DNA of 64,000 nucleotides from Enterobacter ludwigii (GTDB lineage Bacteria; Pseudomonadota; Gammaproteobacteria; Enterobacterales; Enterobacteriaceae): the NCBI RefSeq assembly GCF_001750725.1, contig NZ_CP017279.1, positions 1,798,001 through 1,862,000 of the forward strand, read 5' to 3'. Below, piece after piece: positions 1-64,000 of this stretch. How positions within the stretch are numbered: the stretch's first letter is position 1; every line of letters starts with the position of its first letter. Made by a program: the position numbers and the translations under genes. The notes under the pieces were generated by a model that saw nothing but the letters and a program-made list of their open reading frames with translations, did not search any database and was not told the origin of the DNA.

Positions 1-105
1 GCCACCCTGCACCAGGGTTGACGACTGAGAAGAAATTGCGATACAGGAAAGAAAATCTTCTTCGCTCAGGTATACTGAAAGAAAGAATAAATCGGAGTAC
101 CTGCA

Positions 106-1020
106 ATGCGTTCCCTGAACAGACTTAAATGGCTACATGCTTTTGAAGCGACCGCCCGTCACGGCAGCTTTACCGGTGCAGCGCAAGAGCTTGGCGTGAC
201 GCCTGCCGCAGTAGGCCAGCTTGTTCGTTCGCTCGAAGACTGGGTTGGTCACCCGCTGCTTCGCCGTACGCGGTCGGGTAAGGAGCGCCTGACGCTGGTG
301 GATGAGGCTCAGGATGCGCTGCAGGACATTACGCAGGGCCTGGACAAGCTGGAAAGCGGGTTAAACAAACTGCGCGGACGTCGCGCACGTTCTGTCGTGG
401 TCGTCACCGCCTCTCAGGTATTGATGATGAACTGGCTGATGGAGCGTCTTAACCGCTTCTCAGAAACGCATGACACAATCGATCTTCGGCTTAACGTCAC
501 GGAAAAGCTGATGGACGTATCACACGGCGAGGCGGATATCGGCATTCGCTGCGGACAGGGAGACTGGCCCGGCGTGAATAAAACCTGGCTGATGGATGAA
601 GAGGCGGTGCTGGTCTGTAGCCCCCGCCTGGTGCCTCCGGAGAAAATTGCCTGTGGTGACTGGCTCGCCACGCAGAAGCTGATCCACGATGACACGCCGC
701 ACCCGGGCGCGAATTTTCCCTCATGGGACGACGTTCTCCGTACCGTCAATGCCCCTGGCGCGCTGGAAAGCAGGCTGCATATTAACTCCACCTCCGCCGT
801 TATTCTCTCGGCCCTGAGCGGCCGGGGGGTGGCGATTGTGCGTCACGCGCTGGTGAAACAGCTGATTGAAACCGGGCAATTGGTTCAATTGCACCCAGAC
901 CATCGCTGGCCGTTAACATGGTCTTACTACCTGGTGACCCCGCAGCACACCGCCATGCGTGAAGAAGTAAAAATATTTCACGACTGGCTTCTTCATGACG
1001 TGGTCTCTGACAATCCATAA
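106..1020 (+). CDS. LysR-family transcriptional regulator (GcvA-like)
   Basis: A 304-residue LysR regulator. The N-terminal winged helix-turn-helix spans about residues 5-65 (FEATARHGSFTGAAQELGV, then TPAAVGQLVRSLED), followed by a periplasmic-binding-protein-like effector domain to the C-terminus. The start is supported by a CGGAG Shine-Dalgarno at 93-97, and a TATACT -10-like hexamer sits at 71-76. It reads in the same direction as the small enzyme genes that follow, so it may control them, but LysR genes more often face their target and the target could lie left of the window. The effector is unknown. The family call is secure; the role is open. Confidence 0.9.
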   Translation: MRSLNRLKWLHAFEATARHGSFTGAAQELGVTPAAVGQLVRSLEDWVGHPLLRRTRSGKERLTLVDEAQDALQDITQGLDKLESGLNKLRGRRARSVVVVTASQVLMMNWLMERLNRFSETHDTIDLRLNVTEKLMDVSHGEADIGIRCGQGDWPGVNKTWLMDEEAVLVCSPRLVPPEKIACGDWLATQKLIHDDTPHPGANFPSWDDVLRTVNAPGALESRLHINSTSAVILSALSGRGVAIVRHALVKQLIETGQLVQLHPDHRWPLTWSYYLVTPQHTAMREEVKIFHDWLLHDVVSDNP

Positions 1021-1033
1021 CCCCCCCTTTTTT

Positions 1034-1076
1034 AAGCATCATGCGGCAAGGGTCATCGCGTACCGGCATGATGCTT
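1034..1076 (+). terminator. Hairpin after the first LysR gene
   Basis: An 11-bp perfect stem (AAGCATCATGC at 1034-1044 with its complement at 1066-1076) encloses a 21-nt loop just after the LysR stop. There is no good T-tract on the + strand, so termination is possible but not certain. Confidence 0.4.
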
Positions 1077-1236
1077 CTCTCATCAGACGCCCGACATAGT
1101 TTTTCTTTTCTGCAACGCAAGATTAACTGATTTGTTGAAGATAACCGGCTTTCTCATAATCGCCCTCAACGAACGGTAAAGCAGACCGGTACCTTATCCG
1201 GCCGCCTTGCCTTAACCCTGAGCGAAGGAGAGAACG

Positions 1237-1518
1237 ATGGCTTATCTGCAAATCAGCCTTGATATCGGTAATGAAAACCGTGCGGCAGCCGCCGGGGTCT
1301 ACCAGCAATACAAAACCCCGTTCCTGACCACCATCGACGGTGCCATCTCTAAAGAACTGCTTGTTCGTGACGAGGACGTACAGGTCCTGCACGGATTTAA
1401 AACCGTGTCCCATGCACAGGCCTATCTCAGCAGTCCGCTTTTCACCCAGGACGTCGTTGAAGCACTGAAACCGTATCTGAACAGCGCGCCTGAAATCCGC
1501 ATTTACGACGTCCTGTAA
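1237..1518 (+). CDS. Small protein of unknown function, possibly an alpha/beta-barrel (ABM-like) fold
   Basis: A 93-residue cytosolic protein with a strong Shine-Dalgarno (GCGAAGGAGAG) before ATG 1237. The pattern is strand (YLQISLDI), helix (RAAAAGVYQQY), strand (VLHGFKTV), helix (HAQAYLSS...VEALKPYL), strand (EIRIYDVL), which is what dimeric ferredoxin-like proteins of the antibiotic-biosynthesis-monooxygenase type show. I do not recognise a named family and see no signal peptide or cysteines. It lies 38 bp before the AhpD-like gene in the same direction, so the two are probably co-transcribed and may share a redox or detoxification role. Function is not assigned. Confidence 0.7.
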   Translation: MAYLQISLDIGNENRAAAAGVYQQYKTPFLTTIDGAISKELLVRDEDVQVLHGFKTVSHAQAYLSSPLFTQDVVEALKPYLNSAPEIRIYDVL

Positions 1519-1556
1519 CGGGCATTTTCTGAAACCTACACGTACCGGAGCTATGA

Positions 1557-1901
1557 ATGTTTTTAAACTGGAATGAATATCGCACCAGCCTGCTGGCCAC
1601 CGTCGGGAAATTTGCCAGACTGCAGCCTGAATTTATGAAAGGCTTACAGCAGATGGATAAAGGGGCTTCTGAAAATCAGCACCTTGATCCCAAGACCCAC
1701 GAACTGATTGCGCTGGCTGTTGCCGTTACCACTCGCTGTGATGGTTGCCTGGCGGTACATGTGGAAGCTGCGGTTAAGAAAGGCGCAACGCGTGAAGAGA
1801 TAGCTGAAGCGCTTTCCGTTGCCATCAGTCTGAACGCCGGTGCTGCGTTAACCTACACCGCCCGGGCTCTGGATGTTTTTGACAACCTGCCAACAAAATA
1901 A
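1557..1901 (+). CDS. Carboxymuconolactone decarboxylase / AhpD-like protein
   Basis: A 114-residue CMD-family protein with the AhpD-type redox motif TTRCDGCLAVH (Cys61, Cys64, His68) and the following helix VKKGATREEIAEALSVAISL that is typical of the family. AhpD-like members act as disulfide reductases or peroxidases in small homo-oligomers. The start at 1557 is chosen over the overlapping ATG at 1553, which hits a stop after seven codons; a CGGAG Shine-Dalgarno is at 1546-1550. It sits between a small alpha/beta protein and a cupin gene, a grouping common in oxidative or xenobiotic stress loci. The physiological substrate is unknown. Confidence 0.88.
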   Translation: MFLNWNEYRTSLLATVGKFARLQPEFMKGLQQMDKGASENQHLDPKTHELIALAVAVTTRCDGCLAVHVEAAVKKGATREEIAEALSVAISLNAGAALTYTARALDVFDNLPTK

Positions 1902-1910
1902 ACCTGTATA

Positions 1911-1930
1911 CGGCACCGCCTGCGGTGCCG
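1911..1930 (+). terminator. GC-rich hairpin between the AhpD-like and cupin genes
   Basis: CGGCACCGC at 1911-1919 pairs with its complement at 1922-1930 and is followed by TTTAAT. Because of the short loop the innermost pairs probably open. It may partly separate the two transcripts. Confidence 0.5.
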
Positions 1931-1944
1931 TTTAATGACTGACT

Positions 1945-2628
1945 ATGATGTTACTGAATTCTGATTTTTCACAGCGAGCCATCATTACTCCTGATGACTA
2001 CCGCTGGGTGCCGTCCCCGCAGCCCGGTGTGGAGCGCGTCATGCTTGATCGCATTGGCCGCGAGCAGGCCCGCGCAACCAGCCTTGTCAGGTATGCCCCT
2101 GATTCTGTGTTTCCTGAGCACACCCACCCCGGCGGAGAAGAGATTCTGGTGCTGAGCGGTACCTTTACGGAAAACGGAACCGATTATCCGGCTGGCTGGT
2201 ATCTACGCAGCCCGGACGGCTCGTCGCATCGACCGTCCAGTCGTGACGGCACCACCCTTTTCGTTAAGCTGCGCCAGTTCGCCGCCGAAGAACAGGAACC
2301 GGTCAGGATCAATACCAACGAGGCGAGTCGCTGGCACGGCCAGCCGCACAGACTCATTTGTCCCCTGTTCGCAGGCGTAGCGGAAACCACTCAGCTTCAG
2401 AGGATCGCACCGGGTGAACGACTCTTCTGCGCTCCGCTCGCCGGAGGAGCCGAGCTTCTGCTTCTCGAAGGGGAAATCAGCGCACCGGAAGGTCGTTACC
2501 TGAAAGGTAGCTGGCTCAGATTTCCTGAAGGCGATTTGCCGGCGCTGACGGCCGCCGCTTCTGGGGCACTTTTTTATCTTAAAACGGGACATCTCAGCCC
2601 GACCACACTGACCGGAGCGATACCATGA
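1945..2628 (+). CDS. Cupin-domain protein (ChrR-like bicupin)
   Basis: A 227-residue protein with two cupin barrels. The first (about residues 30-115) keeps a metal site: PEHTHPGGEE gives His59, His61 and Glu65, with His95 further on (SSHRPS). The second half (about 135-220) keeps the fold signature (GAELLLLEGEI, YLKGSWLRFP) but has lost the histidines. This layout matches ChrR-like cupins, anti-sigma or sensing proteins without the zinc-binding N-terminal domain. The Shine-Dalgarno before ATG 1945 is weak; the second codon is also ATG. Its stop overlaps the amine oxidase start by 4 bp (ATGA), so the two are translationally coupled. The ligand is unknown. Confidence 0.82.
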   Translation: MMLLNSDFSQRAIITPDDYRWVPSPQPGVERVMLDRIGREQARATSLVRYAPDSVFPEHTHPGGEEILVLSGTFTENGTDYPAGWYLRSPDGSSHRPSSRDGTTLFVKLRQFAAEEQEPVRINTNEASRWHGQPHRLICPLFAGVAETTQLQRIAPGERLFCAPLAGGAELLLLEGEISAPEGRYLKGSWLRFPEGDLPALTAAASGALFYLKTGHLSPTTLTGAIP

Positions 2629-3728
2629 AAGGCAGCGTTATTATCATTGGTGCGGGTGTCAGCGGCCTGTATGCGGGCACACTGCTTGAAAAAGCGGGAG
2701 TGGATTACGTGATACTGGAAGCGAGGAAAAGAACCGGCGGTCGCGTACTTTCAGGTCAGGCGTTAGCAAACACGCCTGATGGGGTTCATGTGGACATGGG
2801 CGCGACCTGGTTCTGGCCGGAAATTCAGCCTGACTTCGCACACCTGGTTCATCAACTCGGATTAACACCTCTCCCTCAGGGGCGACCGGGGGATATGCTT
2901 TATGAACGCCAGACGACGACCCCTGCGCAACGTTATCCTGCCTATGTGACATCACCGGAGTCGTTCAGGCTTCAGGGTGGAATGCAGGCGCTGACGAGCG
3001 CATTAACACGCCAGATCCCGGCGCAGAAGATTAAGTCAGACCATCAGGTGGTTTCCATTTCCCTTCTCGGCGAGGATATGCAGGTCGCGACGCAGTCCGA
3101 AACGGGCGAAGGCTCACTTTTCACCGGTGAACACGTTTTCCTCGCCCTGCCTCCCGCGCTGGCAGCAAAAATAACGTTCGAGCCAGCATTGCCGGAGCGG
3201 GTACTTTCACACTGGCGTAAAACGCCAACCTGGATGGCGCCTCACGCAAAATATGTCGCCCTGTACCAGACCGACTTTTTGCAGGCACAGCATCTCTCCG
3301 GCGACGTAAGCAGCCGTGTGGGTCCGATGCTTGAAATACACGATGTGTCAGAGCCCGATACCGGCAAAACGGCTATCTTTGGTTTTATTGGCGTACCGGC
3401 AAAATCGCGATGGACGGTGAGCGAGGCCGAACTCAAGCGACTGTGCCGGGAGCAACTGGTGCGACTCTTCGGAGAAGACGCGGCAGAGCCTGAAGCCGAG
3501 TGGATAAAAGACTGGGCCGCCGATCCGTTTACGACGACAGAATTTGACCTGCAGCAGGACGTCGGGCACGCACAGCCTCAACAGATTCCGGCGCAGGAAG
3601 AATGGGCTGATAAATTAACCGGGATTGCCAGCGAATGGTCACCGCAATTTTCGGGTTATCTGGCCGGCGCAATTGACGCTGCTGCTGAAGGCGTTGGGCA
3701 CTGGTTACGCCATGTTGCCAGACCCTGA
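2625..3728 (+). CDS. FAD-dependent amine oxidase (flavin monoamine oxidase family)
   Basis: A 367-residue flavoprotein. The N-terminal Rossmann motif IIIGAGVSGLYAG (GxGxxG at residues 9-14), Glu32 for ribose binding and TGGRV at 37-41 define the amine oxidase / protoporphyrinogen oxidase family. The C-terminal SGYLAGAIDAA matches the FAD-contacting GYxxGAI element. It is shorter than typical monoamine oxidases of about 450 residues, but both ends are intact. No signal peptide is visible, so it is cytosolic. It would oxidise an amine to an aldehyde or imine with release of peroxide, which fits the neighbouring AhpD-like gene (inference). It starts inside the cupin stop codon. Confidence 0.88.
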   Translation: MKGSVIIIGAGVSGLYAGTLLEKAGVDYVILEARKRTGGRVLSGQALANTPDGVHVDMGATWFWPEIQPDFAHLVHQLGLTPLPQGRPGDMLYERQTTTPAQRYPAYVTSPESFRLQGGMQALTSALTRQIPAQKIKSDHQVVSISLLGEDMQVATQSETGEGSLFTGEHVFLALPPALAAKITFEPALPERVLSHWRKTPTWMAPHAKYVALYQTDFLQAQHLSGDVSSRVGPMLEIHDVSEPDTGKTAIFGFIGVPAKSRWTVSEAELKRLCREQLVRLFGEDAAEPEAEWIKDWAADPFTTTEFDLQQDVGHAQPQQIPAQEEWADKLTGIASEWSPQFSGYLAGAIDAAAEGVGHWLRHVARP

Positions 3729-3901
3729 GGCCTGTATCTGCCGATAACAAACATTTTGCTTCCCGGACCGGATTAATGAAATTTATTCATTTTTCTATTC
3801 TGATAACGCCTATTAACACGCGGTTTATTTCTGTTAAGAATAGTTGCCAATGACTGCAGACGAATGCCGGCTGGCGCAACGAACTCATACAGGAAAACCC
3901 G

Positions 3902-4258
3902 ATGAAGATAAAAATTATACTCAACGACAAGACGCTGACCGCAACGTTGAATAGCAGCCAAACCAGTCGTGACTTTATCGCACTGTTGCCCCTTACGCTG
4001 CAGCTGAAAGATTATGCCGGGGAAGAGAAAATTGGCGATCTTCCTCGCCGCCTGTCCACGGCCGGCGCACCTGCGGGTACCGCGGCCGCTAAGGGTGATA
4101 TCACGCTATATGCCCCGTGGGGAAATCTGGCGATTTTCTATAAAGCACACGGATATGCGTCGGGATTAATTACGCTGGGGCAATTAGACGAACCGGATGC
4201 CTTGCCCGTATCACCTGCTGAATATACTGCCCGATTTGAGCTACTGACGGATAAGTAG
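3902..4258 (+). CDS. Cyclophilin-like fold protein
   Basis: A 118-residue protein resembling the cyclophilin-like family (PF18050 type): an opening strand MKIKIILNDKTLTATL, then SRDFIALLPLTLQLKDYAGEEKIGDLPRRLS, GDITLYAPWGNLAIFYK and the terminal LGQLD element. These are typical of small bacterial proteins with this beta-barrel, which lack the catalytic residues of true prolyl isomerases. The Shine-Dalgarno is AGGAAAA before ATG 3902. The run of 170 bp before it holds no gene. The family is often found with cupin, SDR and LysR genes, as here. Function is unknown. Confidence 0.8.
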   Translation: MKIKIILNDKTLTATLNSSQTSRDFIALLPLTLQLKDYAGEEKIGDLPRRLSTAGAPAGTAAAKGDITLYAPWGNLAIFYKAHGYASGLITLGQLDEPDALPVSPAEYTARFELLTDK

Positions 4259-4367
4259 CCGCCCGAATATGTATTTCCGGCACAGCCGGCAAATCTCATC
4301 ACAACACATTTATCCCCTTCTCTTTTTCCCGGTACCGGGTTTGCCGTTTCATTCACAACAGGAGAGT

Positions 4368-4865
4368 ATGATGATCCGTTTCACCTCTGTAGCAGCATCA
4401 CTATTGGTATTTGCAGGTATGTCCGCACACAGCGAAACCACCCCTTCAGCTCAAATGACCGTGTCTGAAACGGGCAGTCGCGCGACGATTGCCGAACCCG
4501 CTGACCACTTTACCGGACGTGCTTACATTGACCTCCTCTTCTCACCTGTCGCCCCGCAAAGAGCAGGCGCCGCGTATGTCACCTTCGTGCCCGGCGCACG
4601 TTCCGACTGGCATACCCATCCGCTTGGGCAAACACTGGTGGTCACGTCCGGGACGGGCTGGGTGCAGGAGTGGGGGCAGGAGCGAAAAACCGTGCACGCC
4701 GGGGATGTCATTCAATGCCCGCCAGGGGTTAAACACTGGCACGGCGCAACGGATAAAACCACGATGGTGCATATGGCCATTCAGGAATCGAATGAGCAGG
4801 GACAAAACGTGAACTGGCTTGAAAAAGTCAGCGATGCGCAGTACCTGCAGGCGGGAGGGCATTAA
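4368..4865 (+). CDS. Exported cupin-domain protein
   Basis: A 165-residue cupin with an N-terminal signal peptide (MMIRFTSVAASLLVFAGMSAHS, probable cleavage near residue 20-22). The cupin metal site is clear: SDWHTHPLGQ gives His82, His84 and Gln88, and KHWHG gives His123 and His125. I start at ATG 4368 because AGGAGA lies at 4360-4365 and the signal peptide begins there; the longer upstream frame has no such support. Its stop overlaps the next start (TAATG), so it is coupled to the lipoprotein gene. The pair mirrors the cytosolic cupin and CMD genes 2-3 kb upstream. Family proteins of this type bind small aromatic or quinone-like ligands or have isomerase activity; the ligand here is unknown. 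Confidence 0.85.
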   Translation: MMIRFTSVAASLLVFAGMSAHSETTPSAQMTVSETGSRATIAEPADHFTGRAYIDLLFSPVAPQRAGAAYVTFVPGARSDWHTHPLGQTLVVTSGTGWVQEWGQERKTVHAGDVIQCPPGVKHWHGATDKTTMVHMAIQESNEQGQNVNWLEKVSDAQYLQAGGH

Positions 4866-5656
4866 TGCTGAACAGAACCGCCCTGCTTTTCGTTTCACTC
4901 TTATTGATTAACGGATGTGTCTCCCAGACTACTCAAAACAGGAGTTCGACAATGAAACCGGAAGACTCACGGGACGCTGTAGCCCAGGTCGCGCCAGCAA
5001 TGGCTGCCTATTCAGAACAGTTTATTGAAAAAGATCTCTGGAATCGCCCGGAACTGTCGCGACGCGATCGAAGCCTGGTGACGGTTGCAGCGCTGATCAG
5101 CCGCAATGATACGGCGGAACTTCCCCACTACCTCAACGTGGCGCTGGACAGCGGCGTAAAACCTGCGGAAATCTCAGAGACAATCACCCACCTGGCTTTT
5201 TACGCCGGCTGGCCGAACGCCACCTCTGCGGCGCTGATCGCGCGTCAGCTGTTTGCTCAACGCCATATCGATACCGCTTCCTTGCCAGGCGGAAAGGTGG
5301 ATTTCCTGCCGCTGGATGAAGAGTCGGAAAACAAGCGTGCCACGCTGGTTGAATCAAACTTTGGCAAGGTCTCGCCGGGCGTAGTGAAATACACGACCGA
5401 CGCGCTATTCCAGAACCTGTGGCTCAGGCCCGGACTGGCGCCTCGGGACAGAAGTCTGATCACGGTCAGTGCGTTGGTCACTGCCGGCCAGGTGGCCCAG
5501 GTTCCTTACCATCTCAACCGCGCCATGGACAATGGTTTAACCCGGACCCAGGCGTCCGAAGTCCTGACGCAACTGGCCTTTGTTGCGGGCTGGCCCAATG
5601 TTTTCTCGGCGATGCCGGTCTTTAAAGAGGTGTTTGCCGGCAGGGATAATGCCTGA
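4865..5656 (+). CDS. Lipoprotein with two carboxymuconolactone decarboxylase-like domains
   Basis: A 263-residue protein. The first 18 residues form a lipoprotein signal with lipobox LINGC (Cys18), so the mature protein is probably membrane-anchored in the envelope. Two CMD repeats follow (about 55-130 and 165-245), each with RDRSL(V/I)TVxAL, a proline-bounded helix, and LAF(Y/V)AGWPN. Neither keeps a CxxC pair, so this is the gamma-CMD/YurZ type rather than the redox AhpD type. The start codon overlaps the stop of the exported cupin gene. Fused CMD domains exported with a cupin suggest a periplasmic reaction on a small organic molecule (inference). Confidence 0.85.
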   Translation: MLNRTALLFVSLLLINGCVSQTTQNRSSTMKPEDSRDAVAQVAPAMAAYSEQFIEKDLWNRPELSRRDRSLVTVAALISRNDTAELPHYLNVALDSGVKPAEISETITHLAFYAGWPNATSAALIARQLFAQRHIDTASLPGGKVDFLPLDEESENKRATLVESNFGKVSPGVVKYTTDALFQNLWLRPGLAPRDRSLITVSALVTAGQVAQVPYHLNRAMDNGLTRTQASEVLTQLAFVAGWPNVFSAMPVFKEVFAGRDNA

Positions 5657-5731
5657 CATTTAGCCACGCAACTGTAAACGCCAGGCACCGGATGAGGGGC
5701 CTGGCTTTGCGTTGCTGACAAACGTCTCTCT

Positions 5732-6673
5732 TCAGGGATGTTTGTAATGGCGTAGCGCGTCGACCACCAGCTGGAATGCTTTCGATAGATTTCGGTTCTC
5801 GGGATAGTAAATATAATAGCCATCCCAGTAGGGGCACCAGTCGTCGAGCACGCTAATAAGCTCCCCACGGGCAATATGCTTTTCTGCGATATCACGCGGA
5901 ACATGCGCCAGGCCGTACCCTTCCACTGCAGCCTGAAGGCACTGATAGATCCGGCTAAAGACCAGCTGGCCAGTGACTTTCACGTTCAGGCTTTTACCCT
6001 CTTTTTCAAATTCCCAGACGTATAAATTGCCATGCGTAGGAAACCGCAGGTTGATGCAGTTGTAATCAATCAGATCGTTAGGGTGCTGCGGCTGAGGATT
6101 GCGGGAAAAATAATCAGGTGAGCCGACCACGGCAAAACGGACATCCGGGCCAATACGCACGGAAATCATGCCGTTGGAGATCTGTTCCCCCAGACGGGTT
6201 CCTGCATCAAACCGCCCGGAAACAATATCCGTCAAGGCATAGTCATCAATCAGCTCCAGACTAATGTCAGGATATTCTTTAAGCAGCGGTTCCAGCTTCG
6301 GCCAGATAACAGACCCGATAGCATAATCTGACGTTGATATGCGCACCGTACCCGCGGGTTTGCTGTTGAGATCTTTCAGGGACTGCAAACGACCCTGAAT
6401 ACCATCGATGTAAGGCCCCAGGTCATCCAGCATGGACTGACCAATATCGGTTAACGCAATACTGCGCGTGGTGCGAGTCAGCAGTTTCATCCCCAGACGA
6501 GATTCGAGGGTACGCATAGTATGGCTCAGGGCTGACTGCGACACGCCTAATTGGGCCGCAGCTTTGGTGAAGCTTTTTTCGCGCGCAACGGCAATAAAAG
6601 CCATTAAGTCATTAAGATTTTCTCGTGCCAATCTGGGCCTCTGATATCCGGAAAAAATGGGTGGCTGATTCAT
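5732..6673 (-). CDS. LysR-family transcriptional regulator
   Basis: A 313-residue LysR protein with the HTH at about residues 22-80 (FIAVAREKSFTKAAAQLGVS, QSALSHTMRTLE) and the substrate-binding domain after it. A short N-terminal extension (MNQPPIFSGYQRP) precedes the usual LNDLMAF start; the Shine-Dalgarno at 6673 is weak, so an internal start is possible. It is divergent from the SDR gene at 6898 with a 224-bp shared promoter region, the classic LysR arrangement, so that SDR and probably the following aldo/keto reductase are the likely targets. The C-terminal pattern (GYYIYYPENRNLSKAFQLVVDAL) is of the type found in many aldehyde/quinone-responsive LysRs; the effector is unknown. Confidence 0.9.
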   Translation of the reverse strand: MNQPPIFSGYQRPRLARENLNDLMAFIAVAREKSFTKAAAQLGVSQSALSHTMRTLESRLGMKLLTRTTRSIALTDIGQSMLDDLGPYIDGIQGRLQSLKDLNSKPAGTVRISTSDYAIGSVIWPKLEPLLKEYPDISLELIDDYALTDIVSGRFDAGTRLGEQISNGMISVRIGPDVRFAVVGSPDYFSRNPQPQHPNDLIDYNCINLRFPTHGNLYVWEFEKEGKSLNVKVTGQLVFSRIYQCLQAAVEGYGLAHVPRDIAEKHIARGELISVLDDWCPYWDGYYIYYPENRNLSKAFQLVVDALRHYKHP

Positions 6674-6897
6674 CCCAATACACTGTCTCTTCAGACGAAA
6701 AGCGTTCTGGCGGTATGGCGTTCATTATAAATGACGCCCGCCTGCGCTGTACGAGAAGCAGTCTATCTAATTTATGAAAATTCCTCATTACTGCATTTTG
6801 ATTTAGTCAGTTTTAACAACATCACATTTCCCGCAGAATACTTTTACACAACGTGAGACGTCTCCATTGCACGTGATTCCACGGTAAGAGGTATCAA

Positions 6898-7662
6898 ATG
6901 GTTAAGTATGATTTTAGTGGCAAGGTGGCGCTGGTCACCGGCGCGGCTTCCGGTATGGGGCTCGCGACCGTCAAGGCATTTTGCGAATCTGGCGCAACGG
7001 TGGTGATGGCGGATATTCGCGAGGATGCGTTATCTCGCGAAGCGGATGCGCTACTGGCTGAAGGGTATACCGTGAAACCCGTCGTCTGCGACGTGACTGA
7101 CGAAGAGCAGGTCAGACGCATGATTGAGAACGCAGTACAGGCGTTTGGTCAGCTCGACGCCGCCTATAACAACGCCGGTATTCAGAGCCCCATTGCAGAA
7201 ACCGCAGATGCCAGCGGCGAAGAGTTTGATCGCGTCAACGCGATTAACCTGCGGGGTATCTGGAACTGCATGAAATATGAGCTGCAACAAATGCGCCGTC
7301 AGAAAAGTGGCGCTATCGTTAACTGTTCGTCTCTGGGCGGGCTGGTCGGCATTGCCGGGCGCGGCGTTTATCATGCGACAAAGCATGGCGTCCTCGGGCT
7401 GACCAAAAGCGCAGCGCTGGAATATGCCGCACGTGGAATACAAATCAACGCCGTTTGTCCCGGCATTATCCGCACGCCAATGGTCGAAAATATGCTGAAC
7501 AGCGAGCCTGACGCAATGGCCGAGCTCATGAAACTGCAGCCAATTGGTCGCCTGGGCGAGCCCGAAGAGATCGCGCGCGCCGTCTTATGGTTGTGCAGTT
7601 CCGATGCCAGCTTCGTCACCGGACAGGCTCTGGCAATTGATGGCGGTTATACGGTTCAGTAA
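6898..7662 (+). CDS. SDR-family oxidoreductase (classical short-chain dehydrogenase)
   Basis: A 254-residue classical SDR. The cofactor motif TGAASGMG is at residues 14-21, NNAG follows, and catalytic Tyr158 and Lys162 sit in VYHATKHG. The C-terminal FVTGQALAIDGGYTVQ is the usual SDR ending. Asp after strand 2 (MADIRED) suggests NAD(H) rather than NADP(H). The start is supported by AAGAGG at 6885-6890. It lies opposite a LysR gene and 143 bp before an aldo/keto reductase. The substrate cannot be read from sequence; related proteins are often labelled glucose 1-dehydrogenase or 3-oxoacyl reductase without evidence. Confidence 0.9.
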   Translation: MVKYDFSGKVALVTGAASGMGLATVKAFCESGATVVMADIREDALSREADALLAEGYTVKPVVCDVTDEEQVRRMIENAVQAFGQLDAAYNNAGIQSPIAETADASGEEFDRVNAINLRGIWNCMKYELQQMRRQKSGAIVNCSSLGGLVGIAGRGVYHATKHGVLGLTKSAALEYAARGIQINAVCPGIIRTPMVENMLNSEPDAMAELMKLQPIGRLGEPEEIARAVLWLCSSDASFVTGQALAIDGGYTVQ

Positions 7663-7737
7663 TCAGATGTCATTCTGGTTTATTCCCGACAGGGTATAGA
7701 CCAGCGTATTCAGCGATTTGAAAGAATAAAGACGATT

Positions 7738-7755
7738 ACCACGGGTTCGTCGTGG
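7738..7755 (+). terminator. Weak hairpin between SDR and aldo/keto reductase genes
   Basis: ACCACG and CGTGGT flank a 6-7 nt loop, followed by TCTGTTTAT. The stem is short and the T-tract is interrupted; it may attenuate rather than stop transcription. Confidence 0.35.
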
Positions 7756-7805
7756 TTCTGTTTATACTTTTGAATGGTGTCTAAACAGGGTGGAGGGACT
7801 CTTCA

Positions 7806-8675
7806 GTGGAATATACAGTATTAAGCAACAACCTCAGAATGCCGATGGCGGGTTTTGGTGTTTTTCAGGTCACCGATAAAGAAGAATGTAAACAGTCAGT
7901 GCTGAGCGCCATTCGTACAGGCTATCGCCTCATTGATACCGCAGCAGTGTACGGCAATGAAGACGCCGTGGGCGATGCCGTTCGTGAAGCCATCGCTGAA
8001 GGTCTGTGTACCCGCGAGGAGTTATTTATTACCTCTAAGCTGTGGGTGCAGGACATGGCAAGCTACGAGACCGCCAAAGCCGGTATTGAGGCATCGTTAA
8101 AAAAATCGGGATTAGACTATTTCGATCTCTACTTATTGCATCAGGCAATGCGCGATTATTTCAGCGCGTGGCGGGCTTTGGAAGATGCGTATGATGCCGG
8201 AAAGCTAAAAGCGATTGGCGTGTCTAATTTCTACGCCCACGTGCTCACCAATTTCTGTGAAACGGTCAGAATTAAGCCCATGGTAAATCAGGTGGAATTA
8301 CACCCTTACTTTGCGCAATCTGACGCGCTTGAGACCATGAAATATTACAACGTTCAGCCAGAAGCCTGGGCACCACTTGGCGGCGGAAGGCACAAACCGT
8401 ACGAAAATGAAATGCTCAAGGGGATTGCCGAAGCGCATCAAAAAACCATCGCTCAGATCATTCTGCGCTGGAATGTGCAACGTGGCGTTACCGTCATTCC
8501 TAAATCCACGCACCAGAACCGGATTGAAGAGAACCTGGCTATCTGGGACTTCTCCCTGAGCGATGCCGAAATGGCACAAATCAGTTCGCTCGACTTAGGC
8601 TATGTTGGCGATGCGGTTAAACACTTTAACCCTGAGTTTGTTCGCGGGTGTCTGGGTGTAAAAATCCACGACTAA
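7806..8675 (+). CDS. Aldo/keto reductase
   Basis: A 289-residue AKR of the 2,5-diketo-gluconate reductase / YvgN type. The catalytic tetrad is visible: Asp44 (LIDTAAVYGNE), Tyr49, Lys78 (FITSKLW) and His112 (LYLLHQ). The NADPH-binding C-terminal element IPKSTHQNRIEENL is present. The start is GTG 7806, backed by GGAGGGAC 8-13 bp upstream; no in-frame ATG fits. It reduces aldehydes or ketones with NADPH in the cytosol. It follows the LysR-facing SDR and could be co-regulated, giving two carbonyl reductases under one switch (inference). Confidence 0.92.
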   Translation: MEYTVLSNNLRMPMAGFGVFQVTDKEECKQSVLSAIRTGYRLIDTAAVYGNEDAVGDAVREAIAEGLCTREELFITSKLWVQDMASYETAKAGIEASLKKSGLDYFDLYLLHQAMRDYFSAWRALEDAYDAGKLKAIGVSNFYAHVLTNFCETVRIKPMVNQVELHPYFAQSDALETMKYYNVQPEAWAPLGGGRHKPYENEMLKGIAEAHQKTIAQIILRWNVQRGVTVIPKSTHQNRIEENLAIWDFSLSDAEMAQISSLDLGYVGDAVKHFNPEFVRGCLGVKIHD

Positions 8676-8725
8676 GCGCGACGCGGCGTGCCACCCTCTT
8701 CCACTTCTGCAGAGAATGTAACGCC

Positions 8726-8758
8726 CCTCTCCCTGCTTCGGTACCGAACAGGGAGAGG
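8726..8758 (+). terminator. Long hairpin in the 314-bp gap before the mechanosensitive channel gene
   Basis: CCTCTCCCTG at 8726-8735 pairs with CAGGGAGAGG at 8749-8758, and inside it TTCG/CGAA close a GTAC tetraloop. It probably ends the aldo/keto reductase transcript and resembles the short CTCTCCCTG-type intergenic palindromes scattered in Enterobacter genomes (recollection, not searched). The rest of 8676-8989 holds no gene that I can support. Confidence 0.6.
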
Positions 8759-8989
8759 ATATATGTTTTAGCGATCCAAATGCTGAAGGTGGACATCGTC
8801 TGCTTTTATTGCCTGGAACGGTTCTGGAAATAAAGTTACCGACCGAAACAAAATAGGTCTGTGCGACTTAGGATTCAGGTCGTGGACTTGTCTGTACCGG
8901 ATATGCCATTATATGATTTGGTTAAATCTTTGTATTTATCTTTTGAATAAGGTTAATACAAACTGGCATACTTATTCAGGCGATAAGCG

Positions 8990-10246
8990 ATGGTGTACTT
9001 GGATTATTTATTAACATTTATAGAAAGCAATCCGGCTCTGGCCATTGGATTTAATCTTATTCTGTTGGTCATCTCAGGTTTCTTTGCGCACCTGATGTGC
9101 AAATTCCTGCTCATAAAAATCGTCCGTAAGGTCTTCTTTGCCAGCCATAAACAGGATGTCCCGCTGGAAAAAGATCGTCGCATAGCCGAAAAGCTGTCGA
9201 ATTTCATTCCGGTTATTATCGTTTATTACGTCCTGCAGTTTATGCCCAATATGCCTGCATCGCTGGTGACGGCAATAAATACCATTTGTGGGATTTTATT
9301 CTTTATTTTTCTGTCGGTTTTCTTCAATGAGATGTTGGATATTGTCAACAGCTCATATTTACGCAAGACGAAGCGTAAAAATCACTCTATCAAAGGCTAT
9401 ATCCAGATAGGAAAAATATTTATTCACGTCATTGCCGCGATCATGATCCTTGCCGTCATGTCGAATAAATCCCCCGCGATTATTATTTCCAGCCTCGGGG
9501 CCGTGGCGGCCGTGCTGATGTTAGTCTTTCAGCATACCCTGCTTTCGCTCGTTGCCAATATCCAGCTTTCGTCAAATGACGTCCTGCAGTTGGGGGACTG
9601 GATTGAAATGCCCGATAAAAACCTGAGTGGCGAAGTGACCGACATTGCGCTGCACACCATTACTATCCGTAACTGGGATAACACGATCTCGCGTATCCCG
9701 ACCAAAAACTTTCTGACCGAAACGTATACCAACTGGCAGGCCATGTTTTCGTCAGGCGCACGCCGGATTATGCGCAGCACCACGATCGATCAGCACTCCG
9801 TTACATTTCTCACGCAGGAAACGCTGGCCCCGATGCTGGCCCTGCGCGGCACGAATGAACCGCTGGCAAAACTCATCGACGGGCGTGATCCCATGGGCAT
9901 ACCGGACAGTTGGTTTATGGATAATGGCCTGACAAATTTAACGCTCTTTCGGCACTACCTGATGGCCTGGCTCGCCGATCGGCCTGATATTATCAAAGAT
10001 ATGTATATTGTGGTGAGAACGCTGAAGCCTACGCCGTCGGGTATTCCCCTGGAAATTTATTGCTTTACCTCTTCCGTACTGTGGGTGGAGTATGAAAATA
10101 CTCAGTCAGCGATATTTGAATACATCACCGCTGTCGCCGGTCAGTTCTCGCTCCGTTTATATCAGTATCCGGCAGGACATGATTTCTGGCGTTTATCACA
10201 GGAACACAGCCTTCGGGACCGCACCCCACCTCCGGGTGAAGGTTAA
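8990..10246 (+). CDS. MscS-family mechanosensitive channel, YbdG-like
   Basis: A 418-residue inner-membrane protein with about five N-terminal transmembrane segments (residues 15-45, 65-85, 95-115, 145-165, 170-195) and a cytoplasmic MscS beta/alpha domain. SPAIIISSLGAVAAVLMLVFQ corresponds to the pore-lining region of YbdG, and NDVLQLGDWIEMP...VRNWDNTI-type residues follow, so it belongs to the miniconductance YbdG subfamily rather than MscS itself. Compared with the YbdG sequence as I remember it, the KDPILG stretch after the pore helix reads QHTLLS here. It would gate on membrane tension to release solutes at hypo-osmotic shock. The Shine-Dalgarno is weak. Confidence 0.88.
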   Translation: MVYLDYLLTFIESNPALAIGFNLILLVISGFFAHLMCKFLLIKIVRKVFFASHKQDVPLEKDRRIAEKLSNFIPVIIVYYVLQFMPNMPASLVTAINTICGILFFIFLSVFFNEMLDIVNSSYLRKTKRKNHSIKGYIQIGKIFIHVIAAIMILAVMSNKSPAIIISSLGAVAAVLMLVFQHTLLSLVANIQLSSNDVLQLGDWIEMPDKNLSGEVTDIALHTITIRNWDNTISRIPTKNFLTETYTNWQAMFSSGARRIMRSTTIDQHSVTFLTQETLAPMLALRGTNEPLAKLIDGRDPMGIPDSWFMDNGLTNLTLFRHYLMAWLADRPDIIKDMYIVVRTLKPTPSGIPLEIYCFTSSVLWVEYENTQSAIFEYITAVAGQFSLRLYQYPAGHDFWRLSQEHSLRDRTPPPGEG

Positions 10247-10310
10247 GTTTTTTTGAAAACAGGCCGGTCAAACGGAATAATAGACAGCCTATCACCATCC
10301 TGAAGCCATA

Positions 10311-10338
10311 AAAAAACCCGCACTTGGCGGGTTTTTTT
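10311..10338. terminator. Bidirectional Rho-independent terminator
   Basis: A-run, CCCGC, short loop, GCGGG, T-run. It lies between two convergent genes (the channel and the cold-shock gene) and has T-tracts in both directions. Confidence 0.9.
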
Positions 10339-10412
10339 ATTATCGGTGAAGCTTAACTGCTCAGACTCGCGTCTTCATCGCTATCGTAAGGCTCACCGAC
10401 AATGTGCGCGAC

Positions 10413-10625
10413 TTACAGCGGAGAAACGTTACCCGCTGCTGGGCCTTTAGCGCCATTTTCAATGGTGAAGGACACTTTCTGGCCTTCATCAAGAGATTTG
10501 TAGCTGTCGCTCTGAATAGCAGAGAAGTGTACGAATACATCTTTGCTGCCGTCGTCAGGAGTGATAAAGCCAAAACCTTTATCAGAGTTAAACCATTTTA
10601 CTAAACCAGTCATTTTATTAGACAT
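10413..10625 (-). CDS. Cold-shock protein, CspA family
   Basis: A 70-residue single cold-shock domain, nearly identical to CspA by eye, with RNP1 KGFGFI and RNP2 VFVHF. It binds single-stranded RNA and DNA as a chaperone. The start [12 protein letters not shown] has AAGGAATT upstream. The ends ([14 protein letters not shown]) follow CspA rather than CspB/CspG. It has its own long leader with a cold box (see next feature), so it is expected to be cold-inducible. It is not at the usual cspA locus, so I leave the symbol blank; it is one of several paralogues expected in this genus. Confidence 0.93.
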
Positions 10626-10797
10626 AGATAATTCCTTATTTTTTGAGCCACTAAGCGCGGCGATGATGGCCTGTATTTAGAGAGTAACTTATTTGGCACT
10701 TAGGAGGAGGCTCACGAAGAAGAGTATCTATTGATAACACCTGAACTGAGGACTGCTTTACTAAACTGCTTTAATAAGGTCTGTATTCCAAACCGAT
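10626..10797 (-). promoter_or_regulatory. Long 5' leader of the cold-shock gene with cold box
   Basis: Read on the minus strand, the region begins CGGTTTGGAATACAGACC, then TTAAAGCAG and further blocks that line up with the E. coli cspA untranslated region as I recall it (CGGTTTGACGTACAGACC, TTAAAGCAG). In cspA this leader acts as a temperature-responsive RNA structure that aids translation in the cold. About 170 nt separate the inferred start of transcription from the ATG, the usual length. Confidence 0.8.
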
Positions 10798-10802
10798 GAC
10801 GC

Positions 10803-10832
10803 TATTTAGGCACAGAAAAATTTTTTAAGCAA
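10803..10832 (-). promoter_or_regulatory. Predicted promoter of the cold-shock gene
   Basis: On the minus strand TTGCTT (10832-10827) and TAAATA (10808-10803) are 18 bp apart and the cold-box leader starts about 6-8 bp downstream, which fits a sigma-70 promoter. Confidence 0.6.
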
Positions 10833-10849
10833 AGTTTTTATTTTTTATT

Positions 10850-11196
10850 ATAACCACTTAAACACCCGGACGGCTGAATGGCTATGGGAATTAAGGCGCT
10901 GGCGCAGCGTATTCACGCCCTGTTTAGCTAAAGCATACCGCCCCTTTTGAGGGTGGATACCCGTCTGACGATGGGTCATCGTATGCGCGTGACTGCTCAA
11001 CCAGAGGCTGAACTCGTGTGGCATGGGGTTACATCGCTCAGACGACTTTCCACCTGGATTTCTGATGCAAGGCTGAAGTCTGAGGTGGAAAGGTAATGCG
11101 CCCTCGCTAAGTAGCTCAAAATGCTTAAAATTCATGCCTATAGCGCACAAAGTGAAATAGATTTTCGTTCGAAGCCACTTATCATAGGTGTTTTGA
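10850..11196. other. Intergenic region without a supported gene
   Basis: Roughly 350 bp between the cold-shock promoter and the next + strand gene. The only long frame, on the minus strand, lacks a Shine-Dalgarno and family features and runs across the start of the next gene. The base composition differs from the AT-rich leader on its left. It could be a gene remnant, but I could not match it to anything. Confidence 0.4.
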
Positions 11197-11820
11197 ATGA
11201 AAGTGGTGGTGTTAATGTCTGTGCTCAAAAGCTTTTTCTTCTTTCTTTTCGCGTCAGCAGCCTGCACTGTGCCCGTGCTTTGCCTGTGGGCGGATATCTA
11301 TTTATTTAATCTGGATATACCGGAGATATCGCTGACCGAAATTGTGCAGGAATCAGTTTTAGGGGGCATCGTATTTATACACTTCCTGCTGGCGAAGAAA
11401 TGGGCATTCATGCGCTATTGCAACATCCTGATTGGCGGCTTTTTCCTCTCCATGCTGATTCGAGAACTGGATGCATTTTTCGATCTTCTGGCTCACGGAA
11501 GCTGGGTATGGTTTGCACTGCTTTCCGCCGTTTGTGCTTTGCTTTATCCCGTTATCCATTATCGTCTTACCCTTACACAACTCGCACACTATACCCGTAC
11601 CCCGTGGTACGGCGTGATGCTCAGTGGTCTGTTGGCAGTCCTGGTCTTCTCCCGACTGTTTGGAATGCACGGGTTATGTTACGCGATACTTGATCAAAGC
11701 TACGTCAGGGTGGTCAAAAATGTCGTGGAGGAAGGAAGCGAGTCATTCGGGTATATGCTCTGCCTTATAGCATCTGTAGGGTACTACTGCTCTTTCCGGT
11801 CGCTCCCCCGCCAGAAATGA
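11197..11820 (+). CDS. Integral membrane protein of unknown function
   Basis: A 207-residue protein with about six hydrophobic segments (near residues 8-28, 48-65, 75-90, 102-120, 138-155 and 187-200). Polar landmarks are RELDAFFD after the third segment and VEEGSESFGYML before the last; paired acidic residues within such segments can mark metal or lipid-head-group sites, but I do not recognise the family. ATG 11197 is used; ATG 11215 (MSVLK) is an equally plausible start. It stands alone, followed by a 317-bp gap. Function is not assigned. Confidence 0.7.
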   Translation: MKVVVLMSVLKSFFFFLFASAACTVPVLCLWADIYLFNLDIPEISLTEIVQESVLGGIVFIHFLLAKKWAFMRYCNILIGGFFLSMLIRELDAFFDLLAHGSWVWFALLSAVCALLYPVIHYRLTLTQLAHYTRTPWYGVMLSGLLAVLVFSRLFGMHGLCYAILDQSYVRVVKNVVEEGSESFGYMLCLIASVGYYCSFRSLPRQK

Positions 11821-12137
11821 TTCTGGTATTTAGAGAGCACGATAAACACGCCAATCTTCCTGTGACGATGAGTTGAACGCCACAGGGAGAGCGGACTTCT
11901 ATTCTCAAAAGCAAACGTTGTAGCGCCCAATATAATATGTTACATCTCTCTTAACGCCATCCGCGTGCTCCGTGTTCAGGTAATGCCCTTATAAAGTGAA
12001 AAAGAATCAATAGTCGTTGAACAGATGAAGATAAAAAAACAACATCAAAAATCTCTTCTTCAGATTTTTAATGGTGAAGTCAATCTCCCTCGCAGCAAAA
12101 ATTCACGTGATTATATGTGAATTCGCAGACTAACATC
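11821..12137. other. AT-rich intergenic region
   Basis: A 317-bp gap at the left border of the AT-rich nucleoside cassette. It contains a possible 31-codon frame at 12025-12120 (MKIKKQHQKSLLQIFNGE...) without a Shine-Dalgarno, which I do not call as a gene. No other feature is clear. Confidence 0.4.
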
Positions 12138-12671
12138 TTAACGCTCTATTAATTCGGCGAATCTCTCAAGAAATGCACTAAATGCAGCTTTCGGTAGCAT
12201 CGGAACGACTTTAATTATAACCGATGGTGATATATCTCGCAGGGAAGGATAGTCTAATACCTTTTCCATACCCAGATCCCTCGCTTCAGTAGCGAGCATG
12301 ATCCGATCAGCATGCTTAACTTCTGAGGCTTTACAGGAGGAAATATTAAATTTCACTCTGATCAATGACTCAATTTCTTTCTCAAGGTTTATATACTGCG
12401 GCATACATTTTTTTAAAGGAGAAGGGAAATCTTTTATGTAAGCCTCGGTGGCATCATGAAGAAGCCCTTCCAGAGCCAAATGCACTGGCGTTAAATAACT
12501 TACCAGAACGGAATGCTGAGCCACTGAATAGAAACTTTCGCATTGCCCACCAAAACGGCATTCATTTGACAAGCCCTTAGCGATATCAATTATATCTATA
12601 TCATTTATACTGAGATTAAGAAAATCAATTTTCTTGCCGCTAAAAGTAACGATAGTGGTTGCTGAATGCAT
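12138..12671 (-). CDS. HD-domain phosphohydrolase (YfdR-like)
   Basis: A 177-residue HD-superfamily protein. Metal ligands are visible: His53 (YSVAQHSVL), His72-Asp73 (LLHDATEAY) and Asp122 (HADRIMLATEARDLG). The order and spacing match E. coli YfdR and 5'-deoxynucleotidase YfbR relatives, which remove phosphate from nucleoside monophosphates. Start at 12671 with GGGGCGGA upstream. It is divergent from the Crp/Fnr-type regulator and next to nucleoside hydrolase and adenosine deaminase genes, so a role in supplying nucleosides from nucleotides is a reasonable inference. Its base composition is AT-rich, like the rest of this cassette. Confidence 0.85.
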   Translation of the reverse strand: MHSATTIVTFSGKKIDFLNLSINDIDIIDIAKGLSNECRFGGQCESFYSVAQHSVLVSYLTPVHLALEGLLHDATEAYIKDFPSPLKKCMPQYINLEKEIESLIRVKFNISSCKASEVKHADRIMLATEARDLGMEKVLDYPSLRDISPSVIIKVVPMLPKAAFSAFLERFAELIER

Positions 12672-12732
12672 AAATCCGCCCCAAATAAAATAACTCTCAG
12701 ACCATTTACCTGGAGTATAAAAAACGCTTTAT

Positions 12733-12762
12733 CGAAAAAAAAGGACGCATGTCCTTTTTTCG
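12733..12762. promoter_or_regulatory. Perfect palindrome between the HD gene and the Crp/Fnr-type gene
   Basis: AAAGGAC-GCAT-GTCCTTT forms the core of a near-perfect dyad extended by A and T runs and CG ends. It may be an operator for the adjacent regulator or a bidirectional terminator of a short transcript. The half ATGTCCTTTTTT (12749-12760) recurs exactly before the nucleoside hydrolase gene at 13826-13837, which favours the operator reading. Confidence 0.5.
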
Positions 12763-12925
12763 AAAGGAGTTTTATTATAAGAATTGATGACGATTTGAGA
12801 AAATGGTATAGATGCGCCAGAAATATCATCGCTGACAGGTTAACCTGGGGATGCCAGGCATATGACTTGAGATTATTTCATGCGCAATCTATAATAATTC
12901 ACAAACAAAGCGTTGAGTCACCTTT

Positions 12926-13591
12926 ATGAAATCATTACAAATAGATTTATCACATTCTGACATTCTGAACTCTAAACTTAAATTCATTTTACCAGATGAC
13001 ATACTCAGTAGAGCTAAATTACTGATTTTTAATAAGGGAGAGATTTTACTCCACCAAGGAGATTCCCCATCGGGAGTTTACTGTTTAATTAAAGGTAAGG
13101 TACAAATAGAGCATTTATCTAAAGATGGTAAAGATATTACTTTTTGTATAGAAGAACCTCTCTCTGTGATTGGTGCCATTGAAATTTTCCAACATGATAG
13201 CACCAGCAGAAATCTGAGTACAGTAAAGATCCTTAAGACGTCAACGATAGTTTATTTTTCACTTAACTATATAAATACAATTGGATTAAATGAGCCAGTT
13301 TTTCTTCGTTTTCTTTGCCAACAACTTGCAAATAAATTATTCATCTCTTCTCAATTAAAAACCACTATGTGTTTAAGTTCATTACAGAGAGTGTCAAATT
13401 ACCTCATGAATGAATATAATAAACATGGTTCCGTTATCAGGCTTGAGCGAAGAGAATTGGTCGCATCATTTCTTTCCATTTCGGTGAGACATCTCAATCG
13501 AGTTTTAGCAGAGTTACAAGAAAATCAAATCATAGAACTCAAGAATAAAACGATTATAGTGAAAGACAGTGAATTATTAAAGCCAGAGTAA
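12926..13591 (+). CDS. Crp/Fnr-family transcriptional regulator, YeiL-like
   Basis: A 221-residue regulator with an N-terminal cyclic-nucleotide-binding-like barrel (residues 25-120; KGEILLHQGDSPSGVYCLIKGKVQIEHLSKDG) and a C-terminal HTH (SVRHLNRVLAELQENQIIEL). The cAMP-contact residues of Crp are not evident. E. coli YeiL is a similar short-HTH member next to the nucleoside hydrolase rihB, and here too the next gene is a nucleoside hydrolase, so control of nucleoside use is likely (inference). The gene is AT-rich and its Shine-Dalgarno is weak. Confidence 0.85.
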   Translation: MKSLQIDLSHSDILNSKLKFILPDDILSRAKLLIFNKGEILLHQGDSPSGVYCLIKGKVQIEHLSKDGKDITFCIEEPLSVIGAIEIFQHDSTSRNLSTVKILKTSTIVYFSLNYINTIGLNEPVFLRFLCQQLANKLFISSQLKTTMCLSSLQRVSNYLMNEYNKHGSVIRLERRELVASFLSISVRHLNRVLAELQENQIIELKNKTIIVKDSELLKPE

Positions 13592-13895
13592 TCTGCAAAT
13601 AACCTTCGCACCACATTCTACCACAGCCGCTTTCAACGCCATCGGAAGATGGTTCATTTATATGAAGCCTTTTTCAATCACAAGTTTTTTATTTTATAAA
13701 AGCACTAACCATATATAAAAACTATGGCACACGATTTTTTCACAAATATCTTAGCGAAGTTAGCGCTCAGAATACTAATCGTTATTGAAGCGAGACCGAC
13801 TGGCATGTCCACTAAAAAGAGATAGATGTCCTTTTTTTTGGATGCATTGTTCGTCATCTTATCTCGTGACAAGCTTCCTTACTGAGAGAAATACT
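13592..13895 (+). promoter_or_regulatory. Promoter region of the nucleoside hydrolase operon
   Basis: A 304-bp AT-rich gap. It holds GCATGTCC at 13803-13810 and ATGTCCTTTTTT at 13826-13837, both also present in the palindrome at 12733-12762. The two copies here start about 23 bp apart, roughly two helical turns. No gene is supported in the gap; the open frame that extends upstream of 13896 lacks a Shine-Dalgarno. Confidence 0.5.
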
Positions 13896-14861
13896 ATGAG
13901 AAAATTACTTATTGATACTGATACCGCTTCTGATGACGCAGTCGCTATTGTGATGGCACTCAGAGAGCGTACCGTTAGGGTTGAAGCAATAACAGTAGTC
14001 GTTGGTAACTGTGAGATCGAACAGTGTGTTCAAAACGCATTAGTGAGTATTGAAAAAGCCGGAACATATGCTCCTCCTGTATTTTCCGGAATGACAAAGC
14101 CGCTTTTTAAAACCCACTTCACTTCTCACCATATTCATGGCAAAGATGGTATGGGTAATATGGAAAATCCCCCCACCACCCTAAAGTCGGAATCACTTCA
14201 TGCGGTGGATGCGATTCTTCTTTATGCAGAAAAATTCAAAGGTGAACTTGAGATCGTTACCCTGGGACCTCTGACTAATCTGGCAATGGCAGTACTGAAG
14301 GAACCAACGCTTGCGAAAAAAATTAAACAAGTTTATATCATGGGCGGTGCCGGCCTTACTTCGGGAAATATCACGCCTCTGGCTGAGTTCAATTTTTTTG
14401 TTGATGCGGAAGCCGCTAATATAGTGATGCAATCAGGGCTCCCTATGACAGTCGTTGGGTGGGAAATAGGCATGGGAGAAGCTTTCATTAATGAAGATGA
14501 TATAGCATACCTCAATCAACTGAGCCCCTTGGGTCAGTTCGCCGTAAGATGCAACAAATCCTTGATGGAGTTTAATGCAGGCCGAACGGTACGCAAGGGT
14601 TTTGATTTGCCAGACCCCACCACCATGGCAGTAGCGCTTTTTCCTGATATTGTTGAGGAGGCGTTTTCCCGTTATTCCTGGGTGGAGTACAAATGTGAGT
14701 CATCGTATGGACATTATGTTATCGATGCGACAAACCTTACAGGGAAAGCACCCAATGCCAGAATTATACTTAAAATAAAAAGTGGTATGTTCAAAGAGAA
14801 ATTATTCTCGTTACTCGCAGACTCCGCAATGATGTATAGAGGAACTTTAGATGCATTTTAA
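13896..14861 (+). CDS. Nucleoside hydrolase (inosine/uridine-preferring family)
   Basis: A 321-residue IUNH-family enzyme. The N-terminal calcium-site motif DTDTASDD is at residues 7-14, and the C-terminal catalytic-histidine region YGHYVIDATN is present; GPLTNLAMAV and MGGAG are further family blocks. It cleaves the N-glycosidic bond of ribonucleosides to base and ribose in the cytosol. I start at ATG 13896 because the DTD motif must be near the N-terminus. Its end overlaps the adenosine deaminase start by 11 bp, so the two are one operon. Whether it prefers purine or pyrimidine nucleosides is not readable; the partner deaminase points to inosine. Confidence 0.93.
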   Translation: MRKLLIDTDTASDDAVAIVMALRERTVRVEAITVVVGNCEIEQCVQNALVSIEKAGTYAPPVFSGMTKPLFKTHFTSHHIHGKDGMGNMENPPTTLKSESLHAVDAILLYAEKFKGELEIVTLGPLTNLAMAVLKEPTLAKKIKQVYIMGGAGLTSGNITPLAEFNFFVDAEAANIVMQSGLPMTVVGWEIGMGEAFINEDDIAYLNQLSPLGQFAVRCNKSLMEFNAGRTVRKGFDLPDPTTMAVALFPDIVEEAFSRYSWVEYKCESSYGHYVIDATNLTGKAPNARIILKIKSGMFKEKLFSLLADSAMMYRGTLDAF

Positions 14862-15834
14862 TTCCCGAAGGATTCCGAAAATTGAGCTTCACGTTCATTT
14901 GGATACGTGTATTAGCTATCATTGCGCAAAAATGCTGATGCCTGCACTGAATCTTAAAGTATTTCAGTCGAATTTTATCGCACCGAGTCAATGTACTGAC
15001 CTGGGAGATTTTTTAAGAAGAATTTCTCCACAGCTGAGCTTATTACAAACCCACACTGCATTACGTCAGGCCGTCGAAGACATGTTTGATCAACTCCATG
15101 CTGATGGGGTAATTTATGCTGAGTTACGCTTTGCGCCACTCTTACATCTTAATCAATATCTTACGGCTGAAGAGGTCATTGAAACCGTCCTGGATGCCAT
15201 GCAGATAAATAGCCATATTTTTGATATCAAAGCCAATTTAATATTATGTACACTGCGTCATTTTACGGCAGAACAGAGCCTTGAGACGGCAAGACTGGTG
15301 ACAAAATACCTGCATTATGGGGTTGTCGCGCTTGACCTTGCAGCTGATGAAGCCCGCTACCCGCTGGATAACCATGTTGAGGCGTTTAATTATGTACGCC
15401 AGCATGGAGGCAACTGTATCGCACATGCAGGAGAGGCTAAGGATTTCGTCAGCGTAAATGAAACGCTTAATAAACTGAAAGTTTCTCGCATCGGACATGG
15501 CGTCAGAAGCATTGCTGACAGAGCGACACTAGATCGGTTGCTTGAAGAGCATATCCATCTGGAGATTTGCCCGGGTTGTAACATTGTCTGTAATATTTAT
15601 CCTTCCATTGAAGAGCACCCTGTTAATGCGCTTTTTCGTGAAGGCATTTCATTAAGCATTAATACTGATGCCAGAACCGTTGCCAACACCTCACTGGATA
15701 AAGAATATCAACTATTACATCATGTTTTTGGATGGGACACAGAAGAATTTCTGGTTTGCAATATCAATGCTATTGACGCATGTTTTGCCTCGCTACCGCT
15801 GAAGAAACAACTCAAAGCCAATCTTACGGGGTGA
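14851..15834 (+). CDS. Adenosine deaminase family protein
   Basis: A 327-residue amidohydrolase. Zinc ligands and catalytic residues are visible: ELHVHLD (His14, His16), HAGE (Glu195), GHG (His216) and NTD (Asp273). The residue after that Asp is Ala (NTDARTV) where classical adenosine deaminases have a second Asp that contacts the purine N7, so substrate preference may differ; some bacterial subgroups have Asn there. It would convert adenosine to inosine, the substrate of the hydrolase encoded just before it. The start overlaps the previous gene and has AGAGGAAC upstream. Confidence 0.9.
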   Translation: MHFNSRRIPKIELHVHLDTCISYHCAKMLMPALNLKVFQSNFIAPSQCTDLGDFLRRISPQLSLLQTHTALRQAVEDMFDQLHADGVIYAELRFAPLLHLNQYLTAEEVIETVLDAMQINSHIFDIKANLILCTLRHFTAEQSLETARLVTKYLHYGVVALDLAADEARYPLDNHVEAFNYVRQHGGNCIAHAGEAKDFVSVNETLNKLKVSRIGHGVRSIADRATLDRLLEEHIHLEICPGCNIVCNIYPSIEEHPVNALFREGISLSINTDARTVANTSLDKEYQLLHHVFGWDTEEFLVCNINAIDACFASLPLKKQLKANLTG

Positions 15835-15896
15835 TAATCCCAGACATACATTTAAACAACAGGCATGAGCGCTCATTACATCGAATATGAAATAAC

Positions 15897-17045
15897 ATGA
15901 CCACATTTTTGTATCTAATACTCTGTGCGATGTCTACCGCCGCCGGCACCGATATGGTTTTGCCTGCTATTCCACTTTTTGCTACAGTCTTTAATATCTC
16001 ATCGGAGATATCACAAAGGATACTCTCCATATATGTAGCAGGTAATGCCTGTGGTTTATTACTATTTGGTAACCTGGCCGATCGCTTCAGCAAAATCAGG
16101 ATGCTCTTCTTTGCGCTACTTTTATTTTCACTAACTTCTTTTGGTTGCGCGTATGCTCCAGAAATAACACTTCTTTTAATATTACGATTTATACAAGGGA
16201 TGGCTTCTGCTGCAGCATCAGTTTTCATCCCTGGATTTATTAGAGGTTTGTTTCCTCATCGGAAGGCAGCCCGGGCAATTGGATTGTTAGGGAGCATACA
16301 GGCATTAGTTCCGGCGATAGCCCCTGTAGTAGGTACACTTATCCTGCAGTTCTTTAACTGGAGAATCACGTTTATCTCTCTGGGCGTACTGACGATGGCT
16401 TTAGCTGTAATGATAAGGTTTGCAAAGGGACCAGAACGAAACCCAGGCCAGCACACGCCTGGAACGTACGTACAATTATTGAAAAATGCTGTTTATCTTC
16501 GCTATGCATTGAGCCAGGCTTTGGCCGTTGGCGGTCTGATAACGTTCGTATTCGGAGCACCAAGCGTCATTATCCTTTCCATGGGCGGGAACCTGAATGA
16601 CTTCATCCTTATGCAAATGTTGAACGTAGGAGGTTACATCATCGCCGCCAACATTTCTCCGGGGTTGGCTGAACGTTTTAGCCATGAAAAAGTAATTCTT
16701 GCCGGCACGCTTATGGCATTGCTCAGCGCCTTCGCGCTATCGGGATATGGTTTCCTGAACGGAAGCCGGGCTTTTGTTATGACCATACTCTTTACGCCAA
16801 TGGGTTTTGCGCTGGGGTTAAGGGGCCCCGTCGCCTTCTACAGGGGTATCGTTTCTGCAGGCAGTAATGATGCCAGAGGATCTGCGCTTATGATTTTCCT
16901 CACCTTCATAACGACTGCGCTGGGGTCACTCATAACTGGACATTTTATTACGGGTGGGCTCACCCCTCTTGCCATGTCAGTCACCGCCATGTTCTTACTG
17001 TCATTTTTGCTTTTTGTGTTATTGCCAAAACTGAACCGCCAGTGA
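15897..17045 (+). CDS. MFS transporter (Bcr/CflA-like)
   Basis: A 382-residue protein with about twelve hydrophobic segments. The loop GNLADRFSKIRML is the MFS motif A (G-x-L-A-D-R) between helices 2 and 3, and RFIQGMASAAASVFIPGFIRG matches the drug:H+ antiporter group with twelve helices, as in Bcr/CflA. Helix 1 carries TDMVLPAIP, also typical of that group. It is the last gene of the nucleoside operon, 62 bp after the deaminase, so it may move nucleosides or bases rather than drugs (inference). The Shine-Dalgarno is weak. Confidence 0.88.
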   Translation: MTTFLYLILCAMSTAAGTDMVLPAIPLFATVFNISSEISQRILSIYVAGNACGLLLFGNLADRFSKIRMLFFALLLFSLTSFGCAYAPEITLLLILRFIQGMASAAASVFIPGFIRGLFPHRKAARAIGLLGSIQALVPAIAPVVGTLILQFFNWRITFISLGVLTMALAVMIRFAKGPERNPGQHTPGTYVQLLKNAVYLRYALSQALAVGGLITFVFGAPSVIILSMGGNLNDFILMQMLNVGGYIIAANISPGLAERFSHEKVILAGTLMALLSAFALSGYGFLNGSRAFVMTILFTPMGFALGLRGPVAFYRGIVSAGSNDARGSALMIFLTFITTALGSLITGHFITGGLTPLAMSVTAMFLLSFLLFVLLPKLNRQ

Positions 17046-17226
17046 ATAAACAACAATGGGTAAGTCAATATTCTTTACAGCAGTGCATGAACGCTGTTGA
17101 AGAGTCGCTTCGGGGCGCAGCGGACATTGCACCCGCCCACCCCGGCAGTTAAAGCAAAGTAACTCCCCGGTACCTGTCTTGTCAGTCACCAGACGTACAC
17201 TTATCAGGAACCCGAATCCGCCTCAA

Positions 17227-17706
17227 TCAGGATAGGTCATCGGCGTCCGGTTTCTGCGCACGGTGGATCTTGTCACGGATCTTATCAACTGATGCTTTGA
17301 TGTCAGCAATGATGTCGGCGTCCATCCCAAGGGTATCCACAATACAGCGCGTGATAGTGCTGGTCTCGCTTTTCAGCGCCTCACCCTTCTCCGTTAGGTG
17401 GATAAGCACTTCGCGCTCATCCTTCGGATTGCGTGTCCGGGTGATCAACCCCGCAGTCTCCAGCCGTTTCAGTAAAGGGGTCAGCGTACTGGACTCAAGA
17501 AAAAGAATTCCACTCAGTTCCTTCACTGTCCGCCCATCCTGATTCCACAAGGTGACCATCACAAGATACTGGGGATAGGTCAGGCCAAGCTTATCGAGCA
17601 TGGGACGATAGAGCTGGGTAAAAGCATGTCCCGCTGAGTAAAGAGAGAAACAGAGCATACCGTGCACATCGGGCAGGGAATCCTCGGAAGTAGTGTGTTT
17701 AGTCAT
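17227..17706 (-). CDS. MarR-family regulator, OhrR-like
   Basis: A 159-residue winged-helix regulator. MLCFSLYSAGHAF with Cys19, then YRPMLDKLGLTYPQYLVM, is the signature of OhrR-type peroxide sensors, in which the N-terminal cysteine reacts with organic hydroperoxides and releases the DNA. The wing region LIHLTEKGEAL is present. I start at ATG 17706 (GGAGG upstream); the longer frame runs into the promoter. It is divergent from an alpha/beta hydrolase gene with a shared operator. No ohr peroxidase gene is nearby, so the regulated function appears to be the hydrolases instead. Confidence 0.9.
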   Translation of the reverse strand: MTKHTTSEDSLPDVHGMLCFSLYSAGHAFTQLYRPMLDKLGLTYPQYLVMVTLWNQDGRTVKELSGILFLESSTLTPLLKRLETAGLITRTRNPKDEREVLIHLTEKGEALKSETSTITRCIVDTLGMDADIIADIKASVDKIRDKIHRAQKPDADDLS

Positions 17707-17734
17707 ATGTCCTCCAGTCTCCCTAAAATAATTT

Positions 17735-17755
17735 GCATACGATTTAATTGCAAGC
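17735..17755. promoter_or_regulatory. Candidate OhrR-type operator
   Basis: An imperfect 21-bp dyad with half-sites GCATACGATT and its partner TAATTGCAAGC, containing the AT-rich core seen in OhrR operators. It lies 29 bp before the MarR start and just upstream of the -35 of the divergent hydrolase promoter. Confidence 0.5.
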
Positions 17756-17757
17756 GA

Positions 17758-17786
17758 TTGACAAAGGCAAAAAGGGCTGCCATATT
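17758..17786 (+). promoter_or_regulatory. Predicted sigma-70 promoter of the alpha/beta hydrolase gene
   Basis: TTGACA (17758-17763) and CATATT (17781-17786) are spaced 17 bp. The candidate operator overlaps its upstream edge, so regulator binding could block it. Confidence 0.65.
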
Positions 17787-17846
17787 CATTTGCACACAAA
17801 CAAGTCGTACACAAACTAATAGCACAACACATGACAGGAGAACGAA

Positions 17847-18668
17847 ATGACAACTTTCACCACCACAGACGGAACCGGCATTTTCTACAAAGACTGGGGT
17901 TCAGGTCAGCCTATCCTCTTCGCTCATGGATGGCCGTTATCGTCTGATGCCTGGGATCAGCAGATGCTGTTTTTCAGCCAGAAGGGTTTCCGGGTCATCG
18001 CACACGACCGTCGCAGCCACGGGCGTTCGGACCAGACTTTCCACGGTAACAATATGGATCAGTATGCGGACGATCTCGCTGAGCTGATTGAGGCGCTGGA
18101 TCTGAAGGATCTGATTTTAGTGGGTCACTCAACAGGGGGCGGCGAAGTTGCACATTATATCGGTCGTCATGGTACCTCACGTGTGGCTAAAGTCGTTCTG
18201 GTCGGCGCAGTCCCTCCTCTGATGCTCCGGACGGATGCCAATCCTGACGGCACCCCAATGGAGGTGTTTGATGCCATCCGCGAAGGCACGGCCAAAAACC
18301 GCTCACAGTTTTACTTCGACCTGACGGTTCCGTTCTATGGCTTCAACCGTGACCATGTCCCCACCAATGACGGGTTGCGGGAAAACTTCCGCAGAATCGC
18401 CCTGCAGGGCGGTATTAAGGGGCAATATGACTGCATCCATGAGTTCTCTGAAGTCGATTACACACACGACCTGCAGCAGATTGATCGCCCTACCCTGATT
18501 ATTCATGGCGACGACGACCAGATTGTCCCCATTAAGGCATCCGCACACCGCGCCGCTGAGATCGTCGCGAATGCGACGCTGACAATATATGCCGGCGGTT
18601 CACATGGACTGGCGGAGACAGAAGCCGATCGCTTTAACGCTGACGTACTGGCCTTTATTCGCAGCTAA
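17847..18668 (+). CDS. Alpha/beta hydrolase (non-heme chloroperoxidase / perhydrolase type)
   Basis: A 273-residue hydrolase. [11 protein letters not shown] forms the oxyanion-hole region, nucleophile Ser95 is in GHSTGG, Asp is in [11 protein letters not shown] and His in GGSHGL. This is the group called cofactor-free haloperoxidases, which in practice are esterases with perhydrolase side activity. GAGAACGAA supplies the Shine-Dalgarno. No signal peptide is seen, so it is cytosolic. It faces the OhrR-like gene over a shared operator, so it is probably induced by organic hydroperoxide (inference). Confidence 0.92.
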
Positions 18669-18743
18669 CAAGGTGGCCTGTTCCAGACAGGCCGCAACCA
18701 TCATACGCATAGCCTTTAAACTGAATTGAAAAGAGGAACGATC

Positions 18744-19511
18744 ATGTCCAAATTTGCTGCCTCCCTTGCCGTTGCCACCGTTTTGCTGTCTGCCAGCGCT
18801 ATCGCAGAAACCGCTAAGCCGACTGTTGTCCTGGTTCATGGTGCCTTTGCCGACTCTTCGAGCTGGAATGGCGTTACCCAAATCCTGCAAAAGGACGGGT
18901 ATAACGTCGTCGCTGCGGCGAATCCGCTGCGCAGTGTTTCGACTGATGCGGCTTACGTCTCTTCCGTGGTGAACAATATTAAGGGGCCGGTCGTCCTTGT
19001 TGGCCATTCCTATGGTGGCCAGGTCATTACGAACGCGGCCCGTGATACAAACAATGTGAAATCGCTGGTGTATGTCGCCGCATTTGCTCCGGATGCCGGT
19101 GAAGCGGCGGCCGACCTGGCCGGAAAATTCCCTGGCGGCACGCTTGGCCAGGCGCTCGCCGCACCGGTGAAGCTGGCTGATGGTAGCGTCGATCTCTCCA
19201 TCGACCAGGCGAAGTTCCACCAGCAATTCGCACATGACGTTTCAGCTAAAGAGGCGGCGCTGATGGCCGCAGGGCAAAGACCGATTACCGAAGCGGCTTT
19301 AACTGAAAAGTCAGGGGCACCTGCCTGGAAAAAACTGCCCTCTTACTTCATTTACGGTGACGGCGACAAAAATATCCCCGCCCAGGGTTTGCGATTCATG
19401 GCTGAACGCGCGGGATCAAAACACACCGTGGTGATCAAGGGCGCATCCCATGTCGTGATGGTTTCTCATCCGCAGGACGTTGCCACACTTATTGAGGAAG
19501 CGGCGAAGTAA
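18744..19511 (+). CDS. Exported alpha/beta hydrolase
   Basis: A 255-residue protein with a signal peptide (MSKFAASLAVATVLLSASAIAE, cleavage after the second AxA). The hydrolase core has HGAFADSSSW at the oxyanion region, GHSYGG at the nucleophile and GASHVVMVSHP near the catalytic His. It starts at ATG 18744 with AAGAGGAAC upstream, rather than the in-frame TTG at 18726. It follows the cytosolic hydrolase by 75 bp in the same direction and is probably in the same OhrR-controlled transcript. Family members are esterases or plant-like methylesterase relatives; the substrate is unknown. Confidence 0.9.
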   Translation: MSKFAASLAVATVLLSASAIAETAKPTVVLVHGAFADSSSWNGVTQILQKDGYNVVAAANPLRSVSTDAAYVSSVVNNIKGPVVLVGHSYGGQVITNAARDTNNVKSLVYVAAFAPDAGEAAADLAGKFPGGTLGQALAAPVKLADGSVDLSIDQAKFHQQFAHDVSAKEAALMAAGQRPITEAALTEKSGAPAWKKLPSYFIYGDGDKNIPAQGLRFMAERAGSKHTVVIKGASHVVMVSHPQDVATLIEEAAK

Positions 19512-19617
19512 ATATCTCTCTCCCCCCTGAACGCCATCCCTCGTCTGAGGGATGGCCGTATAAGTAATGCCTCTTATGTTCCTGCCGGTATCCGTGAAAA
19601 TGACATCAGCGGTATTC

Positions 19618-20559
19618 TTAATAATCCCAGGGACCCGGAATGCAACGGAACGTATCTCCGTCGACAGCAACATGGCAGACAGACGGGAATGAGAGATGAG
19701 TAGCGATTAACGACTCCCTGTTATCAGCCAGTTCCTGCAGCAGACGAATGCGAATCTGTGCCGCTTCTTCGGGATAATGGTCGAAACCATTGAACCAGTC
19801 AGGATGTTCAAACCCAACCTGGAAAATAGCATCGCCGGCAAAGGTGAGTCGTTCCCCCTCAGAGGCCAGCCTTACCACGCTGTGTCCGGGAGTATGCCCG
19901 CCTGTACGAACGACACACACGCCGGGTGCAACCTCGTATTCCTCTTCGAATGTGTGCAGTTGAGTCTGGTACGCTTGCAAAAATTGGGTAGCGGTTTGGC
20001 GCAGTGCTTCCGGGAAACCAGGCGGCATGGAAACCTGTGAAAAATCGGGGTCACGCCAAAATTCCACCTCAGCAGCAGCGACATGAATGCGAAGGTCTGA
20101 CCGCATGCGCGCTTTCACACCCTCAATAAGCAGCCCACCAACGTGATCCATATGCAGATGCGTGATAATCACATCCGTGACGCTGGCAAGATCTATCCCC
20201 GCTGACGCCAGGCGGTTAACCGTTCGACCGGCGCGGGGTAAATCAGGGAAAGCCTCCCCCATCCCTGCATCAACCAGGATCGTCCGGTCACCGCTATGCA
20301 CGAGAACCACATTTAAGGCCCAGTCGAGAAAATCGGCAGGCAGAAACTTATCTTCAAACCAGTGGGTACGTTCGGAGGCCTCCGCGTTATGACCCAACAT
20401 GGGTCCAGGTAATGACAACACGCCGTCACTGATCACCAGAACATCAATCTTACCGACCTGTAGTGCATAACGTGATGGCACCTTTTCATAAACGGCTTCA
20501 ACATGCGAAGTACCATTAACAGGTGCTAACGACGCTGCATCATTCTTAGATATCGCCAT
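19618..20559 (-). CDS. Metallo-beta-lactamase-fold hydrolase
   Basis: A 313-residue MBL-fold enzyme. THLHMDHVGG (His134, His136, Asp138, His139) is the zinc motif, GGHTPGHS supplies the next His, GDAIF the bridging Asp, and THLSFPSVCHV the last His. The layout matches the methyl parathion hydrolase / lactonase-like subgroup. I start at 20559 because GGAGG lies 8 bp upstream; the longer frame adds an unlikely leader. It is divergent from the AraC gene at 20734 with 174 bp between them, so that AraC is its probable activator. It has no signal peptide. The substrate is unknown. Confidence 0.9.
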   Translation of the reverse strand: MAISKNDAASLAPVNGTSHVEAVYEKVPSRYALQVGKIDVLVISDGVLSLPGPMLGHNAEASERTHWFEDKFLPADFLDWALNVVLVHSGDRTILVDAGMGEAFPDLPRAGRTVNRLASAGIDLASVTDVIITHLHMDHVGGLLIEGVKARMRSDLRIHVAAAEVEFWRDPDFSQVSMPPGFPEALRQTATQFLQAYQTQLHTFEEEYEVAPGVCVVRTGGHTPGHSVVRLASEGERLTFAGDAIFQVGFEHPDWFNGFDHYPEEAAQIRIRLLQELADNRESLIATHLSFPSVCHVAVDGDTFRCIPGPWDY

Positions 20560-20733
20560 ATTTCCTCCAGACAACATAATTAATCGATTTAAGGGTATAC
20601 ACACCGTAGAAATGACTTTTTCCCCTCTGTTATTTCCCATCATCAAAAATAAACATGCAGACAGAACACAATGAAACAGGGTTAAAACATCGCTATACTC
20701 TTATGATGCCCACTGTTATTAACAGGTATACTC

Positions 20734-21630
20734 ATGAAAAATCATGACATTCCTCTTGACGATGCCGTTCATAAAATGGCTCAGGTATTAAAGAACCGAC
20801 CTGAATTAGGCATAGACAGTGGAGATGCGCTGCAAATTCGCTGTTATCACTGGCCGCATGGGCCATTGCATGAAACTATCCCGCCACTCGATCAACATGT
20901 GATTATTGCTCACGTTGGACATATGCAGCGTGTTGAGCGAAAAACAGAAAATAAAATCGTTAAAAACACGATACGGAAAGGCGCCATCACGACAATTCCT
21001 CAGGGAAGTACATCTCGCTGGGATATTGCTGGTCTTGTAGATGTTATGCATTTATATATTCCTGATAATATTTTCGCCGATCTTCTGAATCAAATGGAGA
21101 TACCCACTGCTGAGTTACTCTTACGCACAGCGCATTTTGATGAGACGGCATCAAAAATTACGCTGGCCGTTGCGGAAATCATTTCTGACAATAACAAAAT
21201 TAACCAACTGCTCTGCGAGCACTTAACACTGTCATTAATATTACAGTTAATAAAAAACCACTCCAACACGCTGACAGCCGCAGGTCAGTCGCAAGGAGTA
21301 TTGTCTTCGCGCGCATTAAAAATGGCGCTGGAAAAACTGGATAAGAGCCCCATAGGGGATGTCACGATTAAATCACTGGCTCTTGAGCTGGGAGTTTCCT
21401 CAGCTCATTTCTGCCGTGCCTTTAAAAACAGTACCGGCTTAACCCCGTACGGGTGGCTTAAGCAGCGCGTAATGGAACGCGCTTTCCACGAGTTACAACA
21501 CACCGATAAACTGATTACAGAAATTGCCATTGAAAGCGGCTATGGCTCGCAAAATGCATTTACCCAGGCCTTCAGAAAAATAACAGGCTTGACTCCCGGT
21601 CAATGGCGTGAAAAAAAGAACATGCGTTGA
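20734..21630 (+). CDS. AraC-family transcriptional regulator
   Basis: A 298-residue regulator with an N-terminal cupin-like domain (about 1-170) and a C-terminal double helix-turn-helix (about 200-297): DVTIKSLALELGVSSAHFCRAFKNSTGLTP and TEIAIESGYGSQNAFTQAFRKITGLTPGQWR. It is more AT-rich than the genes around it. It is divergent from the MBL-fold hydrolase gene, its likely target. The stop is immediately followed by a heptamer repeat. The effector is unknown. Confidence 0.92.
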   Translation: MKNHDIPLDDAVHKMAQVLKNRPELGIDSGDALQIRCYHWPHGPLHETIPPLDQHVIIAHVGHMQRVERKTENKIVKNTIRKGAITTIPQGSTSRWDIAGLVDVMHLYIPDNIFADLLNQMEIPTAELLLRTAHFDETASKITLAVAEIISDNNKINQLLCEHLTLSLILQLIKNHSNTLTAAGQSQGVLSSRALKMALEKLDKSPIGDVTIKSLALELGVSSAHFCRAFKNSTGLTPYGWLKQRVMERAFHELQHTDKLITEIAIESGYGSQNAFTQAFRKITGLTPGQWREKKNMR

Positions 21631-21631
21631 T

Positions 21632-21666
21632 GCCGCCAGCCGCCAGCCGCCAGCCGCCAGCCGCCA
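21632..21666. repeat. Tandem repeat, five copies of a 7-bp unit GCCGCCA
   Basis: Five exact copies of GCCGCCA begin two bases after the AraC stop codon, between two convergent genes. The flanks GATGC and GCATC are complementary, so the repeat sits in the loop of a possible hairpin. Copy number could vary by slippage. Confidence 0.85.
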
Positions 21667-21690
21667 GGCAGCATCAACAGAGATGCCCTG

Positions 21691-22896
21691 TTACGGAACA
21701 ATAATATAATCAGGGTTAGCAACAGAAAACATTTTCTCTCTGTCGGGTTCTGGCGGATAAATCCACTGAGTATTAATTTCCTGCTTTATTTTTTTCGCTT
21801 CAATGCCCTGGTACATAACCTGATGATCCCAGCCTTCCGTGTAGACCGCCCCCCATTTGCCCAGATCAAGACAGGTAACATATTTTGGCTGGCTGTAAGA
21901 ATGCAGCGGTAATCCCAGTATTTCTGCTGCCGCGTTATGACCGGCGACGCGCCCCAGGCTCATCGCATGCTGGCAGGACATGACGTTATAATTACCTTCA
22001 TCATCCGTAGGGACTTTTACGGTATCGCCGGTAACGAAGATACCCCTGGCGCCAGGTGCCCGCAGATACGCATCCCCTATAACACGGCCCAGACTATCGT
22101 GGTCGCCCGGGATGAGCCCGGCTAACGCGCTGGCCCGCATTCCCGCCGTCCATATCACCGTTTTGCTGGGGATAAATTCATCGTCCGAGAGCATCACCCC
22201 CTCAGCGTTGATTGCGCGCACTCTGACGCCCGTTCGTACAGTCACGCCATTACTGGCGAGCGCCTGATTGATGATCTCACAGGCATCCTCGCCCATCGCC
22301 TGACCAATTTTGTTCGAACTGTCCACAATAATAACCTGCAAATGGCGCTCCGAACCCAAGAGGTCTCTGAGGCGTTCCGGCATTTCAGTGGCGGTCTCAA
22401 GCCCGGTCAGGCCCCCACCGGCGACAACAACAGTATTTCGTGCGGGAGAATCAGGCTCTGAAGCTAACGACATGAGGTGTTGCTCCAGTTCATGAGCAGC
22501 ATTCAATGAGTTCACGTCAAAACTGTATTCCGTGATCCCCGGCAGTTCAGGGTGAAATGCCTGGCTTCCGGTGGCCAGCACAAAACTGTCAAAATTAACT
22601 GAGGTTTCGCCACTCTCTTTTTTTACCGAGATAGTTTTATTTTCTGCATCAATACCGGTGACATAACCGGCAATATAGTGCACACCCGCAGCCTCAAGAA
22701 CATGCAGAATAGAGGGTGCCATATTTTCAAGCACGGCTTCATACAATCTTGGACGAATGGTTAATGCAGGTTCCGGTGAAACCAAAAAAATCTCAATCCG
22801 ATCATTTGCCTTTTCCATTTGTACCAGCCTTGCTGCTGAAATGGCGGCCCACATACCTGCAAAACCCGAACCGGCAATAATAATACGTTTTTTCAT
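21691..22896 (-). CDS. NAD(P)/FAD-dependent oxidoreductase, NDH-2-like
   Basis: A 401-residue flavoprotein with two Rossmann motifs: IIIAGSGFAGMWAA at the N-terminus for FAD and VVVAGGGLTGLETATE near residue 160-175 for NAD(P)H. The second FAD block GIFVTGDT is present, then CQHAMSLGRVAGHN, where type II NADH dehydrogenases carry the quinone-site AQxAxQ motif; here Gln is kept but the motif is altered. No clear C-terminal membrane helix is seen. It would transfer electrons from NAD(P)H to a quinone or similar acceptor. It is unlinked to any respiratory operon here; role open. Confidence 0.85.
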   Translation of the reverse strand: MKKRIIIAGSGFAGMWAAISAARLVQMEKANDRIEIFLVSPEPALTIRPRLYEAVLENMAPSILHVLEAAGVHYIAGYVTGIDAENKTISVKKESGETSVNFDSFVLATGSQAFHPELPGITEYSFDVNSLNAAHELEQHLMSLASEPDSPARNTVVVAGGGLTGLETATEMPERLRDLLGSERHLQVIIVDSSNKIGQAMGEDACEIINQALASNGVTVRTGVRVRAINAEGVMLSDDEFIPSKTVIWTAGMRASALAGLIPGDHDSLGRVIGDAYLRAPGARGIFVTGDTVKVPTDDEGNYNVMSCQHAMSLGRVAGHNAAAEILGLPLHSYSQPKYVTCLDLGKWGAVYTEGWDHQVMYQGIEAKKIKQEINTQWIYPPEPDREKMFSVANPDYIIVP

Positions 22897-23033
22897 AGCG
22901 ATACCTGTTAACAGCGGATGATGAAAATGTCGTTACCGCACCAAGAGTAGTGAAAGTCAAACCTGCCTGCTCTAGCAAAATTGATGTGCTTTAATCAAAT
23001 TTGATGTTTTTTTTATCAGCGCTGCACGCGCCG

Positions 23034-23786
23034 CTAAATTTGCCCCATCCCGCCATCGACAGACAGGTCGATACCCGAAATAAAACTGCTTTCATCCGAT
23101 GCAAGAAACAGCACCGCCGCAGCCACCTCGTCGGGTTTACCTAAGCGACCTAACGGAATACGACTTGCGATGCTGGCGTCAAAAATCTCGCGATCGCTCA
23201 GGGAAACGCCCATTTTACTGATAATCGGTGTGGCGACGGGTCCTGGGCTAAGACAATTCACGCGGATCCCACGGCCTTTAAGGTCGGTCGTCCAGCTGCG
23301 GGCAAAAGATCGCAGCGCGGCTTTTGAGGCGGCATAGATAGTGTGGCCATCGAACCCTTTATAATGCGCAATGGAGGACGTTAATATTATCGAGCCACCG
23401 TCGGACATTAACGGGAGGGCCTGTTGCACGGCGAAAAACGTCCCTTTTACGTTGATATCAAACTGGGTATTAAAATCATCTTCGGAGGAAGCCGGAAAAT
23501 CGGAAAGCACAATAACGCCGGCATTTGCAAACATCACATCCAGCTTGCCGTACTTTTCGTTAATAATGCGAAAGAGGTTTTCATGACTTCGTATGTCACT
23601 ATTATCGTGTTGTATTGACAGTGCATTATCGTCACCGAGTTCATTCATCGCCTGCTGCAGGGTTTCTGCATTCCTGCCAGTGATAATCACCTTTGCGCCT
23701 TCTTCAATAAACCGTTTGGCCGTGGCCAGCCCGATACCGCTACTGCCACCGGTAATTAACGCGACTTTATTGTCTAACTGTTTCAT
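23034..23786 (-). CDS. SDR-family oxidoreductase (MerR-linked)
   Basis: A 250-residue classical SDR: TGGSSGIG at residues 12-19, NAG, and catalytic Tyr151 and Lys155 in TIYAASKAA. ITGRNAE after strand 2 (Arg) suggests NADPH. The ending FISGIDLSVDGGMGQI is typical. It lies 37 bp after the MerR gene on the same strand and is probably co-transcribed from the palindromic promoter at 24203-24224. Such MerR-SDR pairs respond to carbonyl compounds in some bacteria; here the substrate is not known. Confidence 0.9.
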   Translation of the reverse strand: MKQLDNKVALITGGSSGIGLATAKRFIEEGAKVIITGRNAETLQQAMNELGDDNALSIQHDNSDIRSHENLFRIINEKYGKLDVMFANAGVIVLSDFPASSEDDFNTQFDINVKGTFFAVQQALPLMSDGGSIILTSSIAHYKGFDGHTIYAASKAALRSFARSWTTDLKGRGIRVNCLSPGPVATPIISKMGVSLSDREIFDASIASRIPLGRLGKPDEVAAAVLFLASDESSFISGIDLSVDGGMGQI

Positions 23787-23823
23787 GATGATGTTTCCTG
23801 TTATTACTGCTCAGACAGAGCGA

Positions 23824-24171
23824 TCACTCGTAGGCGTGAATACGCGTGGCAAGTGTATTTCTGCGTTCATTAAGTAATTCGATAAGCGTGTCCAGTGCCC
23901 GAAGTTTTTCTCTGTGCTGCGCCAGACACTGGATAAAACGCGCATCATCCATGTCACTTACCTGAGAAAACTTTTCCAGCTCTGCAATCTGTCGGGTACT
24001 GAACCCACATTTTAAAAGCGAGGTTATCCATCTCACTTTCTCGACGTCTTTTGCGTCGTAATTCCGATAACCGTTGTCCAACCGCTGAGAAACAATCAGT
24101 CCTTTAGCTTCATAATGTCTTAGCACTCGGGTGCTGACGCCAGTGAGCGCCGCCAGTTCAGATGGTCGCAT
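23824..24171 (-). CDS. MerR-family transcriptional regulator
   Basis: A 115-residue regulator. The N-terminal MerR HTH is clear (MRPSELAALTGVSTRVLRHYEAKGLI, NGYRNYDAKDVEKVRWI), followed by the dimerising coiled coil (residues 75-110). It lacks the cysteines of metal-sensing members, so it probably senses an organic or redox signal. GAGGAGAAAGG precedes the ATG. A perfect 22-bp palindrome lies 32 bp upstream, fitting autoregulation of a merR-SDR operon by DNA distortion. Confidence 0.92.
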   Translation of the reverse strand: MRPSELAALTGVSTRVLRHYEAKGLIVSQRLDNGYRNYDAKDVEKVRWITSLLKCGFSTRQIAELEKFSQVSDMDDARFIQCLAQHREKLRALDTLIELLNERRNTLATRIHAYE

Positions 24172-24202
24172 ACCTTTCTCCTCGTCATAGATGCACTCTA
24201 CA

Positions 24203-24224
24203 ACATTGACACTAGTGTCAATGT
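24203..24224. promoter_or_regulatory. Perfect 22-bp palindrome, MerR-type operator
   Basis: ACATTGACACT followed directly by its exact reverse complement. It contains a TTGACA -35-like hexamer on each strand, the expected position for a MerR site in an over-long spacer. The -10 on the minus strand is not obvious. Confidence 0.75.
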
Positions 24225-24270
24225 AAAGAGCATAGCGCTAGCTGGAATGTAAGCAGATATTTCATGAGAC

Positions 24271-24320
24271 AGGCAAAATTAACTCCGCCAACGGAGATTG
24301 CAGCAATCTTGATTTTGCCT
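24271..24320 (+). other. Nested inverted repeats upstream of the mig-14-like gene
   Basis: AGGCAAAAT (24271-24279) pairs with ATTTTGCCT (24312-24320). Inside lie two smaller hairpins: CTCCG-CCAA-CGGAG (24283-24296) and ATTGC-A-GCAAT (24297-24307). The set could fold as a three-way junction in RNA. A further hairpin GGCGC-N5-GCGCC follows at 24376-24390. Regulatory leader or small RNA are both possible; neither is proven. Confidence 0.45.
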
Positions 24321-24419
24321 TGACCGTTTATTGATTAACAGTCGGGATAATCAGCCTGTTCAGACAGAACTGCCCGGCGCTGACAGCGCCCTCTGATGAG
24401 ATTGCAAGGAGAAACAATA

Positions 24420-25310
24420 ATGGGCTTCAGACATTCGCTTTTTGGATGGGAACGTTCAAACTTCACGCATTACCAGGCGGCTTATTATAAGTACGGCGGC
24501 AGTGTTAATACTCACCCCGACATTATCAATTTCTTTATGCAGAAGAAGGAAAAAGATTTCGCATTCTGGCATTACCGACGCGATGGCGAGGTCTCCGCAG
24601 CGTACTTTACCAGTGATGAAAATACCTTCGGCCTGAATGTCTGGCGCGATTACCCGGTATCTTATGATGAAATTATTATCCCCATGGCTGCCGATCAAAA
24701 AATCGTTCTGCCAGTAAAAACAAACCGGCTGTCTTCATCGCTGCGTGGGAATATAATAAATGCCACCTATGCTTTTCGTGAAAAACGTAAGGTTTGCCTG
24801 ATTAAAACGTCTTTCTCAGGTAAAACGGTGAAAAAAAGAAACGGCGAGCTAAAAAAAATGCTGGCTGCGGGCGGAGAATGCATACCGCTCAGAGAGATGT
24901 CACCGGCGGATATTGCTGATATTTACGTGCATCTTTTCAGGCTGCGTTTTGCTGACAGCGTCAGATGCTATAACAGGAAAAACATCACTGAACTGTTAAC
25001 CGCCCTGCCACATATGGTCACCGGCAATGTACTTTTCTTTGAAGGTGCCCCCGTTGCGATAGATCTCGTACTGTGTGCCCGTAGTGAAAAAAGCCTGTAT
25101 TTTGATGTTCCTAACGGAGGGATTGACCCGTCGATCACCGCATTCAGCCCAGGAAGTCTGCTCATGTGGAAAAATATTGTTGATGCACGAGAAGTGTGTC
25201 GCAATGAAAATAAGGCAATGCAATTTTCAATCGGATTGTATGATAAAAAATGGGACTATAAACTGCTTTGGGCCGAAACCCAGCCCACAGGTAAATCACT
25301 GGTTCTTTGA
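24420..25310 (+). CDS. Mig-14 family protein
   Basis: A 296-residue protein similar by eye to Salmonella Mig-14, an inner-membrane-associated factor for resistance to cationic antimicrobial peptides. Shared blocks are YPVSYDEIIIPM, PVKTNRLSS, the AREK-type basic stretch before KKRNGELKKM, YFDVPNGGIDP, FSPGSLLMW and the C-terminal SIGLYDKKWDYKLLW. It belongs to a GNAT-like/Mig-14 fold group. AAGGAG at 24406-24411 supports ATG 24420. In Salmonella the gene is PhoP-dependent; here it is convergent with a two-component system, so that system could control it (inference). Codon use is AT-richer than the flanks, fitting transfer. Confidence 0.87.
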   Translation: MGFRHSLFGWERSNFTHYQAAYYKYGGSVNTHPDIINFFMQKKEKDFAFWHYRRDGEVSAAYFTSDENTFGLNVWRDYPVSYDEIIIPMAADQKIVLPVKTNRLSSSLRGNIINATYAFREKRKVCLIKTSFSGKTVKKRNGELKKMLAAGGECIPLREMSPADIADIYVHLFRLRFADSVRCYNRKNITELLTALPHMVTGNVLFFEGAPVAIDLVLCARSEKSLYFDVPNGGIDPSITAFSPGSLLMWKNIVDAREVCRNENKAMQFSIGLYDKKWDYKLLWAETQPTGKSLVL

Positions 25311-25338
25311 ACTGTATTCGCCGCCCTGCCCTCAACAA

Positions 25339-25485
25339 TTATTTATCTCCTTTCGGCGCATCCAGTAAAACAATAATGATAACCTGAAATATGACAATCA
25401 CCGGTGCGATGTACAGTAAAAAACATCCACATCGTACCATTTTACGAAAGGCAGAAAGCAGAGAGAGAAGTAATTCAGGTGACAT
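25339..25485 (-). CDS. Small single-pass membrane protein after the histidine kinase gene
   Basis: A 48-residue frame not overlapping any other gene. It begins MSPELLLSLLSAF, has a basic patch (Arg14, Lys15, Arg18), then a strong membrane segment at about residues 20-41 and a short charged tail DAPKGDK, so N-in/C-out is predicted. The stop is TAA. A run of G bases lies 8-12 nt before the ATG. The gene starts 73 bp after the kinase stop on the same strand, so it can be part of the two-component operon. I do not recognise the family. Position and topology recall small kinase modulators such as MgrB, but there is no sequence likeness to MgrB. Confidence 0.55.
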   Translation of the reverse strand: MSPELLLSLLSAFRKMVRCGCFLLYIAPVIVIFQVIIIVLLDAPKGDK

Positions 25486-25506
25486 GGTAAACCCCCGTTT
25501 ACCATG
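25483..25506 (-). promoter_or_regulatory. Hairpin holding the start site of the 48-residue protein
   Basis: On the minus strand CATGGTAAAC, GGGG, GTTTACCATG: a perfect 10-bp stem whose loop is the Shine-Dalgarno and whose last three bases are the start codon. There is no T-tract after it, so it is not a simple terminator. Translation control, or a DNA-level operator, are possible. Confidence 0.6.
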
Positions 25507-25557
25507 TATTTAAACTCAATTTTTACAAGATTCAGTTCACCCTTTGTTAAGGAACCG

Positions 25558-26760
25558 TCAATGCTGTTCCTTTTCGCTTAGCGGTATCGTCATCGTGAAC
25601 GATAGCCCTCCGCTGGCATTCCGTTCTGCAGAGATAGTACCGCGATGCGCCTCGCATATCGCTCGGGCAATAGAGAGCCCAAGCCCGGACCCACCGGTAT
25701 GTCGTGAACGGGACTGCTCCTCACGCACAAACGGTGAAAATATGGTTTCAAGCAGTGCGTCCGGGACTGCCGGACCGTTGTCGCGGAAAATAACGGATAC
25801 CTTTTTATCGCTGACATGATAACGAATATCCAGGATGCCCCCTTCCGCAGCGTAGCGCAGAGCATTGTCCATCAGGATCAAAAAGACCTGGCCTATCCGG
25901 TACGGATCAACCCGACAGGTCACAGATTCCCCCTCATGGTAGATAATGTTCACTCCCACCCTTTGGGCTGAAGGCATCGTCCATGCCACTTTCTCACGGA
26001 TTATCTGGTCCAGGCTGGTTGATACCAGGCTCAAATTCAGCTGGTTGGCATCAGCCAGTTTTAACAGATGCAGATCGTCAACCAGTCTGTTTAAATCATT
26101 CATCTGCTGCATAATCATGTTCAACTGGGCCTGACTGGGTTCAAATACGCCGTCCATAATGCCCTGCAGACGACCGATGGCAGCCGTCAGCGGCGAGCGC
26201 AATTCATGTGCCATGATCACATGCGATTTTTTCAAATCTTTCTCGTAGCGTTCCAGCTGCATCGACATCCCGTTAAAGTTCTCGCTGAGGCTACGCAATT
26301 CAAGCGGCAGATTGTCCGGGACGGGCACACGGGTCCCAAACCCGCCTTCAGCAACAGACCGTGCCGCACCGGCAAGCCGGCTAATATGATGGGAAATGGG
26401 TCGCGCTGTTTTCAGCGTAAGCATAAAAATAATCGGTATGAATATCAGAACCAGGATGCCAAGAATGACCCAGTCCTTAATCCCCATCGTCGGATCTGAG
26501 TAGGACAGCCCATACCAGGTGTCGATAATTTCATGATAGCGGTTGATGTTCTGTTCAGGGTGCTTGCTCAGAACTGAGAGTTCAGCCCTGACGGCCTCTG
26601 GCATCCGGTAGGCGTGCCATTTGTTTTCAACAAAAAATCGCACCCACATAAAAAAGGCAATAAGAATAATACTTCCGACAGCCAGGGATATCAGCCGCTT
26701 GCATATCCAGTTCCACAGCGTACTCGGTTCGCCTCGTGGAGATAACGTAAACTTTTTCAT
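25558..26760 (-). CDS. Sensor histidine kinase (BaeS/AdeS-like)
   Basis: A 400-residue kinase. Two membrane helices (about 23-42 and 97-118) frame a short periplasmic domain of some 55 residues. A HAMP domain (118-172) and the H-box VIMAHELRSPLTAA with phospho-accepting His185 follow; the N-box DNALRYA and G-boxes DNGPAVPD and GGSGLGLSIA are intact. The short sensor domain resembles AdeS and BaeS more than PhoQ. Its start overlaps the response regulator stop (ATGA), so the two are coupled. The signal is unknown; envelope stress is inferred from the mig-14 and mipA neighbours. Confidence 0.93.
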   Translation of the reverse strand: MKKFTLSPRGEPSTLWNWICKRLISLAVGSIILIAFFMWVRFFVENKWHAYRMPEAVRAELSVLSKHPEQNINRYHEIIDTWYGLSYSDPTMGIKDWVILGILVLIFIPIIFMLTLKTARPISHHISRLAGAARSVAEGGFGTRVPVPDNLPLELRSLSENFNGMSMQLERYEKDLKKSHVIMAHELRSPLTAAIGRLQGIMDGVFEPSQAQLNMIMQQMNDLNRLVDDLHLLKLADANQLNLSLVSTSLDQIIREKVAWTMPSAQRVGVNIIYHEGESVTCRVDPYRIGQVFLILMDNALRYAAEGGILDIRYHVSDKKVSVIFRDNGPAVPDALLETIFSPFVREEQSRSRHTGGSGLGLSIARAICEAHRGTISAERNASGGLSFTMTIPLSEKEQH

Positions 26761-27443
26761 GCATTTGCAAATCGGTAACCGATCCCTCTAACGTTTATCA
26801 GCAAATCAGTCTGCCCCGCTGACTCGAGTTTTTTTCGCAAGTTATAGATATGCGTGTCCACAACGCGCTCCAGGGCTTCACTTTCTGGGAGACACGCTTC
26901 AAGAAGCGCCTGACGGGTGAAAGCCTTATTCGGTGACTTAAGAAATGTCATCAGCAGCAGCAGTTCCGTCGGCGTTAAATCCAGCGCTGTCCGTTGCCCG
27001 TTCTCGCTCTCAACGCTTACCGTCATGGACTCTGTATCTGCCTGCAGTCCCCGGTACTCAATAAGCGTGCTGCTGCGCTCGCCGGAATAACGACGGAGTA
27101 CAGCATGGACTCTGGCGACCACCTCACCCGGGTTATAGGGCTTCACCACATAGTCATCCGCGCCAAATCGCAGGGCGCTGATTTTGTCGCTGCCGTCGCG
27201 GATGGCGGTGATCATAATCACGGGAATATCACTGCGCCGGCGCAGGGCCAGCAGAACATCGTTCCCGCTCATGCCGGGCAACATCACATCCAGCAAAATA
27301 ATGTCGGGCTTCCAGCTGAATGCCAGTTCGAGCCCCCGGTTACCGCTGCTGGCCGAAGAGGTCTGAAACTGATCGCGCTTAAGGTAAGCCTCAAGCACAT
27401 TCGCGGCATCCAAATCGTCTTCAATAATTAAAACACGTTTCAC
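26757..27443 (-). CDS. OmpR-family response regulator
   Basis: A 228-residue regulator: receiver domain with acidic pair Glu8-Asp9, phospho-acceptor Asp52 (IILLDVMLPG) and Lys in VVKPYNPGEV, followed by an OmpR-type winged helix (about 130-226; LDLTPTELLLLMTFLKSPNKAFTRQALLEA). It pairs with the kinase gene that overlaps it. Its upstream region holds four phased direct repeats, a likely autoregulatory binding site shared with mipA. Confidence 0.95.
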   Translation of the reverse strand: MKRVLIIEDDLDAANVLEAYLKRDQFQTSSASSGNRGLELAFSWKPDIILLDVMLPGMSGNDVLLALRRRSDIPVIMITAIRDGSDKISALRFGADDYVVKPYNPGEVVARVHAVLRRYSGERSSTLIEYRGLQADTESMTVSVESENGQRTALDLTPTELLLLMTFLKSPNKAFTRQALLEACLPESEALERVVDTHIYNLRKKLESAGQTDLLINVRGIGYRFANA

Positions 27444-27448
27444 ATTCG

Positions 27449-27490
27449 CACCTTGATGGAATCTTGATTAAATCTTGCAGGAATATTGAT
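27449..27490. promoter_or_regulatory. Four 9-bp direct repeats with exact 11-bp period
   Basis: CACCTTGAT (27449), AATCTTGAT (27460), AATCTTGCA (27471) and AATATTGAT (27482), all with TTG in the same register, spaced 11, 11 and 11 bp. OmpR-family regulators bind such phased direct repeats as tandem dimers. The array spans the gap between the response regulator gene and mipA-like gene and could control both. Confidence 0.75.
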
Positions 27491-27548
27491 TGACCGCCCG
27501 CATACTCCGCAATTCATAGATATAAGCATAATTCATTCAGGAAGTTTT

Positions 27549-28325
27549 ATGAAGGAAATAAAAATCGCCTTAGTAACACTCATCGCTGCATCGTTCGCTT
27601 CACAGGCATCATCAGATAAAAAAGCATCTTATGTCACGATTGGCGTGGGTTCACAATATGCGCCTGAATATACCGGCTCGAATAAATATGATGTCAATAC
27701 GCTGCCGTATTTCGGATGGACTTACGATGACTGGTCCGTCAATACCGACAAAGGTATCGTCTATTCCCATCAGTTCAGTAATGGCGTTTACCTGGGGCAA
27801 GCTCTGGGGTATTCCCTTGGCCGCACGGATAGCGGAAACGCCTGGCTTCAGGAAGGCTCTGATAAACTTAAAGGTATGGGTAAGATTAATACCGTAATGA
27901 ATACCACCACCACGGCAGGATGGTGGATGGCACCCTGGATAGGCTTTGAGGGAAATATTACGGCACCGCTGACTGAAAGCCAGGGAATGCAATATAAAAT
28001 TAAACTTAATGTCGTTCTTTTTGCTAACGATACAGATACTCTGCTAATCAGTACCGAAAGAAAATACGGCGACGCACGGTATAATAATACCTGGTTTGGG
28101 GTGAGTGAAAATCAAAGTACCCATTCCGGATATAGGCCTTTCAACGCGGGTAGCGGATTAAACAGTGTGAATTACGATATTAACTGGCAACACACATTTA
28201 ATGATAACTGGTCCGGCTATGCAGATTTAGGGTATATCACGCTTGCAGACCGTGTAAGCAACAGCCCCATTGTGCAAAAGGATGAATATCTTCTCTTTAC
28301 CGTCGGGGCATTTTATACATTCTGA
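27549..28325 (+). CDS. MipA/OmpV-family outer-membrane protein
   Basis: A 258-residue protein with a signal peptide (about residues 1-22, ending ASQASS) and alternating beta-strand pattern to a terminal aromatic (FTVGAFYTF), which is the outer-membrane insertion signal. GVGSQYAPEYTGSNKYDVNTLPYFG is typical of MipA/OmpV. I use ATG 27549, preceded by CAGGAAG. It is divergent from the response regulator with the four direct repeats between. MipA homologues have been linked to murein synthase complexes and to antibiotic entry; which applies here is unknown. Confidence 0.9.
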   Translation: MKEIKIALVTLIAASFASQASSDKKASYVTIGVGSQYAPEYTGSNKYDVNTLPYFGWTYDDWSVNTDKGIVYSHQFSNGVYLGQALGYSLGRTDSGNAWLQEGSDKLKGMGKINTVMNTTTTAGWWMAPWIGFEGNITAPLTESQGMQYKIKLNVVLFANDTDTLLISTERKYGDARYNNTWFGVSENQSTHSGYRPFNAGSGLNSVNYDINWQHTFNDNWSGYADLGYITLADRVSNSPIVQKDEYLLFTVGAFYTF

Positions 28326-28371
28326 TGCAGGATATCGGTTATCTGGTGCTCTGACCGCCAGATAACCTGGT

Positions 28372-29262
28372 TTACTGCGTTTTAAGCTTATTAATAAACC
28401 AGCGTCCGGCTGGCCCTGGAGGATATTGCGTCATATGTACCGCATGCATGGAAAAACCAGGGCCAACATCGGGCTGTATCTCCAGGTTCAGGATAACCAG
28501 TCTGCCATTAGCAAGATCGTCCTCAACCATAGGCAAAGGCATATAACCCCAACCGAGGCCCGCACGCAAGAATGCATGTTTTGCCCCCATGTCACCCAAA
28601 CGCCACGTCTTAGCCGACATCACACCAAAGTTGCGACCCGCCGTGAGTGATGAGCGGTCAGCCAATACAAGCTGCACAGCGTTCTCCATAACCGGCCGAA
28701 GAATTGGGCCAGCCATTTTAGCCAAAGGATGATCGGGTGAGACCACAGCCACGGCAGGAACACTGAGCAGGAACTCAGAGGCACACCCGGTCGGAACATC
28801 CGGTAGCGAGCCGATAATCGCGACCCGACAGTTGCCGGCCAGCAACGGCTGAAGTACCGCCCCCAGCGCCTCAACATAAAGACGCAACGGTGTGCCGGGA
28901 AAGGCCAGATGAAATTCCTTCACGACTGCGGTCAGGACCTCTATCGGAAACATCACATCCACAGACACGGCGAGTTCGGGTTCCAGGCCTTCTGCCAGGA
29001 TACGCGCCTTAGCCTTAAATGCGTCCATTCCGGCAAGCGTATGGCGTGCGGCCTCCAGTAAGGCTGCCCCCGCCTCCGTCAGTTTCGGGTAACGTCCCGT
29101 TCGCTCAAATAAAGGAAAACCTACCTGAGATTCCAGATTTGCCAGCGTAGCGCTAACGACGGACTGCGCCCGGCGAAGTTTGCGACCTGCGGCCGAGAAA
29201 CTGCCTTCATCAACCGCAGCAATGAAAGTACGCAGTTGATCAATCGACATACCATCCAGCAT
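28372..29262 (-). CDS. LysR-family transcriptional regulator
   Basis: A 296-residue LysR protein: HTH in FIAAVDEGSFSAAGRKLRRAQSVVSATLANLE (about 12-45) and an effector domain after it. AAGGGG lies 7 nt before ATG 29262. It is divergent from an NADP-binding reductase gene, with a 19-bp dyad at 29274-29292 close to its own start. The effector domain carries no cysteine pair of the OxyR type. Confidence 0.92.
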   Translation of the reverse strand: MLDGMSIDQLRTFIAAVDEGSFSAAGRKLRRAQSVVSATLANLESQVGFPLFERTGRYPKLTEAGAALLEAARHTLAGMDAFKAKARILAEGLEPELAVSVDVMFPIEVLTAVVKEFHLAFPGTPLRLYVEALGAVLQPLLAGNCRVAIIGSLPDVPTGCASEFLLSVPAVAVVSPDHPLAKMAGPILRPVMENAVQLVLADRSSLTAGRNFGVMSAKTWRLGDMGAKHAFLRAGLGWGYMPLPMVEDDLANGRLVILNLEIQPDVGPGFSMHAVHMTQYPPGPAGRWFINKLKTQ

Positions 29263-29273
29263 GTATCGCCCCT

Positions 29274-29292
29274 TTAGATGTATACCATCTAA
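29274..29292. promoter_or_regulatory. LysR-type dyad
   Basis: TTAGATG and CATCTAA separated by TATAC, containing the T-N11-A pattern. It lies just upstream of the LysR start and 105 bp before the reductase start. Confidence 0.6.
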
Positions 29293-29397
29293 TTATATAG
29301 GCTACACAGATAGATCGGTGAGCACTATTCTCCTTTCATGTTCTTAAGCAACGTCGCCAAACACATCAACGCATCTGTTCATTTAAGGAAACAAACT

Positions 29398-30003
29398 ATG
29401 AAAACAAATACTGTCGGCATTATTGGTGCAGGCGCCATCGGACAAGCCTTTGCCCACCAGCTGGTCAACGCAGGCGTGAATGTCATCCTCAGTAACAGTC
29501 GTGGCCCGGACAGCCTGGCTGAAGTGATTGAGGCATTGGGCGACAAAGCTCGCGCCGGAACGGTACAACAGGCTGCCGAAGCCGAAATCGTTTTTATAAG
29601 TACCAACTGGAACAGAACCGAGGCCGCATTAAGTGGGTTGAACTGGGAGGGTCGTATTCTGATTGACGCGACTAACCCGGTACTTTTGCCGGGCTACACC
29701 CTTGTAGATCTGGGGGGTAAAAATTCATCCCAGCGCGTTTCAGAATGGGCAGCGGGAGCCCGAGTCGTCAAAGCCTTCAACACGCTTCTGGCAAACGTTC
29801 TTGCGCAAGATCCGTCCCAATCTGGCGGGCGCCGCGTGGTCTTTATGTCCGGCGACCACGCTGATGCAAAAGCGGACGTTGAGGAATTAGCCACCCGAAT
29901 GGGCTTCGCCAGTATAGACTTAGGGAGTCTTGAGATTGGGGGATATCTGCAACAATTCCCGGGTGGTCCCCTTCCCGCGCTAAACCTTGTGAAACTGGCT
30001 TAA
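29398..30003 (+). CDS. NADP-binding reductase, F420-reductase-like fold
   Basis: A 201-residue Rossmann protein: GIIGAGAIGQAF at residues 7-18, SNSRGPDSL after strand 2 as the NADP phosphate site, and VVKAFNTL and GGRRVVFMSGD as further blocks of the NADPH:F420 oxidoreductase-like family. Enterobacteria make no F420, so it probably acts on another acceptor. TAAGGA before ATG 29398 fixes the start. It is divergent from the LysR gene that likely controls it, and 18 bp before an AraC gene. Confidence 0.87.
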   Translation: MKTNTVGIIGAGAIGQAFAHQLVNAGVNVILSNSRGPDSLAEVIEALGDKARAGTVQQAAEAEIVFISTNWNRTEAALSGLNWEGRILIDATNPVLLPGYTLVDLGGKNSSQRVSEWAAGARVVKAFNTLLANVLAQDPSQSGGRRVVFMSGDHADAKADVEELATRMGFASIDLGSLEIGGYLQQFPGGPLPALNLVKLA

Positions 30004-30021
30004 GAGACGTTATTGACAAAT

Positions 30022-30903
30022 ATGGCTCAACGTACTTCCGCTGAATCATTCGAAGCGTACATTCCGGGCGAATTGCTCAAGGAACATCGGGCACAATCTT
30101 CCCGGGATGTCTTCATTCAAATTCTGGCGCGTCGACAGAGGCAGGACAACGTTATTATCCCGGCCGTGCCAGAGCCTTTTATTGTCTGGATACTCTCTGG
30201 ACGGGCCGTCGTTGAAGAACGGCCTCTGGGCGGAGAGTGGTCAGAAAACCACGTTACCGCAGGTGATTTTTTTCTCACGACCGACACCTCTCCGACAGAG
30301 ATGAGATGGCAAGCCGAGCCAGACTGCCCTTTCATCGTTATGCACGTCTATATTGGTGTGTCCATGATGCAGGATATTGAGCTGCGGGAAGTGTCGGGCG
30401 AACGCGATGAAACACTGTCAGCCCTGCTGGAACTTATGCGCGCAGAGCTTTATTTTCAGCACCCACCCAGTGGACCTTACATCCAGGGTATCGCTCAAGC
30501 CCTTGCCGTACATCTCTCCCGTGCTTACCGGACATCGGCAAAGCGACACCACGGCGGGTTGCAGGCATATAAATTACACCGGGTATTTAAGGCGATGCAT
30601 GAAGAGCTGGCTCACCCCTTTGACTTAGCACGTCTGGCTGGCCTTGCCGAGCTTAGCGAATTCCATTTCAGCCGGGTCTTTAAACAGTCTACCGGGCTTT
30701 CGCCTTCCCATTATTTTATCCGCTTGCGAATGGAAGAGGCGCGCCGCCTGTTGTCCGAGACAGAGGATTCGATGATCAGCATCGCCCTGACCGTGGGCTA
30801 CAACAGCCCCAGCCATTTTGCTGCCATATTCCGCAAGCACACCGGTATTTCGCCCTCCCAATATCGCCACGAAAATATGCGTAGCAAAACACCGACAGTG
30901 TGA
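30022..30903 (+). CDS. AraC-family transcriptional regulator
   Basis: A 293-residue regulator with an N-terminal cupin domain (about 30-130) and C-terminal double HTH (FDLARLAGLAELSEFHFSRVFKQSTGLSPSHY and ISIALTVGYNSPSHFAAIFRKHTGISPSQYR). ATG 30022 is used; TTG 30013 is an alternative. It lies close after the reductase gene and 101 bp before an SDR gene in the same direction, so it may share a transcript with the first and activate the second. Confidence 0.9.
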   Translation: MAQRTSAESFEAYIPGELLKEHRAQSSRDVFIQILARRQRQDNVIIPAVPEPFIVWILSGRAVVEERPLGGEWSENHVTAGDFFLTTDTSPTEMRWQAEPDCPFIVMHVYIGVSMMQDIELREVSGERDETLSALLELMRAELYFQHPPSGPYIQGIAQALAVHLSRAYRTSAKRHHGGLQAYKLHRVFKAMHEELAHPFDLARLAGLAELSEFHFSRVFKQSTGLSPSHYFIRLRMEEARRLLSETEDSMISIALTVGYNSPSHFAAIFRKHTGISPSQYRHENMRSKTPTV

Positions 30904-31004
30904 GCAAACCACCGCGCGAAGAGAGTGCCTTTTGCAGACATGATTGACCCGAACTTCAGATGTTCTTTGCTGAAGCGCTGAAACAAACGCATAGAGGATC
31001 AATC

Positions 31005-31751
31005 ATGGAACTCAACGGTAAATCAGCCATCGTGACCGGTGCATCAAGCGGTATCGGCGCAGCCACCGCCATTAAATTGGCCAGAGAGGGGGTCAAAGTG
31101 GGACTCGCGGCCCGCCGCCGGGATCGTCTCCAGGCGCTGGTGTCAGAAATCAAGGCCTTCGGCGGAGAAGCCATTGCGCTGGAAATGGATGTGACTGACC
31201 AGGCGTCAGTCTTCGATGGCGTGAAGAAACTGCACGACGCCTATGGCCACATTGATATCGCCTTCAACAATGCCGGACTCATGCCCATTTCAGACATCGC
31301 CAGTCTCAAACTGGAGGAGTGGCATCGTATGGTTGATGTCAATATTAAGGGCTTAATGAACACGGTTGCCGCGGTACTCCCTGTGATGCAAGCGCAAAAG
31401 TCAGGGCATATCATCAATACGTCCTCGATTGCGGGCAGAAAAACGTTCGCTGGACTCGGGGTATATTGCGCAACGAAACATGCGGTAGCCGCATTTTCAG
31501 ATGTATTACGCATGGAGCTTTCGTCTCAATACAATATTCGCGTAACCTCACTTCAGCCAGGCGCGGTTGAAAGTGAATTATTCGAGCACATTACTGACGA
31601 AAACTACCGTGCACAGATGGAAAACCTGAAGGAACACATGACGTTCCTGAAGTCAGAGGATATTGCTGATTCCATCCTTTATGTGCTGCGCGCGCCGGAC
31701 CATGTCGACGTGGCAGAATTGTTCATCATGCCCACAGAGCAGCAGTGGTAA
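31005..31751 (+). CDS. SDR-family oxidoreductase
   Basis: A 248-residue classical SDR: TGASSGIG at 11-18, NNAG, Ser140/141, Tyr154 and Lys158 (VYCATKHAV). AARRRDR after strand 2 points to NADPH. AGAGGATC precedes ATG 31005. Its sequence is close by eye to the SDR at 31895-32617 on the opposite strand: same length, GLMPIS/GIMPLS and the same C-terminal plan (DIADSILYVLRAPDHVDVAELFIMPT against DIARAVRQVIEAPENVDTTEITIRPT), so the two look like paralogues arranged tail to tail. Confidence 0.9.
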   Translation: MELNGKSAIVTGASSGIGAATAIKLAREGVKVGLAARRRDRLQALVSEIKAFGGEAIALEMDVTDQASVFDGVKKLHDAYGHIDIAFNNAGLMPISDIASLKLEEWHRMVDVNIKGLMNTVAAVLPVMQAQKSGHIINTSSIAGRKTFAGLGVYCATKHAVAAFSDVLRMELSSQYNIRVTSLQPGAVESELFEHITDENYRAQMENLKEHMTFLKSEDIADSILYVLRAPDHVDVAELFIMPTEQQW

Positions 31752-31841
31752 GTTTGCCATGCGGGCCACACCGGTTGTCTGGCCCGCGTTATGACCTTTT
31801 CAATACACATACAATTTTCACCCTGCACTCTGTGACACGAC

Positions 31842-31870
31842 AAAAAAAAAGCTGCCTTACAGGCAGCTTT
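31842..31870 (-). terminator. Rho-independent terminator of the SDR gene at 31895
   Basis: GCTGCC-loop-GGCAGC, with nine T on the minus strand after the stem. The + strand T-tract is only three bases, so it serves mainly the minus strand. Confidence 0.9.
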
Positions 31871-31894
31871 CGTGGTGAATATGCGTTAGCCAGG

Positions 31895-32617
31895 TCAGTT
31901 CGCAGACGCGGTAGGTCGAATCGTGATTTCTGTTGTATCAACATTTTCAGGCGCTTCAATCACTTGCCGAACAGCGCGGGCAATATCAGCCGGCTGGAGT
32001 GCAATGGAACGGTATACCTCCATTGCCGCCTGCGTTTCCGGATGAGTAATGGTCGAGGCAAGTTCGCTTTCCACCACACCGGGGTTGACGCAGGTGACAC
32101 GGATGCTGGCGCTTTCCTGTCGCAAGCCATCTGAAATCGCCCGAACGGCGAACTTTGTGGCGCAATAGACGGCAGCTGTCGGCACCACAGAGAGAGCACC
32201 GATAGAGCCAATATTGATTATCTGACCGGAGCCCTGCGCTTCCATGGTGGGAAGCACGGCGCCAATCCCCCATAGTACGCCCTTGATATTCACATCAATG
32301 GTACGTTCCCATTCATCATATTTACCCGCTGCCAGCGGAGAAAGGGGCATTATTCCCGCGTTGTTGATCAGAACATCAATACGCCCCCACGTAGTCAGTG
32401 CCGCCTGCACGAAATCAGACATCGACTGGCGAGTTGTGACATCCAGCTCGCAGGCTTCCGCATGCCCGCCTGTACTGCGAATTTCTGCAGCGATAGCTTC
32501 AATACGATCTTTCCTGCGTGCCCCAAGTAACAACTTCGCGCCTGCATTGCCAAGCTCTCGTGCAATACCCTCTCCGATACCGCTGGATGCACCGGTGATC
32601 AAGATGACTTTATCCAT
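31895..32617 (-). CDS. SDR-family oxidoreductase
   Basis: A 240-residue SDR: TGASSGIG at 8-15, NNAG, Ser138, Tyr151 and Lys155 (VYCATKFAV), NADPH-type GARRKDR. AAGGAG lies before ATG 32617. It is divergent from a LysR gene, its probable regulator, and convergent with a similar SDR. Family relatives include clavaldehyde-dehydrogenase-like and YdfG-like reductases; substrate unknown. Confidence 0.9.
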   Translation of the reverse strand: MDKVILITGASSGIGEGIARELGNAGAKLLLGARRKDRIEAIAAEIRSTGGHAEACELDVTTRQSMSDFVQAALTTWGRIDVLINNAGIMPLSPLAAGKYDEWERTIDVNIKGVLWGIGAVLPTMEAQGSGQIINIGSIGALSVVPTAAVYCATKFAVRAISDGLRQESASIRVTCVNPGVVESELASTITHPETQAAMEVYRSIALQPADIARAVRQVIEAPENVDTTEITIRPTASAN

Positions 32618-32681
32618 GATTTACTCCTTCAGTTGAGTTCAGAGGGATAATAGAACGAGGGGATTGTTTCGTGTATCCTAC

Positions 32682-32700
32682 CACTGGTGTACACACTGGT
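32682..32700. promoter_or_regulatory. Direct repeat in the SDR/LysR divergent region
   Basis: CACTGGT occurs at 32682 and again at 32694, a 12-bp period, in the 98-bp gap between the divergent SDR and LysR genes. It is a candidate part of a LysR site. Confidence 0.35.
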
Positions 32701-32715
32701 TAGCAATCCTAAACA

Positions 32716-33618
32716 ATGAAAATTGACCTTAATCTTTTACCTCTGTTTCTGGCTGTCGCAGAGGAACATAGCTTCAGCGCTGCCGCCGAACGTCTTGGCG
32801 TGACGCGATCGGCGGTCAGCCAGGGGATCAGACGCCTGGAGGATACGTTCGGGACCCTGCTTGTCATGCGCACCACACGTTCGGTAAACCTGACTGAAGC
32901 GGGAGAACGGCTGCGAAAATCGTTGTCCATACCGCTATCAACGATTGACGCGGCGTGCGAAGACGTTCTCTCTGACAACGGGCCGCGAGGACATCTGAAA
33001 ATTGCTGTCACCTCAATTGCAGAAGAATTTCTTTCAGGCCCTCTGCTCGCGTCATTTGCAGCCGCTAACCCTGCCGTCACCATCGATATCGTCGTGACGG
33101 ATGACGAATTTGATATCGTGGCAGCGGGCTATGATGCCGGCGTAAGGCTCGGTGACGTGATCGAAAAAGACATGATTGCTGTCCCTCTGACGGGACAGCA
33201 ACGGGAAGTGGTGGTGGCATCACCAACGTATCTGGCGGCCCACAGCGCACCGCGCCATCCGCGAGAGCTTATCCGCCATCGCTGTATCGGCTGGCGCCCA
33301 TCGCCAGACGTCGCGCCCTATCGCTGGGAATTTGAGGAAGCGGGAATACCTTTCGACGTGGCGGTTGAACCGCATATCACCACCAACGATCTCCGTCTCA
33401 TGCTCAGGCTCGCGCTTGCGGGGGGAGGAATTACCTTTGCAACCTATGAAACATTCAGGCCATTTATTGAAAAAGGACAGCTTGTTTCATTACTGGATGA
33501 TTTTCTTCCGTCTTTTCCTGGGTTTTATCTGTACTTCCCGCAACGTCGAAATATGGCCCCCAAGCTGCGGGCTCTGATTGAACACGTCAGGCAGTGGGGG
33601 AAGACGTCACTGCAGTAG
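32716..33618 (+). CDS. LysR-family transcriptional regulator
   Basis: A 300-residue LysR protein: FLAVAEEHSFSAAAERLGVTRSAVSQGIRRLED forms the HTH (about 12-44), with effector domain after it. The C-terminal PGFYLYFPQRRNMAPKLRALIEHVR is shared with the LysR at 5732, so the two belong to one subgroup. It is divergent from the SDR at 31895 across 98 bp. Confidence 0.93.
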   Translation: MKIDLNLLPLFLAVAEEHSFSAAAERLGVTRSAVSQGIRRLEDTFGTLLVMRTTRSVNLTEAGERLRKSLSIPLSTIDAACEDVLSDNGPRGHLKIAVTSIAEEFLSGPLLASFAAANPAVTIDIVVTDDEFDIVAAGYDAGVRLGDVIEKDMIAVPLTGQQREVVVASPTYLAAHSAPRHPRELIRHRCIGWRPSPDVAPYRWEFEEAGIPFDVAVEPHITTNDLRLMLRLALAGGGITFATYETFRPFIEKGQLVSLLDDFLPSFPGFYLYFPQRRNMAPKLRALIEHVRQWGKTSLQ

Positions 33619-33778
33619 TTTCAAACCCGCGCAGAATATTTAGCTGCCGGAGAGTTGCCGTGCCGAGGCAGCGAATGACGCATGCTCGACTGGGCAAGCC
33701 ATTAACCGGGTGTACCTCAGGCAGGCAAGAAATTTTGTTCAACCGTTTATTTAACAGCCTCGTATTCCAGCTTGAGAA

Positions 33779-34696
33779 CTATGGCTGCCCTTTTGTTACC
33801 GAACGCGTAAGGCTTGTGCGAAGTTCGTTTTCAAGGAAAGCGACACATGCTCGTGTTTCAGCGGAGATGATATTAGCCGGGGGATAAAGTAAATATGCAG
33901 GGAATGAAGGAACAAGGTAGTCGGGTAACACAGGTACGAGATGCCCGTCGGCAATCTCCTGTCGGCAAACCGGAGACTGCAATACCCCGATTGCCCTTCC
34001 TGCCAGAAGCACAGTACGTAACGGCCGCCAGTGGCTGGAAGTGAATGTTATTCTCACAGGGACGGTGAGTAACGCGTTGTCAGGCGCGATCAGCGTCACA
34101 TGGTTATTCATAAACAGGCCCGAAACACGAGCAAACGCATGTCGGGCGAGCTCACCCGGTGTACGGGGCATATCATAACGCTGCAAATATTCGGGAGAGG
34201 CCACCAGCAACCGCTCAATTTTCCCCAACGGGCGGGCAACATAATATCCTTCCCCCGCCTCACCAAGACGTAGCGAGATATCCACACCTTCGGTGACCGG
34301 GTCCGTCACTCTGTCACTGAGCACCAGATCTATGTTTATGCCCGGATAGGCCAATTGCAATTTAAGCAGGGCGGGCATAAGTAACTCTTCCCCGGCACCA
34401 TAGGGTGCGGCAATGCGCAGGGTTCCACTAATTGCCTCACCATTATCCGCGATTGCCAGCGCATGGTCAGCCGCTGCAACGGCGCTTTTGCTCCGTTCAT
34501 AGAACAGCGTCCCGCTATTGGTGAGAGACATTCGGCGCGTGTGACGTCGCAGCAGGCGGGTATTAAGATGAGCTTCCAGACGCTCTATCCTTTCACTGAC
34601 CGCCGGCTGTCCGATGCCGAGATCGCGCGCAGCGGCAGACATGCTTCCGCGCTCAACCACCCGAATGAAAATACGCATTGCCGTAAGTAAATCCAT
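33779..34696 (-). CDS. LysR-family transcriptional regulator
   Basis: A 305-residue LysR protein: FIRVVERGSMSAAARDLGIGQPAVSERIERLEAHL (about 11-45) is the HTH. The effector domain ends in FPAYLLYPPANIISAETRACVAFLENEL. It is divergent from the lactonase-like gene at 34840 and is its probable regulator, through the dyad at 34707-34723. Confidence 0.92.
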   Translation of the reverse strand: MDLLTAMRIFIRVVERGSMSAAARDLGIGQPAVSERIERLEAHLNTRLLRRHTRRMSLTNSGTLFYERSKSAVAAADHALAIADNGEAISGTLRIAAPYGAGEELLMPALLKLQLAYPGINIDLVLSDRVTDPVTEGVDISLRLGEAGEGYYVARPLGKIERLLVASPEYLQRYDMPRTPGELARHAFARVSGLFMNNHVTLIAPDNALLTVPVRITFTSSHWRPLRTVLLAGRAIGVLQSPVCRQEIADGHLVPVLPDYLVPSFPAYLLYPPANIISAETRACVAFLENELRTSLTRSVTKGQP

Positions 34697-34706
34697 TCAC
34701 CGATTA

Positions 34707-34723
34707 TATTGGTAAAACCGATA
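34707..34723. promoter_or_regulatory. LysR-type dyad
   Basis: TATTGGT and ACCGATA separated by AAA, one mismatch, with T-N11-A spacing, 11 bp upstream of the LysR start and in front of the lactonase-like gene. Confidence 0.5.
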
Positions 34724-34839
34724 AATGAAAGTGGTCCCGCCCCTCTACTGCCAGGCCCTTCTGTTAATGAAAATCTGTGCGTCCACGGCTGTTGTAGCTA
34801 TGGCGTACAGAAGATTTCATTTTTTACGGGAAAAGAAGC

Positions 34840-35631
34840 ATGTCAGATATCAGGCTTTATATGTTCCAGTCGGGCTATCAGCGTTGTAAATATCACGATA
34901 TCAGGATGAATCAGGGTGAAGGCGCCGACTACATTATACCTGTCCCCTGGTTTTTACTGACGCATCCGCAGGGGAATGTTGTTATTGACGGTGGTCTTGC
35001 GGTGGAAGGGCTGAAGGATCCCCGCGCCTACTGGGGACCGACTGTTGACCAGTATCAACCCATCATGGATACAAACCAGGGCTGTAGAAGACAACTGGCG
35101 AAGCTCGGAATAAGGCCAGAATCGGTGCGTTATGTTTTACTCTCCCACCTCCACTCTGACCATACCGGCGCGATTGGCCGCTTTCCTGAAGCCACTCATC
35201 TTGTGCAGCGTGCTGAGTATGACTATGCCTTTTCACCGGACTGGTTTACCGCCGGGGCCTACTGTCGGAAAGATTTTCATCGCGAAGGTCTCATATGGCA
35301 GTTTCTGGCAGGAGATGCTGATGACGGTTTTGATCTGTATGGCGACGGCGTTCTGAAAATCATTTACACGCCAGGCCACTCCCCGGGTCATCAATCTTTT
35401 GTCGTCTCCCTGCCGAGTGGAAAATCGTTCACCCTGGCGATAGATGCTGCCTATACGCTTGACCATTTTCAGGATAAAGCCCTGCCTGGCTTGATGACAT
35501 CGGCCAGTGAGGTGGCACGATCGGTGGCAAAACTAAGAGTGGTTACCCAGATGCATAATGCGGAAATTATTCCCGGGCACGATCCTGATATCTGGCCGCA
35601 TTATGCGATGAAGACGGAAGGCTATAACTGA
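34840..35631 (+). CDS. N-acyl-homoserine-lactone lactonase family protein (AttM/AiiA-like)
   Basis: A 263-residue MBL-fold protein. SHLHSDHTG gives His103, His105, Asp107 and His108; TPGHSPGHQ, IDAAYTLDHF (bridging Asp and the Tyr that contacts the lactone in AiiA) and IIPGHDPDIWP complete the set found in quorum-quenching lactonases. The length and the start DIRLYMFQSG agree with the AttM/AiiB group. No signal peptide, so it is cytosolic. It faces a LysR gene. Degradation of foreign or own homoserine lactones is likely, but other lactones cannot be excluded. Confidence 0.87.
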   Translation: MSDIRLYMFQSGYQRCKYHDIRMNQGEGADYIIPVPWFLLTHPQGNVVIDGGLAVEGLKDPRAYWGPTVDQYQPIMDTNQGCRRQLAKLGIRPESVRYVLLSHLHSDHTGAIGRFPEATHLVQRAEYDYAFSPDWFTAGAYCRKDFHREGLIWQFLAGDADDGFDLYGDGVLKIIYTPGHSPGHQSFVVSLPSGKSFTLAIDAAYTLDHFQDKALPGLMTSASEVARSVAKLRVVTQMHNAEIIPGHDPDIWPHYAMKTEGYN

Positions 35632-35718
35632 TACGAACGGTGATAGTGACTATACCTCTTCCCTGAGGCGATAACTCTGGTCATTTATGCTTAGCGCAAA
35701 GGCAAGCCTTCGTTGCTA

Positions 35719-36738
35719 TCACTCATGAATTTTAACCACCACTTTCCCCTTTGCATGCCCGCGAGCCAGATAGGTGAAGGCGTCGCCAGTTTCGGCAAAG
35801 GGGAAAACGTTGTCGATAACAGGCTTGATGCGTTGAGCGTCCATGAGTTCAGCGATTTGGCTAAGCTGGCTGCCATCAGGGCGGACAAAGAGAAACGAAT
35901 AGGTTAATCCTCGTTTTTTTGACAGTCGCATGATTTTGCGGCTCAACAGCCCTAATACAAAACGCAGGAAAACATTGAGGTGTCTTTCCCGTGCGAAAGC
36001 CGTATCTAACGGCCCGATCAGGGAAACTATCTTCCCTCCCGGTTTAAGGATTTGGGTGGATTTCTCAATCGCGTCACCTCTGATAGTCCCGAGGACAATA
36101 TCGTAGCCGCTCAGCACTTTTTCGAATTCCTGCTTTTTATAGTCAACCACCTCATCTGCACCAAGGCGGCTCACCCAGTCAATGTTGGCGGTGCTGGTTG
36201 TCGTCCCTACCGTTGCGCCAAGGTGTTTTGCCAGTTGGATAGCAAAACTGCCAATTCCACCGGAGCCGGCCGGGATAAATACTTTCTGCCCCGCTCGCAG
36301 CTTCGCGCGTTCCGTCAGCGCTTGCCAGGAGGTGAGACTGACCATCGGAAGCGACGCTGCCTGTACGAAATCCAGGGTGGCGGGTTTTAACGCTGCAAGG
36401 TTTTCTGGCACCCGCACAAATTCAGCAAGCGAACCCGTTCCCCTGTCAAAAATACTGGCAAACACCTCATCGCCTGCTTTGAAACGCGTCACGCGACGTC
36501 CTGTGGCAACGACAACGCCGGACACGTCACTGCCCAACGTCGCGGGGAGACTGAAATGCAGAACACGTTTGAACATGCCGGTCGGGATCATGTTATCGAT
36601 CGGGTTCAGACCTACTGCATACACTTTGACCAGAATTTCATCATCACCAGGGGACGGAAAATCTACGTCGTCGAATCCCAGTTCAGGGGATTTACCATAG
36701 CGTTTAAACGTAAATGCTTTCATCGTCTTCTTATTCAT
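35719..36738 (-). CDS. Zinc-independent MDR-type NADP-dependent oxidoreductase
   Basis: A 339-residue quinone-oxidoreductase-like protein. The N-terminal GroES-like domain (LVKVYAVGLNPIDN, GSDVSGVV) is followed by the Rossmann AGSGGIGSFAIQLAKHLGA (about residues 155-175). The structural and catalytic zinc cysteines of alcohol dehydrogenases are absent, so this is the QOR/YhdH-like zinc-free group. It is the last gene of a four-gene operon; its ATG 36738 overlaps the stop of the membrane protein gene, though ATG 36723 (MKAFTFKRYG) is also possible. Confidence 0.9.
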   Translation of the reverse strand: MNKKTMKAFTFKRYGKSPELGFDDVDFPSPGDDEILVKVYAVGLNPIDNMIPTGMFKRVLHFSLPATLGSDVSGVVVATGRRVTRFKAGDEVFASIFDRGTGSLAEFVRVPENLAALKPATLDFVQAASLPMVSLTSWQALTERAKLRAGQKVFIPAGSGGIGSFAIQLAKHLGATVGTTTSTANIDWVSRLGADEVVDYKKQEFEKVLSGYDIVLGTIRGDAIEKSTQILKPGGKIVSLIGPLDTAFARERHLNVFLRFVLGLLSRKIMRLSKKRGLTYSFLFVRPDGSQLSQIAELMDAQRIKPVIDNVFPFAETGDAFTYLARGHAKGKVVVKIHE

Positions 36739-37145
36739 TTGTCTTTTACTCTGCCGGGTTTGCCGGTGGCGTGTTTCTTACCAACGCTGTTGCTGAGTAA
36801 AAAAGCGATACCCAGGAATAGCTCGATAAATACTGCAATAACGATCTGCCCATTAACGTGTCCTGCATACCACTCAACAACGCCGGACACGGCTAAAATC
36901 AAACATAACGTACCGATCCCTGCTGCCAGGGCATAGCGTGCCAGCGAGGGCTCTGCGTGTCTGGCGAATAAACACATCACCCCCAGGCCCGCGTACAGGG
37001 CGGCAAAGCGATGGCCGAGCACATCAGTTCCTGGTGATGGCGTGATTCCCCACTGCGTTAACAGCAGTTGCGGGCAGAACATCCATATCGCCGCCAGGAT
37101 GAAAAACAACCCGGCAGTCAGAATAGCCAGTTGAGAAAATTTCAT
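36735..37145 (-). CDS. Small inner-membrane protein, DUF4345-like
   Basis: A 136-residue protein with four hydrophobic segments (about 5-25, 45-60, 72-90, 98-118). The GTDVLGHRFAALYAGLGVMCLFA block resembles the DUF4345-type membrane proteins. I use ATG 37145, four bases after the SDR stop, rather than the in-frame TTG that overlaps it. It lies between an SDR and an MDR reductase in one operon, so it may tether or supply them at the membrane (weak inference). Confidence 0.75.
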   Translation of the reverse strand: MKFSQLAILTAGLFFILAAIWMFCPQLLLTQWGITPSPGTDVLGHRFAALYAGLGVMCLFARHAEPSLARYALAAGIGTLCLILAVSGVVEWYAGHVNGQIVIAVFIELFLGIAFLLSNSVGKKHATGKPGRVKDK

Positions 37146-37149
37146 ATTC

Positions 37150-37968
37150 TTATTCTTTCGCGTCAAGCTGAAGACTGTTGCGTACTACCTTGTCCAGAAG
37201 TGAAGCAGGCGCAAAGCGGCGAATGAAATTCAGTTTCCCCGCCAGCGTGCCCGCCGTATAACGCACCTTAGGCCGTAAAGCCTGGGCAGCCTTTACCACC
37301 ACATCAGCCACCACTTCCGGACGTTCCGCCTCGTCCATTGCCTTGCTGACGACGTTGTTCAGCTTAGCCCGGAGCGGTTCATATTCTTCTAGCTTCGCGT
37401 CAGGTTCTACATTGTTTACGTCGAACTGTGTCTTTGTATAGGCCGGCTCGATCACGGAAACCCTGATACCCTGTGTGCGCAGTTCATGGTCCAGCGCGCC
37501 CGTATACCCTTCAACCGCATGCTTACTGGCTGCATACAGTGCCACGTACGGTAGCGGGACAATCCCTAATATCGAACCAATGTTGATGATGCGGCCACTG
37601 CCCTGACGGCGCATGTGCGGGATCACTGCCCGCGTCATTCTGACCAGGCCAAGAAAGTTGGTGTCGAAAATACGCCTGGCCTGATCAATCGAACTTTCTT
37701 CCGCGGCCGCAGGAGCAACCCCAAAGCCCGCATTATTCACCAGCAAATCTATCCGCCCTTCCAGGTGCAGTAACGCCTCAATGGCGGCGCTCACGGACGC
37801 ATCGTCCGTCACATCAAGCGTTAATAACGCAAAGGGATGTGTACCTGCCTGCGCACCGCGCCGGCTGGTGCCATAGACCGTATACCCCGCGGCCAGCAGT
37901 TTTTTAGCCGACGCCTCACCGATCCCCGAAGAAGCTCCGGTCACCAGTGCTACACGTTTTTTTGTCAT
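37150..37968 (-). CDS. SDR-family oxidoreductase
   Basis: A 272-residue SDR: TGASSGIG at 10-17, NNAG, Tyr145 and Lys149 (LYAASKHAVEGY), and a longer C-terminal part (AQALRPKVRYTAGTLAGKLNFIRRFAP) typical of the retinol-dehydrogenase-like / short-chain ketoreductase group. ATG 37968 is used; GTG 37974 is also in frame. Second gene of the TetR-facing operon. Confidence 0.9.
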   Translation of the reverse strand: MTKKRVALVTGASSGIGEASAKKLLAAGYTVYGTSRRGAQAGTHPFALLTLDVTDDASVSAAIEALLHLEGRIDLLVNNAGFGVAPAAAEESSIDQARRIFDTNFLGLVRMTRAVIPHMRRQGSGRIINIGSILGIVPLPYVALYAASKHAVEGYTGALDHELRTQGIRVSVIEPAYTKTQFDVNNVEPDAKLEEYEPLRAKLNNVVSKAMDEAERPEVVADVVVKAAQALRPKVRYTAGTLAGKLNFIRRFAPASLLDKVVRNSLQLDAKE

Positions 37969-38066
37969 TCTCACTACGCTCTCTTGATGGAGTCCTGCTC
38001 ACCCTGCAGCGCAACAACACGCTGCAGGGAAACAACGCGGCATAGGGTTATGCCAAATCCCCGTGA

Positions 38067-38846
38067 CTACACTGTGTACCGTTCTGCCGCTTTAGCCTGA
38101 TTGATATCCGCCAGCAGAGCCTGACGCGCCTTCTCCAGGTCATCCCAGTGGGCAGCATTTTGTAAAGGAGGGATGGTGACGAGTTCGCGACGATCAAAGC
38201 CGGCCAGGGCTGCGTCAACTAACTGACCCACTTCCATCATCTCGGGCGCCTTACTGATATCAATACCTGCACGCTCCCAGATTTCGGTGTAAGTGCCGGC
38301 CGGAAGTACTGCCTGGACGTAAACGCCCGCGGAGGACAGCTCAATATGCAATCCCTGCGACAGGAAAAGCACAAAGGCTTTGGTGGCACCGTAAACCGTC
38401 ATGGCAAATTCCGGGGCGAGCCCAACGACGGAGCTGATATTGACGATTGCGCCTTCTCCGGTTTTGACAAACCGTGGCGCCGCGGCACTCGCAAGCCTCG
38501 TCAGCGCAGTGACGTTCAGGGCGATAAGACGCTCAATTGCCTCAGGCGTCTGGCCGGTAAAATTGCCCGACTGTGCCATGCCCGCGTTGTTAATCAGCAC
38601 CCCTATTTTTTCGTCATCACGAAGACGAGCTTCCACCGTCGCTAAATCCGCTGCCTGAGTGAGATCGGCTGGCAGTACATCTACAGAAACGCCCTTCTCC
38701 TGTCGCAGACGCTCGGCGAGTGCGTCTAATTTTGTTTTATCGCGGGCAACCAGAACCAGGTCATGTCCACGGTTCGCAAATCTTTGCGCATAAACAGCAC
38801 CAATACCCGTCGATGCGCCTGTAATGAGAACTGAAGTTTTCGTCAT
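38067..38846 (-). CDS. SDR-family oxidoreductase (DltE-like)
   Basis: A 259-residue SDR: TGASTGIG at 9-16, NNAG, Tyr152 and Lys156 (VYGATKAFV). The pattern GTYTEIWERAGID near the C-terminus is that of the DltE/YdfG-like NADP group. AAGAAG precedes the ATG. It is the first gene of the operon running to 35719 and is divergent from the TetR gene over a large inverted repeat. Confidence 0.9.
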   Translation of the reverse strand: MTKTSVLITGASTGIGAVYAQRFANRGHDLVLVARDKTKLDALAERLRQEKGVSVDVLPADLTQAADLATVEARLRDDEKIGVLINNAGMAQSGNFTGQTPEAIERLIALNVTALTRLASAAAPRFVKTGEGAIVNISSVVGLAPEFAMTVYGATKAFVLFLSQGLHIELSSAGVYVQAVLPAGTYTEIWERAGIDISKAPEMMEVGQLVDAALAGFDRRELVTIPPLQNAAHWDDLEKARQALLADINQAKAAERYTV

Positions 38847-38994
38847 ATGTGATCTTCTTTATTAAATGTTGAACAGAATCTGCACTGTTCGATGCAGGTA
38901 AATCCGGGGATATGTCAGGCTCTCTTTGCTGATCTCAGTCAGACTGACGGAGCGCGCATACCTCTGCGAAGCACCGTCGGGAACATGGATTTAA

Positions 38995-39046
38995 TGATGA
39001 TGATCATAATCTATAAAGTCAACTAGTTTGATTATGATCATCATCA
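38995..39046. promoter_or_regulatory. Perfect 17-bp inverted repeat, TetR-type operator
   Basis: Left arm TGATGATGATCATAATC (38995-39011) and its exact complement (39030-39046) flank an 18-bp spacer. Each arm also contains the palindrome ATGATCAT, so two regulator dimers could bind. The right arm lies between the -35 and -10 of the tetR promoter. Confidence 0.8.
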
Positions 39047-39055
39047 ATGTATAAT
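39028..39055 (+). promoter_or_regulatory. Predicted promoter of the TetR gene
   Basis: TTGATT (39028-39033) and TATAAT (39050-39055), 16 bp apart, overlapping the operator arm, which predicts autorepression. Confidence 0.65.
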
Positions 39056-39086
39056 TGAGCCTTGTTTTGTAAGGGGGCGGGAACGC

Positions 39087-39635
39087 ATGAAAGTGTCAAA
39101 AGAGCAGGTTCGGGAAAACCGGATGCGCATTGTTGAAACGGCATCAGAACTTTTTCGTGAGCGCGGCTATGACGGCGTGGGCGTGGCGGAGCTGATGTCT
39201 GCGGCGGGTTTAACCCACGGCGGGTTTTATAAGCACTTTGGTTCAAAGGCCGACCTGATGTCAGAAGCCATGAACTGTGGTTTTGTACACGCCGCGGAAA
39301 ACCTGGCGGGTGTGGACCGAGAAAAATTCATTGAATATTACCTCTCCCGACAGCATCGCGATGATATGGCCAGGGGTTGTGTGATGTCAGCCCTGGGCAC
39401 CGACACCGCCCGTCAGTCCGAGTCCATCAAAGAGACATTTGCAGCCGGGGTTGAACGCCAGCTGGCAATGTTAAGCGACGAAAATGTCTCACGTGCTGAC
39501 CTGATAGACACCTTTGCACATCTTGTCGGGGCTCTGGTGTTGTCCCGTGCCTGCCCGGATAATTCTGCACTCGCTGACGAAATTCTGGATGTCTGCCGCT
39601 CGCGTATTCTGCGTGAGGAGCCGCGAAAAGAGTGA
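39087..39635 (+). CDS. TetR-family transcriptional regulator
   Basis: A 182-residue repressor: HTH in IVETASELFRERGYDGVGVAELMSAAGLTHGGFYKHFGSKADL (about 12-54) and a helical ligand-binding domain containing RGCVMSALGTD. This is the AcrR/NemR-like subgroup that often responds to electrophiles. GGGGGCGG precedes ATG 39087. It is divergent from the SDR/SDR/membrane/MDR operon and is its likely repressor. Confidence 0.93.
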   Translation: MKVSKEQVRENRMRIVETASELFRERGYDGVGVAELMSAAGLTHGGFYKHFGSKADLMSEAMNCGFVHAAENLAGVDREKFIEYYLSRQHRDDMARGCVMSALGTDTARQSESIKETFAAGVERQLAMLSDENVSRADLIDTFAHLVGALVLSRACPDNSALADEILDVCRSRILREEPRKE

Positions 39636-39812
39636 ATATTTTGCAGCCGGGTGAGTGATTGCCAGAAGATATCAGGAAGATTTGATGACGGAGGTCATAA
39701 AAAAGGTAGGTATTTTTGAGAAAAGTTTTGGAGAGGTTTTGGAGAAAGAAAAAAAGTTATATATTCCAGCCCGTTAAATCCAAATATACCTTCTGAGTTC
39801 AGAGGCTTACTC

Positions 39813-41024
39813 ATGTCATGGCAATACTTCAAACAGACTTACCTGGTTAAGTTCTGGTCACCTGTACCCGCCGTTATCGCAGCGGGGATCCTGTCTACTT
39901 ACTATTTCGGCATTACCGGTACGTTCTGGGCTGTAACCGGCGAGTTTACCCGCTGGGGTGGACAGCTGCTGCAGCTTGCCGGTGTGCATGCTGAAGAGTG
40001 GGGTTACTTTAAGCTCATTCATCTGGAAGGCACTCCGCTGACTCGCATCGACGGGATGATGATCATCGGCATGTTCGGCGGCTGTTTTGCCGCCGCGCTG
40101 TGGGCAAACAACGTTAAGCTGAGAATGCCAAAAAGTCGGATCCGCATCGTACAGGCGGTCATCGGCGGCATGATTGCCGGTTTCGGTGCGCGCCTGGCGA
40201 TGGGCTGTAACCTTGCCGCCTTCTTTACCGGTATCCCACAGTTTTCGCTACATGCCTGGTTCTTTGCCGTCGCTACCGCCATCGGTTCTTACTTTGGCGC
40301 AAAATTTACCCTTTTGCCGCTGTTCCGTATTCCCGTCAGGATGGTTAAGGTCAGCGCCGCATCGCCGCTGACGCAAAAACCGGCTCAGGCACACCGTCGT
40401 TTCCGCCTGGGGATGCTGGTCTTTTTCGCCATGGTGGCATGGGCACTGTGTACAGCGCTCAATCAACCTAAACTGGGTCTGGCAATGCTGTTTGGCGTGG
40501 GCTTTGGTTTGCTTATTGAACGCGCGCAGATCTGCTTTACTTCAGCGTTTCGCGATATGTGGATCACCGGGCGAACAATGATGGCAAAAGCGATTATTGC
40601 CGGGATGGCGGTGAGTGCTATCGGCATCTTCAGCTATGTTCAGTTAGGTGTTGAACCGAAAATCATGTGGGCCGGCCCGAATGCGGTGATTGGCGGCCTG
40701 CTGTTTGGCTTCGGGATTGTGCTGGCTGGCGGTTGTGAAACCGGTTGGATGTACCGCGCCGTTGAAGGTCAGGTACATTACTGGTGGGTTGGCCTGGGGA
40801 ACGTGCTCGGGTCAACTCTTCTTGCGTACTACTGGGATTCCCTTTCTCCTGTCCTCGCGACAAACTGGGATAAGGTCAACCTGCTCAGCACGTTCGGCCC
40901 GCTCGGTGGCCTGTTAGTGACGTACGCCCTGCTGCTGGTCGCTTTTTTACTGGTGATTGCGCAGGAGAAACGGTTCTTCCGCCGTGCTGCTGTCAAAAAT
41001 GAAACGCAGGAGAATGCCGCATGA
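39813..41024 (+). CDS. yedE: Inner-membrane protein YedE (YeeE/YedE family sulfur/selenium transporter)
   Basis: A 403-residue protein with about ten transmembrane segments, nearly identical by eye to E. coli YedE over its whole length. It has two half-repeats, each with conserved Gly/Cys signatures (GARLAMGCNLAAFFTGIPQFS and LAGGCETGWMYRA) that line the thiosulfate path in TsuA-type transporters of this family. YedE/YedF pairs are associated with selenium or sulfur use. AGAGG precedes the ATG. Its stop overlaps the yedF start by four bases. Confidence 0.93.
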   Translation: MSWQYFKQTYLVKFWSPVPAVIAAGILSTYYFGITGTFWAVTGEFTRWGGQLLQLAGVHAEEWGYFKLIHLEGTPLTRIDGMMIIGMFGGCFAAALWANNVKLRMPKSRIRIVQAVIGGMIAGFGARLAMGCNLAAFFTGIPQFSLHAWFFAVATAIGSYFGAKFTLLPLFRIPVRMVKVSAASPLTQKPAQAHRRFRLGMLVFFAMVAWALCTALNQPKLGLAMLFGVGFGLLIERAQICFTSAFRDMWITGRTMMAKAIIAGMAVSAIGIFSYVQLGVEPKIMWAGPNAVIGGLLFGFGIVLAGGCETGWMYRAVEGQVHYWWVGLGNVLGSTLLAYYWDSLSPVLATNWDKVNLLSTFGPLGGLLVTYALLLVAFLLVIAQEKRFFRRAAVKNETQENAA

Positions 41025-41254
41025 AAGAGATCGTGCCTGACTATCGTCTGGATATGGTGGGCGAACCCTGCCCTTATCCCGCTGTCGCTACGCTGGAAGC
41101 CCTGCCTCAGCTCAGGAAAGGGGAAATTCTGGAGGTGGTAAGCGACTGCCCGCAGTCCATCAACAACATTCCTCTGGATGCTAAAAACCACGGTTACACC
41201 GTGCTGGACATTCAACAGGATGGGCCAACCATTCGTTATTTGATACAGAAATAA
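41021..41254 (+). CDS. yedF: TusA-family sulfurtransferase-like protein YedF
   Basis: A 77-residue TusA/SirA-fold protein with the CPYP motif (Cys17) in GEPCPYPAVATLEAL, nearly identical by eye to E. coli YedF. The Cys is the expected sulfur or selenium carrier residue. It is coupled to yedE by a 4-bp overlap, so the carrier probably takes the transported atom from YedE. Confidence 0.95.
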   Translation: MKEIVPDYRLDMVGEPCPYPAVATLEALPQLRKGEILEVVSDCPQSINNIPLDAKNHGYTVLDIQQDGPTIRYLIQK

Positions 41255-41263
41255 TCCCGCCAC

Positions 41264-41290
41264 AGACGCTCCTTAACCGGGGCGTCTTTC
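41264..41290 (+). terminator. Terminator after yedEF
   Basis: AGACGC and GCGTCT form a stem extended by two G-C pairs and a wobble, followed by TTTC. Moderate strength. Confidence 0.6.
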
Positions 41291-41396
41291 CTGCCCCAAA
41301 AATCCGCCTTACGTCCCACTTTGGCGGTAAATGCAGCCCTCTGTTCTCCCCCGGAACTACACTTAAAGTGGATAAAAAACAAACAGGAGGTGTGGC

Positions 41397-41831
41397 ATGT
41401 TTGCGTCAATTCTCGTTCCTGTCGATATTTCAGAGCGTCGCCTGACCGAACAGGTGATTCCCTATGTTCAGGCGAACGCAGCAATCAGTAACGGCAAAGT
41501 GCATTTTCTGACTGTCGTTCCTTCTTTCCCCTACTATTCCTCTCTTGGTCTGGCCTATTCCGTTGAGATGCCAAAACTGGAAGAAATGCAGCAGGAGGCG
41601 CTGGCGAAATTGAATGAGATCGTTACGCAGTTCAATTTACCGGCCGACCGCATTCAGACCCACGCCATTTCTGGCACGCCTAAAGATCAGATCCTGAAAC
41701 TGGCTGAGAGTATCAATGCAGACCTGATAATTATTGCGTCTCATCGACCTGATATTTCGACCTATCTGTTAGGCTCTAACGCTGCGGTCGTCGTGCGCCA
41801 CGCTAAATGCCCGGTGCTGGTGGTGCGTTAG
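41397..41831 (+). CDS. Universal stress protein, UspF-like
   Basis: A 144-residue Usp-fold protein. ILVPVDIS at the start, GTPKDQIL and the ATP-binding [18 protein letters not shown] ending are present. It matches UspF of E. coli (same length; [31 protein letters not shown]). AGGAGGTGTGGC gives a strong Shine-Dalgarno. ATP-binding members homodimerise; UspF is linked to adhesion and fimbriation in E. coli. It lies alone between yedEF and a convergent lipoprotein gene. Confidence 0.9.
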
Positions 41832-41846
41832 CGTGCCTGCGAGGAA

Positions 41847-41876
41847 AGATAAGCCCCGGGCTATCGGGGCTTATCT
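41847..41876. terminator. Hairpin between uspF-like and TonB-like genes
   Basis: AGATAAGCCCCG pairs with CGGGGCTTATCT (12-bp stem). The second arm runs into the last codons of the convergent TonB-like gene. T-tracts are poor on both sides. Confidence 0.6.
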
Positions 41877-42199
41877 ACTGTGAAAGTGACCGTTTCTGTT
41901 TGACGGCTTTTATTCGGTGATAAACACCATATTTGCACGGCACGCAGCGTTTCGCGTTCAAACACCCCTTCAGGCTGTGCAGAGACAATACGTATATCGT
42001 ATGGATGACCATCGTCGCCCACAGAAAAAGAGAAAACAACGTTACCCTCAATGCCCAGCGCCTGTGCCTTTACGGGCATGGCAGGGAAAGGCTTATTCGT
42101 TATTCCATTGCACGGTTTCTGCGCCGGTTCAGGTTGCATGGGCTGTTGATGGCAGCCAGAAATGAGCGTAACCGCAGCCGCAATAATTATTCTTTTCAA
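41861..42199 (-). CDS. Small lipoprotein with a TonB C-terminal domain
   Basis: A 112-residue protein. A lipoprotein signal with lipobox LISGC (Cys16) is followed by a TonB-type C-terminal domain: AQALGIEGNVVFSFSVGDDG...IVSAQPEGVFERETLRAVQIW, the same spacing as in the real TonB of this window (AQALRIEG...LSAQPSNMFEREVKTAMRRW). There is no proline-rich spanning region and no transmembrane energising helix, so it cannot work as TonB does; a periplasmic binding role is likelier. The start is TTG 42199 with AGGAC upstream, as no ATG is in frame. Confidence 0.8.
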   Translation of the reverse strand: MKRIIIAAAVTLISGCHQQPMQPEPAQKPCNGITNKPFPAMPVKAQALGIEGNVVFSFSVGDDGHPYDIRIVSAQPEGVFERETLRAVQIWCLSPNKSRQTETVTFTVDKPR

Positions 42200-42322
42200 T
42201 ATTATGTCCTGTAAAATTTAACGTCTCGCTTTTCGAGAACAGTATATTGCGGCATCTGGCATTAATCTCCTCCCAACTCCGATAGCCTGCTTGCGGAATA
42301 ACTTTCATAAATGGACTTTCTC

Positions 42323-42694
42323 ATGAATCAAATTCTTCCGTCAGTGTGTATTACTGCTGTGCTTGCCGGATGTGTTCCCCTTACCCCTAAACGCTGTCAC
42401 AAACAACGTGCCCCCGATGCCTGTACTTATAAGCATTCCGGTAAAGTCTCGGATAACAATATCCAGGGCCACAGGCCTGCGCCATTGAGCAATCACTGGA
42501 CGCCGCCCTGACCGGGCCTCACGCATGAAGCGGTAAGCGGTGCAACCTGCACCTCGACTTTAGGAATGGTGTGAATAGGTTATGGTCAGGCGTTGGCTGA
42601 CGCGGCTAAACGGGCAGTATTTCCGCCGTTTACGGTTCAGCATGTATTTGATGAGATGAGTTCAGCTCGCTGGAATATGGAGGGGCAACTTTAA
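42323..42694 (+). pseudogene. Degraded lipoprotein gene with two in-frame TGA codons
   Basis: One frame runs from MNQILPSVCITAVLAGC (lipobox VLAGC) to GYGQALADAAKRAVFPPF and the terminal RWNMEGQL, interrupted at 42509-42511 and 42572-42574, both TGA. The tail looks coding (no other stops, charged amphipathic composition), so I read it as a decayed gene of about 123 codons. The intact first part alone would give a 62-residue lipoprotein, which may still be made. I do not recognise the family. No SECIS-like element was looked for by folding. Confidence 0.5.
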
Positions 42695-42698
42695 TCGC

Positions 42699-42735
42699 CC
42701 CCTGAGACTGGCCATAACCAGGCCAGTCTCAGGGG
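42699..42735. terminator. Long hairpin downstream of ompW
   Basis: CCCCTGAGACTGGCC and its exact complement form a 15-bp stem with a 7-nt loop, five bases after the degraded gene and just after ompW on the other strand. No T-tract, so it may act as an mRNA 3' stabiliser. Confidence 0.7.
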
Positions 42736-42740
42736 ATAAA

Positions 42741-43373
42741 TCAGAAACGATAACCCGCGGAGAACATAAACACCCACGGATCGAGGCGAGTGCTGATACT
42801 TTGCTGTTCACCGCCCGCTTTAAAGCGAACGTCGGTATCAATGTCCATGTACCAGACCGAGGCGTTAATTAACCAGTCACGGTTAATCAGATAATCCAGC
42901 CCCACCTGCCCCGCAACACCCCACGAGTCTTTCAGGCTGAGATCGGTAAGCCCGGCTTCTTTACCGGTATCGTTAAATTTCTCGTCGAAGAAGGTGGTGT
43001 AGTTCACCCCTGCGCCAATATACGGACGCACCTTACTGTTAGCATCACCAAAGTACCACTGCGCCATCAGTGTTGGCGGTAAATGGTGCACCGTCGCGAT
43101 ATCCCCGGTTGGCCCTAAACCGACGCGATGACGGAATGGCGTTGCTGCCAGAAGCTCAACACCAATGTTCTCCGTCGCCATATACGTAAAGGTCAAACCG
43201 AGCTGGGTATTGTTGCTGACGTTAAAACCGCCCATACCCAGAACGCTATCAGAGCCTTCTGTTGGACGCACCGTTGCCGAACCGGCACGAATAAAGAATT
43301 CACCTGCTTCATGCGCATACGCGCCGCCAGAGAGACTGCTTAATACAAGGGCTGCCACCGCTAATTTTTTCAT
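42741..43373 (-). CDS. ompW: Outer-membrane protein W
   Basis: A 210-residue eight-stranded barrel protein with a signal peptide (MKKLAVAALVLSSLSGGAYA). HEAGEFFIRAGSATVRP and the ending WVFMFSAGYRF are those of OmpW. It forms a narrow hydrophobic channel for small molecules and is the colicin S4 receptor in E. coli. The Shine-Dalgarno GGAGCGG is good. It is the expected neighbour of yciC in enterobacteria, with a YkgJ-type gene inserted between. Confidence 0.95.
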   Translation of the reverse strand: MKKLAVAALVLSSLSGGAYAHEAGEFFIRAGSATVRPTEGSDSVLGMGGFNVSNNTQLGLTFTYMATENIGVELLAATPFRHRVGLGPTGDIATVHHLPPTLMAQWYFGDANSKVRPYIGAGVNYTTFFDEKFNDTGKEAGLTDLSLKDSWGVAGQVGLDYLINRDWLINASVWYMDIDTDVRFKAGGEQQSISTRLDPWVFMFSAGYRF

Positions 43374-43433
43374 ATCCGCTCCATCGTTGTGGTTTTAGTC
43401 GCGGAGGAGAATATACTCACAAATGAGTAATAA

Positions 43434-43452
43434 GTGATCTGCTACAGATCAC
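43434..43452. promoter_or_regulatory. Perfect dyad upstream of ompW
   Basis: GTGATCTG-CTA-CAGATCAC, 61-79 bp before the ompW start. The half-site spacing is three bases longer than a Crp site, so another regulator is likely. Confidence 0.55.
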
Positions 43453-43477
43453 ATTAAAACCAGTAAGTTAACATTCA

Positions 43478-43491
43478 TTGATCTGGGTTAA
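43478..43491 (-). promoter_or_regulatory. FNR-like site upstream of ompW
   Basis: TTAACCCAGATCAA on the minus strand, with one perfect half (ATCAA) and one degenerate half of the FNR consensus. ompW is FNR-controlled in E. coli. Confidence 0.4.
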
Positions 43492-43655
43492 TTTTTGGTG
43501 ACACACCGTAAAGCGATAAGTTGTCGTCAGGTCAATTTCTGGCATTTCGGCGTTACAAAATTTTCTCTTTTCACCCTCTTGCTCTTCCTCTCGCGGCTGG
43601 ATAATTTAGCGCTCTCACAAGTTGATTTGATGCGTTCTTCTTTTGCAGGTGTGCC

Positions 43656-44060
43656 ATGAGTGATGTTAACCCGTGCATGACGTGCGGAGCCTGTTGTGCG
43701 TATTTTCGAGTCTCTTTCTACTGGGCCGAAGCCAGCGATGGCGGCGGTACCGTTCCGGTTCATCTCACTGAACCGTTAACGCCTTTTCTGCGCTGCATGA
43801 GCGGCACCAACCAAAAACCGTGCCGATGCGCTGCGCTTCAAGGTGAACCTGGGGTGTCCACCCGGTGCTCTATCTACGAGCACCGCCCCAGCCCGTGCCG
43901 GGAATTTTCCATGTCAGGTGAGGATGGGCAGGTCAATGAAGCCTGTAATCGTGCCCGTGCGCGCTTTGGATTACCGCCGCTTTACAAAGATATGCTTTTC
44001 CATACAAGCCTTGATGCTGCCACGACAGTGTTATCCGGTGTACAATTGCCGGCTAATTAA
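43656..44060 (+). CDS. YkgJ-family cysteine-cluster protein
   Basis: A 134-residue protein with the cysteine array [16 protein letters not shown] (Cys7, 10, 13, 14) and further cysteines at [27 protein letters not shown] and ACNRAR, the signature of the YkgJ/CxxCxxCC family that probably binds zinc or an Fe-S cluster. Start ATG 43656 with GCAGGTG upstream. It is followed by yciC in the same direction with 25 bp between. Confidence 0.87.
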
Positions 44061-44085
44061 CACCTGCAATACTCAAGGAGAGTGC

Positions 44086-44829
44086 ATGTCTATCACGGCG
44101 AAGTCTGTCTACCGTGACACGGGAAACTTTTTCCGCAATCAGTTCTTAACCTTTTTACTGATCGCGTTGCTATGCGCCTTCATTACAGTGGTGCTTGGTC
44201 ATGCGTTCTCGCCAAGTGACGAACAGATTGCCAGCCTGAGCCAGGGCGACAACCTTGCAGATAGCGTGGGGTTGTTTGAACTGGTACAAAACATGACGCC
44301 GGAGCAGCAACAAATCCTGCTGCGGGCTTCCGCTGCTTCGACATTCTCTGGTCTTATCGGCAATGCGATTCTGGCAGGTGGCGTTCTGCTGATGATTCAG
44401 CTGGTTTCCGCCGGTCAGCGCGTCAGCGCCCTGCGGGCGATTGGTGCCAGCGCGCCGGTATTACCGAAGCTGTTTATCCTCATCTTTTTAACCACCATGC
44501 TGGTGCAAATGGGGATTATGCTGGTCGTCGTGCCGGGTGTATTACTGGCTATCGTGCTCTCTTTCGCGCCGGTAATGGTCGTGCAGGATAAACTGGGGAT
44601 CTTTACCGCGATGCGCAGCAGCATCCGGCTCGCCTGGGCAAATATACGCCTGGTGGCACCGGCTGTTATCGGCTGGCTGTTGGCGAAAACGCTCCTGCTG
44701 CTGTTTGCCCCGAATTTTGCGGTACTCACGCCAAATGTTGGCGCGGTGGTGGCAAATACGCTGAGCAACCTCATTTCAGCGGTACTGCTGGTCTATCTGT
44801 TCCGCCTGTATATGTTAATTCGTCAGTAA
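44086..44829 (+). CDS. yciC: Inner-membrane protein YciC
   Basis: A 247-residue UPF0259 membrane protein with about six helices. ATG 44086 with AAGGAG gives the E. coli length; the longer frame upstream only overlaps the YkgJ gene. Role unknown; conserved position next to yciB and yciA. Confidence 0.92.
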
Positions 44830-44881
44830 TCCTGTGGCCGGGAACGTCAGCCCGGCCCTACACAGAAGATGGAATCACAGA

Positions 44882-45421
44882 ATGAAGCAGTTTCTTGATT
44901 TTTTACCGCTCGTGGTCTTTTTCGCTTTCTACAAGCTGTATGACATTTATGCCGCCACGACTGCACTGATCGTGGCCACAGCGGTTGTGCTGATCTATAG
45001 CTGGGTTCGCTACCGTAAAGTTGAAAAAATGGCGCTGGTGACCTTCGTCCTGGTCGCGGTGTTTGGTGGACTCACCCTGTTCTTCCACAACGATGAATTC
45101 ATCAAATGGAAAGTCACGGTAATTTACGCTCTGTTTGCGGGTGCGTTACTGATTAGCCAGTGGGTGATGAAGAAGCCGCTGATCCAGCGCATGCTGGGCA
45201 AAGAGCTGACGCTGCCTCAGGAAGTGTGGTCCCGACTGAATATCGCCTGGGCGATCTTCTTTATTCTCTGTGGTCTTGCCAATATCTATATTGCTTTCTG
45301 GCTGCCGCAGAATATCTGGGTCAACTTCAAGGTCTTTGGCCTGACGGCTCTGACGCTCATCTTCACGCTGTTAAGTGGCGTTTATATCTATCGCCACATG
45401 CCACAGGACGACCAGCACTGA
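44882..45421 (+). CDS. yciB: Inner-membrane protein YciB (septation protein A family)
   Basis: A 179-residue protein with five membrane helices, matching E. coli YciB from [26 protein letters not shown] to the end. YciB takes part in envelope synthesis and cell division in E. coli. It is in the conserved yciC-yciB-yciA order, 52 bp after yciC. Confidence 0.93.
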
Positions 45422-45525
45422 TCGTTCACCGACCAGAACGTGTGCAGCAGGCGTTCTGGTCTATTCTCTCCAGCCTGAAATCATAGTAGCATCCCGCCTG
45501 AAGTCTTCAGTTACGAGTTAAAACA

Positions 45526-45921
45526 ATGACAACAAATAACGCCCCTCAGGGCGAACTGGTTTTACGCACACTGGCAATGCCCGCTGACACCAATGCCAAT
45601 GGCGATATTTTTGGCGGCTGGCTGATGTCGCAAATGGATATGGGCGGCGCTATTCTGGCAAAAGAGATTGCACATGGCCGGGTAGTGACGGTGAGAGTGG
45701 ATGGCATGACCTTCCTGCGCCCGGTTGCAGTGGGTGATGTGGTTTGCTGTTACGCGCGTTGCGTAAAACGTGGCAATACCTCCATCTCCATTAACATCGA
45801 AGTGTGGGTGAAAAAGGTCTCGTCCGAACCCATTGGACAGCGTTATAAAGCAACAGAAGCGCTGTTTATTTATGTGGCCGTGGACAACGAAGGTAAACCC
45901 CGACCGCTTCCTCAGGCCTGA
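45526..45921 (+). CDS. yciA: Acyl-CoA thioesterase YciA
   Basis: A 131-residue hotdog-fold thioesterase. MPADTNANGDIFGGWLMSQMDMGGAILA carries the helix with the catalytic Asp (MDMGGA), and GRVVTVRVDGMTFLRPVAVGD follows. It hydrolyses a broad range of acyl-CoAs as a hexamer in the cytosol. Convergent with tonB over a shared terminator. Confidence 0.95.
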   Translation: MTTNNAPQGELVLRTLAMPADTNANGDIFGGWLMSQMDMGGAILAKEIAHGRVVTVRVDGMTFLRPVAVGDVVCCYARCVKRGNTSISINIEVWVKKVSSEPIGQRYKATEALFIYVAVDNEGKPRPLPQA

Positions 45922-45930
45922 TTGCCCGGT

Positions 45931-45960
45931 AAAAAAAGCCTCCTTGCGGAGGCTTTTTTT
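45931..45960. terminator. Bidirectional terminator between yciA and tonB
   Basis: A-run, GCCTCC, TTGC loop, GGAGGC, T-run. The right end overlaps the last codon of tonB. Confidence 0.93.
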
Positions 45961-46681
45961 ATTCCATCTGTGCCCCGCCATTCAGGCGGAATACAATATT
46001 CACGATCAGTCCGTTGCCCGGTTTACCGGCTTCATAACGCCATCTGCGCATCGCCGTTTTCACTTCTCTCTCGAACATATTAGACGGCTGCGCGGACAGT
46101 ATTTCCACGTTCTCAACACGCCCTTCCGGCGTAACATCGAATTTCACCCGTACACGGCCCTCAATACGTAATGCCTGAGCACGAGCCGGATACTGCGGCT
46201 GATTACGGCTGACCGCACGCGGTCCCGCGGGTGCGGTGACTGTCGGTTTGGCTGTCGTCGTGGTGTTATTCATCACCGGACGCGAAGGTGCTGCGTTTTC
46301 TACCGTCTGCGTGGCGCGGGGTTCAACCGGACGCGTTTCGCGTTTTGGACGTTCTTCTACCTTCTTCACCGGTTTTGGCTTCGGCTTAGGTTTCGGCTTC
46401 GGCTCGGGTTTGTGGATCACCACCGGAGCTTCTTTTGGCGGTTCCGGCACCGGTTCAGGTTCGGGTTCCGGTTCGGCGACGGGCTGTGGCGGCGGAGGCG
46501 CAACCTGCGGTGGTTCGAGATCCGCTGGCGATACCATCGTCACAGAAATAGGCTGTGCGGGCGCTGGCATTTCAACAACCTGATGAACCGAGGTATAAAG
46601 CAAACCCGCCACGACAGCACCGTGAATAACGACAGAAAGCAGCGTCGGCCAGGGAAAGCGGCGAGGTAAATCAAGGGTCAT
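45959..46681 (-). CDS. tonB: Energy-transducing protein TonB
   Basis: A 240-residue TonB. N-terminal signal anchor with His20 type residue in SVVIHGAVVAGLLY, a Glu-Pro/Lys-Pro spacer (about 65-125: PEPEPEPVPEPP, then KPEPKPKPKPKP), and the C-terminal domain QYPARAQALRIEGRVRVKFDV to the end. It couples the proton motive force of ExbB/ExbD to outer-membrane receptors. I start at the E. coli-equivalent MTLDLPRR (46681); ATG 46690 (MTSMTLDL) is an alternative. A Fur-like site lies upstream. Confidence 0.95.
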   Translation of the reverse strand: MTLDLPRRFPWPTLLSVVIHGAVVAGLLYTSVHQVVEMPAPAQPISVTMVSPADLEPPQVAPPPPQPVAEPEPEPEPVPEPPKEAPVVIHKPEPKPKPKPKPKPVKKVEERPKRETRPVEPRATQTVENAAPSRPVMNNTTTTAKPTVTAPAGPRAVSRNQPQYPARAQALRIEGRVRVKFDVTPEGRVENVEILSAQPSNMFEREVKTAMRRWRYEAGKPGNGLIVNIVFRLNGGAQME

Positions 46682-46726
46682 CGAAGTCATAATCATCAAC
46701 GTTAAAAAACCGAACACTGATTTTAA

Positions 46727-46745
46727 ATGCAAATAGCAATCATAT
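46727..46745 (-). promoter_or_regulatory. Fur-like box upstream of tonB
   Basis: On the minus strand ATATGATTGCTATTTGCAT, the same as the E. coli tonB Fur site as I recall it. Iron repression of tonB is expected. Confidence 0.7.
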
Positions 46746-46902
46746 TCAATAAGACACTTTGTCCTGGCGCAATTTAAGCGCAAGAGAGGCCAAAAAAGGC
46801 GCATTCAGATCAGGGTTTTAACATTGTTTTTATCTTTACATTGCAGTCAGTTGTCCTTTCACATAACGTTACTGACACTTTTAATGGTTAAGGAGCTTCA
46901 CC

Positions 46903-47199
46903 GTGCTTTACGTGATTTACTCTGAAGATGTCGCTGATTCCCTCGAAAAACGCCAGTCCGTTCGCCCTGCCCATCTGGCGCGTTTACAACTGCTCCAGGA
47001 TGAAGGTAGATTACTGACCGCGGGTCCAATGCCTGCGGTAGACAGCAATGACCCTGGCGCTGCCGGTTTCGCGGGCTCCACGGTGATCGCCGAGTTTGAA
47101 TCCCTGGAAGCGGCTCAGGCCTGGGCTGATGCAGACCCGTACGTTGCCGCAGGTGTCTATGCGAAGGTGACGGTTCGCCCGTACAAGAAAGTGTTTTGA
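46903..47199 (+). CDS. yciI: YciI family protein
   Basis: A 98-residue ferredoxin-like-fold protein matching E. coli YciI ([46 protein letters not shown]). The conserved His and Asp of the YCII domain are present. The start is GTG 46903 with AAGGAG upstream. Function is not settled; related domains are dimeric hydrolases or chlorodehydrolases. Confidence 0.93.
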
Positions 47200-47205
47200 T
47201 GCAAA

Positions 47206-47227
47206 AGTGGCTCCAAAAGGAGCCACT
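47206..47227. terminator. Terminator between yciI and leuE
   Basis: AGTGGCTCC-AAAA-GGAGCCACT, a 9-bp perfect stem between convergent genes. Confidence 0.8.
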
Positions 47228-47234
47228 CATCTCT

Positions 47235-47870
47235 TTAGTGCAGTGACGCTAAGCGCGCCGCAAATCCGACAAACAGCAGCCCAATCAGCCCGTTCCCCAG
47301 CTTTGCCAGTTTCTTTTTGGTTTTCAGATAACGCGTGACAAACGCACCAGAGAAGATCAGGAAGCTCATATACATAAAGCTAATCAGCTCCAGCGTGGTC
47401 GCGAGGATCAGGAAAGACGTGCCCGTGTTTTTCGCATTCACATCGATGAACTGCACAAAGAACGAGACATAGAACAAAATAGCCTTTGGATTCGTCAGGC
47501 TCAGCACCAGCGAGCGTTTCATGATCATGCTCGCAGGCTCGGTTCCGCTCTCATGGGTATTCTTCTGACGGGTGATGACTGACCAGAGCATTTTGCCGCC
47601 GAGCCACAGGAGATAAAAAGCACCGAGGTAGCGCACAATATTAAACAGAACCGGGGTCGTCTGGATTAATGCTGCGACGCCCGCCCAGGCCAGAAACATC
47701 AGCACTGCATCACCGATAAATACGCCAGTGGCGGCGAGATACCCTTTTTTAACACCGTGCCCAATACCGGTTTTCAGTACAAACAATGTGTTCGGTCCAG
47801 GCACCAGCACGATAAAAAATGCCCCTACAACATAGGTCCAGAAATTAAGTACACCAAACTCCGCAAACAC
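47235..47870 (-). CDS. leuE: Leucine efflux protein LeuE
   Basis: A 211-residue LysE/RhtB-family exporter with six helices. [15 protein letters not shown] at helix 1 and [19 protein letters not shown] are family marks, and the whole sequence follows E. coli LeuE. It exports leucine and analogues. The start is GTG 47870 with GGAGGGAGAG upstream. In E. coli leuE is elsewhere, so its place between yciI and the lipoprotein gene is a rearrangement relative to that genome. Confidence 0.93.
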
Positions 47871-47939
47871 CTCTCCCTCCTTTTGCTAAAAAAAACGACG
47901 GGAATATCGCTGCAAATACGATATCCCCAAAATCAGACG

Positions 47940-48350
47940 CTATTGTACGCCGTTATAGCCATCAAGATAAGTCGCAGCCAGTTCGTTGCCAAATAAAACG
48001 GCGTCCTTCTCTTCCATTTGAGACGTCCATTTATCCGCGGTATTACCGTCGAAAGCATGCTCCGTTTTCGCCTGATTCTTCAGTTGATCGCGAATGCTTT
48101 GGGCGTACTGGTTTGCCTCAGACAGTGTGCGTCCTGCAGCGCGATCGGTTTTCCCCTGCTCATACAGCTCACGGAACTGAGGAACATTCAGACGATAATT
48201 TTGCGATACACTTGACGTAAAATTGCCGCCAGTAAAATTGGTTTTATGCGACACGAAATAATAAGCATGCCTTTCCGGTGACGTTTTACTGCTGGCACAA
48301 CCGCTCAACACGGCAATCCCAAGAAGGGCTGCAACCACTTTTCCGTTCAT
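47940..48350 (-). CDS. Exc2-family lipoprotein
   Basis: A 136-residue lipoprotein: signal and lipobox VLSGC (Cys18), then AYYFVSHKTNFTGGNFTSS, which I recognise as the Exc2 (colicin-plasmid exclusion protein 2) family. Chromosomal members are of unknown function. AAGGAAAAGAG precedes the ATG. It stands between leuE and a 42-codon frame on the same strand. Confidence 0.75.
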   Translation of the reverse strand: MNGKVVAALLGIAVLSGCASSKTSPERHAYYFVSHKTNFTGGNFTSSVSQNYRLNVPQFRELYEQGKTDRAAGRTLSEANQYAQSIRDQLKNQAKTEHAFDGNTADKWTSQMEEKDAVLFGNELAATYLDGYNGVQ

Positions 48351-48362
48351 CTCTTTTCCTTT

Positions 48363-48491
48363 TTAGTTTATCCAGTGCGATATCCCGCTGAGCAGTAAAT
48401 TAATCAACGCGGATAATGACGATAATCCTGCGTTTTCCCTGATCGCATCCAGCGCAAGCAGCACAATAAATACCCAGAGATAAGGATTCAT
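48363..48491 (-). CDS. Candidate 42-residue small membrane protein
   Basis: Frame MNPYLWVFIVLLALDAIRENAG, then a second hydrophobic stretch SALINLLLSGISHWIN. The first 18 residues are strongly hydrophobic with Asp-Ala-Ile-Arg-Glu after them. It fills most of the gap between the Exc2-family gene and yciY on the same strand and does not overlap a known gene. The Shine-Dalgarno is weak (AAAG just before ATG), which lowers confidence. Not recognised. Confidence 0.4.
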   Translation of the reverse strand: MNPYLWVFIVLLALDAIRENAGLSSLSALINLLLSGISHWIN

Positions 48492-48579
48492 CTTTGAAAT
48501 GCATAAGATTAAGAGGGCGGAGTATATCGCGGAATGAATCGGGGGAGAGACTGCGAAAAATGATAGCCTGAAAATCAGT

Positions 48580-48598
48580 GGGCACCTTAACGGTGCCC
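48580..48598. terminator. Hairpin downstream of yciY
   Basis: GGGCACC-TTAAC-GGTGCCC, ten bases after the yciY stop on the minus strand; no clear T-tract. Confidence 0.6.
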
Positions 48599-48607
48599 TG
48601 ATGGTTC

Positions 48608-48781
48608 TCAGATAACCTGTGTAGCGAACAGCAACGCGTTACGGTGTCTGGTCATTCCACATTTTCTGATGGCGTGTATACGCATATTGCGGCGGGATTG
48701 TGCTTCCAGCCAACGAGCCTTGCGACGACTCACCTGTCGCAACATGCGCCAGCGCCCTACTTCTGTTCTACTGCGCTTCAT
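48608..48781 (-). CDS. yciY: Small protein YciY
   Basis: A 57-residue very basic protein (MKRSRTEVGRWRMLRQ, SRRKARWLEAQSRRNMRIHAIRKC) that matches E. coli YciY. Start at 48781 gives the E. coli length. It is divergent from clsA, the same position as in E. coli. Function unknown. Confidence 0.87.
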   Translation of the reverse strand: MKRSRTEVGRWRMLRQVSRRKARWLEAQSRRNMRIHAIRKCGMTRHRNALLFATQVI

Positions 48782-48925
48782 GTTTACAACTCTTTCTCTA
48801 ACAGAAACCCCATTATAAACCCAACCCCGCAGCAAACCAGCGCTTTTAACTGGCGTTTTTATTTGCCAGATGATTCCTGATGCGTACACTCATAACAATA
48901 CGCTTTCAAAAGGATTTTTTTACCT

Positions 48926-50386
48926 ATGACAACCTTCTACACCGTGGTGAGTTGGCTGGTCATTCTGGGATACTGGCTGTTAATCGCGGGTGTGACTTTG
49001 CGCATCCTGATGAAGCGCAGAGCCGTACCCTCTGCCATGGCCTGGCTGCTGATAATCTACATCCTGCCGCTGGTGGGGATTATTGCCTATCTCTCTTTCG
49101 GTGAGCTTCATCTGGGTAAACGCCGTGCCGAGCGTGCCCGCGCCATGTGGCCTTCAACCGCCAAATGGCTCAACGATCTCAAAGCCTGCAAACATATCTT
49201 TGCCGAGGAGAACAGCAGTGTTGCCTCCTCGCTGTTTAAGCTGTGCGAACTCCGTCAGGGTATTGGCGGCGTTAAGGGCAACCAGCTCCAGTTGCTGACC
49301 TCCTCGGATGACGTCATGCAGGCCCTCATCCGCGATATTCAACTGGCTCGCCATAATATCGAGATGGTGTTCTATATCTGGCAGCCTGGCGGCATGGCCG
49401 ATCAGGTTGCTGAATCGCTGATGGCCGCTGCGCGTCGGGGCATTCATTGCCGCCTGTTGCTGGACTCCGCTGGCAGCGTCGCCTTCTTTCGTAGCCCCTG
49501 GGCGGGCATGATGCGTAATGCCGGTATTGAAGTGGTTGAGGCGCTGAAGGTCAATCTCTTGCGTGTGTTTCTGCGCCGGATGGACCTTCGCCAGCACCGT
49601 AAAATGATCATGATCGACAACTATATTGCCTATACCGGCAGCATGAACATGGTTGACCCGCGGTTCTTCAAGCAGGACTCGGGTGTCGGGCAGTGGGTAG
49701 ACCTGATGGCGAGAATGGAGGGGCCCATTGCCACCTCGATGGGTATCGTTTATTCCTGCGACTGGGAGATAGAAACCGGGAAACGTATCCTGCCGCCACC
49801 ACCGGATGGCAATATCATGCCATTTGAAGAGGCCAGCGGGCACACCATCCATACTATCGCTTCCGGACCGGGCTTCCCGGAGGACCTGATCCATCAGGCG
49901 TTGCTGACGGCCACTTACGCAGCGCGTGAATATTTGATCATGACCACCCCCTACTTTGTTCCCAGCGATGACCTGCTGCACGCCATCTGTACCGCGGCAC
50001 AGCGCGGTGTCGATGTGAGTATCATCTTGCCACGCAAAAATGACTCGCTTCTGGTGGGCTGGGCCAGCCGGGCATTTTTCAGTGAACTGCTGGCTGCGGG
50101 GGTGAAAATCTACCAGTTTGAAGGCGGATTACTCCATACCAAGAGCGTGCTTGTCGACGGCGAGTTAAGTCTGGTGGGTACGGTTAACCTGGATATGCGC
50201 AGTCTGTGGCTGAACTTTGAAATCACACTGGTGATCGATGATGCCGGCTTTGGCGGCGATCTGGCCGCGGTCCAGGATGATTATATCTCCCGCTCGCGAC
50301 TGCTGGATGCCAGACTGTGGGTTAAACGCCCGCTGTGGCAGAGAATTACCGAACGACTGTTTTACTTCTTTAGTCCGTTGCTGTAA
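48926..50386 (+). CDS. clsA: Cardiolipin synthase A
   Basis: A 486-residue membrane enzyme with two N-terminal helices (about 1-60) and two phospholipase D motifs: [18 protein letters not shown] (HKD of the first) and [20 protein letters not shown] (second). It joins two phosphatidylglycerols to cardiolipin plus glycerol. Full length compared with E. coli. Followed closely by yciU. Confidence 0.96.
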
Positions 50387-50749
<363 letters not shown>

Positions 50750-50750
50750 T

Positions 50751-50779
50751 AAAAAAGGCTGCGATTGCAGCCTTTTTTA
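50751..50779. terminator. Bidirectional terminator between yciU and the channel gene
   Basis: A-run, GGCTGC, GATT loop, GCAGCC, T-run. It ends both convergent genes. Confidence 0.93.
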
Positions 50780-50780
50780 T

Positions 50781-51617
50781 TTAATCCGGTAACTCACTTC
50801 CGCACTGATTACAAAACCGCGCGCTGTGTTCATGTTCACCCTGGTGACATTTCGGGCATTTTCGTTGCGCCTTACGGTTCTGAAAGGCGCTGCTCATGTG
50901 CGTAGTAATGAGCCCTGTCGGGACCGCAATCACCGAATAACCAATCAGAATCAGTACCGAGGCGACAATCCGTCCCAGCGGAGTGTGAGGGGCTATATCA
51001 CCATAGCCAACGGTTGTGACGGTCACAATCGCCCAATAAACAGAAGCATTCAGCGTTGAGAAGCCATTCTTCGGCCCTTCTATCAAATACATCAGCGCGC
51101 CGAATATCACCATGACGATGGCAATAAATGAATAAAACAGGATCAGCTGATGCCGCGCGCTGACGATGGCACTCCAAAATATCCGCAATGACGGCATAAA
51201 CCGCAGCAGTTTAAGAATGCGTAACACCCGAATAACGCGCATCGCTCGCCAGGCAAAAACATAGCTCAGACTGATTTCTGGCCATAGCCACATGACATAG
51301 AGCGGCAGGATCGTGGCTAAATCAATAAATCCCCAGAAGCTGAAGACATATTTGGCCGGGTTAGGCCAACAGAATACCCGCAGGAAATATTCAGCGGTAA
51401 AGACCAGCGTAATGACCAGCTCCAGCCAGACAAAGAGATGCCATTCTTCCAGCGTCAGGTGATACTGCGTTCCGACGCCCGATTCGATAAAAATGATCAC
51501 CACGCTGAGCAGCGCAAACAGGGCGCAGAGGGCTTCAAAACGCCGTCCGGTTACCGTTTCAGGATCGAATAAAAGATGATAGAGCCGCCGACGGACGGAG
51601 GTGAATAATCGCGACAC
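50781..51617 (-). CDS. Voltage-gated-type potassium channel with C-terminal zinc ribbon
   Basis: A 278-residue six-helix channel. The S4-like helix has basic residues every third place (Arg124, 127, 130, 133, Lys136, Arg139), and the selectivity filter TVTTVGYGD ends at residue 207. After S6 comes no RCK domain as in E. coli Kch but a zinc ribbon CPKC...CNQC (Cys254, 257, 269, 272). The start is GTG 51617 with GAGGTTAAC upstream; the longer frame runs through the oppF terminator. It lies between oppF and yciU, the kch neighbourhood. Confidence 0.88.
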   Translation of the reverse strand: MSRLFTSVRRRLYHLLFDPETVTGRRFEALCALFALLSVVIIFIESGVGTQYHLTLEEWHLFVWLELVITLVFTAEYFLRVFCWPNPAKYVFSFWGFIDLATILPLYVMWLWPEISLSYVFAWRAMRVIRVLRILKLLRFMPSLRIFWSAIVSARHQLILFYSFIAIVMVIFGALMYLIEGPKNGFSTLNASVYWAIVTVTTVGYGDIAPHTPLGRIVASVLILIGYSVIAVPTGLITTHMSSAFQNRKAQRKCPKCHQGEHEHSARFCNQCGSELPD

Positions 51618-51635
51618 GTTAACCTCGCAAATAAT

Positions 51636-51660
51636 AAGGGCTGACATCATGTCAGCCCTT
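51636..51660 (-). terminator. Terminator of the opp operon
   Basis: AAGGGCTGAC-N5-GTCAGCCCTT, followed on the minus strand by ATTATTTG. It lies just after oppF. Confidence 0.75.
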
Positions 51661-51664
51661 GCGA

Positions 51665-52669
51665 TTATAACGGGTCTACTTTCAGGCAGGAAACCGCATG
51701 TCGGAAACTGCCCTCCAGAACCGGACGCGTTTTTGCACATTCCGGCCCGGCCATCGGGCATCGCGTACGGAATACACAACCGGACGGCGGGTTAATCGGG
51801 GACGGTAATTCACCTTCCAGAAGCTGGATGGTTTTATTTTTTTCCAGATCCGGATCGGGAATCGGTACCGCAGACATCAGTGCCCGGGTATATGGGTGCA
51901 ATGGGTTATGGTACACCTCATCGTAAGTCCCTAATTCCACCGCATGGCCAAGATACATCACCAGTACGCGGTCAGAAATGTGTTTCACCACCGCGAGATC
52001 ATGCGCAATGAAAATCAGCGACAGCCCCATTTCACGTTGCAGTTTCTGCAGCAGGTTAACCACCTGCGCCTGAATAGAGACGTCCAGCGCCGAGACGGGC
52101 TCGTCACAGATAATCAGCTTCGGCTCAAGGATCAAGGCGCGGGCGATACCGATACGCTGGCACTGACCACCGGAGAATTCGTGCGGGTAACGGTTGACGA
52201 GGTTAGGCAACAAGCCCACTTTCATCATCATTGCCTTCACACGGTCGCGTACTTCCTGACGCGGCATCTTCGGATGATAGGTCCGCAGTGGCTCAGCAAT
52301 GATCTCCCCGATGGTCATACGCGGGTTCAATGAGGCCAGCGGATCCTGGAAAATCATCTGGATGTCGCTACGCACATCGCGCCACTCGTCTGGCTTCATG
52401 CCCAGCAGATCTTTACCCAGCCAGGCAACTTTGCCGTCGGTGGCTTTCACGAGGCCTATGATGGCACGCGCAAATGTGGATTTACCGCAACCGGACTCAC
52501 CCACCACCCCCAGAGTTTCCCCTTCATACAGACGAAGCGTTACGCCATCGACCGCTTTCAGGGTTTTCGGCGGCTGCCAGAACCACTGTTTTCCGTCTTT
52601 AATGTCGAAATGCACCTTAAGGTCAGCAATTTCGAGCAGGACATTTCTTTTTTCATCTAATGCGTTCAT
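51665..52669 (-). CDS. oppF: Oligopeptide ABC transporter ATP-binding protein OppF
   Basis: A 334-residue ATPase: Walker [10 protein letters not shown], signature [15 protein letters not shown], Walker [13 protein letters not shown] and the C-terminal oligopeptide-type extension with cysteines ([14 protein letters not shown]). Start overlaps the oppD stop. Full length. Confidence 0.96.
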
Positions 52670-53679
52670 ACCAGATCCTCCTGCGGCTTAAAGCAGGCGC
52701 GCAGACGGCCTGGTGCAAACTCTTCCAGCGGCGGCGCGGTATTGCAGATTTCCATCGCGTGCGGGCAGCGTGGCTGGAACGGACAGCCTTTCGGCAGACG
52801 CAGCAGGTTTGGCGGGTTGCCAGGAATGGTCAGCAGGGATTCCCCTTCTGCATCGAGGCGTGGCACCGCATTCAGCAGACCAATGGAGTAAGGGTGTGCA
52901 GGCTGGTAGAACACGTCGCGCGCCTTACCATATTCCATGGTGCGGCCTGCATACATCACCAGTACCTTGTCACAGATACCGGCCACTACGCCCAGATCGT
53001 GAGTGATCATGATAATCGCGGTGTTGAACTCACGCTTAAGCTCGTTCAGCAGCGTCATGATCTGTGCCTGGACGGTCACATCAAGCGCGGTAGTCGGTTC
53101 ATCGGCAATCAGCAGTTTTGGCCGGCACATCAGCGCCATCGCAATCATGACACGCTGACGCATACCGCCGGAGAACTCATGCGGGAACATGCGCATACGC
53201 TTGCGCGCTTCCGGCATTTTCACCGCGTCGAGCATTTTGACGGACTCCTCAAAGGCTTCCGCTTTGCCCAGGCCTTTGTGCAGCATCAGCACTTCCATCA
53301 GTTGCTCGCCGACACGCATATACGGGTTCAGCGAGGTCATCGGGTCCTGGAATATCATCGAAATCTGCTCAGCGCGCAGCTTGTTCAGCTCGTATTCCGG
53401 CAGGTTGAGGATCTCACGCCCGTTGAATTTGGCGGAACCGCCAATGACACCGTTAGACGCCAGCAGCCCCATCAACGCAAAGGCGGTTTGGGATTTACCG
53501 GAACCCGACTCGCCCACGATCCCCAGCGTTTCACCCGCACGCAGGTTGAAGTTGAGATCGTTCACGGCGGTCACATCGCCATCCGGCGTTTTAAAGGTCA
53601 CGCGGAGGTCTTTTACGTCCAGCAGAAGGTTACCCTGCTGTTGCGCCTGTGGCGCAGTGGCCGTTTCAATAATCGTCAT
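52666..53679 (-). CDS. oppD: Oligopeptide ABC transporter ATP-binding protein OppD
   Basis: A 337-residue ATPase: Walker [10 protein letters not shown], signature [15 protein letters not shown], Walker [13 protein letters not shown], and the cysteine-rich C-terminal tail ([14 protein letters not shown]) that binds a 4Fe-4S-like site in relatives. Pairs with OppF. Eleven bases after oppC. Confidence 0.96.
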
Positions 53680-53690
53680 GACGGCGCTCC

Positions 53691-54599
53691 TTAACGGTCT
53701 TTCGGGTCGAGGGCATCACGCAGGCCATCGCCGATAAAGTTGAAACAAAACAGGGTGACGACCAGGAAGCCCGCCGGGTACAGAAGCAACCACGGTGAGA
53801 CTTCCATTGAGTTTGCACCATCACTCAGAAGCGCGCCCCAGCTGCTCAGTGGCTCTTGTGTACCCAGACCCAGGAAGCTCAGGAAAGATTCAAACAAGAT
53901 CATGCTTGGTACCAGCAGCGAGGCATATACCACCACCACGCCGAGCACGTTAGGAACGATATGGCGAACCACAATATTACCGGTGGAGACACCGCCCACC
54001 TGCGCCGCTTCGATAAACTCTTTACGCTTAAGACTCAGCGTCTGACCACGAACGATTCGCGCCATATCCAGCCAGGACACCATCCCGATTGCCACGAAGA
54101 TCAACAGGATATTCTGGCCAAAGAAGGTCACCAGCAGGATAACGAAGAACATGAACGGGAAGGAGTTTAAGATTTCCAGCATACGCATCATGACGGAGTC
54201 CACTTTACCGCCAAGGTAGCCTGAGAGTGAGCCGTAAAGCGTACCCACGATCACCGCCACCAGGGCGGCCGCAATACCGACCATCAGCGAAATGCGGCCA
54301 CCGATAGCGACACGCACCAGCAGGTCGCGCCCTGAGGAATCCGTACCAAAATAGTGCCCGGACGTCATATCGGGTGCGCTGGACATCATGCCCCAGTCGG
54401 TGTCGAAATAGGTAAATTGCGACAGAATCGGCGCCAGGGTGACAAACAGCGCGATGAGCACCAGAACAACCAGACTGGCGACCGCGGCGCGGTTATGCAT
54501 AAAGCGACGACGGGCGTCTTGCCAGAGGCTACGACCTTCTACTTCCAGTTTTTCACTGAAGTTTTCCAGCGCCTCGCTGTTTTTCTTACTCAACATCAT
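53691..54599 (-). CDS. oppC: Oligopeptide ABC transporter permease OppC
   Basis: A 302-residue permease with six helices and the EAA loop ([22 protein letters not shown]). Pairs with OppB in the inner membrane. Confidence 0.95.
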
Positions 54600-54613
54600 G
54601 GCGTGCTCCAGTA

Positions 54614-55534
54614 TCAGTAACGGATTTTCGGGTCGATAACGGCATACAGCACATCGACGATAGCGTTAAACAAAATGGTCAGTGCGCCGACGAGGATTGT
54701 CAGGCTCAGTACCAGTGAATAGTCGCGGTTCAGCGCGCCATTAACGAACAGCTGACCAATGCCCGGCAGACCGTAGATGGTTTCGATAACCATTGAGCCG
54801 GTGATGATCCCAACGAATGCCGGCCCCAGGTAGGAGAGCACGGGCAGGAGCGCAGGCTTGAGTGCATGGCGGAATATAATCCGGCGCATCGGCAGCCCTT
54901 TCGCACGCGCGGTGCGGATGAAGTTCGAGTGCAGGACTTCAATCATGGAACCGCGGGTGATACGCGCGATACTGGCGATATAAGCCAGGGAGAGAGCCAC
55001 CATTGGCAAAATCATGAACTTCAGCGCCCCACCGTTCCAGCCGCCCCCGGGCAGCCATTTCAGCGTAATGGCAAATATCATCACCAGTAATGGCGCGACA
55101 ACGAAGCTGGGTATAACCACCCCGGTCATCGCCACCCCCATTACGGTATAATCCCATTTGGTATTTTGTTTGAGCGCGGCAATAACGCCCGCGGTGACGC
55201 CGAGAACGACGGCAAGGATGAATGCTGCAGCACCCAGTTTCGCCGAGACAGGGAAGCTGGACGCCACCAGGTCGTTAACGGAATAGTCTTTGTATTTGAA
55301 TGACGGCCCAAAATCACCGTGCGCCAGTTGCTTCAGATAGTTGAAGTACTGCGTGGAGATAGGATCGTTTAAATGATACTTCGCTTCGATATTGGCCATC
55401 ACTTCCGGTGGCAGCGTACGTTCACCGGTAAATGGACTTCCCGGCGCGAGACGCATCATAAAGAAGGAAATCGTAATTAGAATAAATAACGTTGGTATCG
55501 CTTCTAAGCAGCGACGCAGGATAAATTTCAACAT
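54614..55534 (-). CDS. oppB: Oligopeptide ABC transporter permease OppB
   Basis: A 306-residue permease with six helices and the EAA loop (RTARAKGLPMRRIIFRHALKPA). Fourteen bases before oppC, 83 bp after oppA. Confidence 0.95.
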   Translation of the reverse strand: MLKFILRRCLEAIPTLFILITISFFMMRLAPGSPFTGERTLPPEVMANIEAKYHLNDPISTQYFNYLKQLAHGDFGPSFKYKDYSVNDLVASSFPVSAKLGAAAFILAVVLGVTAGVIAALKQNTKWDYTVMGVAMTGVVIPSFVVAPLLVMIFAITLKWLPGGGWNGGALKFMILPMVALSLAYIASIARITRGSMIEVLHSNFIRTARAKGLPMRRIIFRHALKPALLPVLSYLGPAFVGIITGSMVIETIYGLPGIGQLFVNGALNRDYSLVLSLTILVGALTILFNAIVDVLYAVIDPKIRY

Positions 55535-55617
55535 TGCCCGTACCTTCTGGCGTGTGCCTGATGAATGTTACAAAGTAGACACAGTGGGGCAAGCCAGGCC
55601 TGCCCCACGTATTGCCA

Positions 55618-57249
55618 TTAATGCTTGATAATATAAAGATTCTTAACGGAAATATTATCCAACGGGTCTTTACCGGTATAACCCCCTACCCACGGTTTCA
55701 CCAGGCGGGCGTTAACGTAGTAATAGACCGGTACAATTGCAGAGTCTTTATCGAGCTGCTCTTCTGATTTCGCGTACAGATCAGCGCGCTGCGCATCATC
55801 TGTGACTTTCAGCGTATCAGTAATGATCTTATCGAATGCCGGGCTCTTATAGTGCGCGGTGTTATTCGAACTGTCACTCAGCATGGTGTTCAGGAAGGAT
55901 GTTGGTTCGTTATAGTCCGCACACCAGCCGGCACGCGCCACGTCGAACGTCCCCTGATGGCGGGTATCCAGGAAGGTTTTCCACTCCTGGTTTTCCAGCT
56001 TCACGTTCACGCCCAGGTTTTTCTTCCAGATAGACGCGACGGCGATAGCCAGTTTTTTATGCAGGTCAGACGTGTTGTACAGCAGGTTAAACGTCAGCGG
56101 CTTGTCAGCGGTATAACCGGCTTCAGCCAGCAGTTTTTTCGCTTCTTCGTTACGTTTTTCCTGTGACCACTTGAACCACTCAGGCTCAACCAGTTTCATA
56201 CCGTCGGTATAAGGAGGGGTATAGCTGTATGCCGGCAGGTCGCCCTGGTTTTTCACTTTGTTCACGATAATATCGCGATCCAGTGCCAGCTTCAGCGCTG
56301 TACGCACGCGCACATCAGTGAATGGTGCTTTCTGGTTGTTGATTTCGTAGTAGTAAGTGCAGAGATACGGATCAACATGCACTTCTTTCGGGATCTCTTT
56401 TTTCAGCTTCTGGAACAGTTCAATCGGCATGTTGTTATAGGTCATGTCGATTTCGCCGCTGCGGTAACGGTTAACGTCAGTAACTTCAGAAGAGATTGGC
56501 AGGTAGGTTACCTGATTAATGACGGTTTTCGCGTTATCCCAGTACTGCGGGTTACGCTCCAGAACCATACGTTCGTTGACCACCCAGTCTTTCAGTTTAT
56601 ATGCACCGTTGGTCACGATATTGGCAGGCTGAGTCCATTTTTCACCAAATTTTTCCACCGCGGATTTTGGTACCGGGGAAACGGACGGGTGAACCAGTAA
56701 TTTGTAGAAGTACGGAACAGGCTCGCTCAACGTCACTTCAAAGGTATTGGCATCAATCGCTTTCACACCCAGGTCGGTGACCGGTTTTTTACCGGCGATG
56801 ATGTCATCAATATTGGCGATGTGGCCATATTGCAGGTAGCTCGCATACGGAGAGGCGGTGGTTGGATTCGCCAGACGCTGCCAGCTATACACGAAATCTT
56901 CGGCGGTAACCGGCGTACCGTCGGACCATTTCGCATCTTTACGCAGATGGAAGGTCCAGACTTTGAAATCTTTATTTTCCCATTTTTCCGCCACACCCGG
57001 TGCCGGGTGGCCGTCTACGTCGGTCACCAGCAAGCCTTCGAACAGGTCGCGGTTGACGTTAGACTCCGGAACACCTTCAATTTTGTGCGGGTCAAGTGAC
57101 TGAACTTCCGCACCGTTGTTACGAACCAGCGTCTGTTTCTCAGCCAGTTGAACGCCTGCAGGAACGTCCGCAGCCATTGCAGCGTTGCCCGCGATTAGCG
57201 CAGTTAAAATCCCCGCCGCTACCAGATTTTTTTTTGTGATGATGGACAT
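55618..57249 (-). CDS. oppA: Oligopeptide-binding protein OppA
   Basis: A 543-residue periplasmic protein with signal peptide MSIITKKNLVAAGILTALIAG...AMAAD, SBP family 5. ATG 57249 gives the E. coli length; a long in-frame leader upstream is not used. It is the first gene of oppABCDF. Confidence 0.96.
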   Translation of the reverse strand: MSIITKKNLVAAGILTALIAGNAAMAADVPAGVQLAEKQTLVRNNGAEVQSLDPHKIEGVPESNVNRDLFEGLLVTDVDGHPAPGVAEKWENKDFKVWTFHLRKDAKWSDGTPVTAEDFVYSWQRLANPTTASPYASYLQYGHIANIDDIIAGKKPVTDLGVKAIDANTFEVTLSEPVPYFYKLLVHPSVSPVPKSAVEKFGEKWTQPANIVTNGAYKLKDWVVNERMVLERNPQYWDNAKTVINQVTYLPISSEVTDVNRYRSGEIDMTYNNMPIELFQKLKKEIPKEVHVDPYLCTYYYEINNQKAPFTDVRVRTALKLALDRDIIVNKVKNQGDLPAYSYTPPYTDGMKLVEPEWFKWSQEKRNEEAKKLLAEAGYTADKPLTFNLLYNTSDLHKKLAIAVASIWKKNLGVNVKLENQEWKTFLDTRHQGTFDVARAGWCADYNEPTSFLNTMLSDSSNNTAHYKSPAFDKIITDTLKVTDDAQRADLYAKSEEQLDKDSAIVPVYYYVNARLVKPWVGGYTGKDPLDNISVKNLYIIKH

Positions 57250-58021
57250 TGTGTTGGTACTCCACTCATTATAATTACTGGCCTTCGCCAGCTGTGTAAT
57301 CCCCTGTTGGGGCCTGTACAGCGCAGGAGTTTTTTTTGCTGCTGTCAGGTTCTTCTTTTTACTTCTTGCTATCACCGACTTTTTTATTACTGACCGCTCG
57401 TATGGCCGTCTTGCGTCGATTCTTCACAGGTCTCCCCTGTCTGAGGCCTGCGCTGGATATCTGAGAAGAGGACTATATGAAAATAATTCTCATCTGCTTG
57501 TTTTATGCTGCAAAATATTAGGCCGGAAAGTATCAAATGGCGTAAACGCGCGCCAATACATTTTGCAAATTTGTTAAGCAATTCTCTTTTACGGTGAGTG
57601 CCGTATCTCGGGGGGCAGCCCTGCCTGACATCAAATACCGCATAAAAACATTGGTATTCAATATGATAGAGAAAACATTCTCTACAAGCGCGTCGCTGCG
57701 CTATCATCGAGTGGTTTTGTACAAAAATTTAACAACTGATTATTATTTAGCACATTCCTCTAGGGGAACGTTGAAATTACTAATATCATTTCGGTTATGA
57801 CTCAGCAAGCCCCAGAGTATCATGTGAGTAAAATAACAGATCGATTGAAGGTTTTATGCGCAGAGAGGCACGAGGCAAATTGATAACTTATTGAAATATA
57901 AGAAAAGCGGATTATTAGTAGAATTTATTATGATATGTGAGCATTTCAACTTTAGTTATATGATTTGCTGATAATCACGTAAAAAAACGGAGCCTCAGGC
58001 CCCGTTCTTTCATTTGAAATA
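57250..58021 (-). promoter_or_regulatory. oppA leader and 772-bp gap after ychE
   Basis: The last bases before the oppA ATG read ACCAACACA (57250-57258), a C/A-rich site like the GcvB small-RNA target described for oppA in E. coli and Salmonella. The rest is AT-rich; I saw no supported gene. The ychE terminator lies at its right end. Confidence 0.6.
57981..58006 (-). terminator. Terminator of ychE
   Basis: On the minus strand AACGGGGCC-TGA-GGCTCCGTT then a T-run. Confidence 0.88.
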
Positions 58022-58669
58022 TTAGTGCAGTAAGCCGGGGAAAATGCTTTTAATACCGGTGACAATAAATTCGATGCCTAACGCCATCAACAACAGGCCC
58101 ATAATACGCGTAATGACGTTGATGCCCGTTTGCCCCAGCCAGCGCACCAGCCAGGGTGCCATGCGGAAAACACCCCAACAACACAGTGCGAAGATAGCGA
58201 TGGCGACAGAAAAACCAATCAGGTGCATCAGGCTATGGTAACGTGTCCCCCAGACAATGGTGGAACTGATCGCACCAGGCCCTGCCATTAAAGGCAACGC
58301 AAGCGGGACCACGCCGATACTTTCGCGAATGGCGGTTTCTGATTTCTCCTGTTTGTTCTGCTTATCCTCACCCAGCTTACCGCTGATCATCGACATGGCA
58401 ATGGTCACCACCAGGATGCCACCTGCGATGCGGAAAGAATCAATTGAAATGCCGAACAGCTGGAGAATGGCATCACCCAGGAAAAGCGAGGTGAGCAAGA
58501 TAATGGCCACTGACAGGTTAGCGGTGAGGTTGGTTTTGTTCCTGGCCGCCGCCGTCTGGTAACTGGTCATACTAATGAAGACAGGGATGATCCCTACCGG
58601 GTTGACCAGGGCAAACAGACCAATAAAAAATTTAAAATACGTTGGAAAATCAAAGAGCGTTTGGATCAC
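58022..58669 (-). CDS. ychE: MarC-family membrane protein YchE
   Basis: A 215-residue membrane protein with six helices (NPVGIIPVFISMT near the start, LPLMAGPGAISSTIVWG in the middle), matching E. coli YchE. The start is GTG 58669 with GGAG upstream. Function unknown. Confidence 0.93.
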   Translation of the reverse strand: MIQTLFDFPTYFKFFIGLFALVNPVGIIPVFISMTSYQTAAARNKTNLTANLSVAIILLTSLFLGDAILQLFGISIDSFRIAGGILVVTIAMSMISGKLGEDKQNKQEKSETAIRESIGVVPLALPLMAGPGAISSTIVWGTRYHSLMHLIGFSVAIAIFALCCWGVFRMAPWLVRWLGQTGINVITRIMGLLLMALGIEFIVTGIKSIFPGLLH

Positions 58670-59003
58670 GTTTTGCTCCGCTTATGCACATGCCCGGGAC
58701 TGACACTTTGTCATGAAAAATCGCGCTGAAGATACGCTTTTTATGAGCATACTTCACCAGAAATCTGTGCCTAAACGTTATCCTTTCAGGATGTTAAACA
58801 GATGTAGAATCAGTGATAGCATCACTTCCAATAGTTACTTAATTATTTAACACTGGAAATATCTACAATAAATAACCCTGCTGAAAGGTATCAGCTTGGG
58901 GAAAAATTGACGCAGATCATGATTTTCGTACTCAGAAGTGAGTAATCTTGATTACGCCCCCCAGGAAGGTCACCTGTCACAAAGGGATGATGTTAAGGTA
59001 AGG

Positions 59004-59124
59004 CTCTTTTAGTAAGTTAGCGCGCCAGAGCATAAAGTAACTCTTTGTTTTACTTTATCTAACGCAAGTCGTAGTGGCTCTGTCTATACTGTCAGACGTA
59101 TCGAGCGCTGGTTTACTAAAAGAG
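59004..59124 (+). promoter_or_regulatory. adhE 5' leader with long-range 20-bp pairing
   Basis: CTCTTTTAGTAAGTTAGCGC (59004-59023) can pair with 59105-59124: 12 Watson-Crick pairs, three G-U wobbles, then five more pairs, closing an 81-nt loop 13 bp before the Shine-Dalgarno of adhE. In E. coli adhE translation depends on RNase III cleavage of its leader, which fits such a stem. The remaining 58670-59148 region is the adhE regulatory region; no gene seen. Confidence 0.65.
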
Positions 59125-59148
59125 TTTAAACATTATCAGGAGAGCATT

Positions 59149-61827
59149 ATGGCTGTTACTAATATCGCTGAACTGAACGCACTCGTCGAGCGCGTGAAAA
59201 AAGCCCAGCGTGAATACGCCAATTTCACCCAAGAACAGGTTGATAAAATCTTCCGCGCGGCCGCTCTGGCTGCTGCAGATGCTCGAATCCCTCTCGCTAA
59301 AATGGCCGTTGCTGAATCCGGCATGGGTATCGTTGAAGATAAAGTGATCAAAAACCACTTTGCTTCAGAGTATATCTATAACGCCTATAAAGATGAGAAG
59401 ACTTGCGGCGTCCTGGCTGAAGATCATACCTTCGGTACCATCACCATTGCTGAACCTATCGGTATTATTTGCGGTATCGTTCCAACGACTAACCCAACGT
59501 CTACTGCCATCTTCAAATCGCTGATCAGTCTGAAGACCCGTAACGCAATCATCTTCTCCCCTCACCCACGTGCTAAAGATGCCACCAACAAAGCAGCGGA
59601 TATCGTGCTGCAGGCTGCTATCGCTGCGGGTGCGCCAAAAGATCTGATCGGCTGGATCGACCAACCGTCTGTTGAACTGTCTAACGCCCTGATGCACCAC
59701 CCGGACATTAACCTGATCCTGGCAACCGGTGGTCCTGGCATGGTTAAAGCAGCATACAGCTCCGGTAAACCGGCTATCGGTGTAGGTGCGGGTAACACGC
59801 CTGTTGTTATCGACGAAACGGCCGATATTAAACGTGCTGTTGCATCTGTACTGATGTCTAAAACCTTCGACAACGGTGTTATCTGTGCGTCTGAACAGTC
59901 CGTTGTTGTTGTAGACTCCGTCTATGATGCAGTTCGCGAACGTTTCGCCAGCCACGGCGGCTACATGCTGCAGGGCAAAGAGCTGAAAGCCGTTCAGGAT
60001 ATCATTCTGAAAAACGGCGCGCTGAACGCCGCCATCGTTGGTCAGCCAGCCTATAAAATCGCTGAACTCGCCGGCTTTACCGTTCCGGCAACCACCAAGA
60101 TTCTGATCGGCGAAGTTAAAGTTGTCGACGAAAGCGAACCGTTCGCTCACGAAAAACTCTCGCCTACGCTTGCTATGTACCGTGCGAAAGATTTCGAAGA
60201 CGCGGTAGTAAAAGCGGAGAAACTGGTTGCAATGGGGGGTATCGGTCATACCTCTTGCCTGTACACCGACCAGGATAACCAGCCAGAGCGCGTTGCTCAC
60301 TTCGGTCAGATGATGAAAACTGCGCGCATCCTGATTAACACCCCGGCTTCTCAGGGTGGTATCGGTGACCTGTACAACTTCAAACTCGCACCTTCCCTGA
60401 CTCTGGGTTGTGGTTCCTGGGGTGGTAACTCCATCTCTGAAAACGTTGGTCCAAAACACCTGATCAACAAGAAAACCGTTGCTAAGCGAGCTGAAAACAT
60501 GTTGTGGCACAAACTTCCGAAATCTATCTACTTCCGCCGTGGCTCTCTGCCAATCGCGCTGGATGAAGTGATTACTGATGGCCACAAACGTGCGCTCATC
60601 GTGACTGACCGTTTCCTGTTCAACAACGGCTACGCAGACCAGATCACTTCTGTTCTTAAAGCGGCTGGCGTTGAAACTGAAGTGTTCTTTGAAGTTGAAG
60701 CTGACCCAACCCTGACCGTAGTGCGTAAAGGTGCTGAACTGGCGAACTCCTTCAAACCCGATGTGATCATCGCACTGGGTGGTGGTTCCCCAATGGACGC
60801 CGCGAAAATCATGTGGGTTATGTACGAGCACCCAGAAACACACTTCGAAGAACTGGCGCTGCGCTTTATGGACATCCGTAAACGTATCTACAAATTCCCG
60901 AAAATGGGCGTAAAAGCGAAAATGATCGCCGTTACTACCACTTCCGGTACAGGTTCAGAAGTCACGCCGTTTGCCGTTGTAACCGACGATGCAACCGGTC
61001 AGAAATACCCACTGGCTGACTACGCGCTGACGCCAGATATGGCTATCGTTGATGCCAACCTGGTCATGGAAATGCCGAAATCACTCTGTGCGTTCGGTGG
61101 TCTGGATGCAGTGACTCACGCCCTGGAAGCTTACGTTTCCGTCCTGGCTTCTGAGTTCTCTGACGGTCAGGCTCTGCAGGCTCTGAAACTGCTGAAAGAA
61201 AACCTGCCAGCGTCTTATAATGAAGGGTCTAAAAACCCGGTTGCCCGTGAACGTGTTCACAGTGCAGCAACCATCGCCGGTATCGCGTTTGCTAACGCCT
61301 TCCTGGGTGTTTGCCACTCAATGGCACACAAACTGGGTTCACAGTTCCACATTCCTCACGGTCTGGCGAACGCCCTGTTGATCAGCAACGTTATCCGTTA
61401 TAACGCGAACGACAACCCAACCAAGCAGACTGCTTTCAGCCAGTACGACCGTCCACAGGCACGTCGTCGTTACGCTGAAATCGCAGACCACCTGGGTCTG
61501 AGCGCACCGGGCGACCGTACTGCGGCGAAGATTGAGAAACTGCTTGCATGGCTGGAAAGCCTTAAAGCTGAGCTGGGTATTCCTAAATCTATCCGTGAAG
61601 CGGGCGTTCAGGAAGCTGACTTCCTCGCGCATGTTGATAAGCTGTCTGAAGATGCATTCGATGACCAGTGTACCGGTGCTAACCCACGCTACCCGCTGAT
61701 CTCTGAGCTGAAACAGATCCTGCTGGATACCTTCTACGGCCGCGAGTTCAAAGAAAATGACACTGTTGCTGTGAAAGTAGACGCACCTGTCATTAAAGCT
61801 GACAAGAAAGCGAAGAAAAACGCGTAA
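59149..61827 (+). CDS. adhE: Bifunctional acetaldehyde-CoA/alcohol dehydrogenase AdhE
   Basis: An 892-residue enzyme. N-terminal aldehyde dehydrogenase domain (about 1-440) with catalytic Cys246 (NGVICASEQS), and C-terminal iron alcohol dehydrogenase (about 450-870) with GGGSPMDAAK and the metal-site HALEAY, HSMAHKLGSQFHIPHG. It turns acetyl-CoA into ethanol in fermentation and forms spirosomes. ATG 59149 with AGGAGA upstream gives the E. coli start. Confidence 0.97.
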   Translation: MAVTNIAELNALVERVKKAQREYANFTQEQVDKIFRAAALAAADARIPLAKMAVAESGMGIVEDKVIKNHFASEYIYNAYKDEKTCGVLAEDHTFGTITIAEPIGIICGIVPTTNPTSTAIFKSLISLKTRNAIIFSPHPRAKDATNKAADIVLQAAIAAGAPKDLIGWIDQPSVELSNALMHHPDINLILATGGPGMVKAAYSSGKPAIGVGAGNTPVVIDETADIKRAVASVLMSKTFDNGVICASEQSVVVVDSVYDAVRERFASHGGYMLQGKELKAVQDIILKNGALNAAIVGQPAYKIAELAGFTVPATTKILIGEVKVVDESEPFAHEKLSPTLAMYRAKDFEDAVVKAEKLVAMGGIGHTSCLYTDQDNQPERVAHFGQMMKTARILINTPASQGGIGDLYNFKLAPSLTLGCGSWGGNSISENVGPKHLINKKTVAKRAENMLWHKLPKSIYFRRGSLPIALDEVITDGHKRALIVTDRFLFNNGYADQITSVLKAAGVETEVFFEVEADPTLTVVRKGAELANSFKPDVIIALGGGSPMDAAKIMWVMYEHPETHFEELALRFMDIRKRIYKFPKMGVKAKMIAVTTTSGTGSEVTPFAVVTDDATGQKYPLADYALTPDMAIVDANLVMEMPKSLCAFGGLDAVTHALEAYVSVLASEFSDGQALQALKLLKENLPASYNEGSKNPVARERVHSAATIAGIAFANAFLGVCHSMAHKLGSQFHIPHGLANALLISNVIRYNANDNPTKQTAFSQYDRPQARRRYAEIADHLGLSAPGDRTAAKIEKLLAWLESLKAELGIPKSIREAGVQEADFLAHVDKLSEDAFDDQCTGANPRYPLISELKQILLDTFYGREFKENDTVAVKVDAPVIKADKKAKKNA

Positions 61828-61840
61828 CTGACAGCCTGAT

Positions 61841-61868
61841 AAAAAACCCGCCTCTGGCGGGTTTTTTT
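61841..61868. terminator. Bidirectional terminator between adhE and tdk
   Basis: A-run, CCCGCC, TCT loop, GGCGGG, T-run. Confidence 0.93.
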
Positions 61869-61892
61869 ATGTCTGCATTTTACTGTGAAGGA

Positions 61893-62507
61893 TTATTTGC
61901 GGTTGTCAGGCTGAAGCGCCGTCAGTGAGCCGACAATCAACGCTTCCTTATAATGCTTACGGCACACTGATACGTAGCGCTCATTGCCACCTATCACCAC
62001 CTGCTCGCCATCAGCATAGGGTTTTCCGGCCTGGTCGAGGCGAAGCACCATGCTGGCTTTACGGCCGCAAAAACAGATGGTTTTAAGTTCAACGAGTTTA
62101 TCCGACCACGCAAGTAAATACTGGCTGCCGGCAAAAAGCTCGCCGCGAAAGTCAGTGCGCAGTCCATAGCACAGAACGGGAATATCAAGCTCATCGACAA
62201 CCTCTGAAAGCGCATGAACTTGCTCACGCGTCAGAAACTGGCTTTCATCAACCAGAACACAATGGATAGGCTGTGAAGCATGCGCTGCGCGGATATCCTC
62301 CAGCAGGTCAGTTTGCGGGTTAAACAGCCTTGCAGGCGATGAGAGGCCTATTCTGGAACTCACCTTCCCTGCACCAAAGCGGTCGTCAATTTCAGCCGTA
62401 TAAACAACGGTACGCATCCCACGTTCCTGGTAATTGTATGAGGATTGCAGTAGCGCTGTCGATTTCCCGGCATTCATTGCCGAATAGTAGAAATAAAGTT
62501 GTGCCAT
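61893..62507 (-). CDS. tdk: Thymidine kinase
   Basis: A 204-residue enzyme: P-loop SAMNAGKST (9-17), Walker B VLVDESQF, zinc cysteines in TICFCGRKA and RYVSVCRKH. It phosphorylates thymidine for salvage. Start MAQLYFYYS at 62507, as in E. coli. Confidence 0.95.
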
Positions 62508-63056
62508 TGGCCGTAAAACCCTAATCAATGTGTAATATTACCGATGATTCATTGTACCATATTTTGTCTGGTTATCAGCGATACGACGCACAGACTATGC
62601 GGTTCAGCGCGGGGTTTACCGCCGGCGTTTTGCAAAAATAATGCGTTAAAACATGAAGTAAACGCATCCAGCCCAGCCAATATGTTATAGGGTCAGCCAA
62701 ACATAACACTTCATTTTATAGTGGAATCATCGTTCATTAAAATTCACTATTTATTAACTATTTCTGCCTTAACATACCCGGTGTAAACTAATACAAAAGG
62801 CTGATATTTATCCGCCGCAACTATAATTCCTGAGGCAAATGTCACAAAAAAAAGATGCAATCGACTGCGTTAAGCCACTTTACGTGATAACAAGCGAGAC
62901 TGGCGGGTTATGAAATTTAAGTTAGCGTAATTAATAATAGCGGCAATATTCACTATTTTTTGAATTCCTTACATTCCCAGCTATTGCACAACTGAATTTA
63001 TCGCTCTATTATTAGGACAACAAACCACCCCCCATTATAAGTTTGAGATTACTACA
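62508..63056 (+). promoter_or_regulatory. hns upstream region
   Basis: A 549-bp AT-rich gap with the divergent tdk and hns promoters. It has A/T tracts expected of curved DNA that H-NS itself binds; no gene is supported. Confidence 0.6.
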
Positions 63057-63470
63057 ATGAGCGAAGCACTTAAAATTCTGAACAACATCCGTACTCTTCG
63101 TGCGCAGGCAAGAGAATGTACCCTCGAAACGCTTGAAGAAATGCTGGAAAAATTAGAAGTTGTAGTTAATGAACGTCGCGAAGAAGAAAGCGCTGCTGCT
63201 GCTGAAATCGAAGAGCGTACTCGTAAACTGCAGCAATATCGTGAAATGCTGATTGCTGATGGTATCGATCCAAATGAATTGCTGAACAGCATGGCTGCAG
63301 CTAAAACCGGTACTAAAGCAAAACGCGCTGCTCGTCCTGCTAAATATAGCTATGTTGACGAGAACGGCGAAACTAAAACCTGGACCGGCCAGGGTCGTAC
63401 TCCTGCTGTTATCAAGAAAGCAATGGACGAGCAAGGTAAACAGCTGGATGACTTCCTGATCAAGGATTAA
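63057..63470 (+). CDS. hns: Nucleoid-associated protein H-NS
   Basis: A 137-residue H-NS: coiled-coil N-terminal domain (1-65), linker, and C-terminal DNA-binding domain with [15 protein letters not shown]. It silences AT-rich DNA such as the nucleoside cassette and mig-14 region in this window (inference). Confidence 0.98.
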
Positions 63471-63487
63471 TCATCTCGCTTCCAGAA

Positions 63488-63515
63488 AAATCCCGCGTAA
63501 TGCGGGATTTTTTTT
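63488..63515 (+). terminator. hns terminator
   Basis: AAATCCCGC-GTAAT-GCGGGATTT with a long T-run. Confidence 0.95.
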
Positions 63516-63620
63516 ACCCGCAATTTACCGCAAACATCCCCTTACACTCTGTCATAAAGCGTTATTTGGCTATTTAGCTTGCCTTACAATCGGACGTGAT
63601 GACGGTGTGTTATGGGCATA

Positions 63621-63650
63621 AAAAAACCGGTGGGCAGAGCCTCACCGGTT
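63621..63650 (-). terminator. galU terminator
   Basis: On the minus strand AACCGGTG...CACCGGTT followed by TTTT, just after the galU stop. Confidence 0.9.
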
Positions 63651-63670
63651 CAGATCAAATGAAGCCTGAG

Positions 63671-64000
63671 TTATTTCTTAATACCCGCGCTCTCTTTGAG
63701 CCAGGCTTTAAATTCTTCACCGAGCGTATTGTGGCGAATGCCATATTCTACAAACGCCTGCATATAACCGAGCTTATTACCGCAGTCATGGCTCTTACCT
63801 TTCATATGGTAAGCTTCAACGGTCTCTTTCTCGATCAGCATATCAATGGCATCGGTAAGCTGGATTTCATCACCCGCTCCTGGAGGCGTTTTCGCCAGCA
63901 GAGGCCAGATTTCAGCACTCAGGACATAACGACCTACAACCGCCAGATTAGAAGGCGCTACGTCGGCCTTAGGCTTCTCAACCACGCCAATCATCGGCAC
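63671..64000 (-). CDS. galU: UTP-glucose-1-phosphate uridylyltransferase GalU (C-terminal part, cut by window edge)
   Basis: The last 109 or so residues of Gal[30 protein letters not shown] and the ending [14 protein letters not shown]. The start lies beyond 64000. It makes UDP-glucose for envelope sugars. Confidence 0.95.

What the first reader, a model, noticed from the sequence alone, without database searches (positions are those of the whole stretch)
25339..25506. 48-residue membrane protein after a histidine kinase, with start codon and Shine-Dalgarno in a perfect hairpin
A frame of 48 codons lies in the gap between the kinase and mig-14-like genes: N-terminal basic patch, one strong membrane helix, charged tail. 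Its Shine-Dalgarno is the 4-nt loop, and its ATG ends the 3' arm, of a 10-bp perfect stem. This suggests translation control by RNA folding (temperature, ions or a protein). Small membrane proteins that tune a neighbouring kinase are known (MgrB with PhoQ), but this one shares no sequence with MgrB.
Basis: partly seen in the sequence, partly recalled or inferred. Interest (0 to 1): 0.72.

Follow-up and report, generated by a model that had tools for sequence, protein, structure and literature searches.

The report
Read-through lock after efflux sensor kinase
An RNA hairpin that hides the start of a tiny membrane-protein gene looks like one case of a recurring switch in enterobacteria, predicted to block translation of the gene after an efflux-type sensor kinase unless that gene's own promoter has been switched on.

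Summary
In detail: a 48-codon frame (25339-25485, minus) starts in the 3' arm of a perfect 10-bp stem with a G-rich Shine-Dalgarno loop. Comparison changes its meaning. Hairpin and frame persist in three further lineages. In 31 of 36 relatives lacking mig-14 beside the kinase, the next gene is an RND-pump adaptor, often behind a similar hairpin. Both kinds share regulator-like boxes, a -10 and a hairpin whose 5' arm lies mostly upstream of the predicted transcription start. Over 37 non-redundant junctions, exposing the ribosome site costs 13.0 kcal/mol in read-through RNA, 3.5 in the predicted short RNA and 7.2 in shuffles; 26 of 37 are significant, against 0 of 73 control starts. Best reading: a read-through lock, as in phage T4 lysozyme. 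RNA running on from the kinase gene is untranslatable; RNA from the regulator's inner promoter lacks the 5' arm and is translated. The small protein sits where the adaptor's membrane leader sits and probably derives from it. An MgrB-like role has no sequence support. Transcription starts, regulator binding and expression are not shown.

The parts
25339..25485 (-). small membrane protein ORF, 48 codons plus stop
   Evidence: relatives
25482..25492 (-). 3' arm of the hairpin, holds the ATG (25483-25485)
25493..25496 (-). GGGG loop, most of the Shine-Dalgarno
25497..25507 (-). 5' arm of the hairpin (anti-ribosome-site arm)
25499..25501 (-). predicted transcription start (6-8 nt after the -10), inside the 5' arm; not measured
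   Evidence: inference; sensitivity
25508..25513 (-). predicted -10, TTAAAT
25524..25529 (-). regulator-like box 3, CTTGTA, 16 nt before the -10
25546..25562 (-). regulator-like boxes 1 and 2 (one mismatch to the motif), overlapping the kinase stop codon
25558..26760 (-). sensor histidine kinase, nearest model AdeS (below cut-off)
26757..27443 (-). response regulator, nearest model AdeR (below cut-off)
24420..25310 (+). Mig-14 family gene, convergent (start by its ribosome site; the ORF listing gives 24396)
24308..24335 (+). exact regulator-like boxes before mig-14
27452..27468 (+). exact regulator-like boxes before mipA
27549..28325 (+). MipA/OmpV family gene, divergent from the regulator (probable ATG; the ORF listing gives a TTG at 27486)

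Best explanation
The hairpin is a read-through lock. RNA that runs on from the regulator-kinase genes carries both arms, folds the ribosome site and start codon into a stem and is not translated. When the regulator is active it fires an inner promoter after the kinase gene; that RNA starts inside or after the 5' arm, cannot fold the stem and is translated. The lock ties the gene after the kinase to the active regulator: an RND adaptor in most loci, the small membrane protein in the mig-14 clade. The small ORF most likely descends from the adaptor's signal-anchor leader and was kept as a short membrane protein. Shown by computation: recurring hairpin, its excess over shuffles, co-varying arms, shared layout, synteny, and its restriction to this junction. 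Inferred: the transcription start, read-through, regulator binding to the boxes, translation, and the origin of the small ORF.
For: Shared layout of boxes, -10 and start in small-ORF and adaptor loci. Ribosome-site opening energy 13.0 (read-through), 3.5 (short), 7.2 (shuffles) kcal/mol; 26 of 37 at p<=0.05, Stouffer z 14.4; 35 of 37 lose at least 2 kcal/mol in the short RNA. 0 of 73 other gene starts in these loci significant. Two adaptor genes now away from the kinase operon show no excess: L015 4.7, z -0.63; L007 8.5, z 0.65. Fixed-register pairing 77% over 31 loci; permuted arms 69% (1 of 5000 as high); slid registers 26-51%. 325 of 402 paired bases pair upstream of the predicted start. 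Helix centres of the small ORFs 30, 31, 31, 33; adaptor leaders median 30.5, range 17-36, n 30. Kinase tree: small-ORF loci plus L030 form one clade, 100/100.
Against: No transcription start was measured; if it lies 0-4 nt after the -10 the window RNA keeps 9-14 kcal/mol in the short form. 11 of 37 junctions are not significant alone (L036, L040, L042, L047, L050, L052, L058, L082, L084, L090, L100), and L042, L052, L084, L100 show no excess. Nine more diverged loci (L091-L099) gave no promoter/start pick and were not tested. Junctions are related, so the summed z overstates independence. The 16-nt rule and the pairing register were set after seeing the data. The box before the small ORF has one mismatch; at that tolerance the window holds 7 matches against 4.2 expected. 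L030, sister of L031, has a palindrome without Shine-Dalgarno, boxes or ORF. L037 and L049 carry a terminator-like repeat after the kinase, which would lower read-through.
Confidence: 0.68

Rival explanations
1. The hairpin is in the induced RNA too and is a riboregulator (temperature, ion, protein or small RNA opens it) controlling a small membrane protein that tunes the kinase, as MgrB does PhoQ.
For: Start codon and Shine-Dalgarno in a strong stem; small membrane ORF beside a kinase; if transcription starts 0-4 nt after the -10 the stem persists.
Against: Stem stays shut up to 60 C in the model; the hairpin precedes adaptors as well; no MgrB match; in adaptor loci the 5' arm overlaps the -10.
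Confidence: 0.12
2. The palindrome is a DNA operator for a dimeric repressor or activator overlapping promoter and start codon.
For: Perfect dyad in the window, near the promoter.
Against: Arm sequences differ wholly between lineages while staying complementary; the distance between arms runs from 4 nt to about 17 nt, unlike a fixed operator; one-sided G-U changes occur.
Confidence: 0.06
3. The small ORF is a decaying relic of the adaptor's 5' end, and its lock is left over; the protein does nothing.
For: Same slot, promoter layout and helix position as adaptor leaders; charges not conserved; L007 vs L016 differ by 2 nonsynonymous and 0 synonymous changes in 50 codons; ORF missing in L030.
Against: Open frame and helix kept in four lineages, each with chance 0.0013-0.014 in shuffled DNA; second codon position most conserved in 9 of 10 comparisons, tied in one.
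Confidence: 0.35
4. The small protein is a pump partner, as AcrZ is of AcrB, or acts with Mig-14.
For: Pump and mig-14 genes are neighbours in L007 and L015.
Against: No Pfam match to AcrZ, no PDB sequence match; no pump gene found by tblastn in window 22001-30000.
Confidence: 0.12

Closest known systems
Phage T4 lysozyme gene e (with soc, 49, I-TevI) inhibitory leader hairpin
   Same: Long transcripts fold a hairpin over the ribosome site; transcripts from promoters just upstream lack its 5' portion and are well translated (PMC3014915, passages seen).
   Different: Here the inner promoter is predicted to answer to a two-component regulator, not a late sigma factor, and the locked gene is a pump adaptor or small membrane protein. 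Not shown by experiment here.
IS10/IS50 protection of transposase from outside read-through (recalled, no call)
   Same: A hairpin present only in read-through RNA hides the ribosome site.
   Different: Those are transposons; this is a regulatory operon.
AdeRS-AdeABC type efflux regulation
   Same: Regulator and kinase score best or near best against AdeR and AdeS, below cut-off; neighbours in relatives are RND pump genes.
   Different: Here the adaptor follows the kinase on the same strand in most relatives; the divergent adeRS/adeABC order is recalled, no call.
MgrB and other small membrane regulators (recalled)
   Same: Short single-helix protein beside a kinase.
   Different: No sequence match; probable origin from an adaptor leader.

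Membership tests
T4 gene e-type read-through lock | Hairpin sequesters Shine-Dalgarno and/or start codon in the long RNA | tested here: met
   Predicted folding: 26 of 37 junctions p<=0.05; window p 0.015
T4 gene e-type read-through lock | Inner promoter whose RNA lacks the 5' arm | tested here: inconclusive
   Predicted from a recurring -10; 35 of 37 lose at least 2 kcal/mol; start not mapped, result depends on the offset
T4 gene e-type read-through lock | Long RNA made but not translated, short RNA translated | not testable with these tools
   no expression data
MgrB family | Sequence similarity to MgrB | tested here: not met
   Window protein: no MgrB model in Pfam or NCBIfam at E<=1, nor in Pfam at E<=5 for window, L015, L016, L031
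MgrB family | Binds and inhibits the kinase | not testable with these tools
   needs experiment
RND adaptor leader derivative | Same slot, promoter layout and hairpin as the adaptor start | tested here: met
RND adaptor leader derivative | Helix at the same distance from the start codon | tested here: met
   30, 31, 31, 33 against adaptor median 30.5, range 17-36, n 30
RND adaptor leader derivative | Lipobox cysteine | tested here: not met
   0 of 4 small ORFs; 26 of 30 adaptor leaders
RND adaptor leader derivative | Sequence homology to adaptor leaders | not tested
   Leaders are short and variable; no profile comparison was run
CydS-like (PF22282) | Score above the Pfam cut-off | tested here: not met
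   17.2 bits, cut-off 25
AcrZ | Sequence similarity | tested here: not met
   No Pfam match; no PDB match for the window protein at E<=10

The most novel reading that the evidence does not exclude
A family of two-component efflux operons in enterobacteria carries a promoter-embedded anti-ribosome arm: the DNA between regulator box, -10 and start site doubles as the 5' strand of an RNA lock, so that pump or small-protein synthesis ignores read-through and depends strictly on the active regulator; in the mig-14 clade the locked adaptor start has become a new free-standing small membrane protein.
Probability: 0.5. Interest if true: 0.75.

Novelty: new variant of a known kind. Interest (0 to 1): 0.62.

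Why it matters
It would show a phage-style guard against read-through serving as a safety catch of regulated drug-efflux operons, with significant hairpins in 26 of 37 non-redundant junctions whose stem sequences differ. It gives a simple test (same gene, two RNAs, only one translated), explains why promoter and leader there are constrained together, and offers a candidate small membrane protein born from a truncated adaptor gene.

Tried and rejected
Close relatives of the window's own allele: 0 of 59 other genomes, 35 of them same genus. In 392 family genomes (own included) the protein search gave four further weak hits, E 0.0018-0.0077, two with a stop inside, treated as noise; the hairpin pattern gave one further genome at zero mismatches (G226, ORF as in L007) and four at three mismatches, not followed. 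Viral contigs: 0. Window protein in plasmids: no match. L016 small-gene region in E. coli genomes: no match.

An architecture scan of the fetched loci (membrane ORF of 30-75 aa, Shine-Dalgarno in the loop, stem of at least 9) found the small ORFs and also hits in L013, L026, L037, L064, L066, L076 and L077 that I judged unrelated frames; a genome-wide background was not possible.

Terminator: none found at 25200-25700. Rfam: no match there. Temperature sensor: not favoured by the energies. DNA operator: see rivals. Type I toxin: considered from recalled Fst/Ldr features; no Pfam match, and the conserved synteny speaks against it; no antisense RNA was sought.

Rows dropped: of 68 loci, six were left out by hand (L030, L034, L035, L038, L046, L060), nine gave no pick (L091-L099), 53 were picked and 37 kept after removing near-copies. 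47 of the 53 met the box-16 nt-(-10) rule, which I set after reading the junctions; in six (L047, L051, L082, L090, L101, L105; three among the 37) the -10 was placed 34 nt before the start. The L031 start was set by hand. L089, L090 and L100 were left out of the leader counts; that L100 is an adaptor was not checked. One mipA control (window) was placed 3 nt off.

Papers: PMC3014915 and PMC8450116 seen as passages; the latter showed no read-through protection. Searches for this mechanism or locus gave listings only (two were empty), in which I saw nothing on a lock in efflux or two-component operons; the library holds open-licence papers only.

Full report
OBSERVATION. The minus strand of 25339-25485 encodes 48 aa from an ATG that closes the 3' arm of a perfect stem, 11 bp counting the outer A-U, with a GGGG loop. 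The gene lies downstream of, and on the same strand as, a response regulator (26757-27443) and a histidine kinase (25558-26760), and converges with a Mig-14 family gene. The best NCBIfam models for the pair are AdeR and AdeS, both below cut-off. The stretch is rare: 0 of 59 other genomes hold it, 35 of them of the same genus.

RELATIVES WITH THE SMALL ORF. Klebsiella plasmids (L015, L016) and Citrobacter gillenii (L007) have the same order: mipA, regulator, kinase, small ORF, convergent mig-14. The hairpin is nearly identical there while the ORF has diverged to 26-29% amino-acid identity with the window; L007 and L016 are near-copies of each other. Fifteen plasmid records match the L015 or L016 small-gene region and none has an annotated gene under the match, though that gene table is incomplete. 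A kinase tree puts these loci and L030 in one clade with 100/100 support; L030, sister of L031, has no small ORF.

THE SLOT USUALLY HOLDS A PUMP ADAPTOR. Among 36 relatives without mig-14 beside the kinase, tblastn finds an RND periplasmic adaptor after the kinase in 31. Reading the kinase-to-next-gene junctions suggests one layout: CTTGAY-like boxes in 11-bp phase, a -10 hexamer 16 nt after the start of the last box, then a start codon 28-29 nt (small ORF) or 32-36 nt (adaptor) after the start of the -10. I turned the 16-nt spacing into a rule after seeing it; 47 of 53 picked loci meet it. Helix centres of the small ORFs (30, 31, 31, 33) coincide with those of adaptor leaders (median 30.5, range 17-36, n 30); adaptors have a lipobox cysteine in 26 of 30, the small ORFs in 0 of 4. 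So the small ORF occupies the place of the adaptor's signal-anchor leader. Descent from it is the simplest reading, not proven; no sequence homology test was run, and the tree root is only a midpoint.

THE HAIRPIN IS A FEATURE OF THIS JUNCTION. For 37 non-redundant junctions I computed the energy needed to expose positions -12 to +3 around the start codon. RNA with 60 nt upstream: mean 13.0 kcal/mol. RNA beginning at the predicted start, 7 nt after the -10: 3.5. Shuffles of the upstream part: 7.2. 26 of 37 are significant at 0.05 and 35 of 37 lose at least 2 kcal/mol in the short RNA; 11 are not significant alone and four (L042, L052, L084, L100) show no excess. The same test on 73 starts of mipA (16), regulator (17), kinase (17), RND (15), mig-14/outer-membrane channel/relocated adaptor (7) and SMR (1) gives 0 significant. 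The two relocated adaptors (L007, L015), no longer downstream of the kinase, show no excess, as a read-through lock predicts.

RNA RATHER THAN DNA. At a fixed register, in which the last two bases of the -10 pair with the AU of the start codon, 77% of positions pair over 31 loci; permuting the 3' arms among loci gives 69% (1 of 5000 as high) and sliding gives 26-51%. The register was chosen after looking at the data. The arms change together: ATGGCGCA/TGCGCCAT (L062), ATAACGCC/GGCGTTAT (L036), ATGATGAT/ATCATCAT (L040). Others use a helix reaching further upstream: AGCCGGGTTC/GAACCCGGCT (L064), ACCCGGTT/AACCGGGT (L037), ACACGGTT/AACCGTGT (L049).

MECHANISM. 325 of 402 paired bases in the ribosome-site windows have their partner upstream of the predicted start, so RNA from the inner promoter could not form the lock. 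This is the logic reported for T4 gene e, where longer early RNAs form the inhibitory structure and late-promoter RNAs lack its 5' portion (PMC3014915, passages). The conclusion hangs on the start site: with 5 nt or more after the -10 the window RNA is open (5.3 kcal/mol or less); with 0-4 nt it is still shut, 9-14 kcal/mol. Boxes also precede mig-14 and mipA: three exact motif matches in the window against 0.16 expected, all in this locus. The box pair before the small ORF has one mismatch, a tolerance at which the window holds 7 matches against 4.2 expected, so it rests on position and on the relatives.

IS THE SMALL PROTEIN REAL? For: open frame and helix in four lineages, each with chance 0.0013-0.014 in shuffled DNA, and the second codon position most conserved in 9 of 10 comparisons, tied in the tenth. 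Against: charges not conserved; L007 and L016 differ by 2 nonsynonymous and 0 synonymous changes in 50 codons, while their kinases show 18 and 39 in 395; L030 lacks the ORF. I put a functional protein at about 0.6. The MgrB idea has no sequence support.

LIMITS. Nothing here is measured in cells. The protein database could not be queried, and a genome-wide background of such hairpins was not possible. Loci are related, so the combined statistic overstates independence; the contrast with controls from the same loci stands.

Noticed in passing
L030:2685-2710: Perfect 11-bp palindrome GCATGATGACC-ACAA-GGTCATCATGC between kinase and convergent mig-14, without Shine-Dalgarno, boxes or ORF; relic or unrelated, unresolved.
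   Followed up: partly
L007, L015, L016, upstream of the small ORF: An in-frame ATG eight codons upstream, at the 5' arm (MHGKREYT- or MHGKRRFT-), gives a longer frame; the window lacks it.
   Followed up: no
window 24308-24335 and 27452-27468: Exact 11-bp phased regulator-like boxes before mig-14 and mipA suggest one regulon.
   Followed up: partly
plasmid collection: Mig-14 relatives occur in 771 plasmid records, 654 of them Escherichia; those opened from Salmonella and E. coli lie in other gene settings.
   Followed up: no
L044, L049: Frames in the adaptor slot of 60 and 83 codons that keep a significant start hairpin; no adaptor match was found there.
   Followed up: no
L077:3985-4170: A Salmonella plasmid Mig-14 gene also has a convergent small hypothetical protein downstream; the scan flagged no hairpin at that gene, only an unrelated hit elsewhere in L077.
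   Followed up: partly
L035, L060: An SMR transporter follows the kinase here, with no box-16 nt-(-10) match.
   Followed up: no
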